DNA from: Weeksellaceae bacterium TAE3-ERU29
GTDB lineage: Bacteria; Bacteroidota; Bacteroidia; Flavobacteriales; Weeksellaceae
Length of the DNA stretch: 64,000 nucleotides
Direction: 5' to 3'
NCBI GenBank assembly: GCA_019218445.1
Contig: JAHUUM010000012.1
Coordinates: 1-64,000 of the forward strand
Shown: positions 1-64,000 of the stretch, one piece after another
Layout: each line of letters starts with the position of its first letter
Position numbering within the stretch: position 1 is the stretch's first letter
Notes under the pieces: generated by a model
Databases searched by the model: none
What the model was told of the DNA's origin: nothing
The model's input: only the letters and a program-made list of their open reading frames with translations
Program-made: the position numbers and the translations under genes

Positions 1-28
1 TAATTAAAAGTCATAATGCACAACGGGT
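1..28. mobile_element. End of an insertion element, IS982-type terminus (partial)
   Basis: Bases 15-28 read AATGCACAACGGGT, identical to the terminal inverted repeat of the complete 184-bp element at 16451-16634. The match continues inward for four more bases (18 bp in all). The rest of the element lies left of the window, so I cannot tell whether it is a full insertion sequence or another MITE. The outward terminus ACCCGTTGTGCA resembles ends I associate with the IS982 family; that assignment is from memory. It interrupts the gene at 11-298. Confidence 0.7.
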
Positions 29-298
29 TTCTATAATTAAATCAAATTCCGAAAATTGAATAAAAACATCTGGTTCTACATAGTTTTTATTGGTTGTTTT
101 TTCTGCCCCCCATTTATTCCAAAAACTGATAAAATCTATATCTCCGGATAACTTAGGTAAATTAGAACTATCATTACAAGCATTTTTTAAAATATCCCAA
201 AATAATTCAGAAGGCAAATATTTTAATAAGCCTATAATTGTTGAGGTTATTTCATCTTCTCTTGAATTTATTTTGTTATTTAAAATGTTCTCTAACAT
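11..298 (-). pseudogene. PD-(D/E)XK-like gene truncated by an insertion element
   Basis: A 95-residue minus-strand frame starting at ATG 296-298. It has a helical N-terminus and then P-D-V-F-I at residues 76-80 and F-D-L-I-I-E at 85-90. This resembles the start of a PD-(D/E)XK nuclease core (D77, E90, with a Lys expected two residues after the Glu). The coding sequence runs into the element terminus immediately after E90, so residues T-R-C-A-L and the stop come from the element. The catalytic Lys and the rest of the domain are lost. The family is inferred from the motif only. Confidence 0.6.
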
Positions 299-324
299 AT
301 TGATTCAAATATAGACATATAATA

Positions 325-1164
325 TTATTTTTCCAAAGTAAAAACCGTAATTTCAGGACGGACATTAAAGCGAATTTGCCGAGAATGCCCCAATGCTCGG
401 TTGATATACAAAGTTCTACCGTCTTGTAAATCAACTTCTCCCGAAGTGTATTTTTTGTTTTTTACGGGAAGGATAGGCGGTGGCAAAAATGGCGGTTTGC
501 ATTGTCCTCCGTGCGTATGTCCCGATAAAATCCAACCTTGATAATGATTCCAAATAGGCAAATCACAAACATCGGGATTATGGCATAAAACCAAATTGGC
601 TTTATTTTCATCATACAAATTCATCACTTTTTCGGGGTGGAAATTCGTTCCCCAAAAATCATCTATACCGATGAAATTGAGTCCGTTTTTTTCTTTTTGT
701 TCGTTTCTTAATACCGAAATTCCCGCATTTTCCAATATATCTGAAATGGTATCGGCAACGTCATTCTCCAACCAATTTTTACCATAATCGTGATTGCCCA
801 ATACCGCAAAAGTGCCTAATTTTCCTTTTACGGCATGTGTTAAAACTTTGGATAATTGCTTAAATTGTTGCTCATTTTCATAACTGACGTAATCACCCGT
901 ATAAACCACAAAATCAGGATTAAAGACTTTTGCTTTTTCAAAAGAATCAATAATAAATTGATAATCAAATCGGTTGCCGACGTGAATATCACTTATTTGT
1001 ATCAAAGTTTTGTATATCAGGTGATTAGGAAGATTTTTAATCGGCATTTTCTTTCTGACAAATTCCAACCAAAAAGGCTCGACTTTCCAAGTGTATAATC
1101 CCGTTATTATTCCCAAACCAAGTGTGCCGAGAATACTATTTTTTATGAATTTTCGTCTGTTCAT
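325..1164 (-). CDS. Metallophosphoesterase with Tat-like signal (YkuE/YaeI type)
   Basis: A 279-residue calcineurin-like phosphoesterase, probably on the outer face of the inner membrane. The N-terminus M-N-R-R-K-F-I-K followed by a hydrophobic stretch looks like a twin-arginine signal or anchor. The dimetal motifs appear in the expected order: D-I-H near residue 59, G-D-Y near 89, G-N-H-D near 121, C-H-N-P and finally S-G-H-T-H-G-G-Q. Related proteins hydrolyse phosphodiester or pyrophosphate bonds, for example of UDP-sugars or lipid intermediates; the substrate here is unknown. It is followed upstream by tandem repeats and appears to be a single-gene unit. Confidence 0.85.
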   Translation of the reverse strand: MNRRKFIKNSILGTLGLGIITGLYTWKVEPFWLEFVRKKMPIKNLPNHLIYKTLIQISDIHVGNRFDYQFIIDSFEKAKVFNPDFVVYTGDYVSYENEQQFKQLSKVLTHAVKGKLGTFAVLGNHDYGKNWLENDVADTISDILENAGISVLRNEQKEKNGLNFIGIDDFWGTNFHPEKVMNLYDENKANLVLCHNPDVCDLPIWNHYQGWILSGHTHGGQCKPPFLPPPILPVKNKKYTSGEVDLQDGRTLYINRALGHSRQIRFNVRPEITVFTLEK

Positions 1165-1178
1165 TTTTTCAAATTTAT

Positions 1179-1349
1179 GTCGGACGCCGACAGCGAATTT
1201 ATATCATTACGTTACAAGCGAGTGCGATCTTGAAAGTCGGACGCCGACAGCGAATTTATATCATTGCGTCATAAGCGAGTGAGACCCTGAAAGTCGGACG
1301 CCGACAGCGAATTTATATCATTGTGTCATAAACGAGTGCGACCCTGAAA
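1179..1349. repeat. Three tandem 57-bp repeats
   Basis: Three direct copies start at 1179, 1236 and 1293 with exact 57-bp spacing. Each begins GTCGGACGCCGACAGCGAAT and ends near GACCCTGAAA. The copies differ at scattered positions (for example ACGTTACAAG, GCGTCATAAG, GTGTCATAAA). GTCGGACGCCGAC is itself a near-palindrome. The array sits just upstream of the metallophosphoesterase start, so it could affect its expression. Confidence 0.9.
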
Positions 1350-1415
1350 TAAATTCAGGGTGCACTCACTTGTACAATCGAAGCGTGTCATTCTGAACTT
1401 GTTTCAGAATCGCAT
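1342..1415. repeat. Two REP-like hairpin repeats
   Basis: CCCTGAA-N5-TTCAGGG at 1342-1360 and GTCATTCTGAA-CTTG-TTTCAGAAT at 1387-1409 are short dyads. They belong to a dispersed family also seen at 6872-6992 and 22907-22936. The first merges into the last 57-bp tandem copy. Similar hairpins are common between genes in flavobacterial genomes. Confidence 0.75.
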
Positions 1416-1443
1416 TATTCACATATATTTTAATTCTTCATTT

Positions 1444-2802
1444 TTAATTAATTATATAACAATCATAACATCGCTTATACGGACAGAAATATTCGTATAA
1501 ACTTCCACCTAAATACAAAGTAGGGTTTTCCTTTTTTTGTAAATTATAATATTTCATCTCTAAATTATTTTCTTTCATATAATTATAAATGGTTTCGTGA
1601 GCATAATCAATTTGGTAGAAATAATCAGTATCCACTTTGTCCACCGCGATATTATACTTCATAATTACCCAACCCCAATTTATGGGAATGATGAAAATTA
1701 GAAATAAATACAGCGAAATCGTCATTTTTTGAATGAGAAACCAATTCGTTTTGTTGTGATGAATTTTTCGGAAAGTAAAAAACAATCCGACACCACATAA
1801 CAATAAAAATGCATATACGCCCAATCTTTTGTAAGTCAGTCCCATTAGATAAATATATTCCGAGTTTTTAAGGAAAGTCAGTAAAACTAAAATCGAGTTG
1901 AGTGCCACCCAAATTTTAGCATAATTTCCTATCTTTTTGTGTAATTGAGAGGCGGAAGTATCTCGCTGAAAATAAAACATTATCAAGCAAATAGCCAATA
2001 AAATAGAGCCAATAACGGCATATACCCGCTCGTGGACATTTTGGCTAATGGTTTCGGTACTGTCGGTAATGAAAAAATTTTCGTATCCGTAAATAAAGAT
2101 AAAAATCAGCAATAAAATATTCAATAAAGTAAAGGTAACTTTGGCACTTTCCAACAAAAGTGGATTGCTCGTTTTGGGCTGATTGGAAAAGGTATTTTGC
2201 ATTGGAAATTCGTAAATCACCCCTTTTTTATTAAGTGAAAAGGTAATAAACGGATACAAAAAGCTCATTCCTAAAATACTCAACCAGAATATGGTAGCAA
2301 AACTGATGTCGATTTCCCAGTATAAAATAGATTCCAAAATGTCACTTGCCCCCATATAAGCGAGTAAGAAAATAATTAAAATAGCAATAGGCAAAATATA
2401 CACAATCAGTATTTTATCGGTTTTTATAGAAGATTTGTCAACTTTGCCAAATTGGAAAAATCGAGGGAATGAAAGTAAATAATTGAGGGGTATGAGTAAC
2501 AGTGATTTTATCCATTTTAAATGTGGGTCAAAAGCGAAGTATGCCAACAAATGAAACGAGATTAAAATTCCTAAAAAGCTCGAAAAATCGACATAATACA
2601 TCGAGCTGAAACACGAGAGTATATAACCGATTGCCACGATTTTGTAATTCCACGACTTGCGGAATGTTTCTCGGTTGAAAATAATGTGAGCCACGCCCAC
2701 CAACAAGAAAAATAAACCTAAATTCAACCCAATACCTAAATTGTAAAACAATAGGTTAAACAAAATAAGGCTCGCTACTAAGTAAATGATTTTTTTATCC
2801 AT
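1444..2802 (-). CDS. DUF4173/DUF4153-type polytopic membrane protein
   Basis: A 452-residue protein with about eleven hydrophobic segments. The C-terminal portion has the features I associate with DUF4173: V-H-E-R-V-Y-A, L-T-Y-K-R-L-G-V-Y and a soluble tail beginning near Y-N-I-A-V-D-K-V-D-T-D-Y. The biochemical function is unknown for the family. Its upstream region carries the palindrome at 2816-2838, shared with the regulator operon at 6173-6790, so both are probably controlled by the winged-helix protein at 5884-6171. An accessory array now separates it from that regulator. Confidence 0.8.
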   Translation of the reverse strand: MDKKIIYLVASLILFNLLFYNLGIGLNLGLFFLLVGVAHIIFNRETFRKSWNYKIVAIGYILSCFSSMYYVDFSSFLGILISFHLLAYFAFDPHLKWIKSLLLIPLNYLLSFPRFFQFGKVDKSSIKTDKILIVYILPIAILIIFLLAYMGASDILESILYWEIDISFATIFWLSILGMSFLYPFITFSLNKKGVIYEFPMQNTFSNQPKTSNPLLLESAKVTFTLLNILLLIFIFIYGYENFFITDSTETISQNVHERVYAVIGSILLAICLIMFYFQRDTSASQLHKKIGNYAKIWVALNSILVLLTFLKNSEYIYLMGLTYKRLGVYAFLLLCGVGLFFTFRKIHHNKTNWFLIQKMTISLYLFLIFIIPINWGWVIMKYNIAVDKVDTDYFYQIDYAHETIYNYMKENNLEMKYYNLQKKENPTLYLGGSLYEYFCPYKRCYDCYIIN

Positions 2803-2815
2803 AATTTTAATTTTT

Positions 2816-2838
2816 AAAGTACTTTGCGTTTCAAAGTT
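2816..2838. promoter_or_regulatory. Putative operator shared with 6806-6828
   Basis: On the minus strand this contains ACTTTG-AAACG-CAAAGT followed by ACTTT, an inverted repeat with 6-bp arms and a 5-bp spacer, 13 bases upstream of the DUF4173 start. The same palindrome with the same flanks occurs before the membrane-protein gene at 6173-6790. Two copies before two related units suggest an operator for the HTH protein at 5884-6171. That link is inference. Confidence 0.6.
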
Positions 2839-2878
2839 TAGGTTTAAATTTTTTTAGTTTTGTTATTAAAAGTATTTT

Positions 2879-3820
2879 TTAATCTCGCTCATAAATGTGT
2901 AATACATTCTCACTATCTAAAATATAAATCTTGTCTTCTGTTACAACAGGGGCTCCAATCTGAACTCCTTCTTTTATATCTAACTTTTCTTCCTTTATAA
3001 TTTCTTTTTTGTTTATATCTATCACCCCTATACTACCTTCTTTAAAAATAGAATAGTACAAATAATCATCTTTTATAGTAAACAAACCTCCCGTTACATC
3101 TCTTTTGTAATTTGGAAAACTTTTTTCATATACCCCTCCTTTTGTAATATCTATCTCTAAATAGGTATTATCTCCAAAAGAGTTTGAGGCAAAACCATAT
3201 AATTTATTTGCTTGTTGCCGATAGTTAATTAAACCTACTGCAACTTTATATAAAATATTACCGGTTTGTAAATCTAAACCAACTAATGTAGTGTGAGCTT
3301 TATCATCTTTTTCTATAAATACTAATATATCTTCATAAGTATATAAATTTCCTTCTATCTTTCTACCCTCAGGGCAAGTGTATGACCATAAGGAAGCACC
3401 TGTTTGGATATCTATTTTTGAAAATTTACTCTTTTGAAATAAAAGCAAATTATTGTAACTAACATTATATGTTAATCTACTATCTTTCCATAATTCTTTT
3501 TTTTCCTTAGTGACCAATTTATAATATTTTTCCGTTCTAGAAATACGATGATATACTAAAAAATATTCATCAATAGGCTCAATGCATGATGAAGGTTTAT
3601 AATTAAATATTTCTTGCACTGTTCCATCAGATAATACTTCAAATAAAATATTATCTTCATAAAAAAATATGCTATTTTTAAATGTAAATAAAATTGTGTC
3701 TACGGGAATATCCGTTTGTTTTCCATTCATATAGCATATCTCATCTATATCATAGAAAATTAAACCATTTACAGTCCTTAAATAGGTGCAATTTTTTATT
3801 TCTTTAAATTTATTCATCAT
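2879..3820 (-). CDS. Beta-propeller-like protein, copy 1 of a duplicated pair
   Basis: A 313-residue protein without signal peptide or membrane segment. Residues from about 140 onward contain W-S-Y-T-C-P-x-G-R-K-I-E-G-N-L and G-L-D-L-Q-T-G-N-I-L-Y-K-V, typical of PQQ/WD-like propeller blades. The last ~175 residues are almost identical to the neighbouring gene at 3898-4860, while the first ~135 are unrelated. The pair therefore shares a C-terminal module joined to different N-termini. The 3' ends differ by a one-base shift, giving E-R-D versus E-R-D-F. Function unknown; comparable arrays sometimes hold immunity genes, but no toxin is visible here. Confidence 0.7.
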   Translation of the reverse strand: MMNKFKEIKNCTYLRTVNGLIFYDIDEICYMNGKQTDIPVDTILFTFKNSIFFYEDNILFEVLSDGTVQEIFNYKPSSCIEPIDEYFLVYHRISRTEKYYKLVTKEKKELWKDSRLTYNVSYNNLLLFQKSKFSKIDIQTGASLWSYTCPEGRKIEGNLYTYEDILVFIEKDDKAHTTLVGLDLQTGNILYKVAVGLINYRQQANKLYGFASNSFGDNTYLEIDITKGGVYEKSFPNYKRDVTGGLFTIKDDYLYYSIFKEGSIGVIDINKKEIIKEEKLDIKEGVQIGAPVVTEDKIYILDSENVLHIYERD

Positions 3821-3876
3821 TTTACATCAAATATTTCTTTTAATCGTTCCTTTATTTCTTTTTTCATCAAAAGCCT
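3817..3876 (-). pseudogene. Short orphan gene tail
   Basis: A 20-residue open frame ending E-R-L-K-E-I-F-D-V-K lies between the two propeller genes and overlaps the ATG of the downstream one. It looks like the 3' end of a lost gene. The intergenic string TACATCAAATATTT occurs both here and at 5404-5417. Confidence 0.3.
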
Positions 3877-3897
3877 ATTTTATTTGACTGAATAAGT

Positions 3898-4860
3898 TTA
3901 AAAATCTCGCTCATAAATGTGTAATACATTCTCACTATCTAAAATATAAATTTTGTCTTCTGTTACAACAGGGGCTCCAATCTGAACTCCTTCTTTTATA
4001 TCTAATTTTTCTTCCCTTATAATTTCTTTTTTGTTTATATCTATCACTCCTATACTACCTTCTTTAAAAATAGAATAGTACAAATAATCATCTTTTATAG
4101 TAAACAAACCTCCCGTTACATCTCTTTTGTAATTTGGAAAACTTTTTTCACATACCTCGCCTTTTGTAATATCTATCTCTAAATAGGTATTATCTCCAAA
4201 AGAGTTTGAGGCAAAACCATATAGTTTATTTGCTTGTTGCCTATAGTTAATTAAACCTACTGCAACTTTATATAAAATATTACCGGTTTGTAAATCTAAA
4301 CCAACTAATGTAGTGTGAGCTTTATCATCTTTTTCTATAAATACCAATATACCTTCATAAGTATATAAATTTCCTTCTATCTTTCTACCCTTAGGGCAAG
4401 TGTATGACCATAAAAACTTATCTTCTATTATATCATGATAAACTTCTATTTCTGTTGGGGCATAATCGTTGAAAACTATCCTATAATCTAATCCTAAAAA
4501 AACTCCTATAAAATAATCATATACTATCAATTCTTTTGAATCTCTATATATAGACAAGAATTCATCATCATTATCATTCTCCCAACGAACAGAAAAATAA
4601 TGAGTATTAGGAATTCTACTTACTGCAATCACATCTTCTTTTTCTATCCTTGTTAAATGACTAAAGCTATTATCATAAACATCAACTTGTGTTTTTTGAA
4701 TATCACAAAAACTACCATTTTCTAGTATAATATATGCCTCTCCTTTAAATATAAATTTTCTATCCTCTATATATAAACTTCCATCTGTTTTTTTTAATAT
4801 CAATTTATTTTTATATAAATCAAAACTTCTTATATCACTAATGACTTCAATTTTTTTCAT
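3898..4860 (-). CDS. Beta-propeller-like protein, copy 2 of a duplicated pair
   Basis: A 320-residue soluble protein sharing its last ~175 residues with the gene at 2879-3820, with only a handful of substitutions. The N-terminal ~140 residues are distinct, with several short beta-rich segments. The near-identity of the shared part at DNA level indicates recent duplication or gene conversion. No catalytic motif is recognised. The gene is preceded by a short tail of a duplicated regulator gene (4868-4905) and two unrelated small genes, making this a mosaic accessory locus. Confidence 0.7.
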   Translation of the reverse strand: MKKIEVISDIRSFDLYKNKLILKKTDGSLYIEDRKFIFKGEAYIILENGSFCDIQKTQVDVYDNSFSHLTRIEKEDVIAVSRIPNTHYFSVRWENDNDDEFLSIYRDSKELIVYDYFIGVFLGLDYRIVFNDYAPTEIEVYHDIIEDKFLWSYTCPKGRKIEGNLYTYEGILVFIEKDDKAHTTLVGLDLQTGNILYKVAVGLINYRQQANKLYGFASNSFGDNTYLEIDITKGEVCEKSFPNYKRDVTGGLFTIKDDYLYYSIFKEGSIGVIDINKKEIIREEKLDIKEGVQIGAPVVTEDKIYILDSENVLHIYERDF

Positions 4861-4867
4861 AATGTTA

Positions 4868-4905
4868 ATCTATTACTTTAACAATTCCTCCAACGCATTT
4901 AAGTT
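4868..4905 (-). pseudogene. 3' remnant of a regulator-like gene
   Basis: The minus strand reads N-L-N-A-L-E-E-L-L-K-stop, matching the last residues of the winged-helix regulator at 5884-6171 (H-L-N-A-L-E-E-L-L-K-stop). An 18-bp identical core, CCTCCAACGCATTTAAGT, is shared. The interval between the two copies holds the small genes at 4955 and 5403. This may be a partial target duplication or a decayed paralogue. Confidence 0.5.
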
Positions 4906-4954
4906 TTGCAAACGAAGTTTTATTTTCTTTAAATACACAATCCTAATATCTAAC

Positions 4955-5329
4955 TTATACCTCTGTTTTAAATTGATTATCTATTTTTTCAATTATTTCC
5001 CAATCAAAATTATTTGATACATCATTAGCCATATCGTCCAAGAGTATCCCAATTTGTTGTTCTATTCCTGTATCATAACCATTAATTTTGCTATAATCAT
5101 AATAAAATTTTTTGAACCAATAATACCTATTTATGTAAACTTCATTAATACTTAAATTCTTGTGTTCTAAATGAGTTAAAAACAAGTACACTTGAAAATC
5201 TTCAGACCAATTATTGTCTGAAAAAACTAAATCTTTATTATACGAATACTCATTAATAAGTTTTTCTAAAGTTCCTTTTCTATCCAAATATCCAAAAAAG
5301 GATTTATCAATTAACTTATAATTTTTCAT
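4955..5329 (-). CDS. Hypothetical protein, 124 aa
   Basis: A small soluble acidic protein rich in aromatic residues (Y-Y-W-F-K-K-F-Y-Y-D-Y in the middle), predicted mostly helical. No family recognised. It sits in the accessory array between the regulator at 5884 and the duplicated propeller genes, on the same strand. Its AT content is higher than that of flanking core genes. Size and context would fit an immunity or orphan accessory protein, but nothing in the sequence proves it. Confidence 0.55.
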   Translation of the reverse strand: MKNYKLIDKSFFGYLDRKGTLEKLINEYSYNKDLVFSDNNWSEDFQVYLFLTHLEHKNLSINEVYINRYYWFKKFYYDYSKINGYDTGIEQQIGILLDDMANDVSNNFDWEIIEKIDNQFKTEV

Positions 5330-5402
5330 TTCTATTAGTTATCACTATATTATTGTTCAATTTTATATGATTAGCTTTTCCTATTTTCACAATGTTAATC
5401 TA

Positions 5403-5768
5403 TTACATCAAATATTTTTTTTCAATCAAATTTAGAACTTCTGAGATAAAGAAATAAACTCGTTCTTTCTTATTTTCTGTATATCCATTTGCTTCTAAGA
5501 GTTTATCATCTATTGATAAAATTTTTAATAAAGTAGGCTCAAAAACCTTACTTTTAAGTTGGTTCAAATCTTCAATCAAAATAGAATAGACAATATCATT
5601 TGTTAGAAATTTTTCCTGAATAACTTTTATCTTCTCCGCTTTACTTTTCAAACTAGAATTCAATAAATATGAGTCCAGTTTCCATTCAGGTAAGCTTTCT
5701 AACTTTTCTGTGGATTCAGTTAGTATTTCACCTAAGTAGTCTTGATACAATTTTTTTAATCTTTCCAT
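5403..5768 (-). CDS. Hypothetical protein, 121 aa
   Basis: A small, highly charged, probably all-helical protein (M-E-R-L-K-K-L-Y-Q-D-Y at the start, L-I-E-K-K-Y-L-M at the end). It has no signal peptide or membrane segment and no recognised family. The 15-bp intergenic string AATGTTAATCTATTA occurs both before the copy-2 propeller gene (4861-4875) and after this gene (5391-5405), another sign of cassette-like shuffling in this array. Confidence 0.55.
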   Translation of the reverse strand: MERLKKLYQDYLGEILTESTEKLESLPEWKLDSYLLNSSLKSKAEKIKVIQEKFLTNDIVYSILIEDLNQLKSKVFEPTLLKILSIDDKLLEANGYTENKKERVYFFISEVLNLIEKKYLM

Positions 5769-5792
5769 AATGCAGAAGCTATGCTTTTAGTC

Positions 5793-5880
5793 ATTGAAGG
5801 TATTCTTTGCTGATTTAATTTCTTTTAAATATTTTTCAAAATCTATTTTTATAAAGTTTTGATTGTTTATTTTCCATTTC
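5793..5880 (-). pseudogene. Short gene tail next to the regulator
   Basis: An open frame without a start codon ends K-Y-L-K-E-I-K-S-A-K-N-T-F-N-D-stop and abuts the regulator's stop codon at 5884. It resembles the end of a small helical protein whose beginning has been lost. It probably marks the right boundary of the accessory array. Confidence 0.35.
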
Positions 5881-5883
5881 CTA

Positions 5884-6171
5884 CTACTTCAATAACTCCT
5901 CCAACGCATTTAAGTGATTTTGAAAAGCCTTTCGTCCTTTTTCGGTAATTTGAAACGAGGTTTTGGGTTTTCTGCCGACAAATTCCTTTTTCATTTCTAT
6001 ATATCCGTTTTTTTCTAAGGCTTTGTTGTGACTGCTTAAATTTCCATCGGTTAAGTCCAAAAGCTCTTTCAGCTCGTTGAAATCCACCCATTCATTGACT
6101 ATCAAAACGGACATTATTCCCAAACGAACTCTACTTTCAAAATCTTTGTTTAAACCGTCTATCAATCCCAT
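5884..6171 (-). CDS. Winged-helix transcriptional regulator (HTH_34/ArsR-MarR-like)
   Basis: A 95-residue single-domain DNA-binding protein. The central stretch V-D-F-N-E-L-K-E-L-L-D-L-T-D-G-N-L-S-S-H forms the helix-turn-helix. K-N-G-Y-I-E-M-K-K followed by K-T-S-F-Q-I-T-E-K-G-R forms the wing. It has no metal-binding cysteines. It starts one base after the stop of the membrane-protein gene 6173-6790, so the two are co-transcribed. The palindrome at 6806-6828 and its twin at 2816-2838 are the best candidates for its binding sites. Inducer unknown. Confidence 0.85.
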   Translation of the reverse strand: MGLIDGLNKDFESRVRLGIMSVLIVNEWVDFNELKELLDLTDGNLSSHNKALEKNGYIEMKKEFVGRKPKTSFQITEKGRKAFQNHLNALEELLK

Positions 6172-6172
6172 T

Positions 6173-6790
6173 TTAGCGGTATTTTTTGTACATAATCATT
6201 CCGTAAACGATATGCAGAACGCCAAAGCCAATCGCCCACGCTACCAATCCGAACCCTAAGAAAAAAGCGGAAAATATACCTAAAATCACTTCACAAATCC
6301 CCAACCAAAAGACATCGCCAAAAGTATATTTTGAGGCATTGATAAGTGCCAATCCATAAAAAATTAAAGTCGCGGGAGCTAAGAAAACAAAGGCGTTATG
6401 ATACATCAAAGCCAAACAAAACAATCCGCCCGCAACCAACGGAACAGCAAAATGTTTAACTACATTTTTGGTAGTAGTATTCCAAACTTTAAGGTTGAGT
6501 TTTTTACTTTTGTTTACGGTAAAATAAATCCCGAAACCAATCGCCAATACCAAAATAACCAGAGCGGTTGCCAATAAATTTATTACCAATTCTCTCGGAA
6601 AAACACGAGGATAATTGTGTGAGCTAAAATAATCAATATCGTATTTTTTCATTTGAAAATAAGCGAATATCGCTCCGCCCAAAGCCAATAACCCCGCTAC
6701 AACTCCGCTCAATCCGTTAAGGGAAATAAACCGAGAGGAACGCTCCATCATCGAGCGAATGTGCTGTAAATCATCTTTTGGATTTTTCAT
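6173..6790 (-). CDS. Conserved membrane protein paired with HTH regulator
   Basis: A 205-residue protein with about six transmembrane segments after a short soluble N-terminus (K-D-D-L-Q-H-I-R-S-M-M-E-R-S-S-R-F). I know this architecture as a conserved Bacteroidetes membrane protein usually encoded with a winged-helix regulator and a DUF4153/4173 protein; its function is undefined. The start is supported by the operator-like palindrome 16-38 bases upstream. First gene of the operon with the regulator at 5884-6171. Confidence 0.75.
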   Translation of the reverse strand: MKNPKDDLQHIRSMMERSSRFISLNGLSGVVAGLLALGGAIFAYFQMKKYDIDYFSSHNYPRVFPRELVINLLATALVILVLAIGFGIYFTVNKSKKLNLKVWNTTTKNVVKHFAVPLVAGGLFCLALMYHNAFVFLAPATLIFYGLALINASKYTFGDVFWLGICEVILGIFSAFFLGFGLVAWAIGFGVLHIVYGMIMYKKYR

Positions 6791-6805
6791 TATATTTTAG
6801 TTTTA

Positions 6806-6828
6806 AAAGTACTTTGAGTTGCAAAGTT
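6806..6828. promoter_or_regulatory. Putative operator shared with 2816-2838
   Basis: On the minus strand this contains ACTTTG-CAACT-CAAAGT plus ACTTT. Outside the spacer it matches the site before the DUF4173 gene, and its distance to the start codon is nearly the same (16 versus 14 bases). This is a likely autoregulatory site for the downstream winged-helix protein. Confidence 0.6.
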
Positions 6829-6871
6829 ATGTTTTTTATTTGGATTAGGAAATGTTTTTGAGGGATTTTTT

Positions 6872-6992
6872 GTCACCCTGAATTTATTTCAGGGTCGCAT
6901 GCATCTGTTACATTCCTACTTGATGAGATACTGAAACAAGTTCAGTATGACAGGAAAAAATTTGTTTCCCTGAATTTATTTCAGGGTCTCAT
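6872..6992. repeat. Cluster of three REP-like hairpins
   Basis: GTCACCCTGAA-TTTAT-TTCAGGGT at 6872-6895, ATACTGAA-ACAAG-TTCAGTAT at 6928-6948 in opposite orientation, and CCCTGAA-TTTAT-TTCAGGG at 6968-6986. All fit the pattern GTCAnnCTGAA...TTCAGnnTCTCAT and form strong short hairpins. They lie between the operon at 6173-6790 and the convergently oriented end of the DUF3817 gene region. Confidence 0.75.
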
Positions 6993-7025
6993 CTGTTTTG
7001 CGAGATAATTAAATCCTAAGAATAG

Positions 7026-7352
7026 TTATTTATTATTCATTTTTTTCTCTACCAAATCTTTTTCAACCCAAAAAGTAGCAAAAGGGAAAAATGCGGCTAA
7101 TGCAGCAAACACTAAATCTTCATCATCCCAATTTAATGGTTTTTTCACAAAATAGAGTAGAGCTAAATACCATGTAAACATAGCTCCGTGTAATGTGCCA
7201 ATAGGAATCATTTGCCACCAAATTCCCCATTGATATTTTATAGGCATCGCAATTAAATAAAGTAAAATACACGTTATTCCTTCGGCAACACAAGCATATT
7301 TAAATTGCTTTATTAATTTATTCTCCGGTATATTTTTTAGATAATTCAGCAT
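7026..7352 (-). CDS. DUF3817 small membrane protein
   Basis: A 108-residue integral membrane protein with three hydrophobic segments. It carries A-E-G-I-T-C-I-L-L-Y near the N-terminus and P-I-G-T-L-H-G-A-M-F-T-W-Y in the middle, which are the signature stretches of DUF3817. Family function is unknown. It is encoded 14 bases downstream of the TIGR02117 gene on the same strand, so the two are probably one transcript. Confidence 0.85.
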   Translation of the reverse strand: MLNYLKNIPENKLIKQFKYACVAEGITCILLYLIAMPIKYQWGIWWQMIPIGTLHGAMFTWYLALLYFVKKPLNWDDEDLVFAALAAFFPFATFWVEKDLVEKKMNNK

Positions 7353-7366
7353 ATTGCAAAAATAGC

Positions 7367-8050
7367 TTATTTGGATTTAACTTGATAAATATTTAAAATA
7401 TCTTTGGAAAATGGAGTCCAAAGACACGCTTTCAATCCACTTTTTTTAAACATATCATTTGCCCAAGTATTACAGGTATAAAAGATATGATAACGTTTTT
7501 CAGCCTCATAAAAAGCATCAGTTAAACCATAATTGGCATCAGTTTCGATGAGAATCGCTTTGTTTTCTTTAGTCTTAAAATATCGTAAAATATTATTCAC
7601 TAATTTTTGATATTCTTCTTTGCTGATATTGATTTTTATACAGTCCTCATTTTCTTCTAATTGATGATAAAAAGTAGCATGAATAGCTGTTGTACTCAAT
7701 CCTAAACCTGCTTTTAGTGCAATTTTAGGGGTTAAATCTGCCCAAGTGGGAATTTCCAAATAAAACCCTCTATCGCCCCAACCCAATGCGACATATTCAA
7801 ATTCTTGTTCATTTCCTTTGGTATCTTTCGGACTGATAATCGTTTCCCAATTGTAAATTTCATTTTTTACGGGAACCACAATATCGGAATGAACGCCATT
7901 ACTCAGAAGATAAATACTTACTTCTTCAGTGAGTTGAAAATCCTTGTTTACCGTTATGTTGGAGAATATAAATGCTGCCAGGAGATAGCAAATTACCAAT
8001 GCGATAAAACTACCAATTGTGTATAATATATATTTGAAAATCTTTTTCAT
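7367..8050 (-). CDS. TIGR02117/DUF2459 family protein
   Basis: A 227-residue protein with one N-terminal membrane anchor (residues ~8-30) and an exported domain. The motifs S-N-G-V-H-S-D-I-V-V-P, G-W-G-D-R-G-F-Y, and Y-T-C-N-T-W-A-N-D match the TIGR02117 family. The conserved His, Cys and Asn suggest a hydrolase-like active site, but no activity is established. It lies upstream of the DUF3817 gene on the same strand. Confidence 0.85.
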   Translation of the reverse strand: MKKIFKYILYTIGSFIALVICYLLAAFIFSNITVNKDFQLTEEVSIYLLSNGVHSDIVVPVKNEIYNWETIISPKDTKGNEQEFEYVALGWGDRGFYLEIPTWADLTPKIALKAGLGLSTTAIHATFYHQLEENEDCIKINISKEEYQKLVNNILRYFKTKENKAILIETDANYGLTDAFYEAEKRYHIFYTCNTWANDMFKKSGLKACLWTPFSKDILNIYQVKSK

Positions 8051-8590
8051 AACCTAAGTTCATTATTAAAAAGGTTAATTGATTGAAGTTAACAATTTTG
8101 TTTGACAGACTTTAAATCTTCATATTATTTTATATTAATAAGTTATCTAATGAACTAACTCTATCCAAAATAAAATTTTATCATTTTTTTTTGAAATATA
8201 TTATTTTCCGGTATTTTTAGCAAATATTTTATTCAAACACATAATTTTCAATAACTTACATCTTATCGATATTAGTCTGAGTGATATAAAAGCTTAAAAT
8301 CTACTCTTATCGTTGATTCAATATATTTTTTAAATACAACCAAATTTAAAAAACTACATTTATTAGAGTAAGCTACCTTTTTAGTAAGTAACACCGAATA
8401 TCAAAGAGAATCAAAAAGTTATAAAAGAATATTTATCTCTTAAGTTAAGAAATAAAATTATATTATCATTACAAACTCAAGCAAAATATTAGTTATTACA
8501 AATCATATTAACTAATTTTAACATAAAAAAACTAAAAACAATTCTTTCATTAATACTTATTTTTATATTTTAGCCAAAAATTAATATAAT
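8051..8590. other. 540-bp AT-rich intergenic region
   Basis: This divergent region separates the TIGR02117 gene from the porin gene. I see no open frame with coding character, no tRNA and no strong hairpin. It presumably carries both promoters. An AT-rich leader before an outer-membrane porin would fit regulation, but I cannot define a site. Confidence 0.5.
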
Positions 8591-9742
8591 ATGATAAAAA
8601 AAATTACAGTTTTTTTGCTTTTAGCAATGGTCATTTCTAAAAACGTAAATGCTCAAAGTGAGAAGGATAGTCCTTCCTTATTAGAGCAAGTAAGAGAATT
8701 AGATAAACAAGCCAAACGATTTAATGTTTACTTTAATTTTCAGACTAGTTTTGATGTAATGTCGGAGAAAAATGAAAATACACACACAAAATTCAAAGCT
8801 CGAGAACTACGCTTGGGAATGAATGGAAATATTACAGATAAAGTATTTTATCGCTTTTTACACCGCTTAAATAAAAGCAGTTCAAAAGAATCTTTAGATG
8901 ATTTAGCAAAAGCTACCGATTTAATGTATGTCGGGTACCGGTTTAGTGATAAATTCACCGTTGCTTTAGGAAAACAAGCTCAAGTATGGGGTGGTTTCGA
9001 ATATGAATATAACCCTATAAATGTATATGAGTATTCTGATTTTTCCGAGAATATGGATGTTTTTCTAACCGGAATTACTTTTATTTATGATTTTAAAGAA
9101 GCAGGACAACAAGTAAAATTTCAAATAACTGATAGTAGAAGCTCAGAATTAGATGATACTTATAATTTAAATCATATTAAAGAAAAAATAGAACCGGCTC
9201 CAATGCCATTCACATATATATTGAACTGGGACGGAAATCTGTGGAATAAACTTTTCCAAACTCATTGGGCAGCCGGAGTACAAACTCAGGCAAAAGATCA
9301 ATACTCTTACATGCTTACATTAGGAAATAAATTAAATCTTAAAAACTGGCAATGGTCTTTAGACTATTACTATGCTCAGGAAGATATCGACCGATTGGGA
9401 ATCGTTACAAATGCTGTTTCTGAAGATAAAATATTCAGAAACGTTAGATATTCTACCTGGGTAAGTGAATTAGAATATCAACCTTCCGAGATTTGGAACC
9501 TTTTCCTTAAAGGAACTTATGATGTTGCCGGAGTTGCTGACAGTAAACCTTATGCTATGGGGTTCAGAAAAGCTTACGGATATTCTGCCGGTGTAGAACT
9601 TCTACCCTATAAAGATCAAGATTTAAGATTATTTATGGTATATATTGGTCGTAAATATGATTATACAGAAGAATCTCTAATTCCGGAAGATTATACAAAC
9701 CGTCTCAGTATAGGTCTATTGTATAGAATTAAGGCTTTTTAA
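8591..9742 (+). CDS. Outer-membrane porin, OprO/OprP-like
   Basis: A 383-residue protein with a cleavable signal peptide (M-I-K-K-I-T-V-F...V-N-A-Q) and a short coiled segment (L-L-E-Q-V-R-E-L-D-K-Q-A). It continues as alternating amphipathic beta strands and ends in a terminal Phe, as outer-membrane barrels do. Family resemblance is to the Bacteroidetes phosphate-selective porin group (Porin_O_P). The actual solute is not determinable. It stands alone, followed by a terminator hairpin at 9904-9944. Confidence 0.75.
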   Translation: MIKKITVFLLLAMVISKNVNAQSEKDSPSLLEQVRELDKQAKRFNVYFNFQTSFDVMSEKNENTHTKFKARELRLGMNGNITDKVFYRFLHRLNKSSSKESLDDLAKATDLMYVGYRFSDKFTVALGKQAQVWGGFEYEYNPINVYEYSDFSENMDVFLTGITFIYDFKEAGQQVKFQITDSRSSELDDTYNLNHIKEKIEPAPMPFTYILNWDGNLWNKLFQTHWAAGVQTQAKDQYSYMLTLGNKLNLKNWQWSLDYYYAQEDIDRLGIVTNAVSEDKIFRNVRYSTWVSELEYQPSEIWNLFLKGTYDVAGVADSKPYAMGFRKAYGYSAGVELLPYKDQDLRLFMVYIGRKYDYTEESLIPEDYTNRLSIGLLYRIKAF

Positions 9743-9903
9743 TTATATTATAATTTGACTGAATTTAAGAAATTAAAATTCATTGAATTATATCGTTATT
9801 CAGTTGATGATATAAGTTCACAACAATAAAAAAAGTATTCAATTCTTAATAAAACTCTATGAGGCTTTAATATTCATAAGTAAACTATACAGGTATAAAT
9901 ACT

Positions 9904-9944
9904 AAAAAGAGCTGTTTCAATAAATTTTGAGATGGCTCTTTTTT
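9904..9944 (+). terminator. Rho-independent terminator candidate
   Basis: AAAAAGAGC (9904-9912) pairs with GCTCTTTTTT (9935-9944), and the loop is partly self-complementary. It lies 160 bases after the porin stop and is symmetrical enough to work in both directions. The rest of the 329-base gap to the RCC1 gene shows only the promoter at 10037. Confidence 0.65.
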
Positions 9945-10036
9945 AATAAGATAAATTAATCTTCGATAATTAGAGCCTATTTAAAACTTCCTACTAAAAT
10001 ATATGTTAAACTTTAAATTAGGTTAAACTAATTTAT

Positions 10037-10044
10037 TAGTTTTG
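10037..10044 (+). promoter_or_regulatory. Bacteroidetes -7 box for the RCC1 lipoprotein gene
   Basis: TAGTTTTG matches TAnnTTTG and lies 27 bases upstream of the ATG. No clear -33 element was seen. Confidence 0.5.
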
Positions 10045-10071
10045 TTATTCTAATTTAAAATTAAATTTTTT

Positions 10072-11265
10072 ATGAAACAGTATTTTTTACGATTATTAGC
10101 TTTTGCTATTATGTTCAACCTTTTGAGTTGTAAGTCTGATGATGACAGTACAGAGAAAATAAATCTCAAAGAAAAAACAGAAGACGAAAATAACTTTCTC
10201 TCTAATCTATCTTCAGGAGACAAACATACTTTATTCATTAATAAAAAAGGTGAATTATACGGCTGGGGGTATAATCAATCTGGAGAGTTAGAAGGAAACG
10301 AAACAAAAATTTCTCCTAAATTAATTAATAATGGTGAATGGAAATCTATCTCTTGCGGATACAGCTCAAGTATAGGAATCAAAAAAGACGGAACACTTTG
10401 GGGCACAGGAGAAAACGGATTAGGACAATTAGGAATTAATAATACTGATAATCAATCTCAATTTATACAAATCGGGACTGAAAATAATTGGGTGGAAGCT
10501 CGTTTAGGTTATCAACACGGAATTGCTCTGAAAAAAGACGGAACTATCTGGACATGGGGTTCTAACCAATTCTTTCAATTAGGAAAAGCTGATGACGCTC
10601 CCTCTTTGGCTCCTATACAAGTTGGTACAGAAAATGATTGGATTCATGTTTTTGCAGGACATAATTCATCTTTTGCTATAAAAAAAGACGGTTCACTTTG
10701 GGCTTGGGGGTATAATTATGCAGGGCAATTAGGAATTGGTTCAACTTCTCACACTCCAAATCCTACAAAAATAGAAAGTGATAAAAAATGGAAATATATT
10801 TCTGTAGGTATCAGTTTTGTGGCGGGAATTAAAGAGGATGGCTCTTTATGGACTTGGGGTAGAAATTACTTTGGAGAGTTAGGAAATGGATTAGGAGATA
10901 AAACTCAAAACAACAATAGTTCTATTCCTGTAAAAGTAGAAAGTGATAAAAAATGGAAAAAAATAAGTCTGGGAAAAGAAAATGCAATTGCCTTAAAAGA
11001 GGATAATACTTTATGGATTTGGGGAAATAATGTTTTCGGAAAATTAGGAATTGGCGAAAAACCTGATTATAACTTTTTTGTAAACAAACCAACCAAAGTG
11101 AATGACGAAACAGATTGGGTAGATGTAAGCTCCGGTGAACGTTTTAATATTGCCTTAAAAAAAGATGGAAGTTTTTGGGGTTGGGGCTCTAACCGATACT
11201 ATGAATTAGGAAATGATGGAGATAATCAAAATTCTCCAATCAAAATTTTTCAGATTAATGAATAA
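10072..11265 (+). CDS. RCC1-repeat lipoprotein
   Basis: A 397-residue protein with a lipoprotein signal peptide (lipobox L-L-S-C near residue 20) followed by an acidic D-D-D-S linker. It then has seven RCC1-type repeats, each with a W-G-x-N or G-x-N core and a G-x-L-G turn (for example G-W-G-Y-N-Q-S-G-E-L and T-W-G-R-N-Y-F-G-E-L-G). Seven repeats should close a seven-bladed propeller exposed on the envelope. RCC1 folds bind partners; the partner here is unknown. A terminator follows at 11294. Confidence 0.85.
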   Translation: MKQYFLRLLAFAIMFNLLSCKSDDDSTEKINLKEKTEDENNFLSNLSSGDKHTLFINKKGELYGWGYNQSGELEGNETKISPKLINNGEWKSISCGYSSSIGIKKDGTLWGTGENGLGQLGINNTDNQSQFIQIGTENNWVEARLGYQHGIALKKDGTIWTWGSNQFFQLGKADDAPSLAPIQVGTENDWIHVFAGHNSSFAIKKDGSLWAWGYNYAGQLGIGSTSHTPNPTKIESDKKWKYISVGISFVAGIKEDGSLWTWGRNYFGELGNGLGDKTQNNNSSIPVKVESDKKWKKISLGKENAIALKEDNTLWIWGNNVFGKLGIGEKPDYNFFVNKPTKVNDETDWVDVSSGERFNIALKKDGSFWGWGSNRYYELGNDGDNQNSPIKIFQINE

Positions 11266-11293
11266 TTTTAATTTATAATATGACATCAAAAAG

Positions 11294-11316
11294 TCCGGCA
11301 ATTAGCCGGATTTTTT
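11294..11316. terminator. Bidirectional terminator between RCC1 gene and gldG
   Basis: TCCGGC-AATTA-GCCGGA is flanked by an A-run on the left and a T-run on the right. It therefore serves the plus-strand RCC1 gene and the convergent gldG gene. Confidence 0.8.
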
Positions 11317-13003
11317 ATTGTTTATAATCAGTAAATCTTTTTTTCCTTAAATAAATTAAGAGTAAACCTATTAAAAGAATTAAAATACTCGGGAGTAAAA
11401 CATTTAACCAACGCCATGTATTTTTATCCTCTTTTACTTTATTCTTATCTAAAAGATAAAATTTTCTTTCTTTCTCGTTTAGGTTTAAAGAAACATCATT
11501 CCCGACTAAATAATCTAAGCAATTCACCAAGAATGCCGCGTTATCATAAATTACATTAGGATTTGCAGAAACATCCGGACGCATACTGTATTTATCTGCT
11601 CCCAACGGTAATGGCTGGCCTCTGAAAATATGGTTTTTAGCAAAATCCCCATCACCTATAATTATCATTTTATTATCTTTAACTTTAGCTTTAAAACCCT
11701 TGATTTCTCTCGATTCATAACGTCCGGTATACGCAGAATTAAACGTTCCTTCCAACAACACAGCCAACGGATAAACTCCTTCTTGCATAGGGTAATTTTC
11801 TGAATTTATTTTATTGATTTCAGAAAAGTCGATATAAGTTAACGGCGATTGTAGCTGAACATTCGGTGAAGTGGACAACAAAACTTCTGCTTTTACAGAA
11901 TCCCTCGGTAAAATCTCTATCGGGTTTGCAAATTCAAACCTCAACGGATTGCTTAGTTTTTTTGTAATTACCGTATTTTTAGGTGGCATACTCAACGGAA
12001 AATAAGGCCACGGAAATTGTTCATATGCTGTATTTTCACCGACATCACCTATCGCTAAAGTTATATACGCGGATTGCAAATCCTTAACGATTGCGGGCAT
12101 TATACGCACACCATAATTAAACAAAAGGTCTTTTATATTCGCATCTCTCGGGAACGCCACAATTTTATCTGAACGGAACAAGCTATCCATTTCAGCATCT
12201 ACACTTTCGGTAAGCCAAAGGGTTTTTCCGCCGTTCATTATATATTGGTCTATTACCAGCTTATCATCATCGGTAAAAGGCTTTATCGGTTTAGCAATTA
12301 CCAACGCATCAAACTTTTCTAAATTCTGTAAATCATTCGGATTTAAAGTTAAAGTTCCGTTGGTTACAGGTGGTGTATAAGGCTCTATATCATAATCTTT
12401 GGAAACTACTCGCAGAAATCCGTCCATGTATTGACGAAATAACTCATCATGATGAACGATTAATCCGATTGTCTTTCGTTTTGGATTATTTAAACGATTA
12501 ATTTCTTTAATAAATTTATTTTCAATTTGGTCTATTGAAGCTAAGGCTCGTTCTTCTATCGGAATTTTTTGATTACTTAATAATGAAATTGTAGCCTCTC
12601 TCCCATTTGTATTTATGGTCGCAAAAGGAAAAACTCTCAAAATTTTATCGGCTGTCGGAACTGGAACACTCTGCACTCCGATTTGCTGTAAACTATCGAT
12701 GTTTAATCCGGCTTTAATGGGATTTATAAACTTAAATTCAATATTATTGTTTTGTCTTTTTATTTCATTTAAAAATAAATCGGTTTCGTTTTTTAAAGTT
12801 CTAAAATTGGCTGTTAAATCTCCGTCTAAATAAATATTTATCGCCACAGGTTGATTTACGGAATCCAGAACTTTCTCGGTGGTTTCGGAAAAAGAATATC
12901 TTTTGTCTGAAGTAAAATCCAAACGCTTATAAAACATCTGACTGATAAATACAATCAGTAATATTAAGCCTAAAATTAAAAATGATTTTATATGGTTTTT
13001 CAT
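11315..13003 (-). CDS. gldG: Gliding-motility ABC transporter substrate-binding protein GldG
   Basis: A 562-residue protein with an N-terminal membrane anchor, a large extracytoplasmic domain and a C-terminal membrane segment (residues ~535-555) before a basic tail. This is the arrangement of GldG/IFT52-like ABC accessory proteins. It overlaps gldF by four bases (ATGA), so the two are translationally coupled. In Flavobacterium johnsoniae GldF and GldG work with the ATPase GldA; no gldA is in this window. Presence of the pair does not prove that the organism glides. Confidence 0.9.
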   Translation of the reverse strand: MKNHIKSFLILGLILLIVFISQMFYKRLDFTSDKRYSFSETTEKVLDSVNQPVAINIYLDGDLTANFRTLKNETDLFLNEIKRQNNNIEFKFINPIKAGLNIDSLQQIGVQSVPVPTADKILRVFPFATINTNGREATISLLSNQKIPIEERALASIDQIENKFIKEINRLNNPKRKTIGLIVHHDELFRQYMDGFLRVVSKDYDIEPYTPPVTNGTLTLNPNDLQNLEKFDALVIAKPIKPFTDDDKLVIDQYIMNGGKTLWLTESVDAEMDSLFRSDKIVAFPRDANIKDLLFNYGVRIMPAIVKDLQSAYITLAIGDVGENTAYEQFPWPYFPLSMPPKNTVITKKLSNPLRFEFANPIEILPRDSVKAEVLLSTSPNVQLQSPLTYIDFSEINKINSENYPMQEGVYPLAVLLEGTFNSAYTGRYESREIKGFKAKVKDNKMIIIGDGDFAKNHIFRGQPLPLGADKYSMRPDVSANPNVIYDNAAFLVNCLDYLVGNDVSLNLNEKERKFYLLDKNKVKEDKNTWRWLNVLLPSILILLIGLLLIYLRKKRFTDYKQ

Positions 13004-13725
13004 TTTTCGCTACTTTTTAAGGAAATATAACTTAAGACTAAAAATGCCGAAATCAGCCCAATGAAATAAATTAAATCTCGTGTATCTAACAATCCTTTTA
13101 AAAATCCGTCATAATGAAAATTTGCTCCCCATTGTTGCAAAGTATAATCAAATCCGCCCAAAAGATTGTATGACGCTAACCCCTGAAAACCAAAGAATAA
13201 GATAAAATTAAAAAATACCGCAGAAATATAAGCCGTTACTTGATTAGCGAATAAAGAGGAAGTCATTATCCCAACTGACGCATATAACGCAGAAAGCAAA
13301 AACAGCCCGATATATCCCATTGTGATTGTTCCGTAATCTATTGAATTTAAACTGAAATGGGATAAAGTTACTATAAAAAATAACGTAAATATCAACATCG
13401 AAAAAATGACAATTACAACGGAAAAGAATTTTCCCAGAATTATATTTCTTAAATAAATGGGTTGTGTTAAAAGCCAATCGAGTGTTCCGCTTTGTTTTTC
13501 TTCCGAAAACTGACGCATCGTAATTGCCGGTACAAGAAAAAGCATAATCCACGGGGCTATAAAAAAGAATGAATTTAACTCTGCTACATCAGAATTAAAC
13601 ACATTATAATTGTTATCAAAAAACCATAAGAAAAGCGAACAAACGATTATAAAAATAATCATTATAGCATAAATGGCATAATTTCCAAAATATGTCCAGA
13701 GTTCTTTTTTTAATATATTCAGCAT
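13000..13725 (-). CDS. gldF: Gliding-motility ABC transporter permease GldF
   Basis: A 241-residue ABC-2 type permease with six membrane segments. The cytoplasmic loop M-R-Q-F-S-E-E-K-Q-S-G-T-L-D-W-L-L-T-Q-P is the hallmark of the GldF/NosY permease group. Its start overlaps the end of the hemJ-like gene by seven bases and its end overlaps gldG by four. It therefore belongs to a tightly packed four-gene operon beginning with the SAM hydrolase at 15088. Confidence 0.9.
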   Translation of the reverse strand: MLNILKKELWTYFGNYAIYAIMIIFIIVCSLFLWFFDNNYNVFNSDVAELNSFFFIAPWIMLFLVPAITMRQFSEEKQSGTLDWLLTQPIYLRNIILGKFFSVVIVIFSMLIFTLFFIVTLSHFSLNSIDYGTITMGYIGLFLLSALYASVGIMTSSLFANQVTAYISAVFFNFILFFGFQGLASYNLLGGFDYTLQQWGANFHYDGFLKGLLDTRDLIYFIGLISAFLVLSYISLKSSEK

Positions 13726-14264
13726 TTTTTATTTCTGTTTACCAATTTTACAATTAGCATAATTAGCATTCCCATTCCTACAAAAGAAATCAATGCCCAA
13801 TACCAATTTTGTATAAAAATACTTTTTAAAACTACAGCAAAAACTACGGCAAAAAGAATTAATGTTGCTACTTCATTCATCATTCTTAATTGTACCGAGC
13901 TCAATTTTGTTTTCCCTTTTTGTAAATCCTTTATCATGCGCCAACACCAATAATGATACGCACATAAAATAAGTACAAAAAATAGTTTTATATGCATCCA
14001 ACCTTGTTGTAAAAATCCCCAGTTGACTAAATACAACATATAAACTCCGGAGATTATCATTATTATAAATGCGGGAACTGTAATTATATTCCATAAACGT
14101 TCTTCCATATAAGTATATTGTTTATGTAAAATACTTTTTTTAGGTTCTTCGTCTTGCGTTAAAGCCTCTGTGTGATAGATAAATAACCGAACAATATAAA
14201 AAAGTCCTGCAAAATAACTGACTACAAATATTATATGTATTGCCTTTATTACAAAATAATCCAT
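13719..14264 (-). CDS. hemJ: Protoporphyrinogen IX oxidase HemJ-like (UPF0093/CopD-like)
   Basis: A 181-residue membrane protein with four to five helices. H10 in A-I-H-I-I-F-V-V-S-Y-F-A-G-L-F-Y, the R-L-F-I-Y-H stretch, M-E-E-R-L-W and G-W-M-H-I-K-L match HemJ, which oxidises protoporphyrinogen IX using a bound haem. Flavobacterial members are sometimes annotated only as CopD family. It overlaps its neighbours on both sides in the operon, so it is co-expressed with gldF and gldG. Assignment rests on motif recall. Confidence 0.75.
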   Translation of the reverse strand: MDYFVIKAIHIIFVVSYFAGLFYIVRLFIYHTEALTQDEEPKKSILHKQYTYMEERLWNIITVPAFIIMIISGVYMLYLVNWGFLQQGWMHIKLFFVLILCAYHYWCWRMIKDLQKGKTKLSSVQLRMMNEVATLILFAVVFAVVLKSIFIQNWYWALISFVGMGMLIMLIVKLVNRNKKC

Positions 14265-15088
14265 TAAACTAAATTTACATATATATTATCTCCTTTCTTA
14301 AGCCCGAATAAAGTACTGGCACTGCCATGTGTGTTTAAATTCGGTTTATAAATTGCTATTTCTAAATAATTGGAAGAATTAAACAAAATTACACCGTCTC
14401 CATGATACTCAACTTCCTTATCGAAATCTTTTACCGCATCAGAATATTTAGTATTGATTTTATCAAAATTAAGGTTTCTTACTTGAACTTCAAAGGCTCT
14501 TCCTTTTACAAACTCTTCAAAGAATTTTTTAGTAATATTAGTAATTACATTCCCAAAATTATCTATGTAAATAACAGTACCTACCAATGTTTTATCTTCT
14601 TTAATAATTGGTTTTATATTATTTAACTCTTTATACTCACTTGTAGATTTTCCGATAATTTCCAAAATCCCACCCCTAATTAAATGACAAGCAACTCGCA
14701 CAAAAATATCTCTTGTCGGGAAATTACTAAACTCTTCATATTGGTTCAGCGTGATTTCAACCATTTTCGTCGGTCTGATTTCTGCCATAATTAATGAAAG
14801 TACTCCATTATCTGCCGCTATAAAATATTGACCTTCTATTTCTGCCGCCAATAATTTTTTATGCTTATTCGGTAACGCATCTACTCCTATAATATGAACT
14901 GTTCCCTGAGGGAAATTTGGATAAACATTTTTTACGATATAAGCAGCCTCCTCCAAGTCAAATGGAGAAATATGATGAGATACATCAACCAAGCGAGCAT
15001 CGGGCAATTCTTTAAGAATACTACCCTTTACTGCGGCTAACATATAATCTTTAACACCGAAATCTGTTGTAATTGTTATAATAGACAT
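14264..15088 (-). CDS. SAM hydrolase/adenosyltransferase (DUF62, SAM_adeno_trans)
   Basis: About 274 residues from the preferred start M-S-I-I-T-I-T-T-D-F-G; the open frame extends four codons further to 15100 but those are not conserved in such proteins. The N-terminus T-T-D-F-G, the D-V-S-H-H-I-S-P-F stretch, I-G-V-D and A-D-N-G-V-L are typical of the family, which hydrolyses S-adenosylmethionine to adenosine and methionine. Halogenating relatives exist, but most bacterial members are hydrolases. First gene of the hemJ-gldF-gldG operon and divergent from phoH. Confidence 0.85.
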   Translation of the reverse strand: MSIITITTDFGVKDYMLAAVKGSILKELPDARLVDVSHHISPFDLEEAAYIVKNVYPNFPQGTVHIIGVDALPNKHKKLLAAEIEGQYFIAADNGVLSLIMAEIRPTKMVEITLNQYEEFSNFPTRDIFVRVACHLIRGGILEIIGKSTSEYKELNNIKPIIKEDKTLVGTVIYIDNFGNVITNITKKFFEEFVKGRAFEVQVRNLNFDKINTKYSDAVKDFDKEVEYHGDGVILFNSSNYLEIAIYKPNLNTHGSASTLFGLKKGDNIYVNLV

Positions 15089-15110
15089 CTCTAAGCACAA
15101 ATATATTGCT

Positions 15111-15118
15111 TATTTTTG
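15111..15118 (+). promoter_or_regulatory. -7 box for phoH
   Basis: TATTTTTG matches TAnnTTTG and lies 26 bases before the TTG start of phoH, in the short divergent spacer. Confidence 0.5.
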
Positions 15119-15144
15119 TATCGTAATTAATAAAATACATTCAT

Positions 15145-16098
15145 TTGAAGAAATTAAACATAGAACTAACAGAAGTAAATATTCAAGACTTTTATGGGAT
15201 TAATAACAAAAACCTTGAATATATTGTAAATCAGTTTCCAAAATTAAAGATTGTAGCCCGCGGAAGAAATATTACAGCGGTAGGTACAGATGAGGATTTA
15301 AATAAATTTGAAATTAAGATTAATTCTATTTTAGATCATATGCATCATTTTAATAGATTAACCGAATCTGATTTAGAATACCTTTTTGAAAACGACCGTT
15401 TTTCTCCCAAAAAAAACATCTCTGATGATGTTATAATTCATGGATTAAATGGCGTTATTGTAAAAGCTCTCACTCCTAACCAAAGAAATTTAGTAGATGC
15501 CGTAAATAATAAAGATATGGTTTTTGCTTTAGGACCTGCCGGAACAGGTAAAACTTATACCAGTGTTGCTTTAGCAGTAAAAGCTCTTAAAAACAAGGAA
15601 GTAAAAAGAATTATTTTAACGCGTCCCGCAGTAGAAGCAGGCGAAAGTTTAGGTTTTTTACCGGGAGATTTTAAAGATAAATTAGACCCGTATATGCAAC
15701 CTTTATACGATGCGCTTCGGGATATGATTCATTATGAAAAATTAGCAAATTACATTGAGAAAGGTGTCATAGAAATTGCTCCATTAGCTTTTATGCGTGG
15801 TAGAACTTTAGATAATGCTTTTGTGATTTTAGATGAAGCTCAGAATACCACACATTCTCAAATGAAGATGTTTCTTACCCGAATGGGGAAATATGCTAAA
15901 TTTATAATTACAGGAGATCCCGGACAAATAGATTTACCTCCAAAACAAAAATCAGGATTGAAAGAGGCAATGCGAATTTTAAAAGATGTTAAAGATATTG
16001 CGTTCATTAAATTAGACGGAAAAGATGTTGTGCGCCATAAATTGGTAAGACAAATTATAAGTGCTTATTCCGAAAGTGAAAAAGAAACAAACAATTAA
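15145..16098 (+). CDS. phoH: PhoH-family ATPase
   Basis: A 317-residue cytoplasmic ATPase. The N-terminal ~100 residues form the KH-like extension of PhoL/PhoH proteins (I-E-L-T-E-V-N...L-K-I-V-A-R-G). Walker A G-P-A-G-T-G-K-T lies near residue 130, Walker B V-I-L-D-E-A-Q-N near 228, and G-D-P-G-Q-I-D follows. The start is TTG: it is the only option that keeps the conserved N-terminus I-E-L-T-E. PhoH proteins are linked to RNA metabolism and ribosome-related helicase activity. A terminator follows at 16106. Confidence 0.9.
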   Translation: MKKLNIELTEVNIQDFYGINNKNLEYIVNQFPKLKIVARGRNITAVGTDEDLNKFEIKINSILDHMHHFNRLTESDLEYLFENDRFSPKKNISDDVIIHGLNGVIVKALTPNQRNLVDAVNNKDMVFALGPAGTGKTYTSVALAVKALKNKEVKRIILTRPAVEAGESLGFLPGDFKDKLDPYMQPLYDALRDMIHYEKLANYIEKGVIEIAPLAFMRGRTLDNAFVILDEAQNTTHSQMKMFLTRMGKYAKFIITGDPGQIDLPPKQKSGLKEAMRILKDVKDIAFIKLDGKDVVRHKLVRQIISAYSESEKETNN

Positions 16099-16105
16099 AT
16101 AATGA

Positions 16106-16133
16106 AAATCCGGTTTTAGCCGGATTTTTTTGT
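16106..16133. terminator. Bidirectional terminator after phoH
   Basis: AAATCCGG-TTTTAG-CCGGATTT followed by a T-run. The A-run on the other side lets it also terminate the small minus-strand gene at 16136-16267. Confidence 0.8.
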
Positions 16134-16135
16134 TT

Positions 16136-16267
16136 TTATTCGTTGGTTTCTACACCTCTATCTTCTGTCATTTTCATTGCGTAATCTATTTTTTGATTAT
16201 ACCCTTCTCTACTTATGACTCTTTTTTGATTTATATTTTCTAAGGGAAGTCCTTTTTCTAATTCCAT
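16136..16267 (-). CDS. Small protein, 43 aa
   Basis: A 43-residue minus-strand frame beginning M-E-L-E-K-G-L-P-L-E-N and ending D-R-G-V-E-T-N-E. It is hydrophilic, with no membrane segment. It lies between the bidirectional phoH terminator and an AT-rich upstream region, which would place a terminator directly after its stop codon. This supports it as a real gene. No family recognised. Confidence 0.5.
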   Translation of the reverse strand: MELEKGLPLENINQKRVISREGYNQKIDYAMKMTEDRGVETNE

Positions 16268-16450
16268 ATTAAAAAACTAAATATAAAAGTAATTACCATC
16301 TCATCTTAATAGTTTTAGATGTTTTAAACACTTTTATATTCATTATGTTCAAAGTGTAGAGCAATTTCATAACAAATCTTAAAGAGAGAATTGAAAGGAA
16401 CTGACAGTACTTTTGACTTTCTTTTGGAAACGTAAACATTATTTATACTA
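16268..16450. other. Intergenic region with a possible gene relic
   Basis: A minus-strand open frame ends at 16324 with F-K-I-C-Y-E-I-A-L-H-F-E-H-N-E-Y-K-S-V and runs rightwards into the MITE at 16451. The longer frame to 16629 only reads through the MITE, so I do not call it. The part outside the element could be the 3' end of a gene disrupted by the insertion, but I see no matching 5' part beyond 16642. Confidence 0.35.
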
Positions 16451-16634
16451 ACCCGTTGTGCATTATGATATTTTTTAAAGGTAAACACCCCTATAATCCC
16501 CTCAAGGGGATAATTTTGGAAGTAATTTAGCCTTTGCTTGCGTTCCTCATTTCCCCCTTGAGGGGGACAAAGGGGGTGTTTTAATACAGAAAACAACATT
16601 TTAATTCTTTTTTTTAACAAAATGCACAACGGGT
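16451..16634. mobile_element. Complete 184-bp MITE with 14-bp inverted repeats and 8-bp target duplication
   Basis: Left end ACCCGTTGTGCATT (16451-16464) and right end AATGCACAACGGGT (16621-16634) are perfect inverted repeats. They are flanked on both sides by the direct repeat TTATACTA (16443-16450 and 16635-16642). The interior has no transposase; it carries two hairpins, CCCCTCAAGGGG and CCCCCTTGAGGGGG, of the kind found dispersed elsewhere in the window. The ends match the element at 1-28. Mobilisation by an IS982-type transposase is inferred. Confidence 0.85.
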
Positions 16635-16820
16635 TTATACTACTAATTTTATAAAAAACTCAATAAGAAGATACGTAGATATACAAAAAAATGTTTTTTC
16701 GTACAAATGAAGTATGGTTCAAAACCAATTTATCCTTATATTTAACAAAAAAGCTCAGGTTATAAAAACCTAAGCCTCTTTTTAACTTACACACTTTATA
16801 AAAAAGCATCTCCAAGTTTA
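16635..16820 (-). terminator. Spacer with terminator for the DUF4252-like lipoprotein gene
   Basis: GCTCAGGTT (16753-16761) pairs with AACCTAAGC (16767-16775). Read on the minus strand this is a nine-base-pair stem followed by TTTTTT, placed correctly after the gene at 16821-17291. The rest of the spacer shows only the target duplication of the MITE. Confidence 0.7.
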
Positions 16821-17291
16821 CTATTTATCATTTTTTATAGCGTCTATCAATCTTTTCAATTTAAGTTTAGAAATAGAAGCATCTGCTTTTATAAAAGTGA
16901 TTTTATCATTTCTTTGTAAAGCAATTACTACATATTTAAATTTCCCAATAGAAGATTGAGTGCTTATACTCTCCATTCTTCCGTGTGTACTATTATAATA
17001 TTCCTGATTGAATCCATCTGCCTCTAACGCATTTTTCAGCTCTCTATTAAACCTTGATTTTTCTTCATCGCTTAAATCTTTTATAGTTAATATTTTAACA
17101 TCTTTTATATCTGTTAAAATATTTGCTCCCGGAATATTATCCAATGGTAAAAACTTAACAATCTGAATAGGCACATTGTATAAGCTGGAGTTCTCAGATT
17201 GTTTGTATTGATTAAATAATGCATTCACATTTTTTTGGCTGGTACATGCTGATAACACTAACACAATACCTAATAAAACCCATTTTTTCAT
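16821..17291 (-). CDS. Lipoprotein, DUF4252-like
   Basis: A 156-residue protein with a lipoprotein signal (M-K-K-W-V-L-L-G-I-V-L-V-L-S-A-C). It then has an alpha/beta domain containing V-K-I-L-T-I-K-D-L and a C-terminal segment Y-V-V-I-A-L-Q-R-N-D-K-I-T-F. Length and layout fit the DUF4252 lipoproteins of Bacteroidetes, though I am not certain of the family. Function unknown. It stands alone with a clear terminator at 16753-16775. Confidence 0.65.
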   Translation of the reverse strand: MKKWVLLGIVLVLSACTSQKNVNALFNQYKQSENSSLYNVPIQIVKFLPLDNIPGANILTDIKDVKILTIKDLSDEEKSRFNRELKNALEADGFNQEYYNSTHGRMESISTQSSIGKFKYVVIALQRNDKITFIKADASISKLKLKRLIDAIKNDK

Positions 17292-17558
17292 ATTCTTATA
17301 TTTTTTTTAATTAGGGCAGAAATATACTAATTGTTTTTGAATTAGTTTATTAATATACAAACTTTTTATTTAAAATCTTAAAATCTATTTTAGTATTTCT
17401 ATAATTATCAAAATATAATGTTAATTACAATGCAATTTTTAACACTAAGTAAATCTATTATACTTATATTTGTTTTCTATCAATAAATTTTAAAGCGTTA
17501 ATTAGAAGTATTTAATCACCTTATTCAAAGGTGGTTTATAATTCATAAATTCACACAC

Positions 17559-18173
17559 ATGAATCAACTTAGTATATTTGATAAAGAAGAGTCTCCTACT
17601 AAAAATAGTTTAGTAAAACTACAAAATGGAGAGTATTTCTATTTACCAGATTTATTTTCTAAAGAAGAAAGTGATAATTATTTCAACCTATTAAAAGAAA
17701 ATATTTTATGGACACAAGAATCTATAAATATGTATGGAAAACAAGTTTTTTTTCCTCGTTTAACAGCGTGGTATGGAGATAAACCCTACTCCTATTCAGG
17801 GCTAACTTTTAATCCAAATCCTTGGACAAAAGAACTCATAGAAATTAAAAATAAAATAGAATCTATTGTTAAAACTAAATTCAATAGTGTGTTATTAAAC
17901 CTATACAGAAACGGAAATGATTCTATTTCTTGGCATTCTGATGATGAAAAAGAATTAGGAGAAAATCCTATCATTGCTTCGGTAAACTTTGGTGCTACAA
18001 GGAAATTTCAGTTAAAACATATTCACACAAAAGAAAAATTAGAAATTGAATTAACTCACGGGAGTTTATTAATTATGCAAGGAGAATTACAACATTTCTG
18101 GGTTCATCAAGTGCCAAAAACAAAGAAGAAAGTTAACGAACGAATTAATTTAACATTTAGAGTTATTAAATAA
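17559..18173 (+). CDS. AlkB-like 2-oxoglutarate/Fe(II) dioxygenase
   Basis: A 204-residue enzyme that by family repairs alkylated bases by oxidative demethylation. The iron ligands are visible in S-W-H-S-D-D-E (His and Asp) and in the later L-Q-H-F-W-V-H-Q segment. R-I-N-L-T-F-R near the C-terminus provides the arginines binding 2-oxoglutarate. F-G-A-T-R-K-F follows the pattern of the short ALKBH2/3-like bacterial group. An inverted repeat CACCTT-ATTCA-AAGGTG at 17517-17533, 26 bases upstream, is a possible operator. Confidence 0.85.
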   Translation: MNQLSIFDKEESPTKNSLVKLQNGEYFYLPDLFSKEESDNYFNLLKENILWTQESINMYGKQVFFPRLTAWYGDKPYSYSGLTFNPNPWTKELIEIKNKIESIVKTKFNSVLLNLYRNGNDSISWHSDDEKELGENPIIASVNFGATRKFQLKHIHTKEKLEIELTHGSLLIMQGELQHFWVHQVPKTKKKVNERINLTFRVIK

Positions 18174-18208
18174 ATTAAAAATTTTATTAAGCATAAGAAA
18201 ATTATACA

Positions 18209-18216
18209 TATATTTG
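18209..18216 (+). promoter_or_regulatory. -7 box for the PadR operon
   Basis: TATATTTG, a perfect match to TAnnTTTG, lies only 9 bases before the PadR ATG. The expected leader is therefore only a few bases long. Confidence 0.6.
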
Positions 18217-18225
18217 TAAGGTATT

Positions 18226-18549
18226 ATGAAAAAGAACGGATTATATAAAGGAACGCTCAAGAACATTATCCTCAAATTATTAACTGAGGAAGGAAGAATG
18301 TATGGTTACCAAATGACTCAACGAGCAAAAGATTTAACGAAAGGCGATTTGAAAATGACAGAAGGTGCATTGTACCCGCTGTTACACAAATTAGAGAGCG
18401 ACGGTTTAATAGATTCTGAGGTTAGGAAAGTAAATGGAAGAGACAGGAAATATTATTTCTTAACCGAAAAAGGGCTAAAAACTCAAGTAGAATATGAAAA
18501 AGAAATGATAAGCTATATCACACATTTAAAGACCATTTTTGACCTATGA
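18226..18549 (+). CDS. PadR-family transcriptional regulator
   Basis: A 107-residue winged-helix regulator. K-G-T-L-K-N-I-I-L-K-L-L at the start, G-R-M-Y-G-Y-Q-M-T-Q, G-A-L-Y-P-L-L-H-K-L-E and Y-Y-F-L-T-E-K-G are the standard PadR motifs. It overlaps the first of four tandem membrane-protein genes by four bases (ATGA), so it heads their operon. PadR genes are typically coupled to small membrane proteins with a HAAS-like helical N-terminus, which fits here. It probably represses its own operon. Confidence 0.9.
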   Translation: MKKNGLYKGTLKNIILKLLTEEGRMYGYQMTQRAKDLTKGDLKMTEGALYPLLHKLESDGLIDSEVRKVNGRDRKYYFLTEKGLKTQVEYEKEMISYITHLKTIFDL

Positions 18550-19259
18550 TTACAGAGGAGCAAAATAAACAAGTTATAGATTTTCTATTGAGCAAAGAAC
18601 TTCCGATTGATATTCTTTCGGAATTGCACGACCATATTTTAAGTCAAATTCATGAATATCAAGTGCAAGGAATGAGCTTTGATGAGGCTTTTGGAAAATC
18701 AAAACTGACTTGGAAAGAAGATTTAGAAAAACATTTGGATATTTATTTTGGCTTCAATGAATCAAAATTGGTAAAGAAAATTTACTGGAGTAAGATGCTC
18801 CCCATTTATAAGAAAAGTCTTTTGGTAAGTTTGCCTTTTTCTTTATTTATTTTAAGCCTTTTTAAATATTATCCATCTGATTATCTTTCATGGATTGTTT
18901 TAGGGATTTATATAGTAATTGCTGGGATTAGTGTATATAATCGGTTTAAGTACAAAAAATATTATCAATATATAGGTAAATATGAATATAATAGACTATC
19001 TGTTTACGCAAATCCTGCTCAACTTGGTATGATTGTTAGTTATTCTGTTGTTGGAGTTTTAAGTACTATTTGTGATTTTCCTAATAGTGAAACAAGTCTA
19101 ATAGATTTAATATTTTTTGGTGTAGCTACACTTTTTTTCATTTTAATGAATATGCTTTTTGCGTCTTCTTTTTATGCTCAATCTAAATTTATTAAAGCCA
19201 TAGATGAGAAAGTAAAACCATATTTTCCCTATTTAAAAGCCAATCGATTTTATAAATAA
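18546..19259 (+). CDS. PadR-linked HAAS-like membrane protein, tandem copy 1
   Basis: A 237-residue protein with a soluble helical N-terminal domain (~85 residues: M-I-T-E-E-Q-N-K-Q-V-I-D-F-L-L...L-H-D-H-I-L-S-Q-I). The domain has the helical layout of HAAS domains found beside PadR regulators. Four membrane segments and a conserved tail (Y-A-Q-S-K-F-I-K-A-I-D-E-K-V-K-P-Y-F-P-Y-L) follow. It is nearly identical to copy 2. Function unknown; a role as antagonist or sensor for PadR is conjecture. Confidence 0.75.
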   Translation: MITEEQNKQVIDFLLSKELPIDILSELHDHILSQIHEYQVQGMSFDEAFGKSKLTWKEDLEKHLDIYFGFNESKLVKKIYWSKMLPIYKKSLLVSLPFSLFILSLFKYYPSDYLSWIVLGIYIVIAGISVYNRFKYKKYYQYIGKYEYNRLSVYANPAQLGMIVSYSVVGVLSTICDFPNSETSLIDLIFFGVATLFFILMNMLFASSFYAQSKFIKAIDEKVKPYFPYLKANRFYK

Positions 19260-19270
19260 AAATATTACTA

Positions 19271-19984
19271 ATGATTACAGAGGAGCAAAATAAACAAGTT
19301 ATAGATTTTCTATTGAGCAAAGAATTGCCGATTGATATTCTTTCGGAATTGCACGACCATATTTTGAGTCAAATTCATGATTATCAAGTGCAAGGAATGA
19401 GCTTTGACGAGGCTTTTGAAAAGTCAAAACTGACTTGGAAAGAAGATTTAGAAAAACATTTGGACATTTATTTTGGCTTCAATGAATCGAAATTGGTAAA
19501 AAAAATTTATTGGAACAAAATGCTACCAATTTATAAGAAAAGTCTTTTGGTAAGTTTACCTTTTTCTTTATTTATTTTAAGCCTTTTTAAATATTATCCA
19601 TCTGATTATCTTTCATGGATTGTTTTAGGAATTTATATAGTAATTGCTGGGATTAGTGTATATAATCGGTTTAAGTACAAAAAATATTATCAGTATATAG
19701 GTAAATATGAATATAATAGACTATCTGTTTACGCAAATCCTGCTCAACTTGGTATGATTGTTAGTTATTCTGTTGTTGGAGTTTTAAGTACTATTTGTGA
19801 TTTTCCTAATAGTGAAACAAGTCTAATAGATTTAATATTTTTTGGTGTAGCTACACTTTTTTTCATTTTAATGAATATGCTTTTTGCGTCTTCTTTTTAT
19901 GCTCAATCTAAATTTATTAAAGCCATAGATGAGAAAGTAAAACCATATTTTCCTTATTTAAAAGCCAATCGATTTTATAAATAA
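19271..19984 (+). CDS. PadR-linked HAAS-like membrane protein, tandem copy 2
   Basis: 237 residues differing from copy 1 at only a few positions (for example H-D-Y-Q instead of H-E-Y-Q, E-K-S instead of G-K-S, W-N-K instead of W-S-K). Long stretches are identical at DNA level, including synonymous sites in the membrane part. This indicates a very recent duplication or gene conversion. The spacer to copy 1 is 11 bases. Confidence 0.75.
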   Translation: MITEEQNKQVIDFLLSKELPIDILSELHDHILSQIHDYQVQGMSFDEAFEKSKLTWKEDLEKHLDIYFGFNESKLVKKIYWNKMLPIYKKSLLVSLPFSLFILSLFKYYPSDYLSWIVLGIYIVIAGISVYNRFKYKKYYQYIGKYEYNRLSVYANPAQLGMIVSYSVVGVLSTICDFPNSETSLIDLIFFGVATLFFILMNMLFASSFYAQSKFIKAIDEKVKPYFPYLKANRFYK

Positions 19985-19993
19985 AAATTACTA

Positions 19994-20716
19994 ATGATTA
20001 CAGAGGAGCAAAATAAACAGGTTATAGATTTTCTATTGAGCAAAGAATTGCCGATTGATATTCTTTCGGAATTGCACGACCATATTTTAAGTCAGATTCA
20101 TGAATATCAAATACAAGGAATGAGCTTTGATGAGGCTTTTGAAAAATCAAAACTAACTTGGAAAGAAGATTTAGAAAAACATTTGGATATTTATTTTGGC
20201 TTCAATGAATCAAAATTGGTAAAGAAAATTTACTGGAGTAAGATGCTACCCATTTATAAGAAAAGTCTTTTGGTGAGTTTACCTTTTTCATTTCTAATTT
20301 TAGGACTTCTACAATTACAGCCTTATGAAAATGACAACATATTAATTATTATTTTTTCTTTCTACTTAATCATCTTTTTTACAATTATTTATCATAGATT
20401 TTTTAAATATAAAAAGTACTATCTCAAAATTAAAAAATATGAATATAATAAACTTTCCGTGTATGCAAGTCCTATATATAATGGGCTTTCAGGAGCAGGA
20501 CTTATACTTTCTTTATTAATCCCTATAAATACAGATTATATAGAACTTGACGGCTTTTCTGATGTAATTTCATTTGGAGTAAAAGTATTAATTTTTACTT
20601 ATCTAAATACACTTATTCTAAATTCTTTCTATGCTCAATCTAAATTTATAAAAGCCATAGATGAGAAAGTGAAACCTTATTTTCCCTATTTAAAAGCCAA
20701 TCGATTTTATAAATAA
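19994..20716 (+). CDS. PadR-linked HAAS-like membrane protein, tandem copy 3
   Basis: 240 residues. The N-terminal ~105 residues and the last ~25 are nearly identical to copies 1 and 2, whereas the central membrane region (from about residue 108 to 210) is clearly divergent in sequence while keeping the same number of hydrophobic segments. This mosaic suggests either conversion at the ends or selection for diversity in the membrane core. Confidence 0.75.
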   Translation: MITEEQNKQVIDFLLSKELPIDILSELHDHILSQIHEYQIQGMSFDEAFEKSKLTWKEDLEKHLDIYFGFNESKLVKKIYWSKMLPIYKKSLLVSLPFSFLILGLLQLQPYENDNILIIIFSFYLIIFFTIIYHRFFKYKKYYLKIKKYEYNKLSVYASPIYNGLSGAGLILSLLIPINTDYIELDGFSDVISFGVKVLIFTYLNTLILNSFYAQSKFIKAIDEKVKPYFPYLKANRFYK

Positions 20717-20727
20717 AAATATTACTA

Positions 20728-21456
20728 ATGATTACAGAGAAGCAAAATAAACAAGTTATAGATTTTCTATTGAGCAAAGAATTGCCGATTGATATTCTTT
20801 CGGAATTGCACGACCATATTTTAAGTCAGATTCATGAATATCAAATACAAGGAATGAGCTTTGATGAGGCTTTTTATAAAACTAAACTGGCTTGGAAAGA
20901 GGAACTCACGGTTAAGTTTGATTATTTTCTTTTGACAAGAGATACAAAAATTGGCAAAAAGATTTTTTGGAATAGAACATTACCCATGTATAAAAAAAGT
21001 ATTCCTTTCAGCTTACCTATTTCATTATTGATTTTATATATTTTATTGAAGTATTCCGGTTCTCAAACCCTTTGGTATTCAGTAATTGCCTTATATAGTT
21101 TTATTGTTGTCGGCTTTTTTTATTATCAATTTTTTATGTGTAAAAAGTATTATGATTACATGAAAAAATATGCATATAGTAAACTTTCAATTTATTCTTA
21201 CTCTGCAAATTATGCGTGGACTAATTATATTTTATTGCCTTTAACACTTCTATTTATGTATGATATTTCATCTCTGGATAATATTGTAGAACAAATTATT
21301 TTAGTGGGGCAAATTTCTGTATTTATATTTTATAATCTTTCATTATACCCTATTTATTATGCTCAAGTAAAATTTATGGAAACCATAGATGATAAGGTAA
21401 AACCTTATTTCCCATATTTAGATAGTATTTACAAAAACAATGAAAAAAGGAATTAA
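20728..21456 (+). CDS. PadR-linked HAAS-like membrane protein, tandem copy 4
   Basis: 242 residues. The first ~50 residues match the other copies almost exactly (M-I-T-E-K-Q with Lys in place of Glu). The rest is the most divergent of the four, and the tail reads Y-A-Q-V-K-F-M-E-T-I-D-D-K-V-K-P-Y-F-P-Y-L. It is probably the oldest member of the array. The downstream gene starts 32 bases later. Confidence 0.75.
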   Translation: MITEKQNKQVIDFLLSKELPIDILSELHDHILSQIHEYQIQGMSFDEAFYKTKLAWKEELTVKFDYFLLTRDTKIGKKIFWNRTLPMYKKSIPFSLPISLLILYILLKYSGSQTLWYSVIALYSFIVVGFFYYQFFMCKKYYDYMKKYAYSKLSIYSYSANYAWTNYILLPLTLLFMYDISSLDNIVEQIILVGQISVFIFYNLSLYPIYYAQVKFMETIDDKVKPYFPYLDSIYKNNEKRN

Positions 21457-21487
21457 AATATAGAAATAGATTTAGAATCAAACGATT

Positions 21488-21679
21488 ATGAATAAAAAAA
21501 CAATTCAAACAGAACAAGATAAAGTCTTTGAAGAGATAAAATATTCAACTTTTGAAAAGTGTTGGAATTATTTAAAATTCAGACCAATACTTTTTGTTGT
21601 AATACTTTTATTAATACTTACTTTAATCTATTTTCTTGGAGTAAAAATAGGGCAACTTTTATTCCATATTATAAACTAA
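21488..21679 (+). CDS. Small single-pass membrane protein, 63 aa
   Basis: A charged N-terminal half (T-I-Q-T-E-Q-D-K-V-F-E-E-I-K) and one membrane segment (about residues 33-57). No family recognised. It follows the four tandem membrane-protein genes on the same strand and may belong to the PadR operon. Confidence 0.6.
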   Translation: MNKKTIQTEQDKVFEEIKYSTFEKCWNYLKFRPILFVVILLLILTLIYFLGVKIGQLLFHIIN

Positions 21680-21709
21680 AACCGCCCCAAACATTTAAAA
21701 TAAAAAATT

Positions 21710-21934
21710 ATGAATCAAAATTTAGATATACCTACTAATAGAAACGAAGAAGTTAAAAGCTCAGGAAGTTATACGATTATAACATTAGATACCATGTGGT
21801 CTACTAACAATCTAAGAAATAGAACCGAAAAATTATTAAATGAAAAAACAGCACAAGGTTATCAAGTTATATCTGTAGCTTTTGGAATAAATTTATGGTG
21901 GATGCCAACAGCTTTTATAACTTTATATAAATAA
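21710..21934 (+). CDS. Small hypothetical protein, 74 aa
   Basis: A 74-residue soluble protein. S-Y-T-I-I-T-L-D-T-M-W followed by a helix and Q-G-Y-Q-V-I-S-V-A-F-G recalls the beta-alpha-beta layout of DUF4177-like proteins, but I would not assign the family. It lies 30 bases after the 63-residue membrane protein and could be the last gene of the PadR unit. Confidence 0.55.
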   Translation: MNQNLDIPTNRNEEVKSSGSYTIITLDTMWSTNNLRNRTEKLLNEKTAQGYQVISVAFGINLWWMPTAFITLYK

Positions 21935-21973
21935 TTTCAAAAACAGAATATCCCAAAGTAGCCATGAAAATTG

Positions 21974-21981
21974 TACATTTG
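21974..21981 (+). promoter_or_regulatory. -7 box for menB
   Basis: TACATTTG matches TAnnTTTG, 29 bases upstream of the menB ATG. This separates menB from the PadR operon. Confidence 0.5.
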
Positions 21982-22010
21982 TAAAAGCAAGAAAATAAAA
22001 TTTAGACAGA

Positions 22011-22856
22011 ATGAGCAATATAAATTGGCAAAAAGTAGAGAAATTCAACTTTACCGATATTACTTATAAAAAATGTAACGGCGTAGCTCGAATTGCATTT
22101 AATCGTCCGGAAGTGAGAAATGCGTTCCGCCCAAAAACCACATCAGAATTATTACAAGCCTTTCATGATGCACAAGAAGATACATCAATCGGAGTGGTTT
22201 TACTAAGCTCGGAAGGACCTTCGCCAAAAGACGGCGTTTATTCTTTTTGTAGTGGAGGTGACCAATCAGCTCGTGGAAAAGAGGGATATGTAGGCGAAGA
22301 CGGTTACCACAGATTAAATATTTTAGACGTTCAAAGACTTATCCGCTTTATGCCAAAAGCTGTTATTTGCGTAGTAAATGGTTGGGCAGTTGGCGGTGGA
22401 CACAGTTTGCATGTAGTTTGCGACCTTACTTTAGCAAGTAAAGAACACGCAATTTTCAAACAAACCGATGCCGATGTTACCAGTTTCGACGGAGGTTATG
22501 GTTCGGCATATTTAGCCAAAATGGTCGGACAGAAAAAAGCGAGAGAAATATTCTTTTTAGGTAGAAATTATTCTGCACAAGAGGCTTATGAAATGGGCAT
22601 GGTAAACGCTGTGATTCCACACGATGAATTAGAAGATACCGCTTATGAATGGGCTCAGGAAATTTTAGCCAAATCACCGATTTCCATTAAAATGCTAAAA
22701 TTCGCGATGAACCTTACCGATGACGGAATGGTTGGTCAGCAAGTTTTTGCGGGAGAAGCTACCCGATTAGCTTATATGACAGATGAAGCGGTGGAAGGAC
22801 GAAATGCCTTTTTAGAAAAAAGAAAACCGAATTTCGAGAAAAAATGGATTCCATAG
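22011..22856 (+). CDS. menB: 1,4-dihydroxy-2-naphthoyl-CoA synthase MenB
   Basis: A 281-residue crotonase-fold enzyme of menaquinone synthesis that closes the second ring of o-succinylbenzoyl-CoA. Diagnostic stretches are N-R-P-E-V-R-N-A-F-R-P, F-C-S-G-G-D-Q, N-G-W-A-V-G-G-G-H-S-L-H and T-D-A-D-V-T-S-F-D-G-G-Y-G-S; the last distinguishes MenB from other enoyl-CoA hydratases. Length is normal. No other men genes are in the window. It is followed by repeat-rich DNA. Confidence 0.95.
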   Translation: MSNINWQKVEKFNFTDITYKKCNGVARIAFNRPEVRNAFRPKTTSELLQAFHDAQEDTSIGVVLLSSEGPSPKDGVYSFCSGGDQSARGKEGYVGEDGYHRLNILDVQRLIRFMPKAVICVVNGWAVGGGHSLHVVCDLTLASKEHAIFKQTDADVTSFDGGYGSAYLAKMVGQKKAREIFFLGRNYSAQEAYEMGMVNAVIPHDELEDTAYEWAQEILAKSPISIKMLKFAMNLTDDGMVGQQVFAGEATRLAYMTDEAVEGRNAFLEKRKPNFEKKWIP

Positions 22857-23120
22857 GAATTCAAAAACATAAATTAAGAGATTCTGAAATGAGTTTATTA
22901 AGGCAGTATCATTCTGAACTTGTTTCAGAATCTCATTAAATTGATTTTGTATATCAATTTTCTTATGTAGTACTCCTTCTCTATCCCCCTCAAGGGAGAA
23001 CTTTACTTAATTAATTGTCCCCTTGAGGAAAGTCTGCGAGAGCAGAGTATGTGAATAGGGGTGTGTATATCTGAAAAGTATTATAATACACAACTGATAA
23101 TATTATTATAAATCACCATT
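22857..23120. repeat. Intergenic repeats (REP-like hairpin and CCCTTGAGGG family)
   Basis: CATTCTGAA-CTTG-TTTCAGAATCTCAT at 22910-22936 belongs to the REP-like family. CCCCCTCAAGGGAG at 22985-22998 and TCCCCTTGAGGA at 23018-23029 belong to the family also inside the MITE at 16451. The second pair ends with a G-rich stretch (AGGGGTGTG), as the other clusters do. No gene is visible here. Confidence 0.7.
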
Positions 23121-23820
23121 ATGAACAAAACTAACTTTTTAATATTGTTTAGCTTTCTACTTTTCATTTATTGCGGACAAAGCAAAAAAGCGAATAGAAA
23201 TTTAGAGTCTGATTATGGTGTAGGAATCGGACTTTTAACCGCAAATACAAAGCATTCTATTCCTCTTTTTCAAAATACAACAGATAAAATTCCGATTGAT
23301 TCTATTAACATAAAAGTAGATGAAACAGGAATTACTAAATTTATAACAGATTTAGAATTAAAACCTTATGCTTTATCTGGTGGATATTCTTATATAGAAG
23401 GAGAGAGGCTTGTAAATATGGGATTATCTCGTTTCCCGCCTGAATTAAAATTTATAGTGATTGATTCCACAAAAAAACACTTTAAAAATCATTACAAACG
23501 AAGATACGGGCGAGTTTTATTATGTGAAAAAGGACTCCGTTGGGAACTTTGAAACATGGAAAGATTACCTAAAAAGAGTAAAGATAATAACAAAACAAGA
23601 TTTAAAAATCTATGATAAGCCCAATGGAAAAGTAATTTTCGAAAACAAAGAAAATGAACATTTACCATTCAATATTGTTGAGCTTAAAGGAGATTGGGCT
23701 AAAATAGAAAAGTTAGGTGGTGATTTTAAACAAAATGATTTCAAAAAATATAACGGCTGGACTCAGTGGAAAAAAGGAAGTGAAATTTTAATTGATATCG
23801 TAGAATATGTTTATGAATAG
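23121..23820 (+). pseudogene. Frameshifted SH3-like lipoprotein gene
   Basis: Two overlapping frames belong to one gene. The first (23121-23552) gives a lipoprotein signal with F-I-Y-C-G and ~115 sensible residues. The second (entered near 23470, to 23820) continues with T-N-E-D-T-G-E-F-Y-Y-V-K and an SH3-like tail (K-I-Y-D-K-P-N-G-K-V-I-F-E...G-D-W-A-K-I-E). The switch falls at a run of seven A in ACAAAAAAACAC; six A would restore a single frame of about 232 residues. This could be a real mutation, slippage or a sequencing error. Confidence 0.75.
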
Positions 23821-23872
23821 AATTTAGCTATTTCATAAAACTTTTATTTAATAACGATACATTCAAAAAGTG

Positions 23873-23880
23873 TATATTTG
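23873..23880 (+). promoter_or_regulatory. -7 box for the MMPL transporter gene
   Basis: TATATTTG, a perfect TAnnTTTG match, 30 bases before the ATG at 23911. Confidence 0.55.
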
Positions 23881-23910
23881 TTCCGTTTTATAAAAAAATA
23901 ACGCCCTATT

Positions 23911-26256
23911 ATGTGGAATAAAGCAGCATCTTTTATATTAAGAAACCGACTTCCGATTATTATTTCAATATTAATTTACTTAGTCTTAATGATAGGAGTT
24001 TCGGTAAATTACGGAGTAAAATTTTCTACCACTGCGGCTCAGCTTTTACCGTCATCAGACCCGGCAATGATTAATCTAACCGATTTCCAAAACACTTTCG
24101 GGAACGAGAGCAACGTAGTTGTGATTGGATATGACGACAAAAAAATAGAAGAGCCCAATAATTTTAAAGCCTTTAAAGAATTACAAACCAAAATAAAAAC
24201 TTTAAGCGGAATAAAAGGAATTTTCTCTATGGAAGATGCCATAAAATTAGTCCGTGATACCACTACGGGAGGTTTTAAAACAGAAAAAATCATTACTAAA
24301 GCAGAAAACTATCAGCAAGAAGTAGAAACACTGAAAAAGTTTCCGTTTTATGAGGGAATTCTTTACAACAAAAACAATAATGCCAAAGAAATTCTGGTCT
24401 ATATTGATGACCAAATAATGGATTCACCTGAACGTGCCAAAGAAATTCTAAAAATAAACGAGTGGGTAAACGACTTTGAAAAAGAAACAAACATTTCGCT
24501 TTATCTTTCCGGAATGCCCGTGATTAGAACCATGAATTCCCAAGCGGTAAAAAGTGAAGCAATCACTTTTATTTTAGCCTCTTTGTTGGTTACGTGTTTA
24601 CTTTTCCTTTATTTTTATCGTTCATTTAGGAATACATTAATTGCTGTCGCTGTGGTGGTTTCATCGGTGATTACATGTTTTGCCGTAATGGCGTTTTTAG
24701 GGTATGACATCACGATTTTAAGTGCTTTGGTTCCGCCTTTATTAATCGTTATCGGGATTCCGAATTGTATTTATTTAATCAATAAATATCAAAAAGAATT
24801 TGTTGTTCACAGAAATAAAATGAAAGCCCTCCACCGAATGATTGTTCATGTAGGGAACGCCGCAATTCTTACCAACCTTACAACCGCTTTCGGCTTCTTT
24901 ACTTTTATTTTTACCGACAGCGTTACGTTGCAAGAATTTGGGATTATTTCCTCTATCAATATTGTGGGAATTTTCTTCCTTTCATTTTTGATTGTCCCTA
25001 CCCTACTCAGTTATTTTTCCGAGCCTAAAGAAACAGAATTAAGGCATTTATCTTTTAAATGGACAAATAAAATATTTTCTACCATAGAAAAAATCATTTT
25101 AAACAGAAGAAAACTTGTTTACATAAGCGTTATCGGTTTATTAATTTTGTCAGGGATTGGAATTTCACTTATAAAAAGTAGTGGAAATATTCTGGACGAT
25201 ATGTCTAAAAACACAGATTTTTACGATGAAATCAGTTTTTTTGATAAAGAGTTCGGAGGAATTTTACCGCTCGAAGTTGTAATCGATACAAAACGCCCGA
25301 ACGGAGTAACTTCTCTGTCCACTTTAAATAAATTGAACGCGTTTGATGATTATATCGACAGTTTAAATATTTCGTCTAAACCTTTATCCATTGTACCTTT
25401 GGTAAAAATGCTGAAACAAGGTTATTACAATAACAACCCCGAATATTATTCTTTGCCTACTAAACAAGAACGACCTTTTATTTTGGGTGAATTAAAGAAA
25501 ACCAAAGGAGCAGATTCTAATTTACTAAAAAGCTACGTAGATTCTACCGGTTCAAAAGCCAGAGTTACAACGCTTTTAAGCAATATGGACAGCGATGTTT
25601 TAGACTTCAGCACACAGCACATTCAACAAAAATTAAAAGAAATTTTCCCTGAAGACCGATACAATACTTACATTACGGGAATGGCATACGTTTTCCAAGA
25701 AGGAACAAAATATTTAACCAAAAACTTATTTATTTCCATTTCTATTGCCATTTTAATGATTTCAATTTTTATGGCAGTGATGTTCCGTTCGGCTCAAATG
25801 ATTTTTATTGCACTTATTCCTAACATTTTACCACTATTGGCTACGGCAGGATTCATGGGATATTTAGGCGTTCCCATAAAACCCTCTACTATTTTGGTGT
25901 TTAGTATTGCATTCGGAATTGCGGTGGACGACACCATTCACTTTTTGGCAAGATACCGACAAGATTTAAAACGATTCGACAATAATATAAGTCTTTCCGT
26001 GGCGGAATCTATGGAACACGTGGGCGGTAGCATGTTCTACACTTCGGTAATACTTTTTGCGGGATTTGGCGTATTTATGTTCAGCGGATTTAACGGAATT
26101 GTAGCTTTGGGCGGATTGGTGGTTTTAACTTTAATTATTGCCATGTTTGCAAACTTGATTTTATTGCCTTCTCTCCTATTGAGCTATGAAAAACTGAGCG
26201 ATAAAAATTTCACTAACCCCGATGTAGATTTATTTGAAGAAGAGGAAGAAAAATAA
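23911..26256 (+). CDS. RND superfamily (MMPL-type) exporter
   Basis: A 781-residue inner-membrane protein with the duplicated RND layout: one N-terminal helix, a periplasmic domain (~35-210), five to six helices, a second periplasmic domain (~425-605) and a final helix bundle. The motif F-G-I-A-V-D-D-T-I-H-F in the second bundle carries the paired Asp of proton-driven RND pumps; the first half has G-I-P-N-C-I-Y instead. It ends in an acidic tail. It resembles exporters of lipids or hydrophobic compounds; the substrate is unknown. Single-gene unit. Confidence 0.85.
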   Translation: MWNKAASFILRNRLPIIISILIYLVLMIGVSVNYGVKFSTTAAQLLPSSDPAMINLTDFQNTFGNESNVVVIGYDDKKIEEPNNFKAFKELQTKIKTLSGIKGIFSMEDAIKLVRDTTTGGFKTEKIITKAENYQQEVETLKKFPFYEGILYNKNNNAKEILVYIDDQIMDSPERAKEILKINEWVNDFEKETNISLYLSGMPVIRTMNSQAVKSEAITFILASLLVTCLLFLYFYRSFRNTLIAVAVVVSSVITCFAVMAFLGYDITILSALVPPLLIVIGIPNCIYLINKYQKEFVVHRNKMKALHRMIVHVGNAAILTNLTTAFGFFTFIFTDSVTLQEFGIISSINIVGIFFLSFLIVPTLLSYFSEPKETELRHLSFKWTNKIFSTIEKIILNRRKLVYISVIGLLILSGIGISLIKSSGNILDDMSKNTDFYDEISFFDKEFGGILPLEVVIDTKRPNGVTSLSTLNKLNAFDDYIDSLNISSKPLSIVPLVKMLKQGYYNNNPEYYSLPTKQERPFILGELKKTKGADSNLLKSYVDSTGSKARVTTLLSNMDSDVLDFSTQHIQQKLKEIFPEDRYNTYITGMAYVFQEGTKYLTKNLFISISIAILMISIFMAVMFRSAQMIFIALIPNILPLLATAGFMGYLGVPIKPSTILVFSIAFGIAVDDTIHFLARYRQDLKRFDNNISLSVAESMEHVGGSMFYTSVILFAGFGVFMFSGFNGIVALGGLVVLTLIIAMFANLILLPSLLLSYEKLSDKNFTNPDVDLFEEEEEK

Positions 26257-26443
26257 ATAAATCTTAAAACAAGATATGTATATAAATTACTTAAGGTCTA
26301 CAATAAGATAAAAAGAGGACATTATTAAAATGTACAATTATATTAAACAGAATTAAATTTACTCATTTGACGAGAAGTATTTATAAAAACTTTGCATAAG
26401 AGAATTTATTATTTTAAATTAGTAGGATTTTCCAAATTAAATA

Positions 26444-27865
26444 ATGAGAATGAACAATATTAGTGTTTTTGATATGTTAAAAATAGGAGTTGGTCCTTCC
26501 AGCTCTCATACTTTAGGTCCGTGGAGAGCGGCTCAAACATTCATTAAAGAATTAAATGATAAAAATTTATTTGATAAAGTCATTACTATCAATATAGATT
26601 TATACGGCTCATTATCTCTTACAGGAAAAGGACACGCTACAGATTTGGCAATTTTATTAGGGCTTAGCGGAACAGATCCGGTAACTATTCCCATAGAAAA
26701 TATAGATAAAATTATAGGGCATATAAGAACTTACGGAATCCTATCATTAGACGGAAAAAAAAGCATTCCTTTTGATTTCAGTCAAATAACATTTAATAAA
26801 GAATTTTTGGATTATCACTCTAACGGTATGACGATTACAGCAGAATTAGAGGATGATAAAAAATATTCTTCTACTTTTTTCTCTATCGGCGGAGGCTTTA
26901 TTACAAAAGAAGAAACAGAAGAAATGGTAGATTTGTCTGATAATAAAGGTTTCCCCTATCCTACTAATCACGCCAAAGAATTATTACAACACTGCAATGA
27001 TTTAAACAAAGATATTTCTGAAGTTGTTTTAATAAACGAATTAAGCGCAAGAACAGAAGAAGAAATAGATGAACAGCTAAAAGCCATTTGGCAAGTAATG
27101 TTAGAGTCTATTTATGTAGGCTGTCATTCCGAAGGCTTTTTACCCGGAGGCTTAATGGTAAGACGAAGAGCTTATGATATGTATCAAAAGCTAAAAAATG
27201 AAAAATTTAATTATACAGACACTAAAACTTGGTTGAAAAGTATCAGAAAAACCAAAATGTTTTATAGAGAAATCTTTAAATGGGTTTCTACTTATGCCAT
27301 TGCCGTGAACGAAGTAAATGCTTCTTTAGGGAGGGTTGTAACAGCTCCTACCAATGGTTCAGCCGGAGTTATACCGGCAGTATTAATGTTTTATTTAACC
27401 GTAGAAAATCATAAAGCAAGTTTCCCAGAGATTAAGAAATTTTTATTAACAGCCGGTGTCGTAGGAAGTATATTTAAACGAAATGCAACAATATCAGCCG
27501 CTATGGGCGGTTGCCAAGCAGAAATAGGAGTTTCCTCTGCAATGGCAGCAGCGGCATTGTGTGAAATGCGAGGAGGAACACCTAAACAATGTTTAAATGC
27601 AGCAGAAATCGCAATGGAACACCATTTAGGTTTAACCTGTGACCCTATTGATGGATTAGTTCAAATTCCGTGTATCGAAAGAAATTCTATGGGTGCAATA
27701 AAAGCTATTAACGCCTCTGAATTAGCCTTAGATTCTGAGCATTTTAAAGTATCATTGGATGAAGTTATTTCTACTATGTGGGAAACTGCAAAAGATATGA
27801 ATTCTAAATACAAAGAAACCTCGGAAGGAGGCTTAGCGGTGAGTGTAAAACTTGTAGATTGTTAA
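26444..27865 (+). CDS. sdaA: L-serine ammonia-lyase (single-chain, Fe-S)
   Basis: A 473-residue enzyme converting L-serine to pyruvate and ammonia with a [4Fe-4S] cluster. The N-terminal beta-domain has [15 protein letters not shown]. The catalytic domain has the cluster cysteines in [18 protein letters not shown] and V-Q-I-P-C-I-E-R-N. The start could also be the second ATG at 26450 (M-N-N-I-S-V). It ends only four bases from the convergent porin-like gene. Confidence 0.92.
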
Positions 27866-27869
27866 TTTA

Positions 27870-29132
27870 TTATCTTATCTCAAACTGATATTGAAGAATT
27901 ACATTTGTTTTTCTCTCATCTACTTTTAGTGTTTCTTTATTAAAAATCGGTCGGTTTTGTATTCCCAGAGAGAGTTTACTCGCTTGTCCATTAAAATAAA
28001 CATTAACGCCTCCATTATAATCAATTACAGGAGATTTTAAACCATCATAATTAGCATATCTTATGCTAAAATCAGGCTGAACTCTTATTGTAGAATGATT
28101 AAATTTCGGTAAAAGATAAGCTGTGCTTAAGAATAACGTATTTCCTGTTCCCATAAGCGGAACGTTTAGTCCTTTACCATTAAAAGACGTTCCCGATTTA
28201 CTATCGGCAATATCATTTGCTCCTACATTTCTCACATAATCAGGACCAAAATCAGTATAAAAATAACCTAAATAAGTAGTTAAAGCATCTTCTCTTTCAG
28301 ACAGTCTTTTTTCCATATAAAAATCAGCAGATATATTTTTAAAATCGTAGAAGAATAAATCTGAATTAACTTTATTCTGCATCATTTTATTTTGGTAGAT
28401 TCCTCCTATACCTATGTTTAAGATATCTTGAGATCCTAAACGAGTACCCAAAGACCCATTAAAAGCATTAGTGTTACTCTCATTATCCAAAAACTCATAT
28501 TTAAAGTAACTGCTATATCTTGGATTTGTTTTATTTACGGCAAAATCTACTTTATCAGAAATTTCTCCTTTATAAAAAGGCGGTGTAGAAACAGCCATTC
28601 TATAATCTATTTTCCCGATTTGTCCTTTTGCAAAAACACCTAAATTTCTTCCTGAATCATCTTGTCTATTCAATGTAAAAAAAGAAAATATTAAAGCATC
28701 TAAGTTTGCCATGCTTCCATTACTGAAAGAGGAAATTCGATTAGATGTCCCCCAACTACTTTTCCCTGCACCCAATGTGAATTCAGGACTGAAGCTATAC
28801 TCTCCGTAAAGATCTAAAACTTGTACTCGGAAAGTTCTTAAACTATTTTGATTGATATTATTCCCTCCTATTTGAGAAAAAATATAAAAATTCCCAAGCT
28901 TAGACTGTAATCCAAGCCTAAACCGACGTAAAGACAAATCTAAATTATCATTTATAGGTTCTCCATTAATAGTAGTTCCGGGATTATTTTGTGCATAACG
29001 CATCCAAAACTGGCCTCTCATATTCGCTTGAATATAAGATTTCCCGTCGTCTAAATTATAACGTAAATATCTCTTCTGAGCATTTGATTTATAGCCGAAT
29101 AAAATAATTAAAAGTATAATTATTTTTTTCAT
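27870..29132 (-). CDS. Porin-like outer-membrane protein
   Basis: A 420-residue protein with a signal peptide (M-K-K-I-I-I-L-L-I-I-L-F...S-N-A-Q) and a long series of amphipathic beta strands. R-R-F-R-L-G-L-Q-S-K near residue 70 is typical of Bacteroidetes Porin_O_P-like barrels. It ends Q-Y-Q-F-E-I-R rather than in a terminal aromatic residue. No substrate can be inferred. It lies 47 bases downstream of the HU/SPOR gene on the same strand. Confidence 0.7.
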   Translation of the reverse strand: MKKIIILLIILFGYKSNAQKRYLRYNLDDGKSYIQANMRGQFWMRYAQNNPGTTINGEPINDNLDLSLRRFRLGLQSKLGNFYIFSQIGGNNINQNSLRTFRVQVLDLYGEYSFSPEFTLGAGKSSWGTSNRISSFSNGSMANLDALIFSFFTLNRQDDSGRNLGVFAKGQIGKIDYRMAVSTPPFYKGEISDKVDFAVNKTNPRYSSYFKYEFLDNESNTNAFNGSLGTRLGSQDILNIGIGGIYQNKMMQNKVNSDLFFYDFKNISADFYMEKRLSEREDALTTYLGYFYTDFGPDYVRNVGANDIADSKSGTSFNGKGLNVPLMGTGNTLFLSTAYLLPKFNHSTIRVQPDFSIRYANYDGLKSPVIDYNGGVNVYFNGQASKLSLGIQNRPIFNKETLKVDERKTNVILQYQFEIR

Positions 29133-29179
29133 TTTAACTAAAAATTTAATCCTTCTTCTCCTTCCCTCCTAAGAAAAAC

Positions 29180-30142
29180 TTATTTTCTTAAAAACACGTC
29201 TTTTCCTCCTTGTTCTAAAGCTCTTTTAAGCTCTAATGCTTGTTCTTCTGTATCAAAAGTTTTGTAAGCTACCATAAAGAAAGAACCTACTTTTCCAATA
29301 ATTACGGCATCTTTATATCCTGCTTTTTTCATTTCGGCTTCTCTTTTCATTGCTCTGTGATAAGTTTTATAAGAGCCTCCAATTACTTGATATTGCTTTA
29401 TTAAAGAATTATTTTCTTCTGTATTAGTTTCCTCCTCTACTTCAGATTTATCTTCTAATACTTCTTTTTCTTCTACAACAACAGTATTTTCTGTAATATT
29501 CTCTAAATCTGATGACTCATCTTCAACTACAGTTACAGGTGTTTCTTTTTCTTGTACACTTGGTACTTCTGTATTTAATGTTACAGGAAGAATACTACTT
29601 AATTGTGGCTGAACTAATTTATCATTCGCAAAGAAACTGGTCGCCCCTACAATAACAGCCAAAGCAACTGCTGCTACATAAGAACCCCAAGAAATACTTG
29701 TATCAGTTTTAACTTCTTTCTTCTCTCTAAGGATGTAAGTAGATTTAATATCTTGTAAACCAAAAGTTTCTAAAGAGAAATTAATATTATTTTCAGGTGT
29801 AAAGTCTAAAAGATTATTGGTCTGTTTTAAAGTTCCCAAACCTTTTATTTTCACTTTTTCGCCTTTATTTAATTTTAGTTTCCAGTCGGTTACGTTTTTC
29901 TCTATAAGAGCAACGGCACTGTTATAATCTATCTTTTGTTCAGACGCAACAGCATTGGCTAAAAGCCCGTCTGTGTGAATTAAATCACTATTAAAACCAA
30001 CTTTCTTCTTAGGAGGAGAAAAAGTATAATTTATCGGATTAAATTCCGAATCTACTTTTTTTGCAATAAAGCCTCCCAATCCCGGTACAATAACGCAATC
30101 GTACTTATACAATAAAGTAATTATAGTATTCTCCATATTCAT
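29180..30142 (-). CDS. HU-CCDC81-like / SPOR-domain membrane protein
   Basis: 320 residues in three parts. The N-terminal ~120 residues form a prokaryotic HU-CCDC81-like pair (Y-D-C-V-I-V-P-G-L-G-G-F-I-A and G-L-G-T-L-K). A membrane segment lies near 150-168, then an acidic linker. A C-terminal SPOR domain (Q-Y-Q-V-I-G-G-S-Y...A-L-E-L-K-R-A-L-E) binds denuded peptidoglycan by family. The layout predicts a cytoplasmic DNA- or partner-binding head linked to the septal cell wall. The second Met (M-E-N-T-I) is the likelier start. Divergent from dprA. Confidence 0.88.
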   Translation of the reverse strand: MNMENTIITLLYKYDCVIVPGLGGFIAKKVDSEFNPINYTFSPPKKKVGFNSDLIHTDGLLANAVASEQKIDYNSAVALIEKNVTDWKLKLNKGEKVKIKGLGTLKQTNNLLDFTPENNINFSLETFGLQDIKSTYILREKKEVKTDTSISWGSYVAAVALAVIVGATSFFANDKLVQPQLSSILPVTLNTEVPSVQEKETPVTVVEDESSDLENITENTVVVEEKEVLEDKSEVEEETNTEENNSLIKQYQVIGGSYKTYHRAMKREAEMKKAGYKDAVIIGKVGSFFMVAYKTFDTEEQALELKRALEQGGKDVFLRK

Positions 30143-30224
30143 AAGTACAAAAGTAAAAAATAAATTTCTATTTTTATAAATCTTAGAGAATAGATATTAA
30201 CAATTTTATAACTACTTTTACACA

Positions 30225-31322
30225 ATGGAAGATTTAAAATATCTTTTGGCACTTAATTACGTTCCCGGCATCGGAAGTGAAACATCCAAAGAATTAATCA
30301 AAATGTTTGGCTCGGCAGAACGTGTGTGGAAGCTGAAACCTAACGAAAAGCTGCTCATAAAAGGCTTATCTCAAAAAAAATTAAACCAAATCGGGAACGA
30401 AGAATTTTTAATCTTAGCAGAAAAAGAAATCAATAAAGCTATTCAAAACAATATAAAAATACTTAGTTTTTATAACAATGATTACCCTTATTTATTAAAG
30501 CAATGCAGCGACGCACCCACTTTTATTTTTTCTCGCGGAAACATTAATTGGGAAAATAAAAAATTTGTTGCGGTTGTAGGCACACGAAACATGACTCCTC
30601 GCGGAGAGGAATTTGTAAAAGAATTAGTGAGCGACTTAAAAAATCAGAAAATCGTGATTGTAAGCGGATTAGCCTTAGGTATAGATGCGGCAGCTCATAC
30701 CGCAGCCGTAGAAAACGGTTTAGATACAATTGGCGTTTTAGCTCATTCCGTTCATGAAATTTACCCGAGAGCCAACGAACGATTAGCTTATAAAATGATG
30801 GAAAACGGCGGTGTAGTTTCCACTTATTCCTCTTTTCAGAAACCGCAAAGAAATTTCTTTTTAAGTCGAAATCGAATTATTGCAGGATTATCAGATGCTA
30901 CGATTGTGGTAGAATCAGACATGAAAGGCGGAGCAATGAGTACTGCCACACACGCAAACAATTACAATCGAGATGTTTTTGCTGTTCCGGGAAGAATTAC
31001 CGATAAATATTCACGTGGCTGCCATGTTTTAATCAAAAGTCATAAAGCTTTTTTAACCACAGATAGCAAAGATTTATTAAATTACTTAAATTTGTCTTCT
31101 GTTAAGAAACCGAAAATCCAACAACCGGAATTATTTATAAATTTAGACGAACAAGAACAGAGAATTATAGATTTTTTAAAACAAAAAGGAAAAATTCATA
31201 TCGATGAGTTAGCGGTTTATATGAAGAAACCAAGTTTCCAATTAATGTCTGTACTTTTAAATCTTGAATTAAAGAATTTAATCCGTCCGTTGGCGGGAAA
31301 AAATTATGAATTGAAAAATTAA
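30225..31322 (+). CDS. dprA: DNA-processing protein DprA
   Basis: A 365-residue protein that loads RecA onto incoming single-stranded DNA during transformation. An N-terminal helix-hairpin-helix-like part (N-Y-V-P-G-I-G-S-E) leads into the Rossmann-type domain with V-V-G-T-R-N-M-T-P-R-G, S-G-L-A-L-G-I-D-A-A-A-H and S-R-N-R-I-I-A-G-L-S. A C-terminal winged helix (from ~300) follows. With recR at 44543 and the ComEA-like protein at 63133 it suggests DNA-uptake capacity. ctlX follows after three bases. Confidence 0.95.
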   Translation: MEDLKYLLALNYVPGIGSETSKELIKMFGSAERVWKLKPNEKLLIKGLSQKKLNQIGNEEFLILAEKEINKAIQNNIKILSFYNNDYPYLLKQCSDAPTFIFSRGNINWENKKFVAVVGTRNMTPRGEEFVKELVSDLKNQKIVIVSGLALGIDAAAHTAAVENGLDTIGVLAHSVHEIYPRANERLAYKMMENGGVVSTYSSFQKPQRNFFLSRNRIIAGLSDATIVVESDMKGGAMSTATHANNYNRDVFAVPGRITDKYSRGCHVLIKSHKAFLTTDSKDLLNYLNLSSVKKPKIQQPELFINLDEQEQRIIDFLKQKGKIHIDELAVYMKKPSFQLMSVLLNLELKNLIRPLAGKNYELKN

Positions 31323-31325
31323 ATT

Positions 31326-32270
31326 ATGAGTTATATACGAAAGCAAAACACTAATACTATTTTAATGATTGAGCCTGTTGCATTTTATTTTAATGCAGAA
31401 ACGGCAAAAAACAATTATTTTCAGGAAAAGCCTGACGAGGACAGTCAAAAAATACAAGAATCAGCACTTTCCGAGTTTAACGGAATGGTGGAAAAACTGA
31501 GAAATCACGGTGTAAATGTAATTACGGTGAAAGATACGCCAACTCCACACACACCTGATTCTATTTTCCCGAATAACTGGATTAGCACTCACGCTAACGC
31601 ACAAGTCGGTTTATATCCAATGTATGCAGAAAACAGACGTACAGAACGCCGAGAAGATATTTTAGAATTTTTAGAGGACAACGGATTTAAAATAGAATCT
31701 ATTATTGATTATTCTGCCGCAGAAAAAGAAAATGTATTTTTGGAAGGGACAGGGAGCATTATTTTAGACCGAGTGAATGCTTATGCTTATGCGGCACTTT
31801 CGCCACGAACAAATGAGGATTTATTTATAGAATTCTGTGAAGATTTTGAATATTCTCCGGTTATTTTTAGAGCTAATCAAACGGTAAACGGAGAGAGAGA
31901 AGCCATTTACCATACCAATGTAATGATGTGCGTTGCAGATACCTATGCCATAATTTGTTTAGACACGATTGATGACAAAAAAGAAAAGAAAAACGTGACT
32001 TCTACCCTAAAGGAAACTCAAAAAGAAATTATAGAAATTACCGAAGAACAAATGTATCAGTTTGCGGGAAATATGTTGCAAGTAGAAGGAAAAGAAGGAC
32101 AGAAATTCTTAGTAATGTCTCAAACAGCTTACGATAGTCTTACCCAAAAACAAATTGAACAAATAGAAAAACACAACCCGATTATTTCTGTAAACATTCC
32201 AACCATAGAAAAATTGGGTGGAGGAAGTGCTCGTTGTATGATGGCAGAAATCTTTTTGCCTAAAGCATAA
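31326..32270 (+). CDS. ctlX: Citrulline-utilisation hydrolase CtlX (amidinotransferase fold)
   Basis: A 314-residue protein of the guanidine-modifying superfamily. P-D-S-I-F-P-N-N-W-I-S-T-H carries the substrate-binding residues, Y-H-T-N-V-M-M the His, and G-G-S-A-R-C-M-M-A-E the nucleophilic Cys near the C-terminus. Flavobacterial homologues are usually annotated as amidinotransferase or CtlX, which hydrolyses citrulline-type compounds. It is probably co-transcribed with dprA and is the last gene before the direct repeat of the restriction island. Confidence 0.85.
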   Translation: MSYIRKQNTNTILMIEPVAFYFNAETAKNNYFQEKPDEDSQKIQESALSEFNGMVEKLRNHGVNVITVKDTPTPHTPDSIFPNNWISTHANAQVGLYPMYAENRRTERREDILEFLEDNGFKIESIIDYSAAEKENVFLEGTGSIILDRVNAYAYAALSPRTNEDLFIEFCEDFEYSPVIFRANQTVNGEREAIYHTNVMMCVADTYAIICLDTIDDKKEKKNVTSTLKETQKEIIEITEEQMYQFAGNMLQVEGKEGQKFLVMSQTAYDSLTQKQIEQIEKHNPIISVNIPTIEKLGGGSARCMMAEIFLPKA

Positions 32271-32286
32271 AAATCTGAATTAATTA

Positions 32287-32342
32287 AAACAAAGTTTAAC
32301 CAATCAATAATATTACTGATTGGTTATTTTTTAGGTATTAAT
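32287..32342. repeat. Left direct repeat of the restriction island (56 bp)
   Basis: Near-identical to 42963-43019 (one T fewer in a T-run and one G/A change). It contains the hairpin AACCAATCA-N10-TGATTGGTT followed by a T-run. In the right copy these bases are the last ten codons and terminator of the symporter gene. Here the missing T puts the codons out of frame, so this is a relic of that gene's 3' end and at the same time a terminator for ctlX. Confidence 0.85.
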
Positions 32343-32579
32343 CTTATTTCCTTAAAAAACATTATAACACACAAATTCCTCCCTTGAGGGAGGTTAGGTG
32401 GGTGTTTCAAAGAAACTTTCCTCAAAGAAACATTAATATTACATACTCAACACTCCTATGGGTCCCCTTTAGGGGACAATCAGTACGTGAATTTCCCCCT
32501 TGAGGGGGATTAAAGAGGGTGTTAACAGGATAGTCATTACAATAAAATTCCCTAAATTTACCCCTTTAAACACAGAAAA
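32343..32579. repeat. CCCTTGAGGG-family repeats before hsdM
   Basis: CCTCCCTTGAGGGAGG at 32378-32393, GTCCCCTTTAGGGGAC at 32462-32477 and CCCCCTTGAGGGGG at 32495-32508 form strong hairpins. Each cluster end carries a G-rich GGTGTT or GGGTGTT. The same elements lie inside the MITE at 16451. The only promoter-like string before hsdM is TAAATTTA near 32550, an imperfect -7 box. Confidence 0.7.
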
Positions 32580-34049
32580 ATGCTCACATCAGAATTAAAA
32601 TCCAAGATAGACAAAGTATGGTTAGCCTTTCATTCGGGTGGACTTACCAATCCGTTGCAAGTTATTGAACAGATTACTTATTTATTGTTTATTAAGCGAT
32701 TAGATGAATTACAATTTCAAAAAGAACAATTAGCAAGTCTTACCGAAACGCCCATAGAAAAACCTATTTATGAGGAATATGAATACCATTTACGATGGAG
32801 CAAAGTAAAGGAGCTTAGTCCCGAAAAAATATTTGAATTATTTACTCGTCAACCCGATGGTGTTTTTCAATTTATGAAAAACTACGGGAGCAAAAGTGCT
32901 TCTTTCAATAAATTTATGAAAGGGGCTACTTTTATGATACCTACGCCCCGATTGCTTACACAAGTGATAGAAATGCTGGAAGATATCCCGATGGAAGACC
33001 AAGACACCAAAGGGAATGTTTATGAATATTTATTGAGTAAAATCCAGAGTTCGGGGACAAACGGACAATTCCGTACGCCTCGCCACATTATTAAAATGAT
33101 GGTGGAGCTGATGCAACCCTCGCCTACCGATATTATTTGCGACCCTTCGGTGGGTTCGTGCGGATTTCTTTTAGGAGCGGTGGACTATCTGCGTACGCAT
33201 TACCAAACAGAATTATACAAAACCGAAACGCAAAAACATTTTCAAAATCAGATGTTTCTCGGAATGGAATTTGACCCGACAATGATTCGTATCGGGGCGA
33301 TGAATATGATTTTGCACGGTATCGAAAACCCTCAGTTGCTTGATGTAGATTCACTTTCGGAAGAAAACTCAAATTTCACCAACAAAGCCACGCTTATCCT
33401 TGCCAATCCGCCTTTTAAAGGAAGTTTGGACTACGATGCGGTGGACGACAGCATTTTGCAAATTGTAAAAAGTAAAAAAACGGAATTGTTATTCCTCGGT
33501 TTGATGATTAGAGGACTGCAAAAAGGCGGACGCTGTGCCGTGATTGTTCCTGACGGCGTGCTTTTCGGTTCGTCCAATGCACATAAAAATATCCGTAAAG
33601 AATTGGTGGAAAATCAAATTTTGGAAGCCGTAATTTCTATGCCGAGCGGAGTATTTAAGCCTTATGCGGGTGTGAGTACAGCCGTTTTGGTCTTTACCAA
33701 AACAGACAATGGCGGAACGGATAAAGTTTGGTTTTATGATATGCAGTCCGATGGATTTAGTTTAGACGACAAGAGAAATCCGATAGAAGAAAACGATATT
33801 CCCGATATTATAGAACGCTACCATAACCGAAAAGAAGAAAGCGAAACCCAACGAGCCAAAACCGAAAAAAGTTTTGTAGTAGATAAAAAAGAAATTGCGG
33901 ATAACGGCTATGATTTAAGCATCAACCGATACAAAGAAATCGTGTACGAAAAAGTAATTTACCAAACCCCAACCGAAATCATTTCGCAAATCAATGCACT
34001 GGACAAAGAACGAGGAATTTTGTTAGAGGAATTAAAAAAGTTATTGTAG
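32580..34049 (+). CDS. hsdM: Type I restriction-modification methyltransferase subunit HsdM
   Basis: A 489-residue N6-adenine methyltransferase. An N-terminal helical domain (I-D-K-V-W-L-A-F-H-S-G-G-L-T-N-P) precedes the catalytic domain with the SAM motif D-P-S-V-G-S-C-G-F-L near residue 190. The catalytic N-P-P-F lies near 278. It should methylate the site chosen by HsdS (35920-37038). The gene downstream begins immediately after its stop, so hsdM, the AlbA-type gene and hsdS form one operon. Confidence 0.95.
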   Translation: MLTSELKSKIDKVWLAFHSGGLTNPLQVIEQITYLLFIKRLDELQFQKEQLASLTETPIEKPIYEEYEYHLRWSKVKELSPEKIFELFTRQPDGVFQFMKNYGSKSASFNKFMKGATFMIPTPRLLTQVIEMLEDIPMEDQDTKGNVYEYLLSKIQSSGTNGQFRTPRHIIKMMVELMQPSPTDIICDPSVGSCGFLLGAVDYLRTHYQTELYKTETQKHFQNQMFLGMEFDPTMIRIGAMNMILHGIENPQLLDVDSLSEENSNFTNKATLILANPPFKGSLDYDAVDDSILQIVKSKKTELLFLGLMIRGLQKGGRCAVIVPDGVLFGSSNAHKNIRKELVENQILEAVISMPSGVFKPYAGVSTAVLVFTKTDNGGTDKVWFYDMQSDGFSLDDKRNPIEENDIPDIIERYHNRKEESETQRAKTEKSFVVDKKEIADNGYDLSINRYKEIVYEKVIYQTPTEIISQINALDKERGILLEELKKLL

Positions 34050-35918
34050 ATGAGAGCCAAAGAAATTATAAATCAACTCAATACTATTGACGAGCATACA
34101 AAATTAGAGGCAAAAAAAGGCTCTGCCATTGATAAATCCATTATGGAAACTATCAATTCATTTTCTAATGAACCTAATTTAAAAGGAGGTTTGATAGTTT
34201 TAGGAATTGAAAAAGAAAATAATTCTTTATTCCCTTCGTACGTGGTTACCGGAGTGAGTGATACGGATAAATTACAGTCTGATATAGCCACACAATGTGC
34301 CTCTCTTTTTAATATTCCTATTCGTCCTGAGGTAGAAGTTGAAAAAGTAGGCGATAAAAATATCATAAAAATAAAAGTAGAGGAACTTTCCCCCGAAAAA
34401 AAACCTTTGTATTTTAAAAATAAAGGTATCCCTAACGGGATTTACAGAAGAATTGGCTCAACAGACCAGCGATGTACAGAAGATGATTTACCTATATTTT
34501 ATGCCAATCCTTTAGAAAATTATGACGCTTCTATTATAGAAAATTCCTCTATAGAAGATATTAACGAAGACAGTATTGATTTATACAGAAAATACATAAA
34601 GAAAGTCAAAGAAAATGCTGAAGAATTAGAGTTTGACAATTTAGAATTACTGTATGCTCTCAACGCCATTGATAAACCTAATGAGAATTGTAAACTTACT
34701 TTGACGGGACTTTTGGTTTTTGGTAAAAAGATTTCATTACGAAGAATTTTACCTATGTGCAGAGTAGATTACATTAGAGTTTCCGGAAAAGAATGGGTAG
34801 AAGACCCTGAAAAACGCTTTGAATCTACTTTAGACATGAGAGGTTCTCTTATAGAACTTCTACCCAGAGCTATTGCAACAATTGCTGATGATTTACCCAA
34901 AGGATTCTATTTACCCGAAGGAGAATTGCAGTCCAAAACAGAATCAGGATTACCTTATAAAGTATTGCGGGAAGCTATTGTAAACGCTTTTATCCATAGG
35001 TCTTACAAAGTAAACAGTCCTATTCAAATTATAAGATATTCTAACCGTATAGAAATTACAAATGCCGGATTTTCACTCAAATCCATAGAAACCATAGGCG
35101 AACCGGGCTCATTATCCAGAAATCCACATATAGCCTCTATTTTTCATGACACCAATTTAGCCGAGACTAAAGGAACAGGTATAAAAAGTATGCGTAAATT
35201 GCTCAGTAAAAGCCAAATGTTACCGCCTACTTTTGAGAGTTCTCACAGCTCAAATACTTTTACATTAAGATTACTGCTTCATCATCTTATCAACGAGCAT
35301 GACCATATATGGCTATCATCATTTGATGAATTTCAACTTAATGATGAGCAAAAAACAGCTCTTATTTTCCTTAGGGAAGTAGGAGCTTTAGATAACCAAT
35401 CATATAGACAATTGACAGGAGTAAGTAGCTTTCAATCTACAACAGACCTTAGGAAAATGGTAAATACCGCCATTATAGAACAAAAAGGAAATTCCAAAAA
35501 ACACACCTATTATATACCGGGAAAAGTATTTTTAGCCTCATTGGAAAAAGACCAAAAAGATTATTTATCAGGAGAGTTAAACCCCTTATCTGGGAACCTC
35601 GACCCCTTATCTGGGGAGTTAAACCCCTTATCTGGGAACCTCGACCCCTTATCCGGGAACCTACCAGCCGAACTCAAAGAGCGAATTAGTACAATAGGGA
35701 AAAGAGCAAATCCGGAAACCATGGAGCAAATCATCATAGATTTATGTGCTATAAATGAATATAAACTGAGTGAATTAGCTAAAATTTTAAACCGACGAGA
35801 AAACTATATATCAGACAATTATATAAATAAATTAATGAAAGAAGGTAAAATTGGCTTTTCTATTCCGGAAGTTTTAAATCACCCTAATCAAGCCTATAAA
35901 ACCCTTAAAAAGAAATAA
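34050..35918 (+). CDS. AlbA_2/Schlafen-type ATP-binding protein embedded in the RM operon
   Basis: A 622-residue protein inserted between hsdM and hsdS. Residues ~10-140 form an AlbA_2 (Schlafen AlbA-like) domain (H-T-K-L-E-A-K...G-G-L-I-V-L-G-I-E). The middle carries a RecG-like/HATPase_c_4 portion (L-R-E-A-I-V-N-A-F-I-H-R and E-T-K-G-T-G-I-K-S-M-R). Residues ~508-540 hold four heptads of the type L-(N/D)-P-L-S-G-(N/E), and a winged-helix-like tail follows. Such proteins recur in type I RM operons as accessory factors of unclear role. It abuts both neighbours. Confidence 0.85.
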   Translation: MRAKEIINQLNTIDEHTKLEAKKGSAIDKSIMETINSFSNEPNLKGGLIVLGIEKENNSLFPSYVVTGVSDTDKLQSDIATQCASLFNIPIRPEVEVEKVGDKNIIKIKVEELSPEKKPLYFKNKGIPNGIYRRIGSTDQRCTEDDLPIFYANPLENYDASIIENSSIEDINEDSIDLYRKYIKKVKENAEELEFDNLELLYALNAIDKPNENCKLTLTGLLVFGKKISLRRILPMCRVDYIRVSGKEWVEDPEKRFESTLDMRGSLIELLPRAIATIADDLPKGFYLPEGELQSKTESGLPYKVLREAIVNAFIHRSYKVNSPIQIIRYSNRIEITNAGFSLKSIETIGEPGSLSRNPHIASIFHDTNLAETKGTGIKSMRKLLSKSQMLPPTFESSHSSNTFTLRLLLHHLINEHDHIWLSSFDEFQLNDEQKTALIFLREVGALDNQSYRQLTGVSSFQSTTDLRKMVNTAIIEQKGNSKKHTYYIPGKVFLASLEKDQKDYLSGELNPLSGNLDPLSGELNPLSGNLDPLSGNLPAELKERISTIGKRANPETMEQIIIDLCAINEYKLSELAKILNRRENYISDNYINKLMKEGKIGFSIPEVLNHPNQAYKTLKKK

Positions 35919-35919
35919 G

Positions 35920-37038
35920 ATGAGTTGGGAAGAGGTTGAGTTAGGAAGTATAGTAAACATAAAAACTGGAAAATTAGATGCAAATGCTTCTGATATAAAT
36001 GGAATATATCCTTTTTTTACTTGTTCAAAAGAAATTTCCAAAATAAATAAATTTGCCTATGACTGTGAGGCTGTTTTAGTTGCAGGAAATGGAGATTTAA
36101 ATGTAAAATATTATAATGGAAAGTTTAATGCTTACCAAAGAACTTACATAATTGAGAGTATAGACAAATTAGTTGTTAATGTAAAATATCTTTATTATTT
36201 TTTAGAAATTTATATAAAATTTCTTAGAAACCAATCTATTGGAGGAGTTATCAAATATATTAAATTGGGAAATCTTACAAAAGCAAAAATCCCATTACCC
36301 CCTCTTTCGGTACAGAAAGAAATCGTATCGAAATTAGACCAAGCTGATGCCTTACGCCAAAAAGACCAAACGCTATTATCTTATTACGACGAATTGGCTC
36401 AAAGTATTTTTTATGAAATGTTTGGCGACCCCGTTCTAAATGAAAAAGGTTGGGAAGTGAAAAGTTTGGGAGATATTTGTACAAAAATAGGAAGTGGAGC
36501 TACTCCAAGAGGAGGAAATAGCAGTTATAAAGAAGAAGGGATATCTTTAATTAGAAGTTTAAATGTTCATGATTTATATTTTAAAATGGATAATTTAGCT
36601 TTTATAGATGACACTCAAGCTAAAAAATTAAAAAATGTAATTGTAGAAGAAAATGATGTTTTATTTAATATAACCGGAGCATCAGTATGTAGAACTTGTA
36701 TAGTTCCTAATAATATTTTGCCTGCCCGAGTTAATCAACATGTTTCAATTCTTAGAGTAATAAATAATATTTTTAGTCCTATTTTTTTAGTTTATACCTT
36801 ATCAAGTATTCCCAAAAAAAGAGAATTATTAAATTTAAGTTCTTCAGGAGGGGCAACGAGAGAAGCTATTACTAAAACACAATTAGAAAATATTGAAATT
36901 ATTTCTCCCCCAATCGAATTACAAAATCAATTCGCGGAAATCATAGAAAATATAGAAAAACAAAAAGCCTTAGTACAAGAACAAGCCACGCAATCAGAAA
37001 ATCTATTCCAAGCCTTGTTGCAAGAGAGTTTTGGGTGA
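35920..37038 (+). CDS. hsdS: Type I restriction-modification specificity subunit HsdS
   Basis: A 372-residue protein with two target-recognition domains: residues ~1-125 (W-E-E-V-E-L-G-S-I-V...I-P-L-P-P-L-S-V-Q) and ~185-330 (W-E-V-K-S-L-G-D-I-C...S-P-P-I-E-L-Q). Each is followed by a helical conserved region (Q-K-E-I-V-S-K-L-D-Q-A-D-A-L-R and N-Q-F-A-E-I-I-E-N-I-E-K-Q). It sets the bipartite DNA site of the complex. The first domain is shorter than usual. It starts one base after the AlbA-type gene. Confidence 0.92.
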   Translation: MSWEEVELGSIVNIKTGKLDANASDINGIYPFFTCSKEISKINKFAYDCEAVLVAGNGDLNVKYYNGKFNAYQRTYIIESIDKLVVNVKYLYYFLEIYIKFLRNQSIGGVIKYIKLGNLTKAKIPLPPLSVQKEIVSKLDQADALRQKDQTLLSYYDELAQSIFYEMFGDPVLNEKGWEVKSLGDICTKIGSGATPRGGNSSYKEEGISLIRSLNVHDLYFKMDNLAFIDDTQAKKLKNVIVEENDVLFNITGASVCRTCIVPNNILPARVNQHVSILRVINNIFSPIFLVYTLSSIPKKRELLNLSSSGGATREAITKTQLENIEIISPPIELQNQFAEIIENIEKQKALVQEQATQSENLFQALLQESFG

Positions 37039-37140
37039 AAGGGTTATTTGTTAATCGTTTTTGTAGGAATAATTTAGAGATAAGAGCATAATTAAAATAA
37101 AAAATAACATATAAAATGAATATTTAGACATTTTAATATG

Positions 37141-37148
37141 TATATTTG
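37141..37148 (+). promoter_or_regulatory. -7 box for the RloA/RloB pair
   Basis: TATATTTG lies 35 bases before the ATG of the ATPase gene, in the 145-base gap after hsdS. The pair probably has its own promoter inside the RM locus. Confidence 0.6.
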
Positions 37149-37183
37149 TAACCTATTAGCAATTTTTTAATCTAAAAAAATCA

Positions 37184-38482
37184 ATGATACAATCTTTCTC
37201 AGTTCAAAACTTTGCTTCTATTAAGGACAGAATAACCTTAAATTTTGAAGCAAGTAAAGATGAAAAACTATCGGATTACTATATCATTTCCCCCGACGGA
37301 AAAACTCGTTTATTAAAATTAGCTATGATTTACGGAGCAAATGCTTCCGGAAAAACGAATGTTTTAGAATCATTGGAATTTTTAGTAAGAACCCTTATTT
37401 TCCCTTTGGAAAGCAAAAATGATTTTTTTGAATTTGAGCCATTTTCTTTTCAAGAAAACCCTAAACATATTCCCACCTATTTTGAATTGATTTTTTGGGT
37501 AGGAAAGAGAAAATATTTTTATGAAATCGCATTATCTAATCTTGCTATTCATCAAGAAGAACTCTATGCTTCTAATGGTAGAAAATATAAAGTGTTTAGT
37601 AGAAAAAATGATTTAGATAAAAAATTAAGCAAGATTGAATTTGGTTCAAAAATTAGCATTACAGCAACAGATAAAGAAGTGTTGGAGGCAAATACTTTGT
37701 GGAATAATTCTGTTTTTGGAGGGTACGAAAAAACAAATGTTTATATAGAGGAATTAAAGGAATGTATGGAATGGTTAACAAGCTACACACGACCCCTCAT
37801 TTATCCTAAATCTGATTTAAAAGACTTTGCTATTAACACTTTGCAAGATAATAAAGCACAAAAAGAAATCATGCTTCAATTATTAAATAAAGCTGATTTT
37901 TGCATAGATGATATTGAAGTAAAATCATTTGAATTTGATATTACAGATGAATTTTTAGAACAATATCCCGAACCTATGAGAAAGGTATTAAACTCTGTAA
38001 AACCTGATAATAATAAAATTAGAAAAAAAGAAGTTTTATTTTATCATAAAATAAACGGCAAGCATTACCCTTTAGTGTATAGCCAAGAATCTGAGGGAAC
38101 AAGACGCTATTTTGAGTTAAGTGGATTATTTGCGGGTATTATTCAAAATCCAACTTTTACTTTAATAGATGAAATAGAATCTTCTTTACACCCCGATTTA
38201 TTACAACATTTTTTATTATTGTTCTTAGAGAATAGTAATCAATCACAGATTTTGTGTACTACTCATTTCAGAGAATTTTTACAAGAGAAAGAACTTTATA
38301 GAGATGATGTTATTTGGTTTACGGAAAAAAATAAAGAGGGAGCTACGGAATTATACTCTTTAGATGATTTTGGCAGTGAGGTAATTCGTGATACAAGTTC
38401 CGTATTTAATGCGTACAAAATAGGAAAATTAGGGGCAACACCTAAACTATCAGACATTTATTTAAATACAAATGAGGAATAA
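37184..38482 (+). CDS. RloA/AbiL-type AAA ATPase
   Basis: A 432-residue ABC/SMC-like ATPase of the AAA_15/AAA_21 group. Walker A I-Y-G-A-N-A-S-G-K-T-N lies near residue 50, the signature-like S-Q-E-S-E-G-T-R-R near 305, Walker B T-L-I-D-E-I-E-S-S-L near 327, and T-T-H follows. It overlaps the RloB-type gene by 11 bases. Such ATPase/RloB pairs are found inside type I RM loci and correspond to the AbiL abortive-infection pair; phage defence is inferred from the family. Confidence 0.88.
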   Translation: MIQSFSVQNFASIKDRITLNFEASKDEKLSDYYIISPDGKTRLLKLAMIYGANASGKTNVLESLEFLVRTLIFPLESKNDFFEFEPFSFQENPKHIPTYFELIFWVGKRKYFYEIALSNLAIHQEELYASNGRKYKVFSRKNDLDKKLSKIEFGSKISITATDKEVLEANTLWNNSVFGGYEKTNVYIEELKECMEWLTSYTRPLIYPKSDLKDFAINTLQDNKAQKEIMLQLLNKADFCIDDIEVKSFEFDITDEFLEQYPEPMRKVLNSVKPDNNKIRKKEVLFYHKINGKHYPLVYSQESEGTRRYFELSGLFAGIIQNPTFTLIDEIESSLHPDLLQHFLLLFLENSNQSQILCTTHFREFLQEKELYRDDVIWFTEKNKEGATELYSLDDFGSEVIRDTSSVFNAYKIGKLGATPKLSDIYLNTNEE

Positions 38483-39056
38483 AAGACAACTAAAAGAACG
38501 AATTGTTTTGATTTGCGATGGAGAAACCGAAAAGTGGTATTTTACAGCAATGAATCGGCATAGTGCTTATTCTCATATTGATATTTTTCCTCATTTGGTT
38601 GAGAAAGCAAGTTTAGAAAAGCAAAAACAACAAGTAGAAAACTATGCTAAGGACTATGATATTGTATTTTGGGTTGTTGATTTAGATGCAATTATTCACG
38701 ATAATAAAATTCAAGAATTTAATACTTATTATAATGCGTTAAAGAGTGAAAGTAACATTAAAATTGTGGTTGTAAATCCGTGTTTGGAATATTGGCTGTT
38801 ATTGCATTTTAGATATACAAATATGCCTTTTTCCAATTGTAATGACGTTGGTCAACACTTGAAAAAAGAATTACCTAAGTACGAGAAAAAACAGAATTTT
38901 TATCTTGGGAGTAAAAATATTTTTGAACTGTTATTTTCTAATTTAGATACTGCTATTGACAACTCTAAAAAGACAGGGAATTACAATCCTTTTAATTTTA
39001 AAAATACCTGTTGTGAATTTCATAAAATATTTAAACATTTGAAGTCTGATAAGTAA
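38472..39056 (+). CDS. RloB-domain (Toprim-like) protein, AbiL-type partner
   Basis: A 194-residue protein with I-C-D-G-E-T-E-K-W-Y-F at residues ~13-23, V-V-D-L-D-A near 70 and V-N-P-C-L-E-Y-W-L-L-L-H-F near 98. These are the three signature blocks of RloB, a family with a Toprim-like metal-binding fold. It is likely the nuclease effector controlled by the preceding ATPase. The two genes overlap, so they are translated together. hsdR follows after 68 bases. Confidence 0.88.
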   Translation: MRNKRQLKERIVLICDGETEKWYFTAMNRHSAYSHIDIFPHLVEKASLEKQKQQVENYAKDYDIVFWVVDLDAIIHDNKIQEFNTYYNALKSESNIKIVVVNPCLEYWLLLHFRYTNMPFSNCNDVGQHLKKELPKYEKKQNFYLGSKNIFELLFSNLDTAIDNSKKTGNYNPFNFKNTCCEFHKIFKHLKSDK

Positions 39057-39124
39057 AAAATCCCTTTAACCCCTCTCTATTCCCCAAAAAATCATTACAT
39101 TTAACCTTTAAAATTCCGAATGAT

Positions 39125-42100
39125 ATGAGCAATTTTTCCGTATTTCCTTCTGATTGGTCTTTTTTAAATGCTCCGGCTATAAAAGCTGAAAAATATGTAT
39201 ATGATGACCCTACGGTTTGTGCATTGTATTGCCGACAAACTTTAGAGGCTTGGATAGAATGGATATACGAAAATGATGCTTCATTAAGTTTGCCGTATGA
39301 TACTAAAATCCACAGCTTGATGACGGAGCCGGATTTTATAAATATCATAGAGCCAACGGTTTTGACGCATATGCACACCGTTCGGAAATTAGGAAACAAA
39401 GGCGTACATGGAAAGGGAAAAACACCTATAAAAATAGAGGAAGCAGAACATATCATAGAATTGTGTTATGGAATTGTGGGCTATCTCATCAATTTGTATG
39501 ATGAAGAATATCAAGTCTTTCCACTTTTTGATATAGATAAAGTTCCATTAGCCTCAAAAATAAGAGAGAATATTGCACAAGCAAAAATAAAGGAATTAAC
39601 AGAAGAGCTAAACCAAACCAAAGAACTACACAAAGAGAGCTTAGAAAAACAAAAACAAGCCGAGCAAAATCGATTAAATCATATCGAAAAAGTCGAAATT
39701 CCAAAAGACCCGAACGAGGCACTTACCCGAAAAATCTACATCGATGCTTATTTGGAGGAAGCCGGTTGGGATTTGTCTGACCCGAAAATGACGGAGTACA
39801 AAGTGGATTCTATGCCTAATAAATCCAACACGGGTTATGTAGATTATGTTTTATGGGGAAAAGACGGTAAACCATTGGCAGTAATAGAAGCCAAAAAATC
39901 AACGGAAGACATAAGTGTCGGGCGATACCAAGCGGAATTATACGCAAAGGCTTTAGAAGAAAAATTCGGGCAGTTACCACTGGTTTTCCTTACTAATGGT
40001 TATGAAATTTATTTGTATGATTGGGAAGTGCCTATTCGCAAATTATACGGATTTTACACCCAAGATGAACTTCAGCGAGTTATCGACCGCCGTACCACGC
40101 GTTTGCCTATCAATGAAATTCCTATCAATGAGGAAATTACCGACCGATATTATCAAAAACAAGCTATAAGAGCCGTGGGAGAACGCTTTGCCAATCAGTA
40201 TCGCGGGGCATTACTCGTAATGGCAACGGGGACGGGAAAAACCCGAACTTCTGCCTCTTTGATTGATGTATTGGCGAAATCCAATTATATAAAAAATGTA
40301 TTGTTTTTAGCAGACAGAACGGCATTGGTTACTCAAGCAAAAAATAATTTAAATAAATATTTACCTGATTTTCCGTCCGTTAGTTTATTGGAAGAAAAAG
40401 AAAAAAGCACGAGCCGATTGGTGTTTTCTACGTATCAAACTTTAATCAATTTGATTGATGATGCCAAATCCGAAGACGGTAGATTTTACGGAGTCGGACA
40501 TTTTGATTTGATTATTTTTGATGAAATTCACCGTTCGGTTTACAATAAATACAAAGCTATTTTTGATTATTTTGACGGTTATAAAATCGGATTGACTGCC
40601 ACGCCACGCCAAGAGCAAATCGACCGAAATACTTACGAATTATTTGGCTTAACACACGGAAATCCTACCTACAATTATGATTTGTCACAAGCCGTAAAAG
40701 ACGGATATTTAGTGGATTATAAATCATATAGCGTCAGTACAAAATTTAGACGAGAAGGCATAAAATACAAAGACCTTTCCGATGAGGAAAAACTGGAATA
40801 CGAAGAAAAATTCGGCGACCCCAACACGGGCGAAATCCCCGATGAGATTGATGCTTCTGCTTTAGACAAATGGATTTATAATACCGGCACAATCGATGTG
40901 ATTTTGGAAGAATTGATGAACAAAGGTATCAAAGTTGAAAACGGGGCAACACTGGGGAAAACCATTATTTTCACACGAAAACGCGACCACGCAGAATTTA
41001 TCCGAAAGCGATTTAATGCCAATTATCCTCAGTACAAAGACCAATTTTTAAAGGTTATCGACTACAAAACCAAGTACAGCGATTCCATTTTAGAGGATTT
41101 TAAAACGAAGGATAAAAATCCCGTAATCGCTTGTTCCGTAGATATGTTGGACACAGGAATTGATGTTCCTGAAATTGTAAATTTGGTATTTTTGAAACCC
41201 GTAAAAAGTCCGATTAAATTCTGGCAAATGATAGGACGAGGAACGCGTCTTTGCCCTGATTTATTTGGGAATAATCAACATAAAAGAGAGTTTCTGATTT
41301 TAGATTTTTGTGAGAATTTTGAATATTTCAGTGAAAATCAACAGCAACAAGACAGTCAGCGTCAGCTTTCATTAAATGAAAAATTATTTTTGATTCGATT
41401 GAAATTAGCTCAAGTCTTACAGCACAATGAAGATGAAAATTTACAAACTTTCGGGCAAGAACTTTTAGATGATTTACACACCCAAGTAAAGATGCTTTAT
41501 CACGAAGGGAAAGAGAGTTTTGTGGTAAGAAGACATTTGCAATCGGTAGAAAAATTTGCTCAAAAAGAAAATTGGGAAGATTTAAAAGACACGGATATAA
41601 AAACGCTTAATTCGGAAATAGCACCGTTAATTTACGATAAGGATACGGACGCCAAAGCCAAGATGTTTGATTTATTGATGTATGATTTACTATTGAATTT
41701 GGTGCAAGGCGACAAACGTCAAGTTCCATTGATGGAGCGTGTAATGAAAACGGGAAAACAGTTGTTGAAAAAACAAACCATTCCAATGGTCAAAGATAAA
41801 TCGGTATTATTAAAAAATATTTCTCAAGCTGATTATTGGAGTGAAATTCAACCACTAATGGTAGAAAAAATCCGTACGGAAATTCGAGATTTAGTAAAGT
41901 TTTTGGAAAATGAGTCAATGGAAATTGTAGAAACTCATATTGAAGATGAAATTTGGGGCGTGAAAGAGAGTCCCGCCATTTACGAAAACAATAGTTTTGA
42001 CAAAGAAGCCTACAAAGCCAAAATTGCCCGTTATATCATTGAAAATAAAAGAAATATCACGATTGATAAACTTAGAAAAAATATTAAAATTACCGAAGCT

Positions 42101-42472
42101 GAATTAAAATCGTTGGAAAAAATGCTCTTAGAACAAGGGGAAGTCGGCTCAGAAAAACGGTTTAAAGAAGTTTTTGAGGAAGTTTCGCTTGGGAAATTTA
42201 TCCGTTCGATTGTGGGATTGGATATAAAATCGGCGAAACAGGCTTTTTCTTCTTTGATAGACGATGCTCAGCTAAATTCGCAACAAATTATCTTCCTTAA
42301 TATGATTATTGAGCATTACGTTCAAAACGGTTATCTTGTTCCTAATGAGTTGATTGAACCGCCTTTCAGCAATGTAGATTCTATGGGAATTATTCATTTA
42401 TTTGGGGAAGACAAAGCCAAAACGATTTTTTCTATTATAAAGGATATCAATGGTAATTCAGAGGCAAGTTAA
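39125..42472 (+). CDS. hsdR: Type I restriction endonuclease subunit HsdR
   Basis: A 1115-residue motor/nuclease subunit. Residues ~10-135 form a DUF4145-like domain, followed by a coiled coil (~150-195). The PD-(D/E)XK nuclease is at ~230-265 (Y-V-D-Y-V-L-W...A-V-I-E-A-K-K). Superfamily-2 helicase motifs follow: A-T-G-T-G-K-T, F-D-E-I-H, G-L-T-A-T-P and Q-M-I-G-R-G-T-R. The C-terminal part is the EcoEI_R_C-like region. It cuts unmodified DNA after translocation. Its stop overlaps the next ATG by one base (TAATG). Confidence 0.95.
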   Translation: MSNFSVFPSDWSFLNAPAIKAEKYVYDDPTVCALYCRQTLEAWIEWIYENDASLSLPYDTKIHSLMTEPDFINIIEPTVLTHMHTVRKLGNKGVHGKGKTPIKIEEAEHIIELCYGIVGYLINLYDEEYQVFPLFDIDKVPLASKIRENIAQAKIKELTEELNQTKELHKESLEKQKQAEQNRLNHIEKVEIPKDPNEALTRKIYIDAYLEEAGWDLSDPKMTEYKVDSMPNKSNTGYVDYVLWGKDGKPLAVIEAKKSTEDISVGRYQAELYAKALEEKFGQLPLVFLTNGYEIYLYDWEVPIRKLYGFYTQDELQRVIDRRTTRLPINEIPINEEITDRYYQKQAIRAVGERFANQYRGALLVMATGTGKTRTSASLIDVLAKSNYIKNVLFLADRTALVTQAKNNLNKYLPDFPSVSLLEEKEKSTSRLVFSTYQTLINLIDDAKSEDGRFYGVGHFDLIIFDEIHRSVYNKYKAIFDYFDGYKIGLTATPRQEQIDRNTYELFGLTHGNPTYNYDLSQAVKDGYLVDYKSYSVSTKFRREGIKYKDLSDEEKLEYEEKFGDPNTGEIPDEIDASALDKWIYNTGTIDVILEELMNKGIKVENGATLGKTIIFTRKRDHAEFIRKRFNANYPQYKDQFLKVIDYKTKYSDSILEDFKTKDKNPVIACSVDMLDTGIDVPEIVNLVFLKPVKSPIKFWQMIGRGTRLCPDLFGNNQHKREFLILDFCENFEYFSENQQQQDSQRQLSLNEKLFLIRLKLAQVLQHNEDENLQTFGQELLDDLHTQVKMLYHEGKESFVVRRHLQSVEKFAQKENWEDLKDTDIKTLNSEIAPLIYDKDTDAKAKMFDLLMYDLLLNLVQGDKRQVPLMERVMKTGKQLLKKQTIPMVKDKSVLLKNISQADYWSEIQPLMVEKIRTEIRDLVKFLENESMEIVETHIEDEIWGVKESPAIYENNSFDKEAYKAKIARYIIENKRNITIDKLRKNIKITEAELKSLEKMLLEQGEVGSEKRFKEVFEEVSLGKFIRSIVGLDIKSAKQAFSSLIDDAQLNSQQIIFLNMIIEHYVQNGYLVPNELIEPPFSNVDSMGIIHLFGEDKAKTIFSIIKDINGNSEAS

Positions 42473-42924
42473 TGAATAAGCTCAAAGACACTTTATACCA
42501 GCACTGCTTAGATTATTTAGACCAACGGCTAAAGGTTTGCCTTGACCGAATAGCTTCGGTGGAAGATGATTTGAGCAGTGAAACCAAAAGTTCTGCCGGA
42601 GATAAACACGAAACGGGCAGAGCGATGTTGCAATTAGAACGGGAAAAATTAGGCTTTCAGTTAGCCACGATAGAAAAGGAAAAAGAAGAGTTACAAAAAA
42701 TACCACTTTCCGTTTCTTCCGAGAAAATAAGGCTTGGAAATGTGGTAAAAACTACCAACAAGAATTATTTTATCGGCATAAGTGCGGGAATTCTAAAAAC
42801 AGAAAATGAAACTTATATCGCTATTTCACCTCAGTCACCTATCGGACAGTTAATTTTAGGGAAACAAGTTGGTGATTTGGTTTCTTTTCGAGGAAATTCG
42901 TTTGAGATAGAGGGAATTGTTTAA
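42472..42924 (+). CDS. GreA/GreB-C-like protein at the end of the RM operon
   Basis: A 150-residue protein with a helical hairpin-like N-terminal half (R-L-K-V-C-L-D-R-I...L-E-R-E-K-L-G-F-Q-L-A-T-I-E-K-E-K). The C-terminal part, with I-S-P-Q-S-P-I-G-Q-L-I-L-G-K-Q-V-G-D, is the signature of the GreA/B C-terminal domain that binds RNA polymerase. It lacks a typical full Gre N-terminal domain. Its start overlaps hsdR. Some flavobacterial homologues carry the misleading name 3-oxoacyl-ACP synthase. The reason for coupling to hsdR is unknown. Confidence 0.75.
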   Translation: MNKLKDTLYQHCLDYLDQRLKVCLDRIASVEDDLSSETKSSAGDKHETGRAMLQLEREKLGFQLATIEKEKEELQKIPLSVSSEKIRLGNVVKTTNKNYFIGISAGILKTENETYIAISPQSPIGQLILGKQVGDLVSFRGNSFEIEGIV

Positions 42925-42962
42925 AAAATCTTTTATTTCAATTTATAGAAAACACATGAAAT

Positions 42963-43019
42963 AAACAAAGTTTAACCAATCAATAATATTACTGATTGGT
43001 TATTTTTTTAGATATTAAT
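42963..43019. repeat. Right direct repeat of the restriction island (57 bp)
   Basis: This copy contains the last codons (I-S-K-K-I-T-N-Q-stop) and the downstream hairpin of the symporter gene, and matches 32287-32342 almost perfectly. Because this copy is functional gene sequence, it marks the original site; the left copy is the duplicated part. The hairpin AACCAATCA-N10-TGATTGGTT also terminates the RM operon. Confidence 0.85.
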
Positions 43020-44464
43020 AAATTCAAAATATATAATAAAGCAATACAAATAATAGAACCCGTTAAAATCGTGAGGAAACCTATATCAAACCCATGTTGA
43101 CTTTTTAAATATTGATTAAGGAAATACGCAATCAAAGGCGTTAGTAAACAAGCTGCGGGAACTATTTTATCATTTGGTTTAAACTTAGTGAAAATTCCGA
43201 CTAAGAAGATTCCCAACAGTGGCGAATAAGTATAACCCGCCAAACCAAAAATCAATCCGAATACGTTATTTCCTGAATTTTGAAATAACAAAATAATCAG
43301 TAACATAACAAAACTGAAACTAATATGCGTTATCACTTTTAATCGTTTGATATTCTTTCTTTTGGCAATACCTAAAAAATCGTAACAAAAGGAAGTTGTA
43401 AGTGCCGTTAAAGCAGAATCCACACTGGAAAATGCGGCGGCCGCCGTTCCTAAAACGAACATAACTCCGGCAAAAACTCCAAAATAATTTAATGTTAAAA
43501 ACGGTAATACTTTATCGGTTGCCAACTGCACTACTCCATTCACATTTTTTGTGGGTAATTCTATTCCGTTCACATCGGCATAAACATAAAGCATCATTCC
43601 TAAAAATAAGAATAAACACTGAACACCCGCCACCGAAAAACTAAATAATAATGTATTTTTTTGAGCGGCTTTTATACTTTTACAAGTAAGGCTTTTTTGC
43701 ATTATATTTTGGTCTAATCCGTTCATTGCCATTGCAATTAAAATCCCCGAAAGGAATTGTTTCCAAAAATAACTTCCGCTGTTTACATCATTGTCAATCC
43801 ATTTCCAATAACCTTTTTGTTCACCAAAAGCAATCACTTCTCCAAAGCTCATATTTAGTTTTGAAAATATAACAGTTACAATCGTTACGGCGGCCAAAAT
43901 CAAGAAAGTGGTTTGCAATAAATCTGTCCAGACAATGGTTTTTATTCCGGCTTTAAATGTGTAAAGAAAAATCAAACCTAAAAATAAAACTGCCAACCAC
44001 CACATGTGTTCATTCCCCAATCCAAATAAAACTTGTAATATTTTGATAGCCAAAAGTAACCTCAACCCCGCTCCGAAAGACTGAGAAACCAAAAAGAAAA
44101 ATGAACCTGTTTTATAACTAAACCACCCAAATCGGTTTTCTAAGTACGTATAAATCGAGACTAATTTGAGTTTATAATAAATAGGAATCAATACAAAAGT
44201 TATGAATAAATAACCAACTAAATTCCCTAAGAAAAATTGAGCTAAATAAAATCCGTTATTCACCACTCCACCCGGAATAGAAACGAATGTAACCGCAGAA
44301 AGTGCAGTACCTATCATTCCGTAAGCCACTACCAACCAAGGTGATTGATTATTTCCCGTAAAAAAGGTACTTTCATCTGATTTTTTACTTGTAAGATAAC
44401 TTATGATTAAAAGAAGTACAAAATATCCTGCAATAAGTAAAAACGTAGCAAGCGGAGTTAACAT
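42989..44464 (-). CDS. Sodium:solute symporter (SSS family)
   Basis: A 491-residue membrane protein with about thirteen helices. Y-G-M-I-G-T-A-L-S-A-V-T-F-V-S-I-P-G near residues 48-65 and F-V-L-G-T-A-A-A-A-F-S-S-V-D-S-A-L-T-A-L near 335-355 are the sodium-site regions of the SSS family. The substrate could be a sugar, sialic acid or an organic acid and is not determinable. The 3' end lies inside the right direct repeat of the restriction island. Divergent from recR. Confidence 0.88.
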   Translation of the reverse strand: MLTPLATFLLIAGYFVLLLIISYLTSKKSDESTFFTGNNQSPWLVVAYGMIGTALSAVTFVSIPGGVVNNGFYLAQFFLGNLVGYLFITFVLIPIYYKLKLVSIYTYLENRFGWFSYKTGSFFFLVSQSFGAGLRLLLAIKILQVLFGLGNEHMWWLAVLFLGLIFLYTFKAGIKTIVWTDLLQTTFLILAAVTIVTVIFSKLNMSFGEVIAFGEQKGYWKWIDNDVNSGSYFWKQFLSGILIAMAMNGLDQNIMQKSLTCKSIKAAQKNTLLFSFSVAGVQCLFLFLGMMLYVYADVNGIELPTKNVNGVVQLATDKVLPFLTLNYFGVFAGVMFVLGTAAAAFSSVDSALTALTTSFCYDFLGIAKRKNIKRLKVITHISFSFVMLLIILLFQNSGNNVFGLIFGLAGYTYSPLLGIFLVGIFTKFKPNDKIVPAACLLTPLIAYFLNQYLKSQHGFDIGFLTILTGSIICIALLYILNLLISKKITNQ

Positions 44465-44527
44465 ATTTTAATTTTTTTTGATTGAATTGTAAAAGTAAAA
44501 AAATTAAATAAGAAATAATGATTTAAT

Positions 44528-44535
44528 TATCTTTG
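44528..44535 (+). promoter_or_regulatory. -7 box for recR
   Basis: TATCTTTG ends seven bases before the recR ATG. Transcription would begin within a few bases of the start codon, giving a nearly leaderless mRNA. Confidence 0.6.
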
Positions 44536-44542
44536 CAAAACT

Positions 44543-45148
44543 ATGCACTACCCGAGTAAAATCTTAGAACAAGCCGTAGAAGAAATTTCTCAACTCCCGG
44601 GAATTGGGAAAAGAACTGCTCTCCGCTTAGCTTTACATATGCTTCAACGCTCTGAAAGCCAAACCGAAGCTCTGGCTAAATCTTTAATTAAGTTGGTAAA
44701 CGAGATTAAATATTGTAAAAAATGTTTTGCTTTATGCGACTCTGATTTATGCGAAATTTGCTCAGATTCATTAAGAGATGAAAGTATTATTTGCGTGGTG
44801 GAAGATATTCGGGACGTGATGGCAATAGAAAACACAGGACAATACAAAGGTGTTTATCACGTTCTGGGCGGAAAAATCTCGCCTATGGAAGGCATTGGTC
44901 CGGAGAAATTAAATATTGCTCCACTTATTGAACGTGTAGAAAAAGCCAATGAAATTATTTTTGCTATGAGTAGCACAATGGAAGGCGACACTACCGTTTT
45001 TTATCTTTATAAAATACTAAAGGACAAAAATATAAAACTTTCTACTATTGCACGAGGAATTGGGATTGGCGACGAACTGGAATATGCAGATGAACTTACT
45101 TTGGGGCGTTCAATCACACACCGAGTGCCTTATGAAGAGGTTTTGTAA
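44543..45148 (+). CDS. recR: Recombination protein RecR
   Basis: A 201-residue protein of RecFOR gap repair. Helix-hairpin-helix L-P-G-I-G-K-R-T-A is at residues ~18-26. The four-cysteine zinc finger C-K-K-C...C-D-S-D-L-C-E-I-C spans ~54-69. The Toprim domain begins [10 protein letters not shown] and includes [12 protein letters not shown]. Length and motifs are standard. Confidence 0.96.
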
Positions 45149-45150
45149 AA

Positions 45151-45399
45151 TTATTTTCTTAATTTTAACTCCTCTTTGTATTTTTTAAGTTTATATAAAT
45201 TTATTGCAAGAAAAACCGTAAATATTAGAGCAAAAGCAATATTTAATATTCCGAAAAAACTCAAACCGTAAGCGAATATCAATAATCCAATCAATACCGC
45301 AGAAGTCAGTTTTAGATATGATATTTCTGATTTTATACTTTTAGTCGATTTATTCTTTAAATCAGATGTTTTTAAATATTTATCTATATTTAGTTTCAT
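45151..45399 (-). CDS. Small membrane protein, 82 aa
   Basis: Two adjacent membrane segments (about residues 30-70) flanked by a Lys-rich N-terminus and a charged C-terminus (K-K-Y-K-E-E-L-K-L-R-K). No family recognised. It begins four bases after the end of the 177-residue membrane-protein gene on the same strand, so the two are one operon. Confidence 0.65.
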   Translation of the reverse strand: MKLNIDKYLKTSDLKNKSTKSIKSEISYLKLTSAVLIGLLIFAYGLSFFGILNIAFALIFTVFLAINLYKLKKYKEELKLRK

Positions 45400-45403
45400 A
45401 GAT

Positions 45404-45937
45404 TTATTTTTCCATTACTTTTTTATTTAAAAAATTACTGATTTGTTTATAATATTTAATTAAAAAATAACCCACGATTAGATTTAATGCACTACTCGCC
45501 CATTGGATATAATCTTCGATGTTATCATACTTTATAATATCTCCATTGTCTGAAAAACCTTGTGGAACTGCTGATTTAAAAGCAAATATTGTACGAGTAA
45601 AAAAAGTCGGGATATTTTCTATAAATAAAAATCCACCGATTATTAAAACTACAAATTTAATAATATCAATGTTTTTTAATCCGCTAAAATCAATTCTAGG
45701 TTCATCAAACCCTTTTTCTAACTTTAGAAAGTCACTTACTTTATCCGCTTTATATACCAATAAATAAAATAATCCTATGATTATAATAAAAGTAATTATT
45801 ACAAATATAATATCGGCTAAATTCATAGTCCCTAAAAAGAAAATAAGACTACTGGGTAAGCCGGAAAATAAAGTTGTCACTAAACAATAAAGCCCGAATA
45901 TCTTTATAAGTACAATAAACAAATCTCTTTTAGACAT
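45404..45937 (-). CDS. Membrane protein, 177 aa
   Basis: Four hydrophobic segments (about residues 8-32, 38-65, 90-108 and 145-162) with a short soluble part after the second. No recognised family or motif. It is transcribed together with the 82-residue membrane protein immediately downstream. The region upstream to 46024 is short and AT-rich. Confidence 0.65.
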   Translation of the reverse strand: MSKRDLFIVLIKIFGLYCLVTTLFSGLPSSLIFFLGTMNLADIIFVIITFIIIIGLFYLLVYKADKVSDFLKLEKGFDEPRIDFSGLKNIDIIKFVVLIIGGFLFIENIPTFFTRTIFAFKSAVPQGFSDNGDIIKYDNIEDYIQWASSALNLIVGYFLIKYYKQISNFLNKKVMEK

Positions 45938-46024
45938 AATCTTAATCTTTTAATATTTAATACAAATATATTATGTTATTTAATTAATAACAGCCTAAAA
46001 TCTAATTAATTATTGCAATAGATA

Positions 46025-47356
46025 TTAAAATCCAAACGAAACACCTGTGCTTATTCCCCAAATATATGGAGTAACATTTTCTTTCTCACGGAATGAATTT
46101 AAAAAATATTTAATTTGAGGTTCTATATGAACAGAAAAATGTTGTGATAATTGATACTCTGCTTTCACTGCTCCATTTGCTGAAAAGGAAACTTTGTTAT
46201 AATCCTGAGAGTCCGTAATTACTGAATTTAATTCTTTTTGATTTATATAAAGATTATTTTTTCGGAGTAATAGCGTACTCATTCCCGTAGCAAGCGAAAA
46301 GTTCCACTTTTTCCCTTGAGTAATTTTATATTCTATTTCTAACGGGATTTCTATAAAACCTATTTCTTGGGATACTTCCTCTTTTTGAGTATTATTAATA
46401 TTAGTTTCTGCAACTTCTAAAGGCTTCCATTCTGTTTGATTCGTTTTCCCAAGCGATACAATTTGTAAAAGTGGTGCATCCTGAGTATCTCCATGATTTA
46501 TCCCTGAAATCAACGTGGTTGTAACCGGGACTTTATAAGTCGTATGATGAAAATTCATACTTCCTACTCCTGTAGTAACTTTCCATTGGGGCGATAGTGC
46601 ATAAGAGGCTTTTGCTCCATAAGAAACAGAAAGCATATTCTTACTTTCTAAATTACTTAATTCCTCATTAATAATATTTTCTGCAGAGGAGAAGTTAACC
46701 CAACCCGCATAAGGAGAAATACTAATTCTATTTTGATTAGCTTTTATATTTTCTTCTTTTTTCTTTTTCTCATCAGAAATTAACGAAACTAAATCTTTTA
46801 ATTCTTCATTACTTTCTATGTCAGGAGAATTAATAATTTTAGAATTTTCTTCTGTTAAAATTAATTCATTCTTTGCTAATTCTTTTTGAGAAATATCTTT
46901 TTCAATCTGGTTTAAAACAGAGTTTTGATTCTTTTGGTTTATATTTTTATGAACTATTTTTAAGTTAGACTTCTCTTTTCTTAATTCAAATTTTTGATGA
47001 AAAGTGTTTTGTGGTAAATCTAACAGTTCTTTATTTACTTCAGGAATTTCTTTTTTTGTAGTTATTTTAATCTCAGCTTCCTTTTCCTCTAAATTTATAT
47101 CTAATTTATTATTGTCAGATTTTTTAATTTCTTGCGGAATTTGATTTGTATAATTAGGCGTTTCTTGCATCCACCACCAAATTCCCACTCCTGATAAAAT
47201 AGGAATGAGTAGTGCTGCCACTCTTCCCCAGAAAAATAAAACTCCTGTTTTCTTCTTAGGGTGTAATTCATTAGCAATTCCCTCCCATGCTCCCGGTGGA
47301 GGTGGTATTTCTTCTTGTTTTAATCGTTCTTTCCAGTTTGAATATTGTTGTGGCAT
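46025..47356 (-). CDS. Membrane anti-sigma-like protein with C-terminal beta-barrel-like domain
   Basis: A 443-residue protein directly downstream of an ECF sigma gene. The cytoplasmic N-terminus (~40 residues, with P-P-P-P-G-A-W-E-G-I) is followed by one membrane segment (residues ~42-62) and a long Glu/Lys/Asn-rich periplasmic linker. The C-terminal ~225 residues begin I-S-I-S-P-Y-A-G-W-V-N and end G-V-S-F-G-F, like an outer-membrane beta-barrel domain. Position and topology suggest an anti-sigma factor whose C-terminal part senses the envelope. That role is inferred. Confidence 0.7.
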   Translation of the reverse strand: MPQQYSNWKERLKQEEIPPPPGAWEGIANELHPKKKTGVLFFWGRVAALLIPILSGVGIWWWMQETPNYTNQIPQEIKKSDNNKLDINLEEKEAEIKITTKKEIPEVNKELLDLPQNTFHQKFELRKEKSNLKIVHKNINQKNQNSVLNQIEKDISQKELAKNELILTEENSKIINSPDIESNEELKDLVSLISDEKKKKEENIKANQNRISISPYAGWVNFSSAENIINEELSNLESKNMLSVSYGAKASYALSPQWKVTTGVGSMNFHHTTYKVPVTTTLISGINHGDTQDAPLLQIVSLGKTNQTEWKPLEVAETNINNTQKEEVSQEIGFIEIPLEIEYKITQGKKWNFSLATGMSTLLLRKNNLYINQKELNSVITDSQDYNKVSFSANGAVKAEYQLSQHFSVHIEPQIKYFLNSFREKENVTPYIWGISTGVSFGF

Positions 47357-47362
47357 AGCAAT

Positions 47363-47902
47363 TTAAATATTAGAAAGATTTAATTGTTTTCTCAGCCACG
47401 CTTTGGCTCGGGAAAGGTTTGATTTAGACGTTCCAATAGAAATATCAAGTTGTTCAGCTATTTCTTTATGACTATAATCTTCTATTACGTATAGCAAAAA
47501 TACGGCTCGGTATTGTGAAGGCATAGTTTTTATTAATGAATTAATTTTCTCTATCGGGTATTCCTCCAGCTCTTCCTCTTCAACAATATCAACTTGATAT
47601 TGAGAAGTATCTTCCACTGCAAAAATACCTTTATTCTTCCGATGCCATGCCATACATTGATTAACCATAATTCTTCTCAGCCATCCCTCAAAAGAACCCT
47701 TTTGAGAGAACTGATGTATACTCTTAAATGCTTTTATAAAACCTTCTTGAAAATTATCTTGTGCATCTTCTGTACAAGATGAATACCTTAAACAAACAGC
47801 ATACATCTTAGCTGAAAAGATATCATAGATTTTTTGCTGTGCATGAATATCGTTCTTGCAACATTTTTCAATCCATATGTATAATTCATGCTCCAGCGTT
47901 AT
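47363..47902 (-). CDS. ECF sigma factor (sigma-70 family), no ATG start
   Basis: Region 2 (R-Y-S-S-C-T-E-D-A-Q-D-N-F-Q-E-G-F-I-K-A-F), the W-L-R-R-I-M-V-N element and region 4 (Y-R-A-V-F-L-L-Y-V-I-E-D-Y-S-H-K-E-I-A-E) are clear. The first in-frame ATG (47806) would delete part of region 2.1. Coding similarity continues upstream (L-E-H-E-L-Y-I-W-I-E-K-C-C...Q-K-I-Y-D-I-F-S-A-K-M) to an ATA codon at 47902, then to the stop of the preceding lipoprotein gene. I give 179 residues from ATA; CTG at 47896 is an alternative. Confidence 0.75.
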   Translation of the reverse strand: MTLEHELYIWIEKCCKNDIHAQQKIYDIFSAKMYAVCLRYSSCTEDAQDNFQEGFIKAFKSIHQFSQKGSFEGWLRRIMVNQCMAWHRKNKGIFAVEDTSQYQVDIVEEEELEEYPIEKINSLIKTMPSQYRAVFLLYVIEDYSHKEIAEQLDISIGTSKSNLSRAKAWLRKQLNLSNI

Positions 47903-47911
47903 TAAATTTGA

Positions 47912-48346
47912 TTATTTCTTAATAACTATCTTTTTATCTAGATAGACATTTTCATCTGTTCCTTCCTTTTTTCCTTTAAAGAATTTAAATGTATAAGTTC
48001 CTTCGTTTATCGGTTGAAAATTAAAATAAGGTGATTTCACAATTTTCTCTGCCTTTGAACAATCTGTACCTATTTCCTGTATACCAACAGCTATAATTGT
48101 TCTTTCTTTTTCACCGGTAACTTTATAACTGATGTCTTGAAGAATTTGGCAATCTTTTTTAATACTGACATGTGGTATAATTTTCACCGGCTCTCCTAAA
48201 GTTGCCGTATCCGGCATAGAGATGCTATCAATTGGTAATGTAACATAGCTTAACTGACTTGCGTTATCTGCATCATCACCTAAACATGAAGTAAGAAAAC
48301 TTACCAAGAAAAATGCAACGACTGATAATGATAGTAATTTTTTCAT
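47912..48346 (-). CDS. Hypothetical lipoprotein, 144 aa
   Basis: Lipoprotein signal peptide with S-F-L-T-S-C near residue 21, an acidic linker, then a beta-rich domain (S-Y-V-T-L-P-I-D-S-I...Y-T-F-K-F-F-K-G-K). The pattern recalls Ig-like or DUF-type lipoproteins, but no family is certain. Its stop codon lies in the same frame as, and about ten bases before, the ECF sigma gene, so they are probably one operon: lipoprotein, sigma factor, anti-sigma-like protein. Confidence 0.65.
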   Translation of the reverse strand: MKKLLSLSVVAFFLVSFLTSCLGDDADNASQLSYVTLPIDSISMPDTATLGEPVKIIPHVSIKKDCQILQDISYKVTGEKERTIIAVGIQEIGTDCSKAEKIVKSPYFNFQPINEGTYTFKFFKGKKEGTDENVYLDKKIVIKK

Positions 48347-48437
48347 AACTGATATTGTTTATTTATATGATAGATGAATAAAAAAGAAAAAGGTTGCGTA
48401 CAATCTTAATTTATTTGTATTTAAGAATAAAAATGTT

Positions 48438-50135
48438 TTAAAATCCGGCTGCTGCATCATCTCCTCTTGGGTCTGCTCCTGCTTGTAACTGCCCATTAGG
48501 AAGAACTAAAATAGCATCCATTTTTCCTAAAATAATATTATCTTTTTCATTTAAATGGTAACCCCATTTTTTTAATGTGTCTTTTGTAGTCTGATTAAAT
48601 CCTTTTGGCTCTAACAGAATTTCATCCGGTAACCATTGATGATGAAATCTGGGTGAAGAAACGGCTGTTTGCATATCCATTCCAAATAATGTTTGATTTA
48701 AAATAGTTTGTAAAACAGTAGTTATAATGGTAGAACCTCCGGGAGAACCTAAAACCATATACAATTTACCATTTTTAGATACAATTGTAGGAGTCATAGA
48801 ACTTAACATTCGTTTTTCAGGCTCAATTTTATTCGCCTCTCCTCCTATTAATCCAAACATATTAGGTTTACCGGGCTTACTACTGAAATCATCCATTTCA
48901 TTATTAAAAAAGAAACCTAAGTTATTATCATATAATTTACTCCCATAAGCTCCATTAATAGTAGTTGTGACTGAAATAGCATTACCATAATTATCAACAA
49001 TAGAATAATGCGTTGTTTCGTTACTCTCTACCCATTCAATATTACCATGTGAAATATCTTTAGATTTTGTAGCTTTTCTTGGCGTATAATTTTGTATTCT
49101 ATCTTTTAAATACGTTTTATCCAATAACTCTTTTACAGGAACTTTTACAAAATCCGGATCTCCTAAATAATGTGCTCTATCCGCATAGGCTCGTCTTTCT
49201 ACCTCAGTAATAATTTGTATATAATCTGCACTATTATGTTGATAATCTTTTAGGTTATAATCCTCCAAAGTTTTTAATATTTGTCCTAAAACTATTCCGC
49301 CACTACTGGGTGGAGGCATTGTTGTGATTTTGTAATCATGAAAATTAAATTCAATAGGATCTCGCCATACAGGTTTATAATCTTTTAAATCTTCTTCTGT
49401 TATAATTCCTCCTTGAGATTGAATAAAATTTGCTATTTCCTTTCCAATTTTTCCTTCATAAAATCCGTCTTTTCCTTTATCTCGTATAACAGTTAATGTT
49501 TTTGCTAAATTAGGTTGCTTTATAATATCGCCTTCTTTCCAGCTTTTATCAAAGTAAATAGTCCTTCCTTTATTCACCTTTTGGAATAATTCCCTTGATT
49601 TATTTAAAGATGCCGCTTGCTTTTCTGTTACATAAAATCCTTTTTCTGCTAAATCAATTGCGGGTTGTATAACTTCTCTCCAAGATAATTTACCAAATTT
49701 CTGATGAGCCTCCCACATTCCTGCAACTGTTCCGGGAACGCCTACAGCCAAAGCTCCATCTAAACTAAGCCGAGGTATTACATTCTCTTGCTCATCTAAA
49801 TACATATTTTCATGTGCTTTTTTTGGTGCTTTTTCTCTATAATCCAATGTTCCCGTAGTTCCATCGTTTAAACGATACACCATAAAACCTCCTCCTCCAA
49901 TGTTTCCCGCAAAAGGATAACATACAGCGAGTGCAGCATCTGTTGCAACCATTGCATCAAAGGCATTTCCTCCTTTTTTTAATATCTCTATTCCAATTTT
50001 TGAAGCTTCTGCCCTAGCCGAAACTATCATAGCATGATTACTGATATCTACAGTATCATTGGTTTTACTATTTATTTTTGTTGTGTGACAAGAAGAAAGA
50101 AGAAATACTAAGCTAATTAAAAATAAATGTTTCAT
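48438..50135 (-). CDS. ggt: Gamma-glutamyltransferase
   Basis: A 565-residue self-cleaving Ntn-hydrolase with a lipoprotein-type signal (L-L-S-S-C-H). The large-subunit motif G-G-N-A-F-D-A-M-V-A-T and G-N-I-G-G-G-G-F-M-V lie near residues 55-90. The autoprocessing and catalytic Thr is in E-T-T-H-Y-S-I-V-D near 375, and G-S-P-G-G-S-T-I follows near 470. It cleaves glutathione and other gamma-glutamyl compounds in the periplasm or at the surface. Single-gene unit. Confidence 0.93.
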   Translation of the reverse strand: MKHLFLISLVFLLSSCHTTKINSKTNDTVDISNHAMIVSARAEASKIGIEILKKGGNAFDAMVATDAALAVCYPFAGNIGGGGFMVYRLNDGTTGTLDYREKAPKKAHENMYLDEQENVIPRLSLDGALAVGVPGTVAGMWEAHQKFGKLSWREVIQPAIDLAEKGFYVTEKQAASLNKSRELFQKVNKGRTIYFDKSWKEGDIIKQPNLAKTLTVIRDKGKDGFYEGKIGKEIANFIQSQGGIITEEDLKDYKPVWRDPIEFNFHDYKITTMPPPSSGGIVLGQILKTLEDYNLKDYQHNSADYIQIITEVERRAYADRAHYLGDPDFVKVPVKELLDKTYLKDRIQNYTPRKATKSKDISHGNIEWVESNETTHYSIVDNYGNAISVTTTINGAYGSKLYDNNLGFFFNNEMDDFSSKPGKPNMFGLIGGEANKIEPEKRMLSSMTPTIVSKNGKLYMVLGSPGGSTIITTVLQTILNQTLFGMDMQTAVSSPRFHHQWLPDEILLEPKGFNQTTKDTLKKWGYHLNEKDNIILGKMDAILVLPNGQLQAGADPRGDDAAAGF

Positions 50136-50260
50136 ATTATTTGATTAAGATCTGTCATTTTCTATTAAATTGAATTACAAATATATAAAAAGTATCTTGT
50201 GTATTTATAAGAGTAACTATTTGAAAAGGTTAAAATCTTATCCGTATAAAATAAACAAAA

Positions 50261-50297
50261 AAACCGTAATCGTTTAATAAGTAAAAGACTACGGTTT
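50261..50297. terminator. Terminator-like hairpin resembling the ssrA terminator
   Basis: AAACCGTAATCGTTT (50261-50275) pairs with AAAAGACTACGGTTT (50283-50297) with two mismatches. It is similar over about 45 bases to the hairpin after ssrA at 53737-53776. It lies between the start of ggt and the end of the methyltransferase gene and would terminate the latter. Confidence 0.65.
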
Positions 50298-50389
50298 TAT
50301 AATATGGAAACTTCAGAAATTTTTAGAGTACTATCATAAATAACTTTAAATATTACATATCACCAAAATAAAATTATTTGATTTTTACT

Positions 50390-51172
50390 TTATAGCTTTT
50401 CAGCGACTAATACAATTCCATTCAAATGTTTATCATATTTTTTGAACACACCTCGCATTCCTTTTACACGTTGACGGATTTCTTTATTACTCAAAATATT
50501 TTTAATGATTTTAAGTGTACGGAAAAACCCTTCGTCTTTTACCATACGACCAAATTCCAATAAATGCATGGGAGCTGTAGCGGTGTAAACTACTTTAAAT
50601 CCTTCATCTTCCAATACTTTCTTCCATTCCGTTTCAGTCAGTGGTCGAGCCGATACACGGATATTGTTACTTAAACCTTTTTCTATTTCCTTTTTTAAGT
50701 CTTCATCAATATTATCAGGTGTTAATCCTAACTCATGAATAGCATACATTCCTCCTTTTCTAAGTAAGCGTTTCGCCTCATCTATAATTTTCTTTTTCTG
50801 CACGCGATTCTGCATGGTTAGCATTGCCTCTCCGTACACTTTGGAGGCACAACCATCGGGTAATCCTGTTTCACCCGCATCGGCCACTACAATTTTCACA
50901 GGTTCATAATTGACACTTTTCCGTACAATCTCTGCTGCCTCTTTATTTAAATCTACTCCTGTATAAGTTTTTGGTTTACGCTTACACGTAATTGCAGCAG
51001 TTAATCCCAAACCGGGAGCAAACTCTACTACATCATCTTGCGTATCTATTTGTAGATGATCAATCATCTTTCGAGTGAGTTCTACCCCTCCGGGACGTAA
51101 TACTTTTTTCCCTACTTTAGCAAGAATCCAATGCCCTTGCTTTTTATTCATTTTTTCTTCTGTCTTTGCCAT
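50390..51172 (-). CDS. Class I SAM-dependent methyltransferase
   Basis: About 260 residues from M-A-K-T-E-E-K; an upstream ATG at 51208 adds twelve hydrophobic residues and is less likely. The SAM-binding motif V-V-E-F-A-P-G-L-G-L-T is followed by the acidic motif T-G-V-D-L-N and D-A-G-E-T-G-L-P-D-G. The C-terminal half is helical and basic. The substrate is unknown; small-molecule or lipid methylation is possible. It lies in the accessory stretch that ends at ssrA. Confidence 0.85.
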   Translation of the reverse strand: MAKTEEKMNKKQGHWILAKVGKKVLRPGGVELTRKMIDHLQIDTQDDVVEFAPGLGLTAAITCKRKPKTYTGVDLNKEAAEIVRKSVNYEPVKIVVADAGETGLPDGCASKVYGEAMLTMQNRVQKKKIIDEAKRLLRKGGMYAIHELGLTPDNIDEDLKKEIEKGLSNNIRVSARPLTETEWKKVLEDEGFKVVYTATAPMHLLEFGRMVKDEGFFRTLKIIKNILSNKEIRQRVKGMRGVFKKYDKHLNGIVLVAEKL

Positions 51173-51735
51173 AATGAAAATATTTAAATTATTTATAAGT
51201 GCTAACAATCCTCAAATAATATAAAATGCTCTTTATATTATTGAGATGTAAATTTAATTAATTTAGACTTAATATGTATAATAAATTAAGATAAATACAT
51301 CCTAAATGTAAGGTCTGGATATCCCGAAAAGTAAGTGAAATATTAAATAAACGAGATGATTCATTTTCCTAAATCTTTTGAAAATAATTTAAAGAATGCC
51401 AAAAACAATATTTAAAAAGAAGAGGTTTGCCACTTAGCGAGCCAAAATAAAACCAACCTAAAAGGAGTTTTTAAACTGCGTAGAAAAAACAAACATAGAC
51501 TTATGCCAAGCAAATGCTAAACACAAGATATAAGAGGATAAACAAAGTCCGTTTAGGGTTGCTAAATAAACTTTTGACACAAGAATAAATACAGCGAAAC
51601 AGATACGCAATAGGTTCTACAATCCGAATAAGATTAAACAAGTCAATTATAATAGAGCAATACTGGTAAAAGAACGATTAGCGTTTAAATTTTTAAACAA
51701 CAACCAACCTAAAAGTTTGGTAAAACTGATTAAAA
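51173..51735. other. Non-coding or decayed region
   Basis: 563 bases with no sustained open frame. Short Lys/Asn-rich stretches interrupted by stop codons (for example M-I-H-F-P-K-S-F-E-N-N-L and N-N-Q-P-K-S-L-V-K-L) suggest remnants of one or more decayed genes. The region is somewhat less AT-rich from 51440 to 51700 than normal spacers. No RNA family recognised. Confidence 0.4.
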
Positions 51736-51972
51736 TTAGTCTTTAAATTTAAACCATATAGGATCTTTTCCAGTAATAGCCCAAAACATAAAACTAATCC
51801 ATAATATAGAAAAATAAATAAACGCTATAATGATAAGAGGTAAAGAAAGTACCAACCAAGTTTCAGGAGGTATAAAGAAACCTAGAACAACCCAAAAAAA
51901 TAAAAATATAATTGAAAGTTTATATCTTTTTTTCTGATACCATTTTCTATTAATTACCTCTTTCATAATCAT
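51736..51972 (-). CDS. Small two-helix membrane protein, 78 aa
   Basis: Basic N-terminus (K-W-Y-Q-K-K-R-Y-K), then two membrane segments separated by P-P-E-T-W, and a short tail W-F-K-F-K-D. No family recognised. A perfect minus-strand -7 box (TATATTTG, at 52000-52007 read in reverse) lies 27 bases before the start, supporting expression. The second Met may be the true start. Confidence 0.6.
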   Translation of the reverse strand: MIMKEVINRKWYQKKRYKLSIIFLFFWVVLGFFIPPETWLVLSLPLIIIAFIYFSILWISFMFWAITGKDPIWFKFKD

Positions 51973-52054
51973 TGATTTATAACTACTGATTTATAACTAC
52001 AAATATACAAAAAACGGTGAAAAAACGACATAACCCCGATTTTCTGCCTCTTAT

Positions 52055-52082
52055 AAAAAAGACTTCCTTAGGTGTCTTTTTT
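52055..52082. terminator. Hairpin preceding the RNA array
   Basis: AAAAAAGAC (52055-52063) pairs with GTCTTTTTT (52074-52082), a symmetrical terminator-like hairpin between the divergent promoters of the small membrane protein and RNA unit 1. Its TTAGGTGTCTT (52068-52078) also pairs perfectly with AAGACACCTAA (52098-52108) at the start of RNA unit 1, enclosing the promoter. Confidence 0.55.
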
Positions 52083-52084
52083 CT

Positions 52085-52287
52085 TATATTTGTATTGAAG
52101 ACACCTAACAAGGTACTTCATGAGTGCTTGAATTGACAAGGAAGCCTAAACAAGGAGGCGAGAGCTAAGCCCACCAGAGAACTTAACGCACAGACGGGGG
52201 TTTTTGACCTATGTTCTTATTGGGATAAGTTGAAATACTTATTTTGAGGAATGAGAGGAGTTTATTTAAATTCCTCTTGTTTTTTCT
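52085..52287 (+). ncRNA. Structured small RNA, unit 1 of three
   Basis: The -7 box TATATTTG (52085-52092) is followed after four bases by a 5' hairpin GAAG-ac-ACC-TAACAA-GGT-a-CTTC (52097-52119). Downstream are CTTG-N6-CAAG, GCCT-AAACAAGG-AGGC and the string CCACCAGAG. A terminator AGAGGA-N12-TCCTCT plus T-run lies at 52254-52286. No open frame of note is present. It has the same start layout as units 2 and 3 but a longer, different body. RNA family not recognised. Confidence 0.6.
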
Positions 52288-52346
52288 AATATCCTACTTT
52301 CTACCCCTTATAAAAAAGACTTTCTTCGGGTTATAAAAAAGATTAA

Positions 52347-52466
52347 TATATTTGCATTGAAACATTAAACAAAATGTTTCTATTTGGTCATCGACCACCG
52401 AGCAGAATAGCGGTATAGTATCCCGAAGCTCAAAATAATAGGCTATCTATTTTTAGGTAGCCTTTA
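52347..52466 (+). ncRNA. Structured small RNA, unit 2 of three
   Basis: The -7 box TATATTTG (52347-52354) is followed after four bases by a perfect hairpin GAAACATT-AAACAA-AATGTTTC (52359-52380). A second hairpin TGGTC-ATC-GACCA (52385-52397), a body closed by GAGC/GCTC and a terminator GGCTATCTA-TTTT-TAGGTAGCC (52441-52462) with a weak T tract follow. Compared with unit 3, both the first stem and the terminator stem change sequence while keeping base pairing, as expected for functional RNA. Confidence 0.65.
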
Positions 52467-52490
52467 TTCAAATTGTAAAAAGTTAATTAG

Positions 52491-52634
52491 TATCTTTGTG
52501 TCGAAGTATTAAACAAAATACTTCTAGTTGGTCAAGGACCACCAGGGGGTGGGTTAATGCAAGGTCGGACGCAAGCGCCGAATGTTAAGCGAAATCCCCG
52601 AACTAAAGCATCTATTTAATTAGGTGCTTTTTTT
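52491..52634 (+). ncRNA. Structured small RNA, unit 3 of three
   Basis: The -7 box TATCTTTG (52491-52498) is followed after four bases by GAAGTATT-AAACAA-AATACTTC (52503-52524). A second hairpin TGGTC-AAG-GACCA (52529-52541) and a body closed by GGGG/CCCC around TCGG-a-CGC-AA-GCG-CCGA follow. The terminator is AAGCATCTA-TTTAAT-TAGGTGCTT plus a T-run (52606-52634). An alternative pairing CCACC/GGTGG (52539-52552) would exclude the second hairpin, so the RNA may switch. It shares ATCCC(C)GAA with unit 2. Confidence 0.65.
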
Positions 52635-52746
52635 ATTAACTCTTATACCCGACTTTCTAAGGCTTTATAAAAAGCGATGTAATAAAAAGTAATATACTCG
52701 ATAAAGATTTTATTCCAGTCACAACGTGTGCGTGTGTAGAATAAAT

Positions 52747-52782
52747 TATATTTGCTTTTACGTAACAAATTAGTTACATTTG
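52747..52782 (+). promoter_or_regulatory. higBA promoter with inverted repeat
   Basis: Two -7 boxes, TATATTTG (52747-52754) and TACATTTG (52775-52782), flank or overlap the inverted repeat GTAAC-N6-GTTAC (52762-52777). The repeat overlaps the proximal promoter 21 bases before the toxin ATG, the usual place for autorepression by the antitoxin. Confidence 0.55.
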
Positions 52783-52798
52783 CAAAAGATTTTATTGA

Positions 52799-53137
52799 AT
52801 GCGAACAATATACAGAACAGAGGAATTTTATAAGTTTTTAGAGGAGGCTAATACTAAACTAAAATCTAAGATAGAATATGTAAACCAAATTCTAATAACG
52901 CAAAAAATAATTAACTCGAAAATAGCAAAGAAACTAATAAATACAGATTTGTATGAACTTCGCATAAAATCAGGAAATGAGTACAGAATATTGACTTTTA
53001 CTATTGATAGCGACGATATTAACCAGTGTGAAAATATATTGTTTATTTCAGGCTTTCAAAAGAAAAGTACAAAAGATTACGATAAAGAAATAAAAAAGGC
53101 ATTCAAAATATTAGAGCAATGGACAGAAGAAAGTTGA
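52799..53137 (+). CDS. higB: HigB-like (Gp49/RelE superfamily) toxin
   Basis: A 112-residue protein with the RelE/Gp49 layout. L-I-N-T-D-L-Y-E-L-R-I-K-S-G-N-E-Y-R-I-L near residues 47-66 is the core beta-sheet region with catalytic-type Arg and Tyr. I-L-F-I-S-G-F-Q-K-K-S follows near 80-90, with a C-terminal helix. Family members cleave mRNA on the ribosome. The toxin precedes the antitoxin, the HigBA order, and overlaps it by 19 bases. Confidence 0.85.
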   Translation: MRTIYRTEEFYKFLEEANTKLKSKIEYVNQILITQKIINSKIAKKLINTDLYELRIKSGNEYRILTFTIDSDDINQCENILFISGFQKKSTKDYDKEIKKAFKILEQWTEES

Positions 53138-53433
53138 ATATAAAGAAAATAAAGGCGTTACCGACTATGAATGCGTATTTAGATAAGAAATACGGTAAAG
53201 AAGATACGCCTGAAAGAGCCGAATTTCATGCAAAGGCAACGGCCTACTATTACGGTGAACTAATTAGAGAAACCCGTAAAGAGAAAAACTTAACACAGGA
53301 AGCCCTTGCACAAAAAATAGGAAAGGACAGGGCGTATATTGCACGAATAGAGCAAGGCAAAACCGATTTACAGGTTTCTAACTTCATTTTATTACTAAAT
53401 GCCTTAGGATTGAATTTTAATATCTCTAATTAA
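53119..53433 (+). CDS. higA: HigA-like XRE-family antitoxin
   Basis: A 104-residue protein with a C-terminal helix-turn-helix: L-T-Q-E-A-L-A-Q-K-I-G-K-D-R-A-Y-I-A-R-I-E-Q-G-K-T-D-L at residues ~60-86. The N-terminal ~45 residues likely contact the toxin. It overlaps the toxin gene and should neutralise it and repress the shared promoter at the GTAAC/GTTAC palindrome. Confidence 0.88.
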   Translation: MDRRKLNIKKIKALPTMNAYLDKKYGKEDTPERAEFHAKATAYYYGELIRETRKEKNLTQEALAQKIGKDRAYIARIEQGKTDLQVSNFILLLNALGLNFNISN

Positions 53434-53453
53434 GACTATATCGTAAAAAGGCT

Positions 53454-53523
53454 TATATTTGTCTTATACAAACAAACAAACATCAAAGAGGAACATTTTT
53501 AAAAGAGTGTTTCTCTTTTTTTG
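53454..53523 (+). ncRNA. Candidate short RNA after higBA
   Basis: A perfect -7 box TATATTTG (53454-53461) is followed by about 20 unstructured bases with the repeated motif ACAAACAAACAAAC. A strong terminator AAAGAGGAACA-N12-TGTTTCTCTTT with a T-run (53485-53523) follows. The predicted transcript is about 58 nucleotides with no room for a protein. Its AAACAA repeats echo the AAACAA loops of the RNA array at 52085-52634. Confidence 0.5.
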
Positions 53524-53780
53524 TTGAGGTGAAAAATAAAAGAGAGCAAAAAAATATTAATGCTCTCTTTATCCCAAATGTTACCGAGTTATGGTAACGA
53601 CACAAAGATAAAGATTTTATTAAAACTGATGTAGAGGTAAGAAAAAAAAGACCTCAACTACTAAACGATAAAAGACACTAAAAAGCGAGCAAAAAAAGTT
53701 TTGTTGACACAAATGTTGCACAAATCGTAAACTAAAAAACCGCAACCCTTTAATAAATAAAAGATTACGGTTTTATATTG
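53524..53780. other. Spacer between the short RNA and ssrA, with hairpins
   Basis: AAAGAGAGC (53539-53547) pairs with GCTCTCTTT (53562-53570), and GTTACC-N7-GGTAAC (53580-53598) is a further dyad. The stretch AACCGCAACCCTTT...AAAGATTACGGTT (53737-53776) is a hairpin that, read on the minus strand, ends in a T-run and serves as the ssrA terminator. No gene is visible. Confidence 0.6.
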
Positions 53781-54180
53781 TGGAGTCGGCGGGATTCGAA
53801 CCCGCGTCCAAACAAGGAAATCATATGCTTTCTACATGTTTATTCTTTTCTTAGGTTTTCGAGCTAAATAAGGATAAAGAAATCCAGCATTTAGCCTTAG
53901 TTTCATAAAATTCGCTTAGATACAGAAACATCATCTAAGCTATTCCCATTTTTCTGTGCCACGAACTCAGACGCCATGAGAAGAGGGCATCTGCGTGACA
54001 TTTAGCTTCCCTACCTTGTAGGAAGATCGCCAAGACTTACTATAATTCAGTCAATTAGGCAGCTAAAGCGTAATTGTTGTTGCCAGTTAAAAAGTTGAAG
54101 TGTCTTATTAACGTGAGTACACAACATTTCACGACATGCTTACATACCACCTCGGCTTGCTGTCAAAACCAGTCGACCCC
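53781..54180 (-). ncRNA. ssrA: Transfer-messenger RNA
   Basis: A 400-base tmRNA. The 5' end GGGGTCGACTGGTTTTGACA and the 3' end with the T-arm GGTTCGAATCC and acceptor ...GCCGACTCCA (CCA encoded) pair to form the tRNA-like part. The tag frame at 54055-54084 reads G-N-N-N-Y-A-L-A-A-stop, so the appended peptide is (A)GNNNYALAA, as in other Bacteroidetes. A minus-strand -7 box TATCTTTG lies at 54206-54213. The RNA rescues stalled ribosomes with SmpB. Confidence 0.96.
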
Positions 54181-54315
54181 ATAAATTAATGAACTTTTCA
54201 GCCTACAAAGATACAAATAATATTCCAAAACGACATGAACTTAAAATTATTTTTATATAAAATAATTATTAAATATTTTTTCATACTTTTACGAAACTAT
54301 TTTGATTATCAAAAA

Positions 54316-54678
54316 ATGAAAGACTTTCTTATAGGACGAGCCAAAAGCCTAAAATTTGCTGTAAAAGGTATGTTTATATTAATGCGTACAGAACATGCTA
54401 TTATTTCACAATTAATTATTTTCTTATTTGTAATATTATTAGGTTTTTATTTTAAAATTACAAAGATTGAATGGGCTTTACAGTTTTTATGTTTTGGATT
54501 AATTTTAACTGCAGAGAGTTTAAATACTGCCATAGAAAAAATATGTGACTTCATTCACCCTGATTTCCATACTAAAATTGGTCTTATAAAAGATATCTCT
54601 GCAGGAGCCGTTTCTTTTGCTGTAACATTTAGTATCATTGTAACGATTATTATATATTATCCGTATCTTATACAGTAA
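54316..54678 (+). CDS. dgkA: Diacylglycerol/undecaprenol kinase family protein
   Basis: About 120 residues from M-K-D-F-L-I-G, the start typical of the family; the open frame begins at 54235 but the extra 27 residues are not family-like. Three membrane helices. R-T-E-H-A-I-I-S-Q and A-E-S-L-N-T-A-I-E-K-I-C-D-F carry the conserved glutamates, and I-K-D-I-S-A-G-A-V the Asp and Ala-Gly segment. Members phosphorylate diacylglycerol or undecaprenol for lipid-carrier recycling. Confidence 0.9.
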   Translation: MKDFLIGRAKSLKFAVKGMFILMRTEHAIISQLIIFLFVILLGFYFKITKIEWALQFLCFGLILTAESLNTAIEKICDFIHPDFHTKIGLIKDISAGAVSFAVTFSIIVTIIIYYPYLIQ

Positions 54679-54776
54679 GCCCTTACTATAAAAAAATTGT
54701 TTTTTAAATCAAATTATCACAAAATATTATTAAATAAAAAGAGAGTCAGGATTAGACTCTCTTTTATAAGTATAAG

Positions 54777-56681
54777 TTATATACGCTCTTTTTGTATTTC
54801 TTCCACTATTTCAGGATTTAATAGAGTTGAGGTATCTCCGTAATTAGAGAAATCTCCTTCTGCTATTTTTCTTAATATTCTACGCATAATTTTTCCTGAA
54901 CGGGTTTTAGGCAATCCTTTTACAAACTGAATTTTATCTAATTTAGCAATTGGTCCAATTTGGTCAGAAATAAGTTGATTAATCTCTTTTCTTAGATTAT
55001 CATGATTACGCCATTCTCCTGCTTCTTTAAGAATAACATAACCATAAAGTGCATTTCCTTTCACTTCATGAGGGAATCCTACAATAGCACTTTCTGCAAC
55101 TGCTTGGTGCTCGTTAATTGAATCCTCAATAGGAGCTGTTCCTAAATTATGTCCGGAAACAATTACTACATCATCTACTCGTCCTGTAATTCTGTAATAA
55201 CCAACCTCATCTCGCAAAGCTCCATCTCCCGTAAAATATTTACCCGGATATGCTTTAAAATAAGTGTCTATATAACGCTGGTGATCCCCCCAAATCGTGC
55301 GAGCCATAGAGGGCCAAGGAAACTTTATACATAAACTTCCTGTTACTTGATTTCCTTCTATTTCGTTTCGGTATTCATCCATTAAAACCGGTTGAATCCC
55401 CGGTAATGGTAAAGAAGCATAAGTGGGTTTTGTAGGTGTAATAAACGGCAAAGGAGAAATCATAATGCCTCCCGTTTCAGTTTGCCACCAAGTATCTACT
55501 AATGGGCAACGCTTCCCTCCTACGTGGTCATTATACCAATGCCAAGCTTCTTCGTTAATAGGCTCTCCTACCGAACCAATTACTTTTAATGATTTTAAAG
55601 GATATTTCTGAATAAAAGTTATACTTTCTTTAGATAAAGCTCTAATCGCTGTAGGGGCTGTATAAAATTGATTTACTTGATGTTTTTCTATAATATCCCA
55701 GAATCTACTAAAATCAGGATAAGACGGTACTCCTTCAAAAATTACAGTAGTTGCTCCATTTAAAAGCGGTCCATAAAGAATATAGGAATGACCTGTAATC
55801 CAACCTATATCTGCGGTACACCAATACACATCTCCATCTTTATAATTAAATACGTTTTTGAAAGTATAACCGGTATAAACCATATATCCGGCAGTTGTGT
55901 GTACCATTCCTTTTGGTTTTCCCGTAGATCCCGAAGTATAAAGAATAAAAAGAGGATCTTCCGCCTCCATTACTGTAGCCACATGATTGGCTTCAGCTTT
56001 TTCTACTAAGGGAGCAATCCAAAAGTCGCGATTATCTTTCATATTAATTGCTTCATTCGTTCGTTTCACAACCAATACTTTCTCTACAGTCGGACAATTT
56101 CCTAAAGCTTCATCAACAATAGGTTTAAATTCAATTGTTTTCTTTCCTCGGTAACCTCCATCTGAGGTAATTAACATTTTACAACCGGAGTCTTTAATTC
56201 TGGAAGCAAGTGCTGTTGCTGAGAATCCTGCAAAAACTACAGAGTGTATTGCTCCAATACGGGCACACGCTAACACTGCATAAGCTAATTCCGGTATCAT
56301 AGGTAAATAAATACAAACTCTGTCTCCTTTTTTTATTCCTTTAGCCTCAAGTACATTCGCCCATTTAGACACTTGCTTATATAATTCATTATAAGTAATA
56401 TGCTTTGCCTCTTCCTCCGGATTGTTTGGCTCAAAAATAATAGCTGTTTTGTCGCCTTTCTTATGTAAATGCCTATCAATACAATTTTTTACAATATTTA
56501 CTTTCGCTCCTTTAAACCATTCAAAATGAGCTTTTTGCATGTCATATTCATAAACTTTATCCCATGGTCTAAACCAAGTAAAGTTTTCATAAGCAATCTT
56601 ATCCCAAAACTTCTTAGGATTACGAATTGATTTCCTGTGTTTCTTAAAGTAATCTTCTAAATTTTTTATTGTATAACTCAT
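54777..56681 (-). CDS. acs: Acetyl-CoA synthetase
   Basis: A 634-residue AMP-forming ligase activating acetate. The phosphate-binding loop Y-T-S-G-S-T-G-K-P-K-G lies near residue 250, D-T-W-W-Q-T-E-T-G-G near 400, Y-F-T-G-D-G-A near 490. The C-terminal catalytic Lys is in T-R-S-G-K-I-M-R-R near 598. The N-terminal W-F-R-P-W-D and F-K-G-A-K-V-N-I match Acs. Length is standard; a single-gene unit. Confidence 0.95.
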   Translation of the reverse strand: MSYTIKNLEDYFKKHRKSIRNPKKFWDKIAYENFTWFRPWDKVYEYDMQKAHFEWFKGAKVNIVKNCIDRHLHKKGDKTAIIFEPNNPEEEAKHITYNELYKQVSKWANVLEAKGIKKGDRVCIYLPMIPELAYAVLACARIGAIHSVVFAGFSATALASRIKDSGCKMLITSDGGYRGKKTIEFKPIVDEALGNCPTVEKVLVVKRTNEAINMKDNRDFWIAPLVEKAEANHVATVMEAEDPLFILYTSGSTGKPKGMVHTTAGYMVYTGYTFKNVFNYKDGDVYWCTADIGWITGHSYILYGPLLNGATTVIFEGVPSYPDFSRFWDIIEKHQVNQFYTAPTAIRALSKESITFIQKYPLKSLKVIGSVGEPINEEAWHWYNDHVGGKRCPLVDTWWQTETGGIMISPLPFITPTKPTYASLPLPGIQPVLMDEYRNEIEGNQVTGSLCIKFPWPSMARTIWGDHQRYIDTYFKAYPGKYFTGDGALRDEVGYYRITGRVDDVVIVSGHNLGTAPIEDSINEHQAVAESAIVGFPHEVKGNALYGYVILKEAGEWRNHDNLRKEINQLISDQIGPIAKLDKIQFVKGLPKTRSGKIMRRILRKIAEGDFSNYGDTSTLLNPEIVEEIQKERI

Positions 56682-56888
56682 GTTAAAAGTATTTAGTTCA
56701 TCCTAAATATAGTAAAAAAATACAAATATTTTTAAATTAAATAAATATTAACTTCATATTTTAAAAAAAATATAGGATTTATTTAAGACTTAAATATTAT
56801 ACTCTATAACAAGAAAATATTTATTTTAAAAATAATTATTAAAATGTTAAATATTTTTATCTTAGTCTGAACCTTAACCATATAGAAA

Positions 56889-57110
56889 ATGTTGCACCGA
56901 ATTTTTTATCGGCTCAAATATACTTTCAGCTCCGGATTGTTGGGTGGAATTATTTTGTTATTCTTTGCAGAGTGGAAAAAATTAGGCATTTGGCTTATTG
57001 TTGTTGGAGCAACTCTATATTTTATTTGTGAGTGGCTTGAAAGAAAAACTAAGCCTAAACAAACTTATGACGCCGATGAAAACGGACACGCAAAACCTAA
57101 ATATCGTTAA
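56889..57110 (+). CDS. Small membrane protein, 73 aa
   Basis: Two hydrophobic segments (about residues 15-45) between a basic N-terminus and a hydrophilic C-terminus (K-T-K-P-K-Q-T-Y-D-A-D-E-N-G-H). No family recognised. It lies 24 bases upstream of the 249-residue membrane-anchored protein on the same strand, so the two are probably co-transcribed. Confidence 0.6.
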   Translation: MLHRIFYRLKYTFSSGLLGGIILLFFAEWKKLGIWLIVVGATLYFICEWLERKTKPKQTYDADENGHAKPKYR

Positions 57111-57134
57111 TTATTAACCTTAAATATAAATATT

Positions 57135-57884
57135 ATGACGTACATTATTCCATTAGCAATTATCGGGGTTTTCTTGATAATTTATCTCGTCTACATGAAA
57201 TTTTACTTTCCTAAAATGCAGGAAAAATATAAACAATTAGATAATGAATTTAATCAGGAATGGAATCAGGATAAAGAAGCTGTTTTAAGCGAATATCTTG
57301 ATGATCCCAACAAATTTAGATTAATCTCCGAAGTTACAGAAGGAGAGAAAATAATAGGTATGCTATCCTCTAAAGGATTACCTGATTCTCTAAAAAACAA
57401 AGCTAAAGAAGCTGTTATCGGTGCAATTACATTTACAAGTAAAGTAGATATGTCTTTATACTATTTAGTGGCAACAGACAAAGCTTTACACTACACAGGA
57501 TTTGACGGAGAAAAATGTTTTATTCATGAAGTCTTTGATTACAACCAAATTAGTGAAAGAAACATGACAAAAAATAAGTTTTCTTTCCTTTATAAAAATG
57601 AAAAAATTTCTTTCCCAATTGAAGAAATGTTGATAGGTTATCCTCGATTTAATATTCATGAATTCAGCCAAACACCTACCTCTAACAATCGTGCTACCAA
57701 TTATTTTGTACGTGAATATTTAGCTTACGAAATTACAAATAATTTAGAGTACAAAAATGCTAAAAGCTCTATTCCTAAAATGAATACAGATATGCTTAAG
57801 GCTTCTAAAGAACAAGTTAAAGACACTAAAATCAGAACTTACTTTATAGAGCAGTTCAAGCAAAAACTTGGTATCCGAGGATAA
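57135..57884 (+). CDS. Membrane-anchored hypothetical protein, 249 aa
   Basis: One N-terminal membrane helix (residues ~3-22) followed by a coiled segment and a globular cytoplasmic-type domain. The middle part (Y-Y-L-V-A-T-D-K-A-L-H-Y-T-G-F-D-G-E) recalls PH-like or bPH folds, but I would not assign it. It is followed by a clear bidirectional terminator shared with the convergent YfhO-family gene. Confidence 0.65.
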   Translation: MTYIIPLAIIGVFLIIYLVYMKFYFPKMQEKYKQLDNEFNQEWNQDKEAVLSEYLDDPNKFRLISEVTEGEKIIGMLSSKGLPDSLKNKAKEAVIGAITFTSKVDMSLYYLVATDKALHYTGFDGEKCFIHEVFDYNQISERNMTKNKFSFLYKNEKISFPIEEMLIGYPRFNIHEFSQTPTSNNRATNYFVREYLAYEITNNLEYKNAKSSIPKMNTDMLKASKEQVKDTKIRTYFIEQFKQKLGIRG

Positions 57885-57915
57885 AATCTTATTTTCAAAA
57901 AAATATAAAAACTAA

Positions 57916-57942
57916 AAAGTCCCACTTTTTTGGGACTTTGTA
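57916..57942. terminator. Bidirectional terminator
   Basis: AAAGTCCCA-CTTTTT-TGGGACTTT, a perfect 9-bp stem between the convergent genes ending at 57884 and 57947. Confidence 0.8.
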
Positions 57943-57946
57943 TTTA

Positions 57947-60538
57947 TTAAAGACTTCTCTCTTTATTCTCTCGCCATAAAAGAAAACCTCCACCTAAAAT
58001 AATCAATATAAATAGAATATTACTTGCTAAAGTTACTTTGTTTCCTATTTTCACGCTCTGAGGCTCAAAACTAAATATAATTTCGTGTGTTCCTTTCGGG
58101 ATTTCCAACCCACGTAAAAAGTAATTCGTTTTAATAATCGGGGTTTCTCTTCCGTCAATTTTGGCTATCCAACCTTTATTATAAAATATTTCTGAAAACA
58201 CGGCAAAACCATCTTCATTATTATTTGATTGATAAACTAATTTATTAGGCTGATAACTTTTCAATTGAATATTTGCAACTGAATTACCGGCTTTAAATTT
58301 GTCAGCATTCTCAACCACTGCCTGATTTTTAAAGTCAATTTTACCAATTTTTAAAATCGCATCGTTGTCATCTTTTGCATTAATTAATTCTTTTACAAAC
58401 CAAGCATTTCCCGCAACATAAGGATTTTGCAACTCTTTAGGCTCTTGTCCTCCACCAACAATCCAATATTTAGCATTCAACATACTAAGAATATTCTGAT
58501 ACTCATTCCCTTTCAAACCTAATTTTTGGTCTTGAATAGAATCTCCTGAGAAATAAACATCTATTATATTTTGAATATTCTGCAATTTCGCTCCGTGATA
58601 CCCTCCTACTGAATTTACAAAATATGAAGTAGAAGCATCGTTAAAGGTATTCGCCGCCTGATTAAATACTCGGTAATGACTTGAGTCTTCTTTTTTAAGC
58701 TCAGACAAAACTTTATTTGTAGGTATTCTATACGCAATCTGCATTATGTTCGGGTTTTGCTGTGCAGCTTGCATCATTCTGTCGCTCATTTCCGTAGGAA
58801 AAGGATTTTGCACCCATTGTTTCGGGATAAAGTTTTCATCGTTTAGATAACGTTTATCCACACTCCATAAATCAACCAAAGTTAAAAGGCAAATTCCCCC
58901 GATAACAATTTCTTTTTGTTTTAAAACTTTTAAATTATAAGCAATTAATAAAGCCAAAATTAAAACCACAAAAAATAAAGTTCGTAAAGTATCAGCTTTA
59001 AACATGGCAATTCTATCTGCTCTTATCGCTTTTGCCATTGCATCTGGCAACTGACTGTCTATCACAGATTCAAATGAGAATAAACTTCCGCCCATTAACC
59101 ATAAAATTAAAAGAAAAGCTACTACTCCACCACCCGCATAATACAATATCTTTTGTTTAAATTCTTGTGTTAAACTTTTATCGGTAAAGAATCTATAAAC
59201 GGCTAAAACGGCTAACAACGGCATAGTAAATTCTGCCATTACCAACACCGAAGATACCGCTCGGAACTTGTCATAAAACGGAACGTAGTCTATAAATAAA
59301 TCCGTAAACCATATTAAATTTTTTCCCCAAGCCAAAAGCATACTGAGCAAAGTAGCAGAAAACAACCACCATTTATAGCGTCCTTTTACCAAAAATAAAC
59401 CTAAAATAAACAGGAAAATAACGACTGCTCCTTGATATGCCGGTCCACTCGTAAAAGGTTGTTCCCCCCAGTAAGTCGGAATAGATTGAATATTATTTGC
59501 CAATGAATTTGCAATTTGTGAATAAACTTCCTGATAATTTAATCGGCTATCTTGTGCTACATATTGCGATGCCATTCCACTGGCAATTTCAGGAATAGAT
59601 TTTTCTAAATTCTTTTTATACTCATCTGTTCCGGTTGAACCTCCACCCATAAAATTCGGAATAAAAAGGTTGAGCGTTTCTAACTTTCCGTAACTCCACG
59701 CTGTGATATAATCTTTATTTAATCCTGAATGATTGCTGTGTTCATTCTGTAAAACAGTAACCGTATTTTTACCACGTGTACTGGCTTTACTATACTCATA
59801 AGTTGCAAAATAATTGGTGCTATTTAAACCCAAAGCCAAAACAATTGCTCCCAAACTCAATAAAGAACTGATTGCAAACGGCTTTAACTCTTTCTTCTTA
59901 ACGGCATCTATCAATTCAAATAAGACGTATAACGCCATTACAAAGCCAAAATAATAAGTCATTTGTGGGTGATTTGCCACCAATTCCAACGCCATAAATA
60001 AAACCGTAAGAATAAATCCTAAAATATATTTCTTCCTATAGAGCAATATAATTCCTGCCGCCAATGGTGCAAAATACGCAATTGCATGAACTTTTGCATT
60101 ATGCCCCGCCTCTATTATTATAAAAAAATACGTTCCCAGCCCAAAAAGCAACGCCCCAAGCAAAGCATACTTCCAATTTCGGAATAAAACCATTCCCAAA
60201 ATAAAAAATCCGCCAAATAATATAAAAATATAATCTGCCGGACGTGGTAAAAAACGTAAAACTTCATCTACTTTTTTAATGAAATTATAATCATATTTTG
60301 CTCCCGTTTGGTAAGTCGGCATTCCGCCGAACATCGCATCACTCCAATAGATATTTTCGCCTGTTTTCTTTTGGTAGGTCAACATTTCCTCTGCACTTCC
60401 TTTATAATTTACAATATCGGGTTGCAACAAAGCTTTGTTTCCCGAGACTACGGGCATATTATAAACCAAAGCAATCCCTGCCAAAATGACAAGTGCAATC
60501 AGCGAAAATAATATATTCTTATTTATTTTCTGTTTCAT
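57947..60538 (-). CDS. YfhO-family polytopic membrane protein
   Basis: An 863-residue protein with about twelve membrane helices in the first ~540 residues, an extracytoplasmic C-terminal domain and one last helix before the end. W-S-D-A-M-F-G-G-M-P-T-Y near residue 45 and A-G-H-N-A-K-V-H-A-I-A-Y near 145 are typical of Bacteroidetes YfhO-family proteins. These have a GT-C glycosyltransferase-like layout and may glycosylate cell-wall polymers or proteins. It overlaps the DUF4834 gene upstream by 20 bases. Confidence 0.85.
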   Translation of the reverse strand: MKQKINKNILFSLIALVILAGIALVYNMPVVSGNKALLQPDIVNYKGSAEEMLTYQKKTGENIYWSDAMFGGMPTYQTGAKYDYNFIKKVDEVLRFLPRPADYIFILFGGFFILGMVLFRNWKYALLGALLFGLGTYFFIIIEAGHNAKVHAIAYFAPLAAGIILLYRKKYILGFILTVLFMALELVANHPQMTYYFGFVMALYVLFELIDAVKKKELKPFAISSLLSLGAIVLALGLNSTNYFATYEYSKASTRGKNTVTVLQNEHSNHSGLNKDYITAWSYGKLETLNLFIPNFMGGGSTGTDEYKKNLEKSIPEIASGMASQYVAQDSRLNYQEVYSQIANSLANNIQSIPTYWGEQPFTSGPAYQGAVVIFLFILGLFLVKGRYKWWLFSATLLSMLLAWGKNLIWFTDLFIDYVPFYDKFRAVSSVLVMAEFTMPLLAVLAVYRFFTDKSLTQEFKQKILYYAGGGVVAFLLILWLMGGSLFSFESVIDSQLPDAMAKAIRADRIAMFKADTLRTLFFVVLILALLIAYNLKVLKQKEIVIGGICLLTLVDLWSVDKRYLNDENFIPKQWVQNPFPTEMSDRMMQAAQQNPNIMQIAYRIPTNKVLSELKKEDSSHYRVFNQAANTFNDASTSYFVNSVGGYHGAKLQNIQNIIDVYFSGDSIQDQKLGLKGNEYQNILSMLNAKYWIVGGGQEPKELQNPYVAGNAWFVKELINAKDDNDAILKIGKIDFKNQAVVENADKFKAGNSVANIQLKSYQPNKLVYQSNNNEDGFAVFSEIFYNKGWIAKIDGRETPIIKTNYFLRGLEIPKGTHEIIFSFEPQSVKIGNKVTLASNILFILIILGGGFLLWRENKERSL

Positions 60539-60743
60539 TTTCTTTTACTTCTTCGTATTCAACGGTTTCTGCTTCAATTTCATATTTAGGTTTTTCAATT
60601 TCTTTAGTTTTAAAAACCTTTACTTCTTTATCATCTCTTGTAGCAGTATTTTGCTGTTTGTATTTCTTTGAGGGAGATATAAACCAATTATATATATAGT
60701 ATATAATAATAATAAATAATACCCACTTCAATAATGCTGACAT
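60519..60743 (-). CDS. DUF4834-family small membrane protein
   Basis: A 74-residue protein with one N-terminal membrane helix (residues ~6-22), a basic stretch and a long Glu/Lys-rich tail. This is the layout of DUF4834 proteins, which are usually encoded directly before YfhO-family genes, as here. Function unknown. The 20-base overlap suggests translational coupling. Confidence 0.8.
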   Translation of the reverse strand: MSALLKWVLFIIIIYYIYNWFISPSKKYKQQNTATRDDKEVKVFKTKEIEKPKYEIEAETVEYEEVKENETENK

Positions 60744-60852
60744 ATTTAACCTTTTTTATATTTGAACAAATTTATTAAACAAAAAAGGAACCAAAAAATC
60801 TTTTATTTTATATGATTTTCCAGTCCCTTAAAAGATTATTTAATATTAAATC

Positions 60853-61914
60853 TTAATTGATTGTTGTCGTAGAATTTGTAGTTGATGAGAAATTCATTTT
60901 TTGTCCTTGGTATTGTTGTGTCATTCTTACCACTTCTTTCTTCTCAATTTTGGCAGAAGAAATCCAACCACTTTTCTCATCTATTTTTACAGTTCCATCT
61001 ACATTTCCTTCTAAACTTCTAAAAAGTTTTACACCTTGCTCGTTAGACTGAGAATCACTTCCTTTACTTGTTCCTTTGATTGCTATGTCTGCCATTCCGT
61101 CATTAAACCCTCTAAAAGTATAGTCCATTGTAGAGCTTGCTTTGTCATTCCCTTCTTTTTTAGACCAAGTCTCGTCTATTTTTACAGCTTTTTTAGGATA
61201 ATAAGATGTAGATTCCTCAAACATAGATTGCATAGCTTCTACACTTAATGTTTGATTTAAAATATTATCCAATGCGGCTAACTCTTCTTTACTTAAACTT
61301 GATTTTAAAGCCTCTTTCACAGCATTACGAACAGGTAATAATTTTGTTACGTCTAAAACTTTACCATCTTTTGTAATTTCCATACTGAAAGTTTTTCCTA
61401 CAATCGCTTTATTAAACTCCCATTGTTGAGCAGCCCCTTTATTTGTTGGTTTTTCTGCACTGGTATCATAAGAGATTTTTCCGCTTGGTCCGTCTGCTTG
61501 CTCTTGGAATCGAGTAAACTTAACATCCATTAAATAAGTACTATCTTTTACCTCAGCTACTGTATAATCTAATGCTGTTACAGATTCCTGTGACACTTTC
61601 TGGCTATTTTTCCCATCAGATTGAGATACATTTGCTTTTGTAGTAATACTAAATGGATAGGTTTTTCCTTTTTCTAAATTGAACTGAAATACATATTCTC
61701 CTTCTGCATTTTTCTCAAAAGCAGTTTCTCTTACCTCTTTTTTCACTTCTGTATTTTTAGTGTTTGCTTCAGGATTATACACAACGGTATCACCTTGTGC
61801 ATTTACTATTAATTCCTGTCCTTGTGCATTTTTTCCTACAATTTTAGGTTTATCTTCTTTTTTACAAGAAAATACTAAAGCTGCTACTGCAAGGACAAAT
61901 ATTGATTTTTTCAT
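60853..61914 (-). CDS. Lipoprotein, DUF6263-like
   Basis: A 353-residue protein with a lipoprotein signal (V-A-A-L-V-F-S-C-K-K). A repetitive stretch (G-K-N-A-Q-G-Q-E-L-I-V-N-A-Q-G-D-T-V-V) is followed by a beta-rich domain with D-Y-T-F-R-G-F-N-D-G-M-A-D-I near the C-terminal third. I associate this pattern with DUF6263 lipoproteins of Bacteroidetes, without known function. It is a single gene, preceded by a long AT-rich region. Confidence 0.7.
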   Translation of the reverse strand: MKKSIFVLAVAALVFSCKKEDKPKIVGKNAQGQELIVNAQGDTVVYNPEANTKNTEVKKEVRETAFEKNAEGEYVFQFNLEKGKTYPFSITTKANVSQSDGKNSQKVSQESVTALDYTVAEVKDSTYLMDVKFTRFQEQADGPSGKISYDTSAEKPTNKGAAQQWEFNKAIVGKTFSMEITKDGKVLDVTKLLPVRNAVKEALKSSLSKEELAALDNILNQTLSVEAMQSMFEESTSYYPKKAVKIDETWSKKEGNDKASSTMDYTFRGFNDGMADIAIKGTSKGSDSQSNEQGVKLFRSLEGNVDGTVKIDEKSGWISSAKIEKKEVVRMTQQYQGQKMNFSSTTNSTTTIN

Positions 61915-61993
61915 AATTAAATTTTTGTTCTAAATAAACTTTTGCAAATATACAATTTATGTTTCTAATTCTTCTGTATCGGAATAAATTACC

Positions 61994-63130
61994 TTACTTT
62001 AAAATCTCTCTACCTATTACTAATTTTTGGATCTCAGTCGTTCCCTCTCCTATTGTACAAAGTTTAGAATCTCTAAAGAACTTCTCTACAGGGAAATCTT
62101 TTGAATAACCATATCCACCAAATATTTGTACGGCATCTGTAGCTATTTCTACACAAGCCTCAGAAGCATAATATTTTGCCATTGCACCCTCTTTTGTCAT
62201 TTTCACTTTATCTTCTTTCATTTGACAAGCATCCTGAATTAACAATTCTGAAGCATGGATTTTGGTAATCATTTCTGCCAATTTAAAATTAATCGCTTGA
62301 AAATTTGCAATAGGTTGACCAAATTGTTCTCTTTCTTTAGCATATTTTAAAGCTGCTTTATACGCTCCTTTCGCGATACCTAAAGACAATGCTGCAATAG
62401 AAATTCTACCCCCGTCTAAAATAGAAAGTGCTTGTCTAAATCCATCACCAATTTCTCCTAAACGATGAGAATCCGGTACGCGTACATTATCAAAAATAAG
62501 CTCTGCGGTTTCAGAAGCACGCATTCCTAATTTATTTTCTTTTTTACCGGAGGTAAACCCTTTCATTCCTTTTTCTAATACAAAAGCCGTTGCATTTCCG
62601 GACTTTCCTAATTCTCCCGTACGTGTCATTACCACTGCAATATCTCCTGAAATAGCATGCGTAATAAAGTTTTTAGCTCCATTTATTATCCAATCTTCTC
62701 CATCTTTTACAGCAGTTGTACTCATTCTTCCTGCATCAGACCCTGTATTATGCTCTGTTAAGCCCCATGCTCCAATTACTTCTCCTGAAGCTAATTTTGG
62801 TATCCATTTTTTCTTTTGTTCATCATTTCCAAAAGTCAAAATATGATTGGTACACAATGAATTATGTGCTGCAACAGATAATCCGATTGAGGGATCTATT
62901 TGAGAAATCTCATCTATAATATCTACATACTCAAAATAACTTAATCCCGAACCGCCTAACTCTTCCGGAACTAAAATTCCCATACATCCCATTTCTCCTA
63001 ATTCTTTAAATAATTCTACAGGGAAATACTGAGCCTCGTCCCACTCCATTACATGAGGTTTTATTCTCTGTTCTGTAAAAGTTCTTATAGCATCTATTAT
63101 TATCTTTTGGGATTCTGTCTTATTCTTCAT
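61994..63130 (-). CDS. Acyl-CoA dehydrogenase
   Basis: A 378-residue flavoenzyme oxidising acyl-CoA in beta-oxidation or branched-chain amino-acid breakdown. A-W-G-L-T-E-H-N-T-G-S-D-A-G lies near residue 120. F-G-Q-P-I-A-N-F-Q-A-I and Q-I-F-G-G-Y-G-Y-S-K-D-F-P-V-E bind FAD, and the catalytic Glu is in I-G-E-G-T-T-E-I-Q near 365. Length fits short/medium-chain members. It ends three bases after the ComEA-like gene begins, on the same strand downstream of it. Confidence 0.93.
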   Translation of the reverse strand: MKNKTESQKIIIDAIRTFTEQRIKPHVMEWDEAQYFPVELFKELGEMGCMGILVPEELGGSGLSYFEYVDIIDEISQIDPSIGLSVAAHNSLCTNHILTFGNDEQKKKWIPKLASGEVIGAWGLTEHNTGSDAGRMSTTAVKDGEDWIINGAKNFITHAISGDIAVVMTRTGELGKSGNATAFVLEKGMKGFTSGKKENKLGMRASETAELIFDNVRVPDSHRLGEIGDGFRQALSILDGGRISIAALSLGIAKGAYKAALKYAKEREQFGQPIANFQAINFKLAEMITKIHASELLIQDACQMKEDKVKMTKEGAMAKYYASEACVEIATDAVQIFGGYGYSKDFPVEKFFRDSKLCTIGEGTTEIQKLVIGREILK

Positions 63131-63132
63131 TT

Positions 63133-64000
63133 TTAATCAAATTTGAGTATATACTTATTTTTTATTCTTTTTAATTTTACAGAGTCTACAATTTTGCATT
63201 CTGTAATATTTTTATCGGAACTAAAATCGCCTATAAAATCCCGAAATTTAAGAATATTTTCGGCTTCGGCATTACTTAAGCCTATTTTTTTCCAATCTTC
63301 TTTATTCATTTTATTGACATTCAGAATATTATTATCTATTGAAGATGCTTTTTGACTTTCTTTTACTTTTCTAATTTTCATGTAGGGCTTTAACCTATTA
63401 TACATAAAATCAGAAACTACATAACAAGCTTGTAAATCTTCGGGCTTTTTAAAAGCTCCTTTTAAAACTTTATTTTTATACTTTAATATGGATAAGGCTT
63501 GTTTCTTACTAAACCCCAAGTTTTCCCAGCCTTTTGCATCTAATGTATTTGGGTCAAAATATTTTAATTCACTTTGGTCTTTAAAATACTTATTTTCTTT
63601 ATTAAATCGATGATTCTCAACTTTATTTGAATTATTTATCTCTAATTGAATAAATGGTTTTAACTCATTAAATTTCTTTTCACTAATCACATAACATTTA
63701 GAAAAATCCTCTACCGATTGAAAATTCCCTCCTAACGATTTTCTAAATTTAAGTATTGTTTTTGCTTGATTTTCAGTAAAACCTAACTCTTGAAATCCTA
63801 TTAAATCTAAATCATTCGGATTAAAAGGTTTTATAACTTTTACATTTGTTTTCTTTTTATTTATTTTTTGTTCTTGGGTTAAAGCTAAAACCTCTTTAGG
63901 TATTTCAGTATTATTTTCTTTATTTTTTTGAAAAGAAGGATAAACTTGAATAGCTACTTCTACTAAAATTAAAATTATACATAATAAAACAAACCCATTT
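63133..64000 (-). CDS. ComEA-like helix-hairpin-helix protein (5' end outside window)
   Basis: At least 288 residues; the frame stays open to the window edge, so the start lies beyond 64000. An N-terminal membrane helix (V-L-L-C-I-I-L-I-L-V-E-V-A-I near the edge) is followed by three helix-hairpin-helix repeats: L-G-F-T-E-N-Q-A-K-T-I-L-K-F, L-G-F-S-K-K-Q-A-L-S-I-L-K-Y and I-G-L-S-N-A-E-A-E-N-I-L-K-F. It resembles ComEA DNA receptors of natural transformation. The internal GTG at 63690 is not a start, because the repeats continue upstream of it. Confidence 0.85.
   Translation of the reverse strand, partial: NGFVLLCIILILVEVAIQVYPSFQKNKENNTEIPKEVLALTQEQKINKKKTNVKVIKPFNPNDLDLIGFQELGFTENQAKTILKFRKSLGGNFQSVEDFSKCYVISEKKFNELKPFIQLEINNSNKVENHRFNKENKYFKDQSELKYFDPNTLDAKGWENLGFSKKQALSILKYKNKVLKGAFKKPEDLQACYVVSDFMYNRLKPYMKIRKVKESQKASSIDNNILNVNKMNKEDWKKIGLSNAEAENILKFRDFIGDFSSDKNITECKIVDSVKLKRIKNKYILKFD

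Follow-up and report, generated by a model that had tools for sequence, protein, structure and literature searches.

Near the 3' end of ssrA, within the apparent remains of an integrative element inserted at that site, we find two paralogous sequence units in tandem, each with its own promoter box and two hairpins, whose first stems differ by two complete base-pair swaps with no pair broken. With moderate confidence we take this pair (units 2 and 3), perhaps joined by units 1, 4 and 5 beside it, for short non-coding RNA genes, each transcribed on its own, that remained in the relic of the ssrA element and probably act in trans by base pairing. The region lies in a 64-kb window, by which we mean the whole stretch of DNA analyzed here. 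The original prediction, made from the DNA letters, had proposed that small, structured, independently promoted RNAs are encoded at this place; the sequence supports that proposal for units 2 and 3 and supports it less well for unit 1.

Structure of the units and their paired substitutions

Units 2 (52347 to 52466) and 3 (52491 to 52634) follow one another on the forward strand. TAnnTTTG promoter boxes had been placed before each of three units, and all three occur at those sites, with TATATTTG at 52085 in unit 1, TATATTTG again at 52347 (52347 to 52354) in unit 2, and TATCTTTG at 52491 (52491 to 52498) in unit 3. Four bases past each box stands the G that opens a hairpin and that we predict to be the transcription start, at 52097, 52359, and 52503, respectively. 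No TTG around -33 at the consensus spacing was seen by eye. Hairpin 1 extends over 52359 to 52380 in unit 2 and 52503 to 52524 in unit 3, and is followed in both by hairpin 2 (TGGTC-ATC-GACCA at 52385 to 52397 and TGGTC-AAG-GACCA at 52529 to 52541) and then by a terminator-like stem in unit 2 (52440 to 52463) and a terminator in unit 3 (52605 to 52630). The terminators of units 1 to 3 are located as predicted; a terminator scan lists those of units 3 and 5 as intrinsic terminators, whereas the stems of units 1, 2, and 4, each with a U-rich tail behind it, are absent from its list.

From just 5' of the promoter box, through hairpins 1 and 2, to a CCACC motif, units 2 and 3 align over 58 ungapped bases at 79% identity, and by this alignment they are true paralogues. 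Between them the first stem changes from GAAACATT/AATGTTTC to GAAGTATT/AATACTTC with its pairing kept, as had been claimed: two of its eight pairs are altered on both sides, none is broken, and none is altered on one side only. These two full base-pair swaps account for four of the 12 differences between the units, the others falling outside the stems, and the second stem, TGGTC/GACCA, is identical in both. When the 12 differences were dealt at random to sites of equal starting base, so that the kinds of substitution were kept, all pairs survived in 281 of 200,000 trials, at least two double changes arose in 4,665, and both outcomes coincided in 87. The terminator stems (GGCT/AGCC and AAGC/GCTT) had also been counted as covarying, but their positions cannot be aligned as homologous, and they are not evidence of covariation. 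A closing helix around hairpin 2 (CTATT/AATAG versus TAGTT/AACTA) was rejected as not significant, with 484 and 274 of 2000 shuffles doing equally well. Compared with shuffled sequences, units 2 and 3 have fold z-scores of -5.68 and -3.82 over their whole length and of -3.17 and -2.51 without the terminators, so that much of the folding signal in both comes from the terminators.

Unit 1 (52085 to 52285, forward strand) is a weak member of the group. It has a box at 52085 to 52092, a 5' hairpin at 52097 to 52119 (GAAG...CTTC, with AACA in the loop), and a terminator-like stem at about 52243 to 52285, and what it holds in common with units 2 and 3 is limited to the promoter and a first hairpin that has diverged. 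Among the motifs described as conserved across the three units, it contains CCACC and lacks both TGGTC-N3-GACCA and ATCCC(C)GAA. A covariance model made from units 2 and 3 (R1) scores it at 21.6 bits (E 0.0076 over 101,498 bases). Its whole-length fold has a z-score of -3.36, with 1 of 200 shuffles equally good; as the terminator part reaches -4.59 and the remainder -1.19 (-1.16 in a separate calculation), that signal comes from the terminator, and the remainder folds no better than shuffles. A 37-base repeat stands 5' of units 1 and 2 (52036 to 52072 and 52293 to 52329, both on the forward strand, 84% identical), and this repeat, together with the likeness at the 5' end, makes it possible that unit 1 is a distant paralogue. 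The predicted array of three is borne out for units 2 and 3 and only in part for unit 1.

Two candidate units that the original prediction did not list, as it did not list the 37-base repeat or the integrase relic described below, lie downstream of the HigA gene. Candidate unit 5 (53454 to 53524, forward strand) has a box at 53454 to 53461, a predicted start at 53466, and a terminator at 53485 to 53518 that carries its fold z-score of -4.42. Candidate unit 4 (53531 to 53610, reverse strand; z -5.90) has a box at 53610 to 53603, a perfect 6-bp stem opening at its predicted start at 53598 (GTTACC-ATAACTC-GGTAAC), and a terminator-like stem at 53570 to 53539. A 13-base promoter and start sequence, TATCTTTGTGTCG, is identical in units 3 and 4 and has no other copy in the window when one mismatch is allowed; 0.09 matches with up to one mismatch are expected. 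Across the window, a perfect Watson-Crick stem of 6 bp or more begins exactly four bases past 3 of the 119 TAnnTTTG boxes, every one of them in this locus, against an expectation of 0.64 (P about 0.03). This is modest evidence, the threshold having been picked after the units were seen and two of the three cases being paralogues. Such stems follow 6 of 767 boxes at that spacing in 121 other loci (458,229 bases), and these six include two in loci brought in by R1 and two that are one sequence in overlapping loci.

The integrase relic, HigBA, and ssrA

Upstream of the cluster is a decayed tyrosine-integrase gene (51304 to 51554, forward strand), which is preserved in two pieces, 51304 to 51366 and 51456 to 51554, with in-frame stops. 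In tblastn searches the second piece matches at E 0.002 and the first at E 2.2, which is weak alone. At the DNA level, positions 51456 to 51521 are 87% identical (E 1.9e-14) to the integrase gene of an element situated at ssrA in a genome of the same genus, G003, and positions 51328 to 51355 give a 28-base match to that gene (E 0.017). On the far side of the cluster, ssrA itself, the tmRNA gene located with Rfam (53778 to 54180, reverse strand), turns its 3' end toward the units; no displaced copy of the ssrA end, which together with a tyrosine-integrase gene characterizes an element integrated at ssrA, was recognized in the window.

The adjacency of the units to a HigBA module was correctly predicted, as a HigB-like (Gp49) toxin gene (52799 to 53137, forward strand; Pfam PF05973) and a gene for a HigA-like helix-turn-helix (HTH) antitoxin (53119 to 53433, forward strand) adjoin the units; NCBIfam matches of the pair, including RelE/ParE for the toxin, are all below cut-off. 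Relatives of HigB (E at most 1e-10) were found at 12 places in 11 of the 196 family genomes other than the source genome. At six of these 12 places, a figure that counts relatives of a single integrase only, an integrase match stands just before HigB on the same strand, its end lying 17 to 91 bases from where the HigB match begins. This recurrent order of integrase and then higB on one strand constitutes an integrase-HigBA module. The interval from the relic to higB in the window is about 1.2 kb and is filled by a 78-amino-acid open reading frame (ORF) and units 1 to 3, and the cluster appears to lie between the integrase and higB of a decayed element. For the suggested link of the RNAs to defense we found no support: the toxin's relatives often follow integrases, and PADLOC, run on five proteins, returned 11 HTH-type matches for the antitoxin, which we regard as generic, and, for a nearby methyltransferase, a partial match to the longer protein mad2 (E 1.5e-13).

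The 78-amino-acid ORF (51736 to 51972, reverse strand) is hydrophobic, diverges from unit 1, and has its own TATATTTG box at 52007 on the reverse strand. It has no Pfam match and weak matches in 3 of 147 other family genomes (E 0.001-0.004, 33-34% over part), and it may encode a small membrane protein like those of type I toxins. Beside the higB box, at 52747 to 52776, the palindrome GTAACAAATTAGTTAC is a possible HigA operator; palindromes resembling it stand upstream of higB in G156 and G009 (L090, about 1862 to 1830, reverse strand; L010, about 2140 to 2157).

The G003 element encodes a tyrosine integrase (Phage_integrase, PF00589), is flanked by 35-base repeats 7.8 kb apart, and carries four c4-2 RNAs (Rfam RF02944, 65.7-75.7 bits) on the integrase strand between the integrase and ssrA (L081:7983-8062, 8497-8574, 9009-9080, and 13288-13367). 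Three neighboring copies are about 512 bases apart with a TATTTTTG box in partly common sequence before each, and two near-identical ORFs of about 100 amino acids follow the first two. The parallel between this cluster and the present units is one of place, not of sequence.

In phages, c4 RNAs exert antisense control of an antirepressor. The units could likewise be antisense RNAs of c4 type directed against the element's own genes, their target having been lost as the element decayed, a reading that is possible but unlikely. It gains from the fact that the four c4-2 RNAs of G003 hold the same place as the units, in the interval from integrase to ssrA. Nothing in the cluster, however, reaches the c4-2 gathering score of 41 bits, no c4 model is among the cluster's matches even at E up to 10, and c4-2 is absent from the source genome, as it is from two other members of the genus. 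Nor is there a convincing antisense partner nearby. We paired the five units with seven neighboring stretches in RNAduplex (35 pairs, 100 shuffles each); two pairs, unit 3 with the start of higA and unit 2 with the tmRNA, had no shuffle as good, and for four further pairs 2-5 of 100 shuffles were as good. Two such zero-shuffle pairs in 35 tests mean little, the U-run of the terminator anchors the duplex formed by unit 3 and higA, and none of the seven stretches is a convincing partner.

Searches for relatives of the units

Among the 4227 models of Rfam release 15, only tmRNA reaches its gathering threshold in the window, and the best scores within the cluster, at most 24 bits with E 0.24 or worse, are of the size expected by chance. 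We searched R1, which covers 53 positions, is made from two sequences, and detects close relatives only, against 296 family, 4 genus, and 395 order genomes, the sets overlapping. In the family, 18 of 295 other genomes gave matches at E up to 0.1, about 30 being expected by chance, and the best 10 of 19 local alignments are unconvincing; one family match (L041) was set aside as a palindrome of a common-looking type. Within the genus, matches outside the source genome have E values of 0.1 or worse; nine alignments, one of them from the source genome itself, were covered, and the best two matches look coding by eye. In the order, 6 of 394 other genomes matched at E up to 0.02, with about eight expected, and all six alignments are unconvincing; one order match was rejected as a homologue since its sequence looks coding. 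At another, L074:1548-1460 (reverse strand, in a 0.6-Mb genome), a TATATTTG box, a hairpin, and a terminator-like stem precede a gene that we take to be hisG-like, an arrangement that is possibly an attenuator.

Direct comparison of the DNA gave a similar picture. Units 2 and 3 match 4 of 98 genomes beyond their own (99 searched) in stretches of 21-36 bases, every one of which falls on a terminator in query coordinates, and unit 1 matches 4 of 319 other family genomes (320 searched) briefly and in its 3' part only. Elsewhere in the source genome there is a 28-base match to the stretch just 5' of the unit 2 start. A strict sequence pattern searched in contigs of 84,980 species gave one match, in Arthrobacter, which is GC-rich and has no full promoter box, and four patterns searched in viral contigs gave one match, of coding type by eye; these patterns demand exact matches, and some collections may omit the window's own record. 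In blastn, units 2 and 3 gave one 30-base match among plasmids (E up to 1), and units 1 to 3 matched 47 phage records, of which 46 represent one stretch of E. coli-type phages that encodes DNA polymerase or primase where annotated (two are unannotated), and the remaining one is the Elizabethkingia phage discussed below. The titles and abstract openings covered, from part of the matching papers, contain no description of this cluster. In the flank of an integrase relative in G228 (L101:455-530), a 7-bp hairpin begins three bases after a TATATTTG box and is succeeded by a T-run and then by another hairpin, possibly a further tiny RNA gene near an integrase.

The original prediction had named the absence of both transcripts and covarying homologues elsewhere as grounds for refuting it. 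The half that concerns homologues holds in the collections searched, which yielded none, and two sequences are therefore the whole basis of the proposed structure. Its "unrecognized family" is accordingly unrecognized in that no Rfam gathering score is reached, but as a family it comprises two paralogues in one genome. That the units were not found in three other species of the genus or in the other relatives searched, and that the integrase is in pieces, would both suit neutral debris, that is, duplicated promoter-terminator pieces of a dying element that are functionless whether transcribed or not. The paired substitutions between units 2 and 3, with no broken pair, suggest instead that selection acted after the duplication, at least formerly, and we judge debris unlikely. 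Because the element has decayed, the units may be decayed too.

Interpretation and comparison with known systems

The inverted repeats at +1 might alternatively be DNA operators, repressor-bound palindromes overlapping promoters whose transcripts matter little. HigA-type proteins bind palindromes, higB has its own palindrome by its box, resembled upstream of higB in G009 and G156, the palindromes of the units are perfect from +1 to +22, and symmetric changes would be kept by DNA palindromes as well as by RNA stems. Yet the stems differ, GAAACATT in unit 2 and GAAGTATT in unit 3, which is unlike the operator of one protein, a second and different hairpin is conserved downstream, and terminators follow with no gene between, all of which makes this account unlikely.

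Elizabethkingia phage TCUEAP1 matches 30 bases of the unit 2 promoter and left stem arm at 90% (R1 15.6 bits). In the phage, TATATTTGCATT...AATTAAACAAAATG forms the promoter and leader of an annotated hypothetical gene, continues as far as the start codon, and has no right stem arm. This suggests a likeness between the left half of hairpin 1 and ordinary gene starts of flavobacteria, so that the sequence at the left of unit 2 is no necessary sign of an RNA gene, and it led us to think protein genes slightly less improbable, and debris slightly less probable, than we had before. An origin from short protein genes, or a present identity as such genes (promoter, brief leader, ATG), with the hairpin as a by-product, is nevertheless very improbable for the units, for although that leader and a 14-codon ATG frame in unit 2, open also in unit 3, speak for it, unit 3 has lost the start codon (ATG to ATA) through a paired stem change, the frames of the two units end at different places, and the TCUEAP1 leader lacks the right arm.

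Our best reading is that the cluster consists of element-borne, multi-copy small regulatory RNAs, an orphan case of an already known kind. An integrative element would have entered at the 3' end of ssrA and left the units in its relic. In units 1 to 4 the hairpin at +1 would form the 5' end of the transcript and shield it against decay, with a terminator at the other end. The RNAs would most likely act in trans by base pairing, as we propose by analogy with multi-copy small RNAs (sRNAs) such as FopS, which are structurally different. The common 5' domain (hairpin 1, hairpin 2, and CCACC) would serve as a handle for stability or protein binding, and targets would be paired by the diverged 3' parts or by the unpaired CCACC and UCCC stretches. 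A broader idea, which we regard as speculative and unlikely, is that in these bacteria clusters of small structured RNAs form a regular module, between integrase and ssrA, of the elements at the ssrA end, in which the RNA family is swapped between elements (c4-2 in one species, that of the present units in another) and the RNAs outlive their element as host regulators. If transcribed, the units would add to the cases in Bacteroidota where sRNAs arose on a mobile element through local duplication. The ssrA site offers natural pairs, the c4-2 cluster and this one, for studying how element-borne RNAs are kept or lost.

Among known systems, type III toxin-antitoxin loci have RNA repeats directly upstream of a ToxN-like toxin; this assignment was rejected, the adjacent toxin being Gp49 by Pfam and followed by an HTH protein, and integron cassettes, retrons, and tracrRNAs were dropped by inspection. 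The Tandem STAXI motif, described as pseudoknot repeats near integrases and sometimes near c4 RNAs (PMC2864571), resembles the cluster as a set of repeated structures near an integrase; STAXI repeats are pseudoknots in that description, whereas the units reach no Rfam gathering score. Rfp18 of Flavobacterium psychrophilum, reported as a structured sRNA widely conserved in its genus (PMC9723704), is, like other sRNAs of that species, an independent structured flavobacterial sRNA, but the units were found in one genome only, and the two are set apart here by that report's description, not by sequence.

FopS and GibS of Bacteroides are reported as multi-copy sRNA paralogues whose promoters are of the canonical Bacteroidetes type and whose terminators are Rho-independent, and phages are suggested as a possible means of their spread; FopS has a single-stranded 5' stretch with a conserved seed followed by a terminator and is described as deposited in Rfam (PMC11697453), where the units match no family. 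Binding by an RbpB-type RRM-1 protein is one criterion for FopS sRNAs. The present units resemble FopS as described there in being several paralogous sRNA candidates in one genome, each with a predicted promoter and a terminator or terminator-like stem, but they are clustered, and units 2 and 3 have an 8-bp hairpin at the 5' end and another one after it where FopS has its layout of seed and terminator. The c4-2 RNAs (RF02944, clan CL00128) differ in structure, being a long closed stem with two inner hairpins whose model the units do not match, but share with the units their setting, since a congeneric species has several of them together in one element that occupies the same ssrA site.
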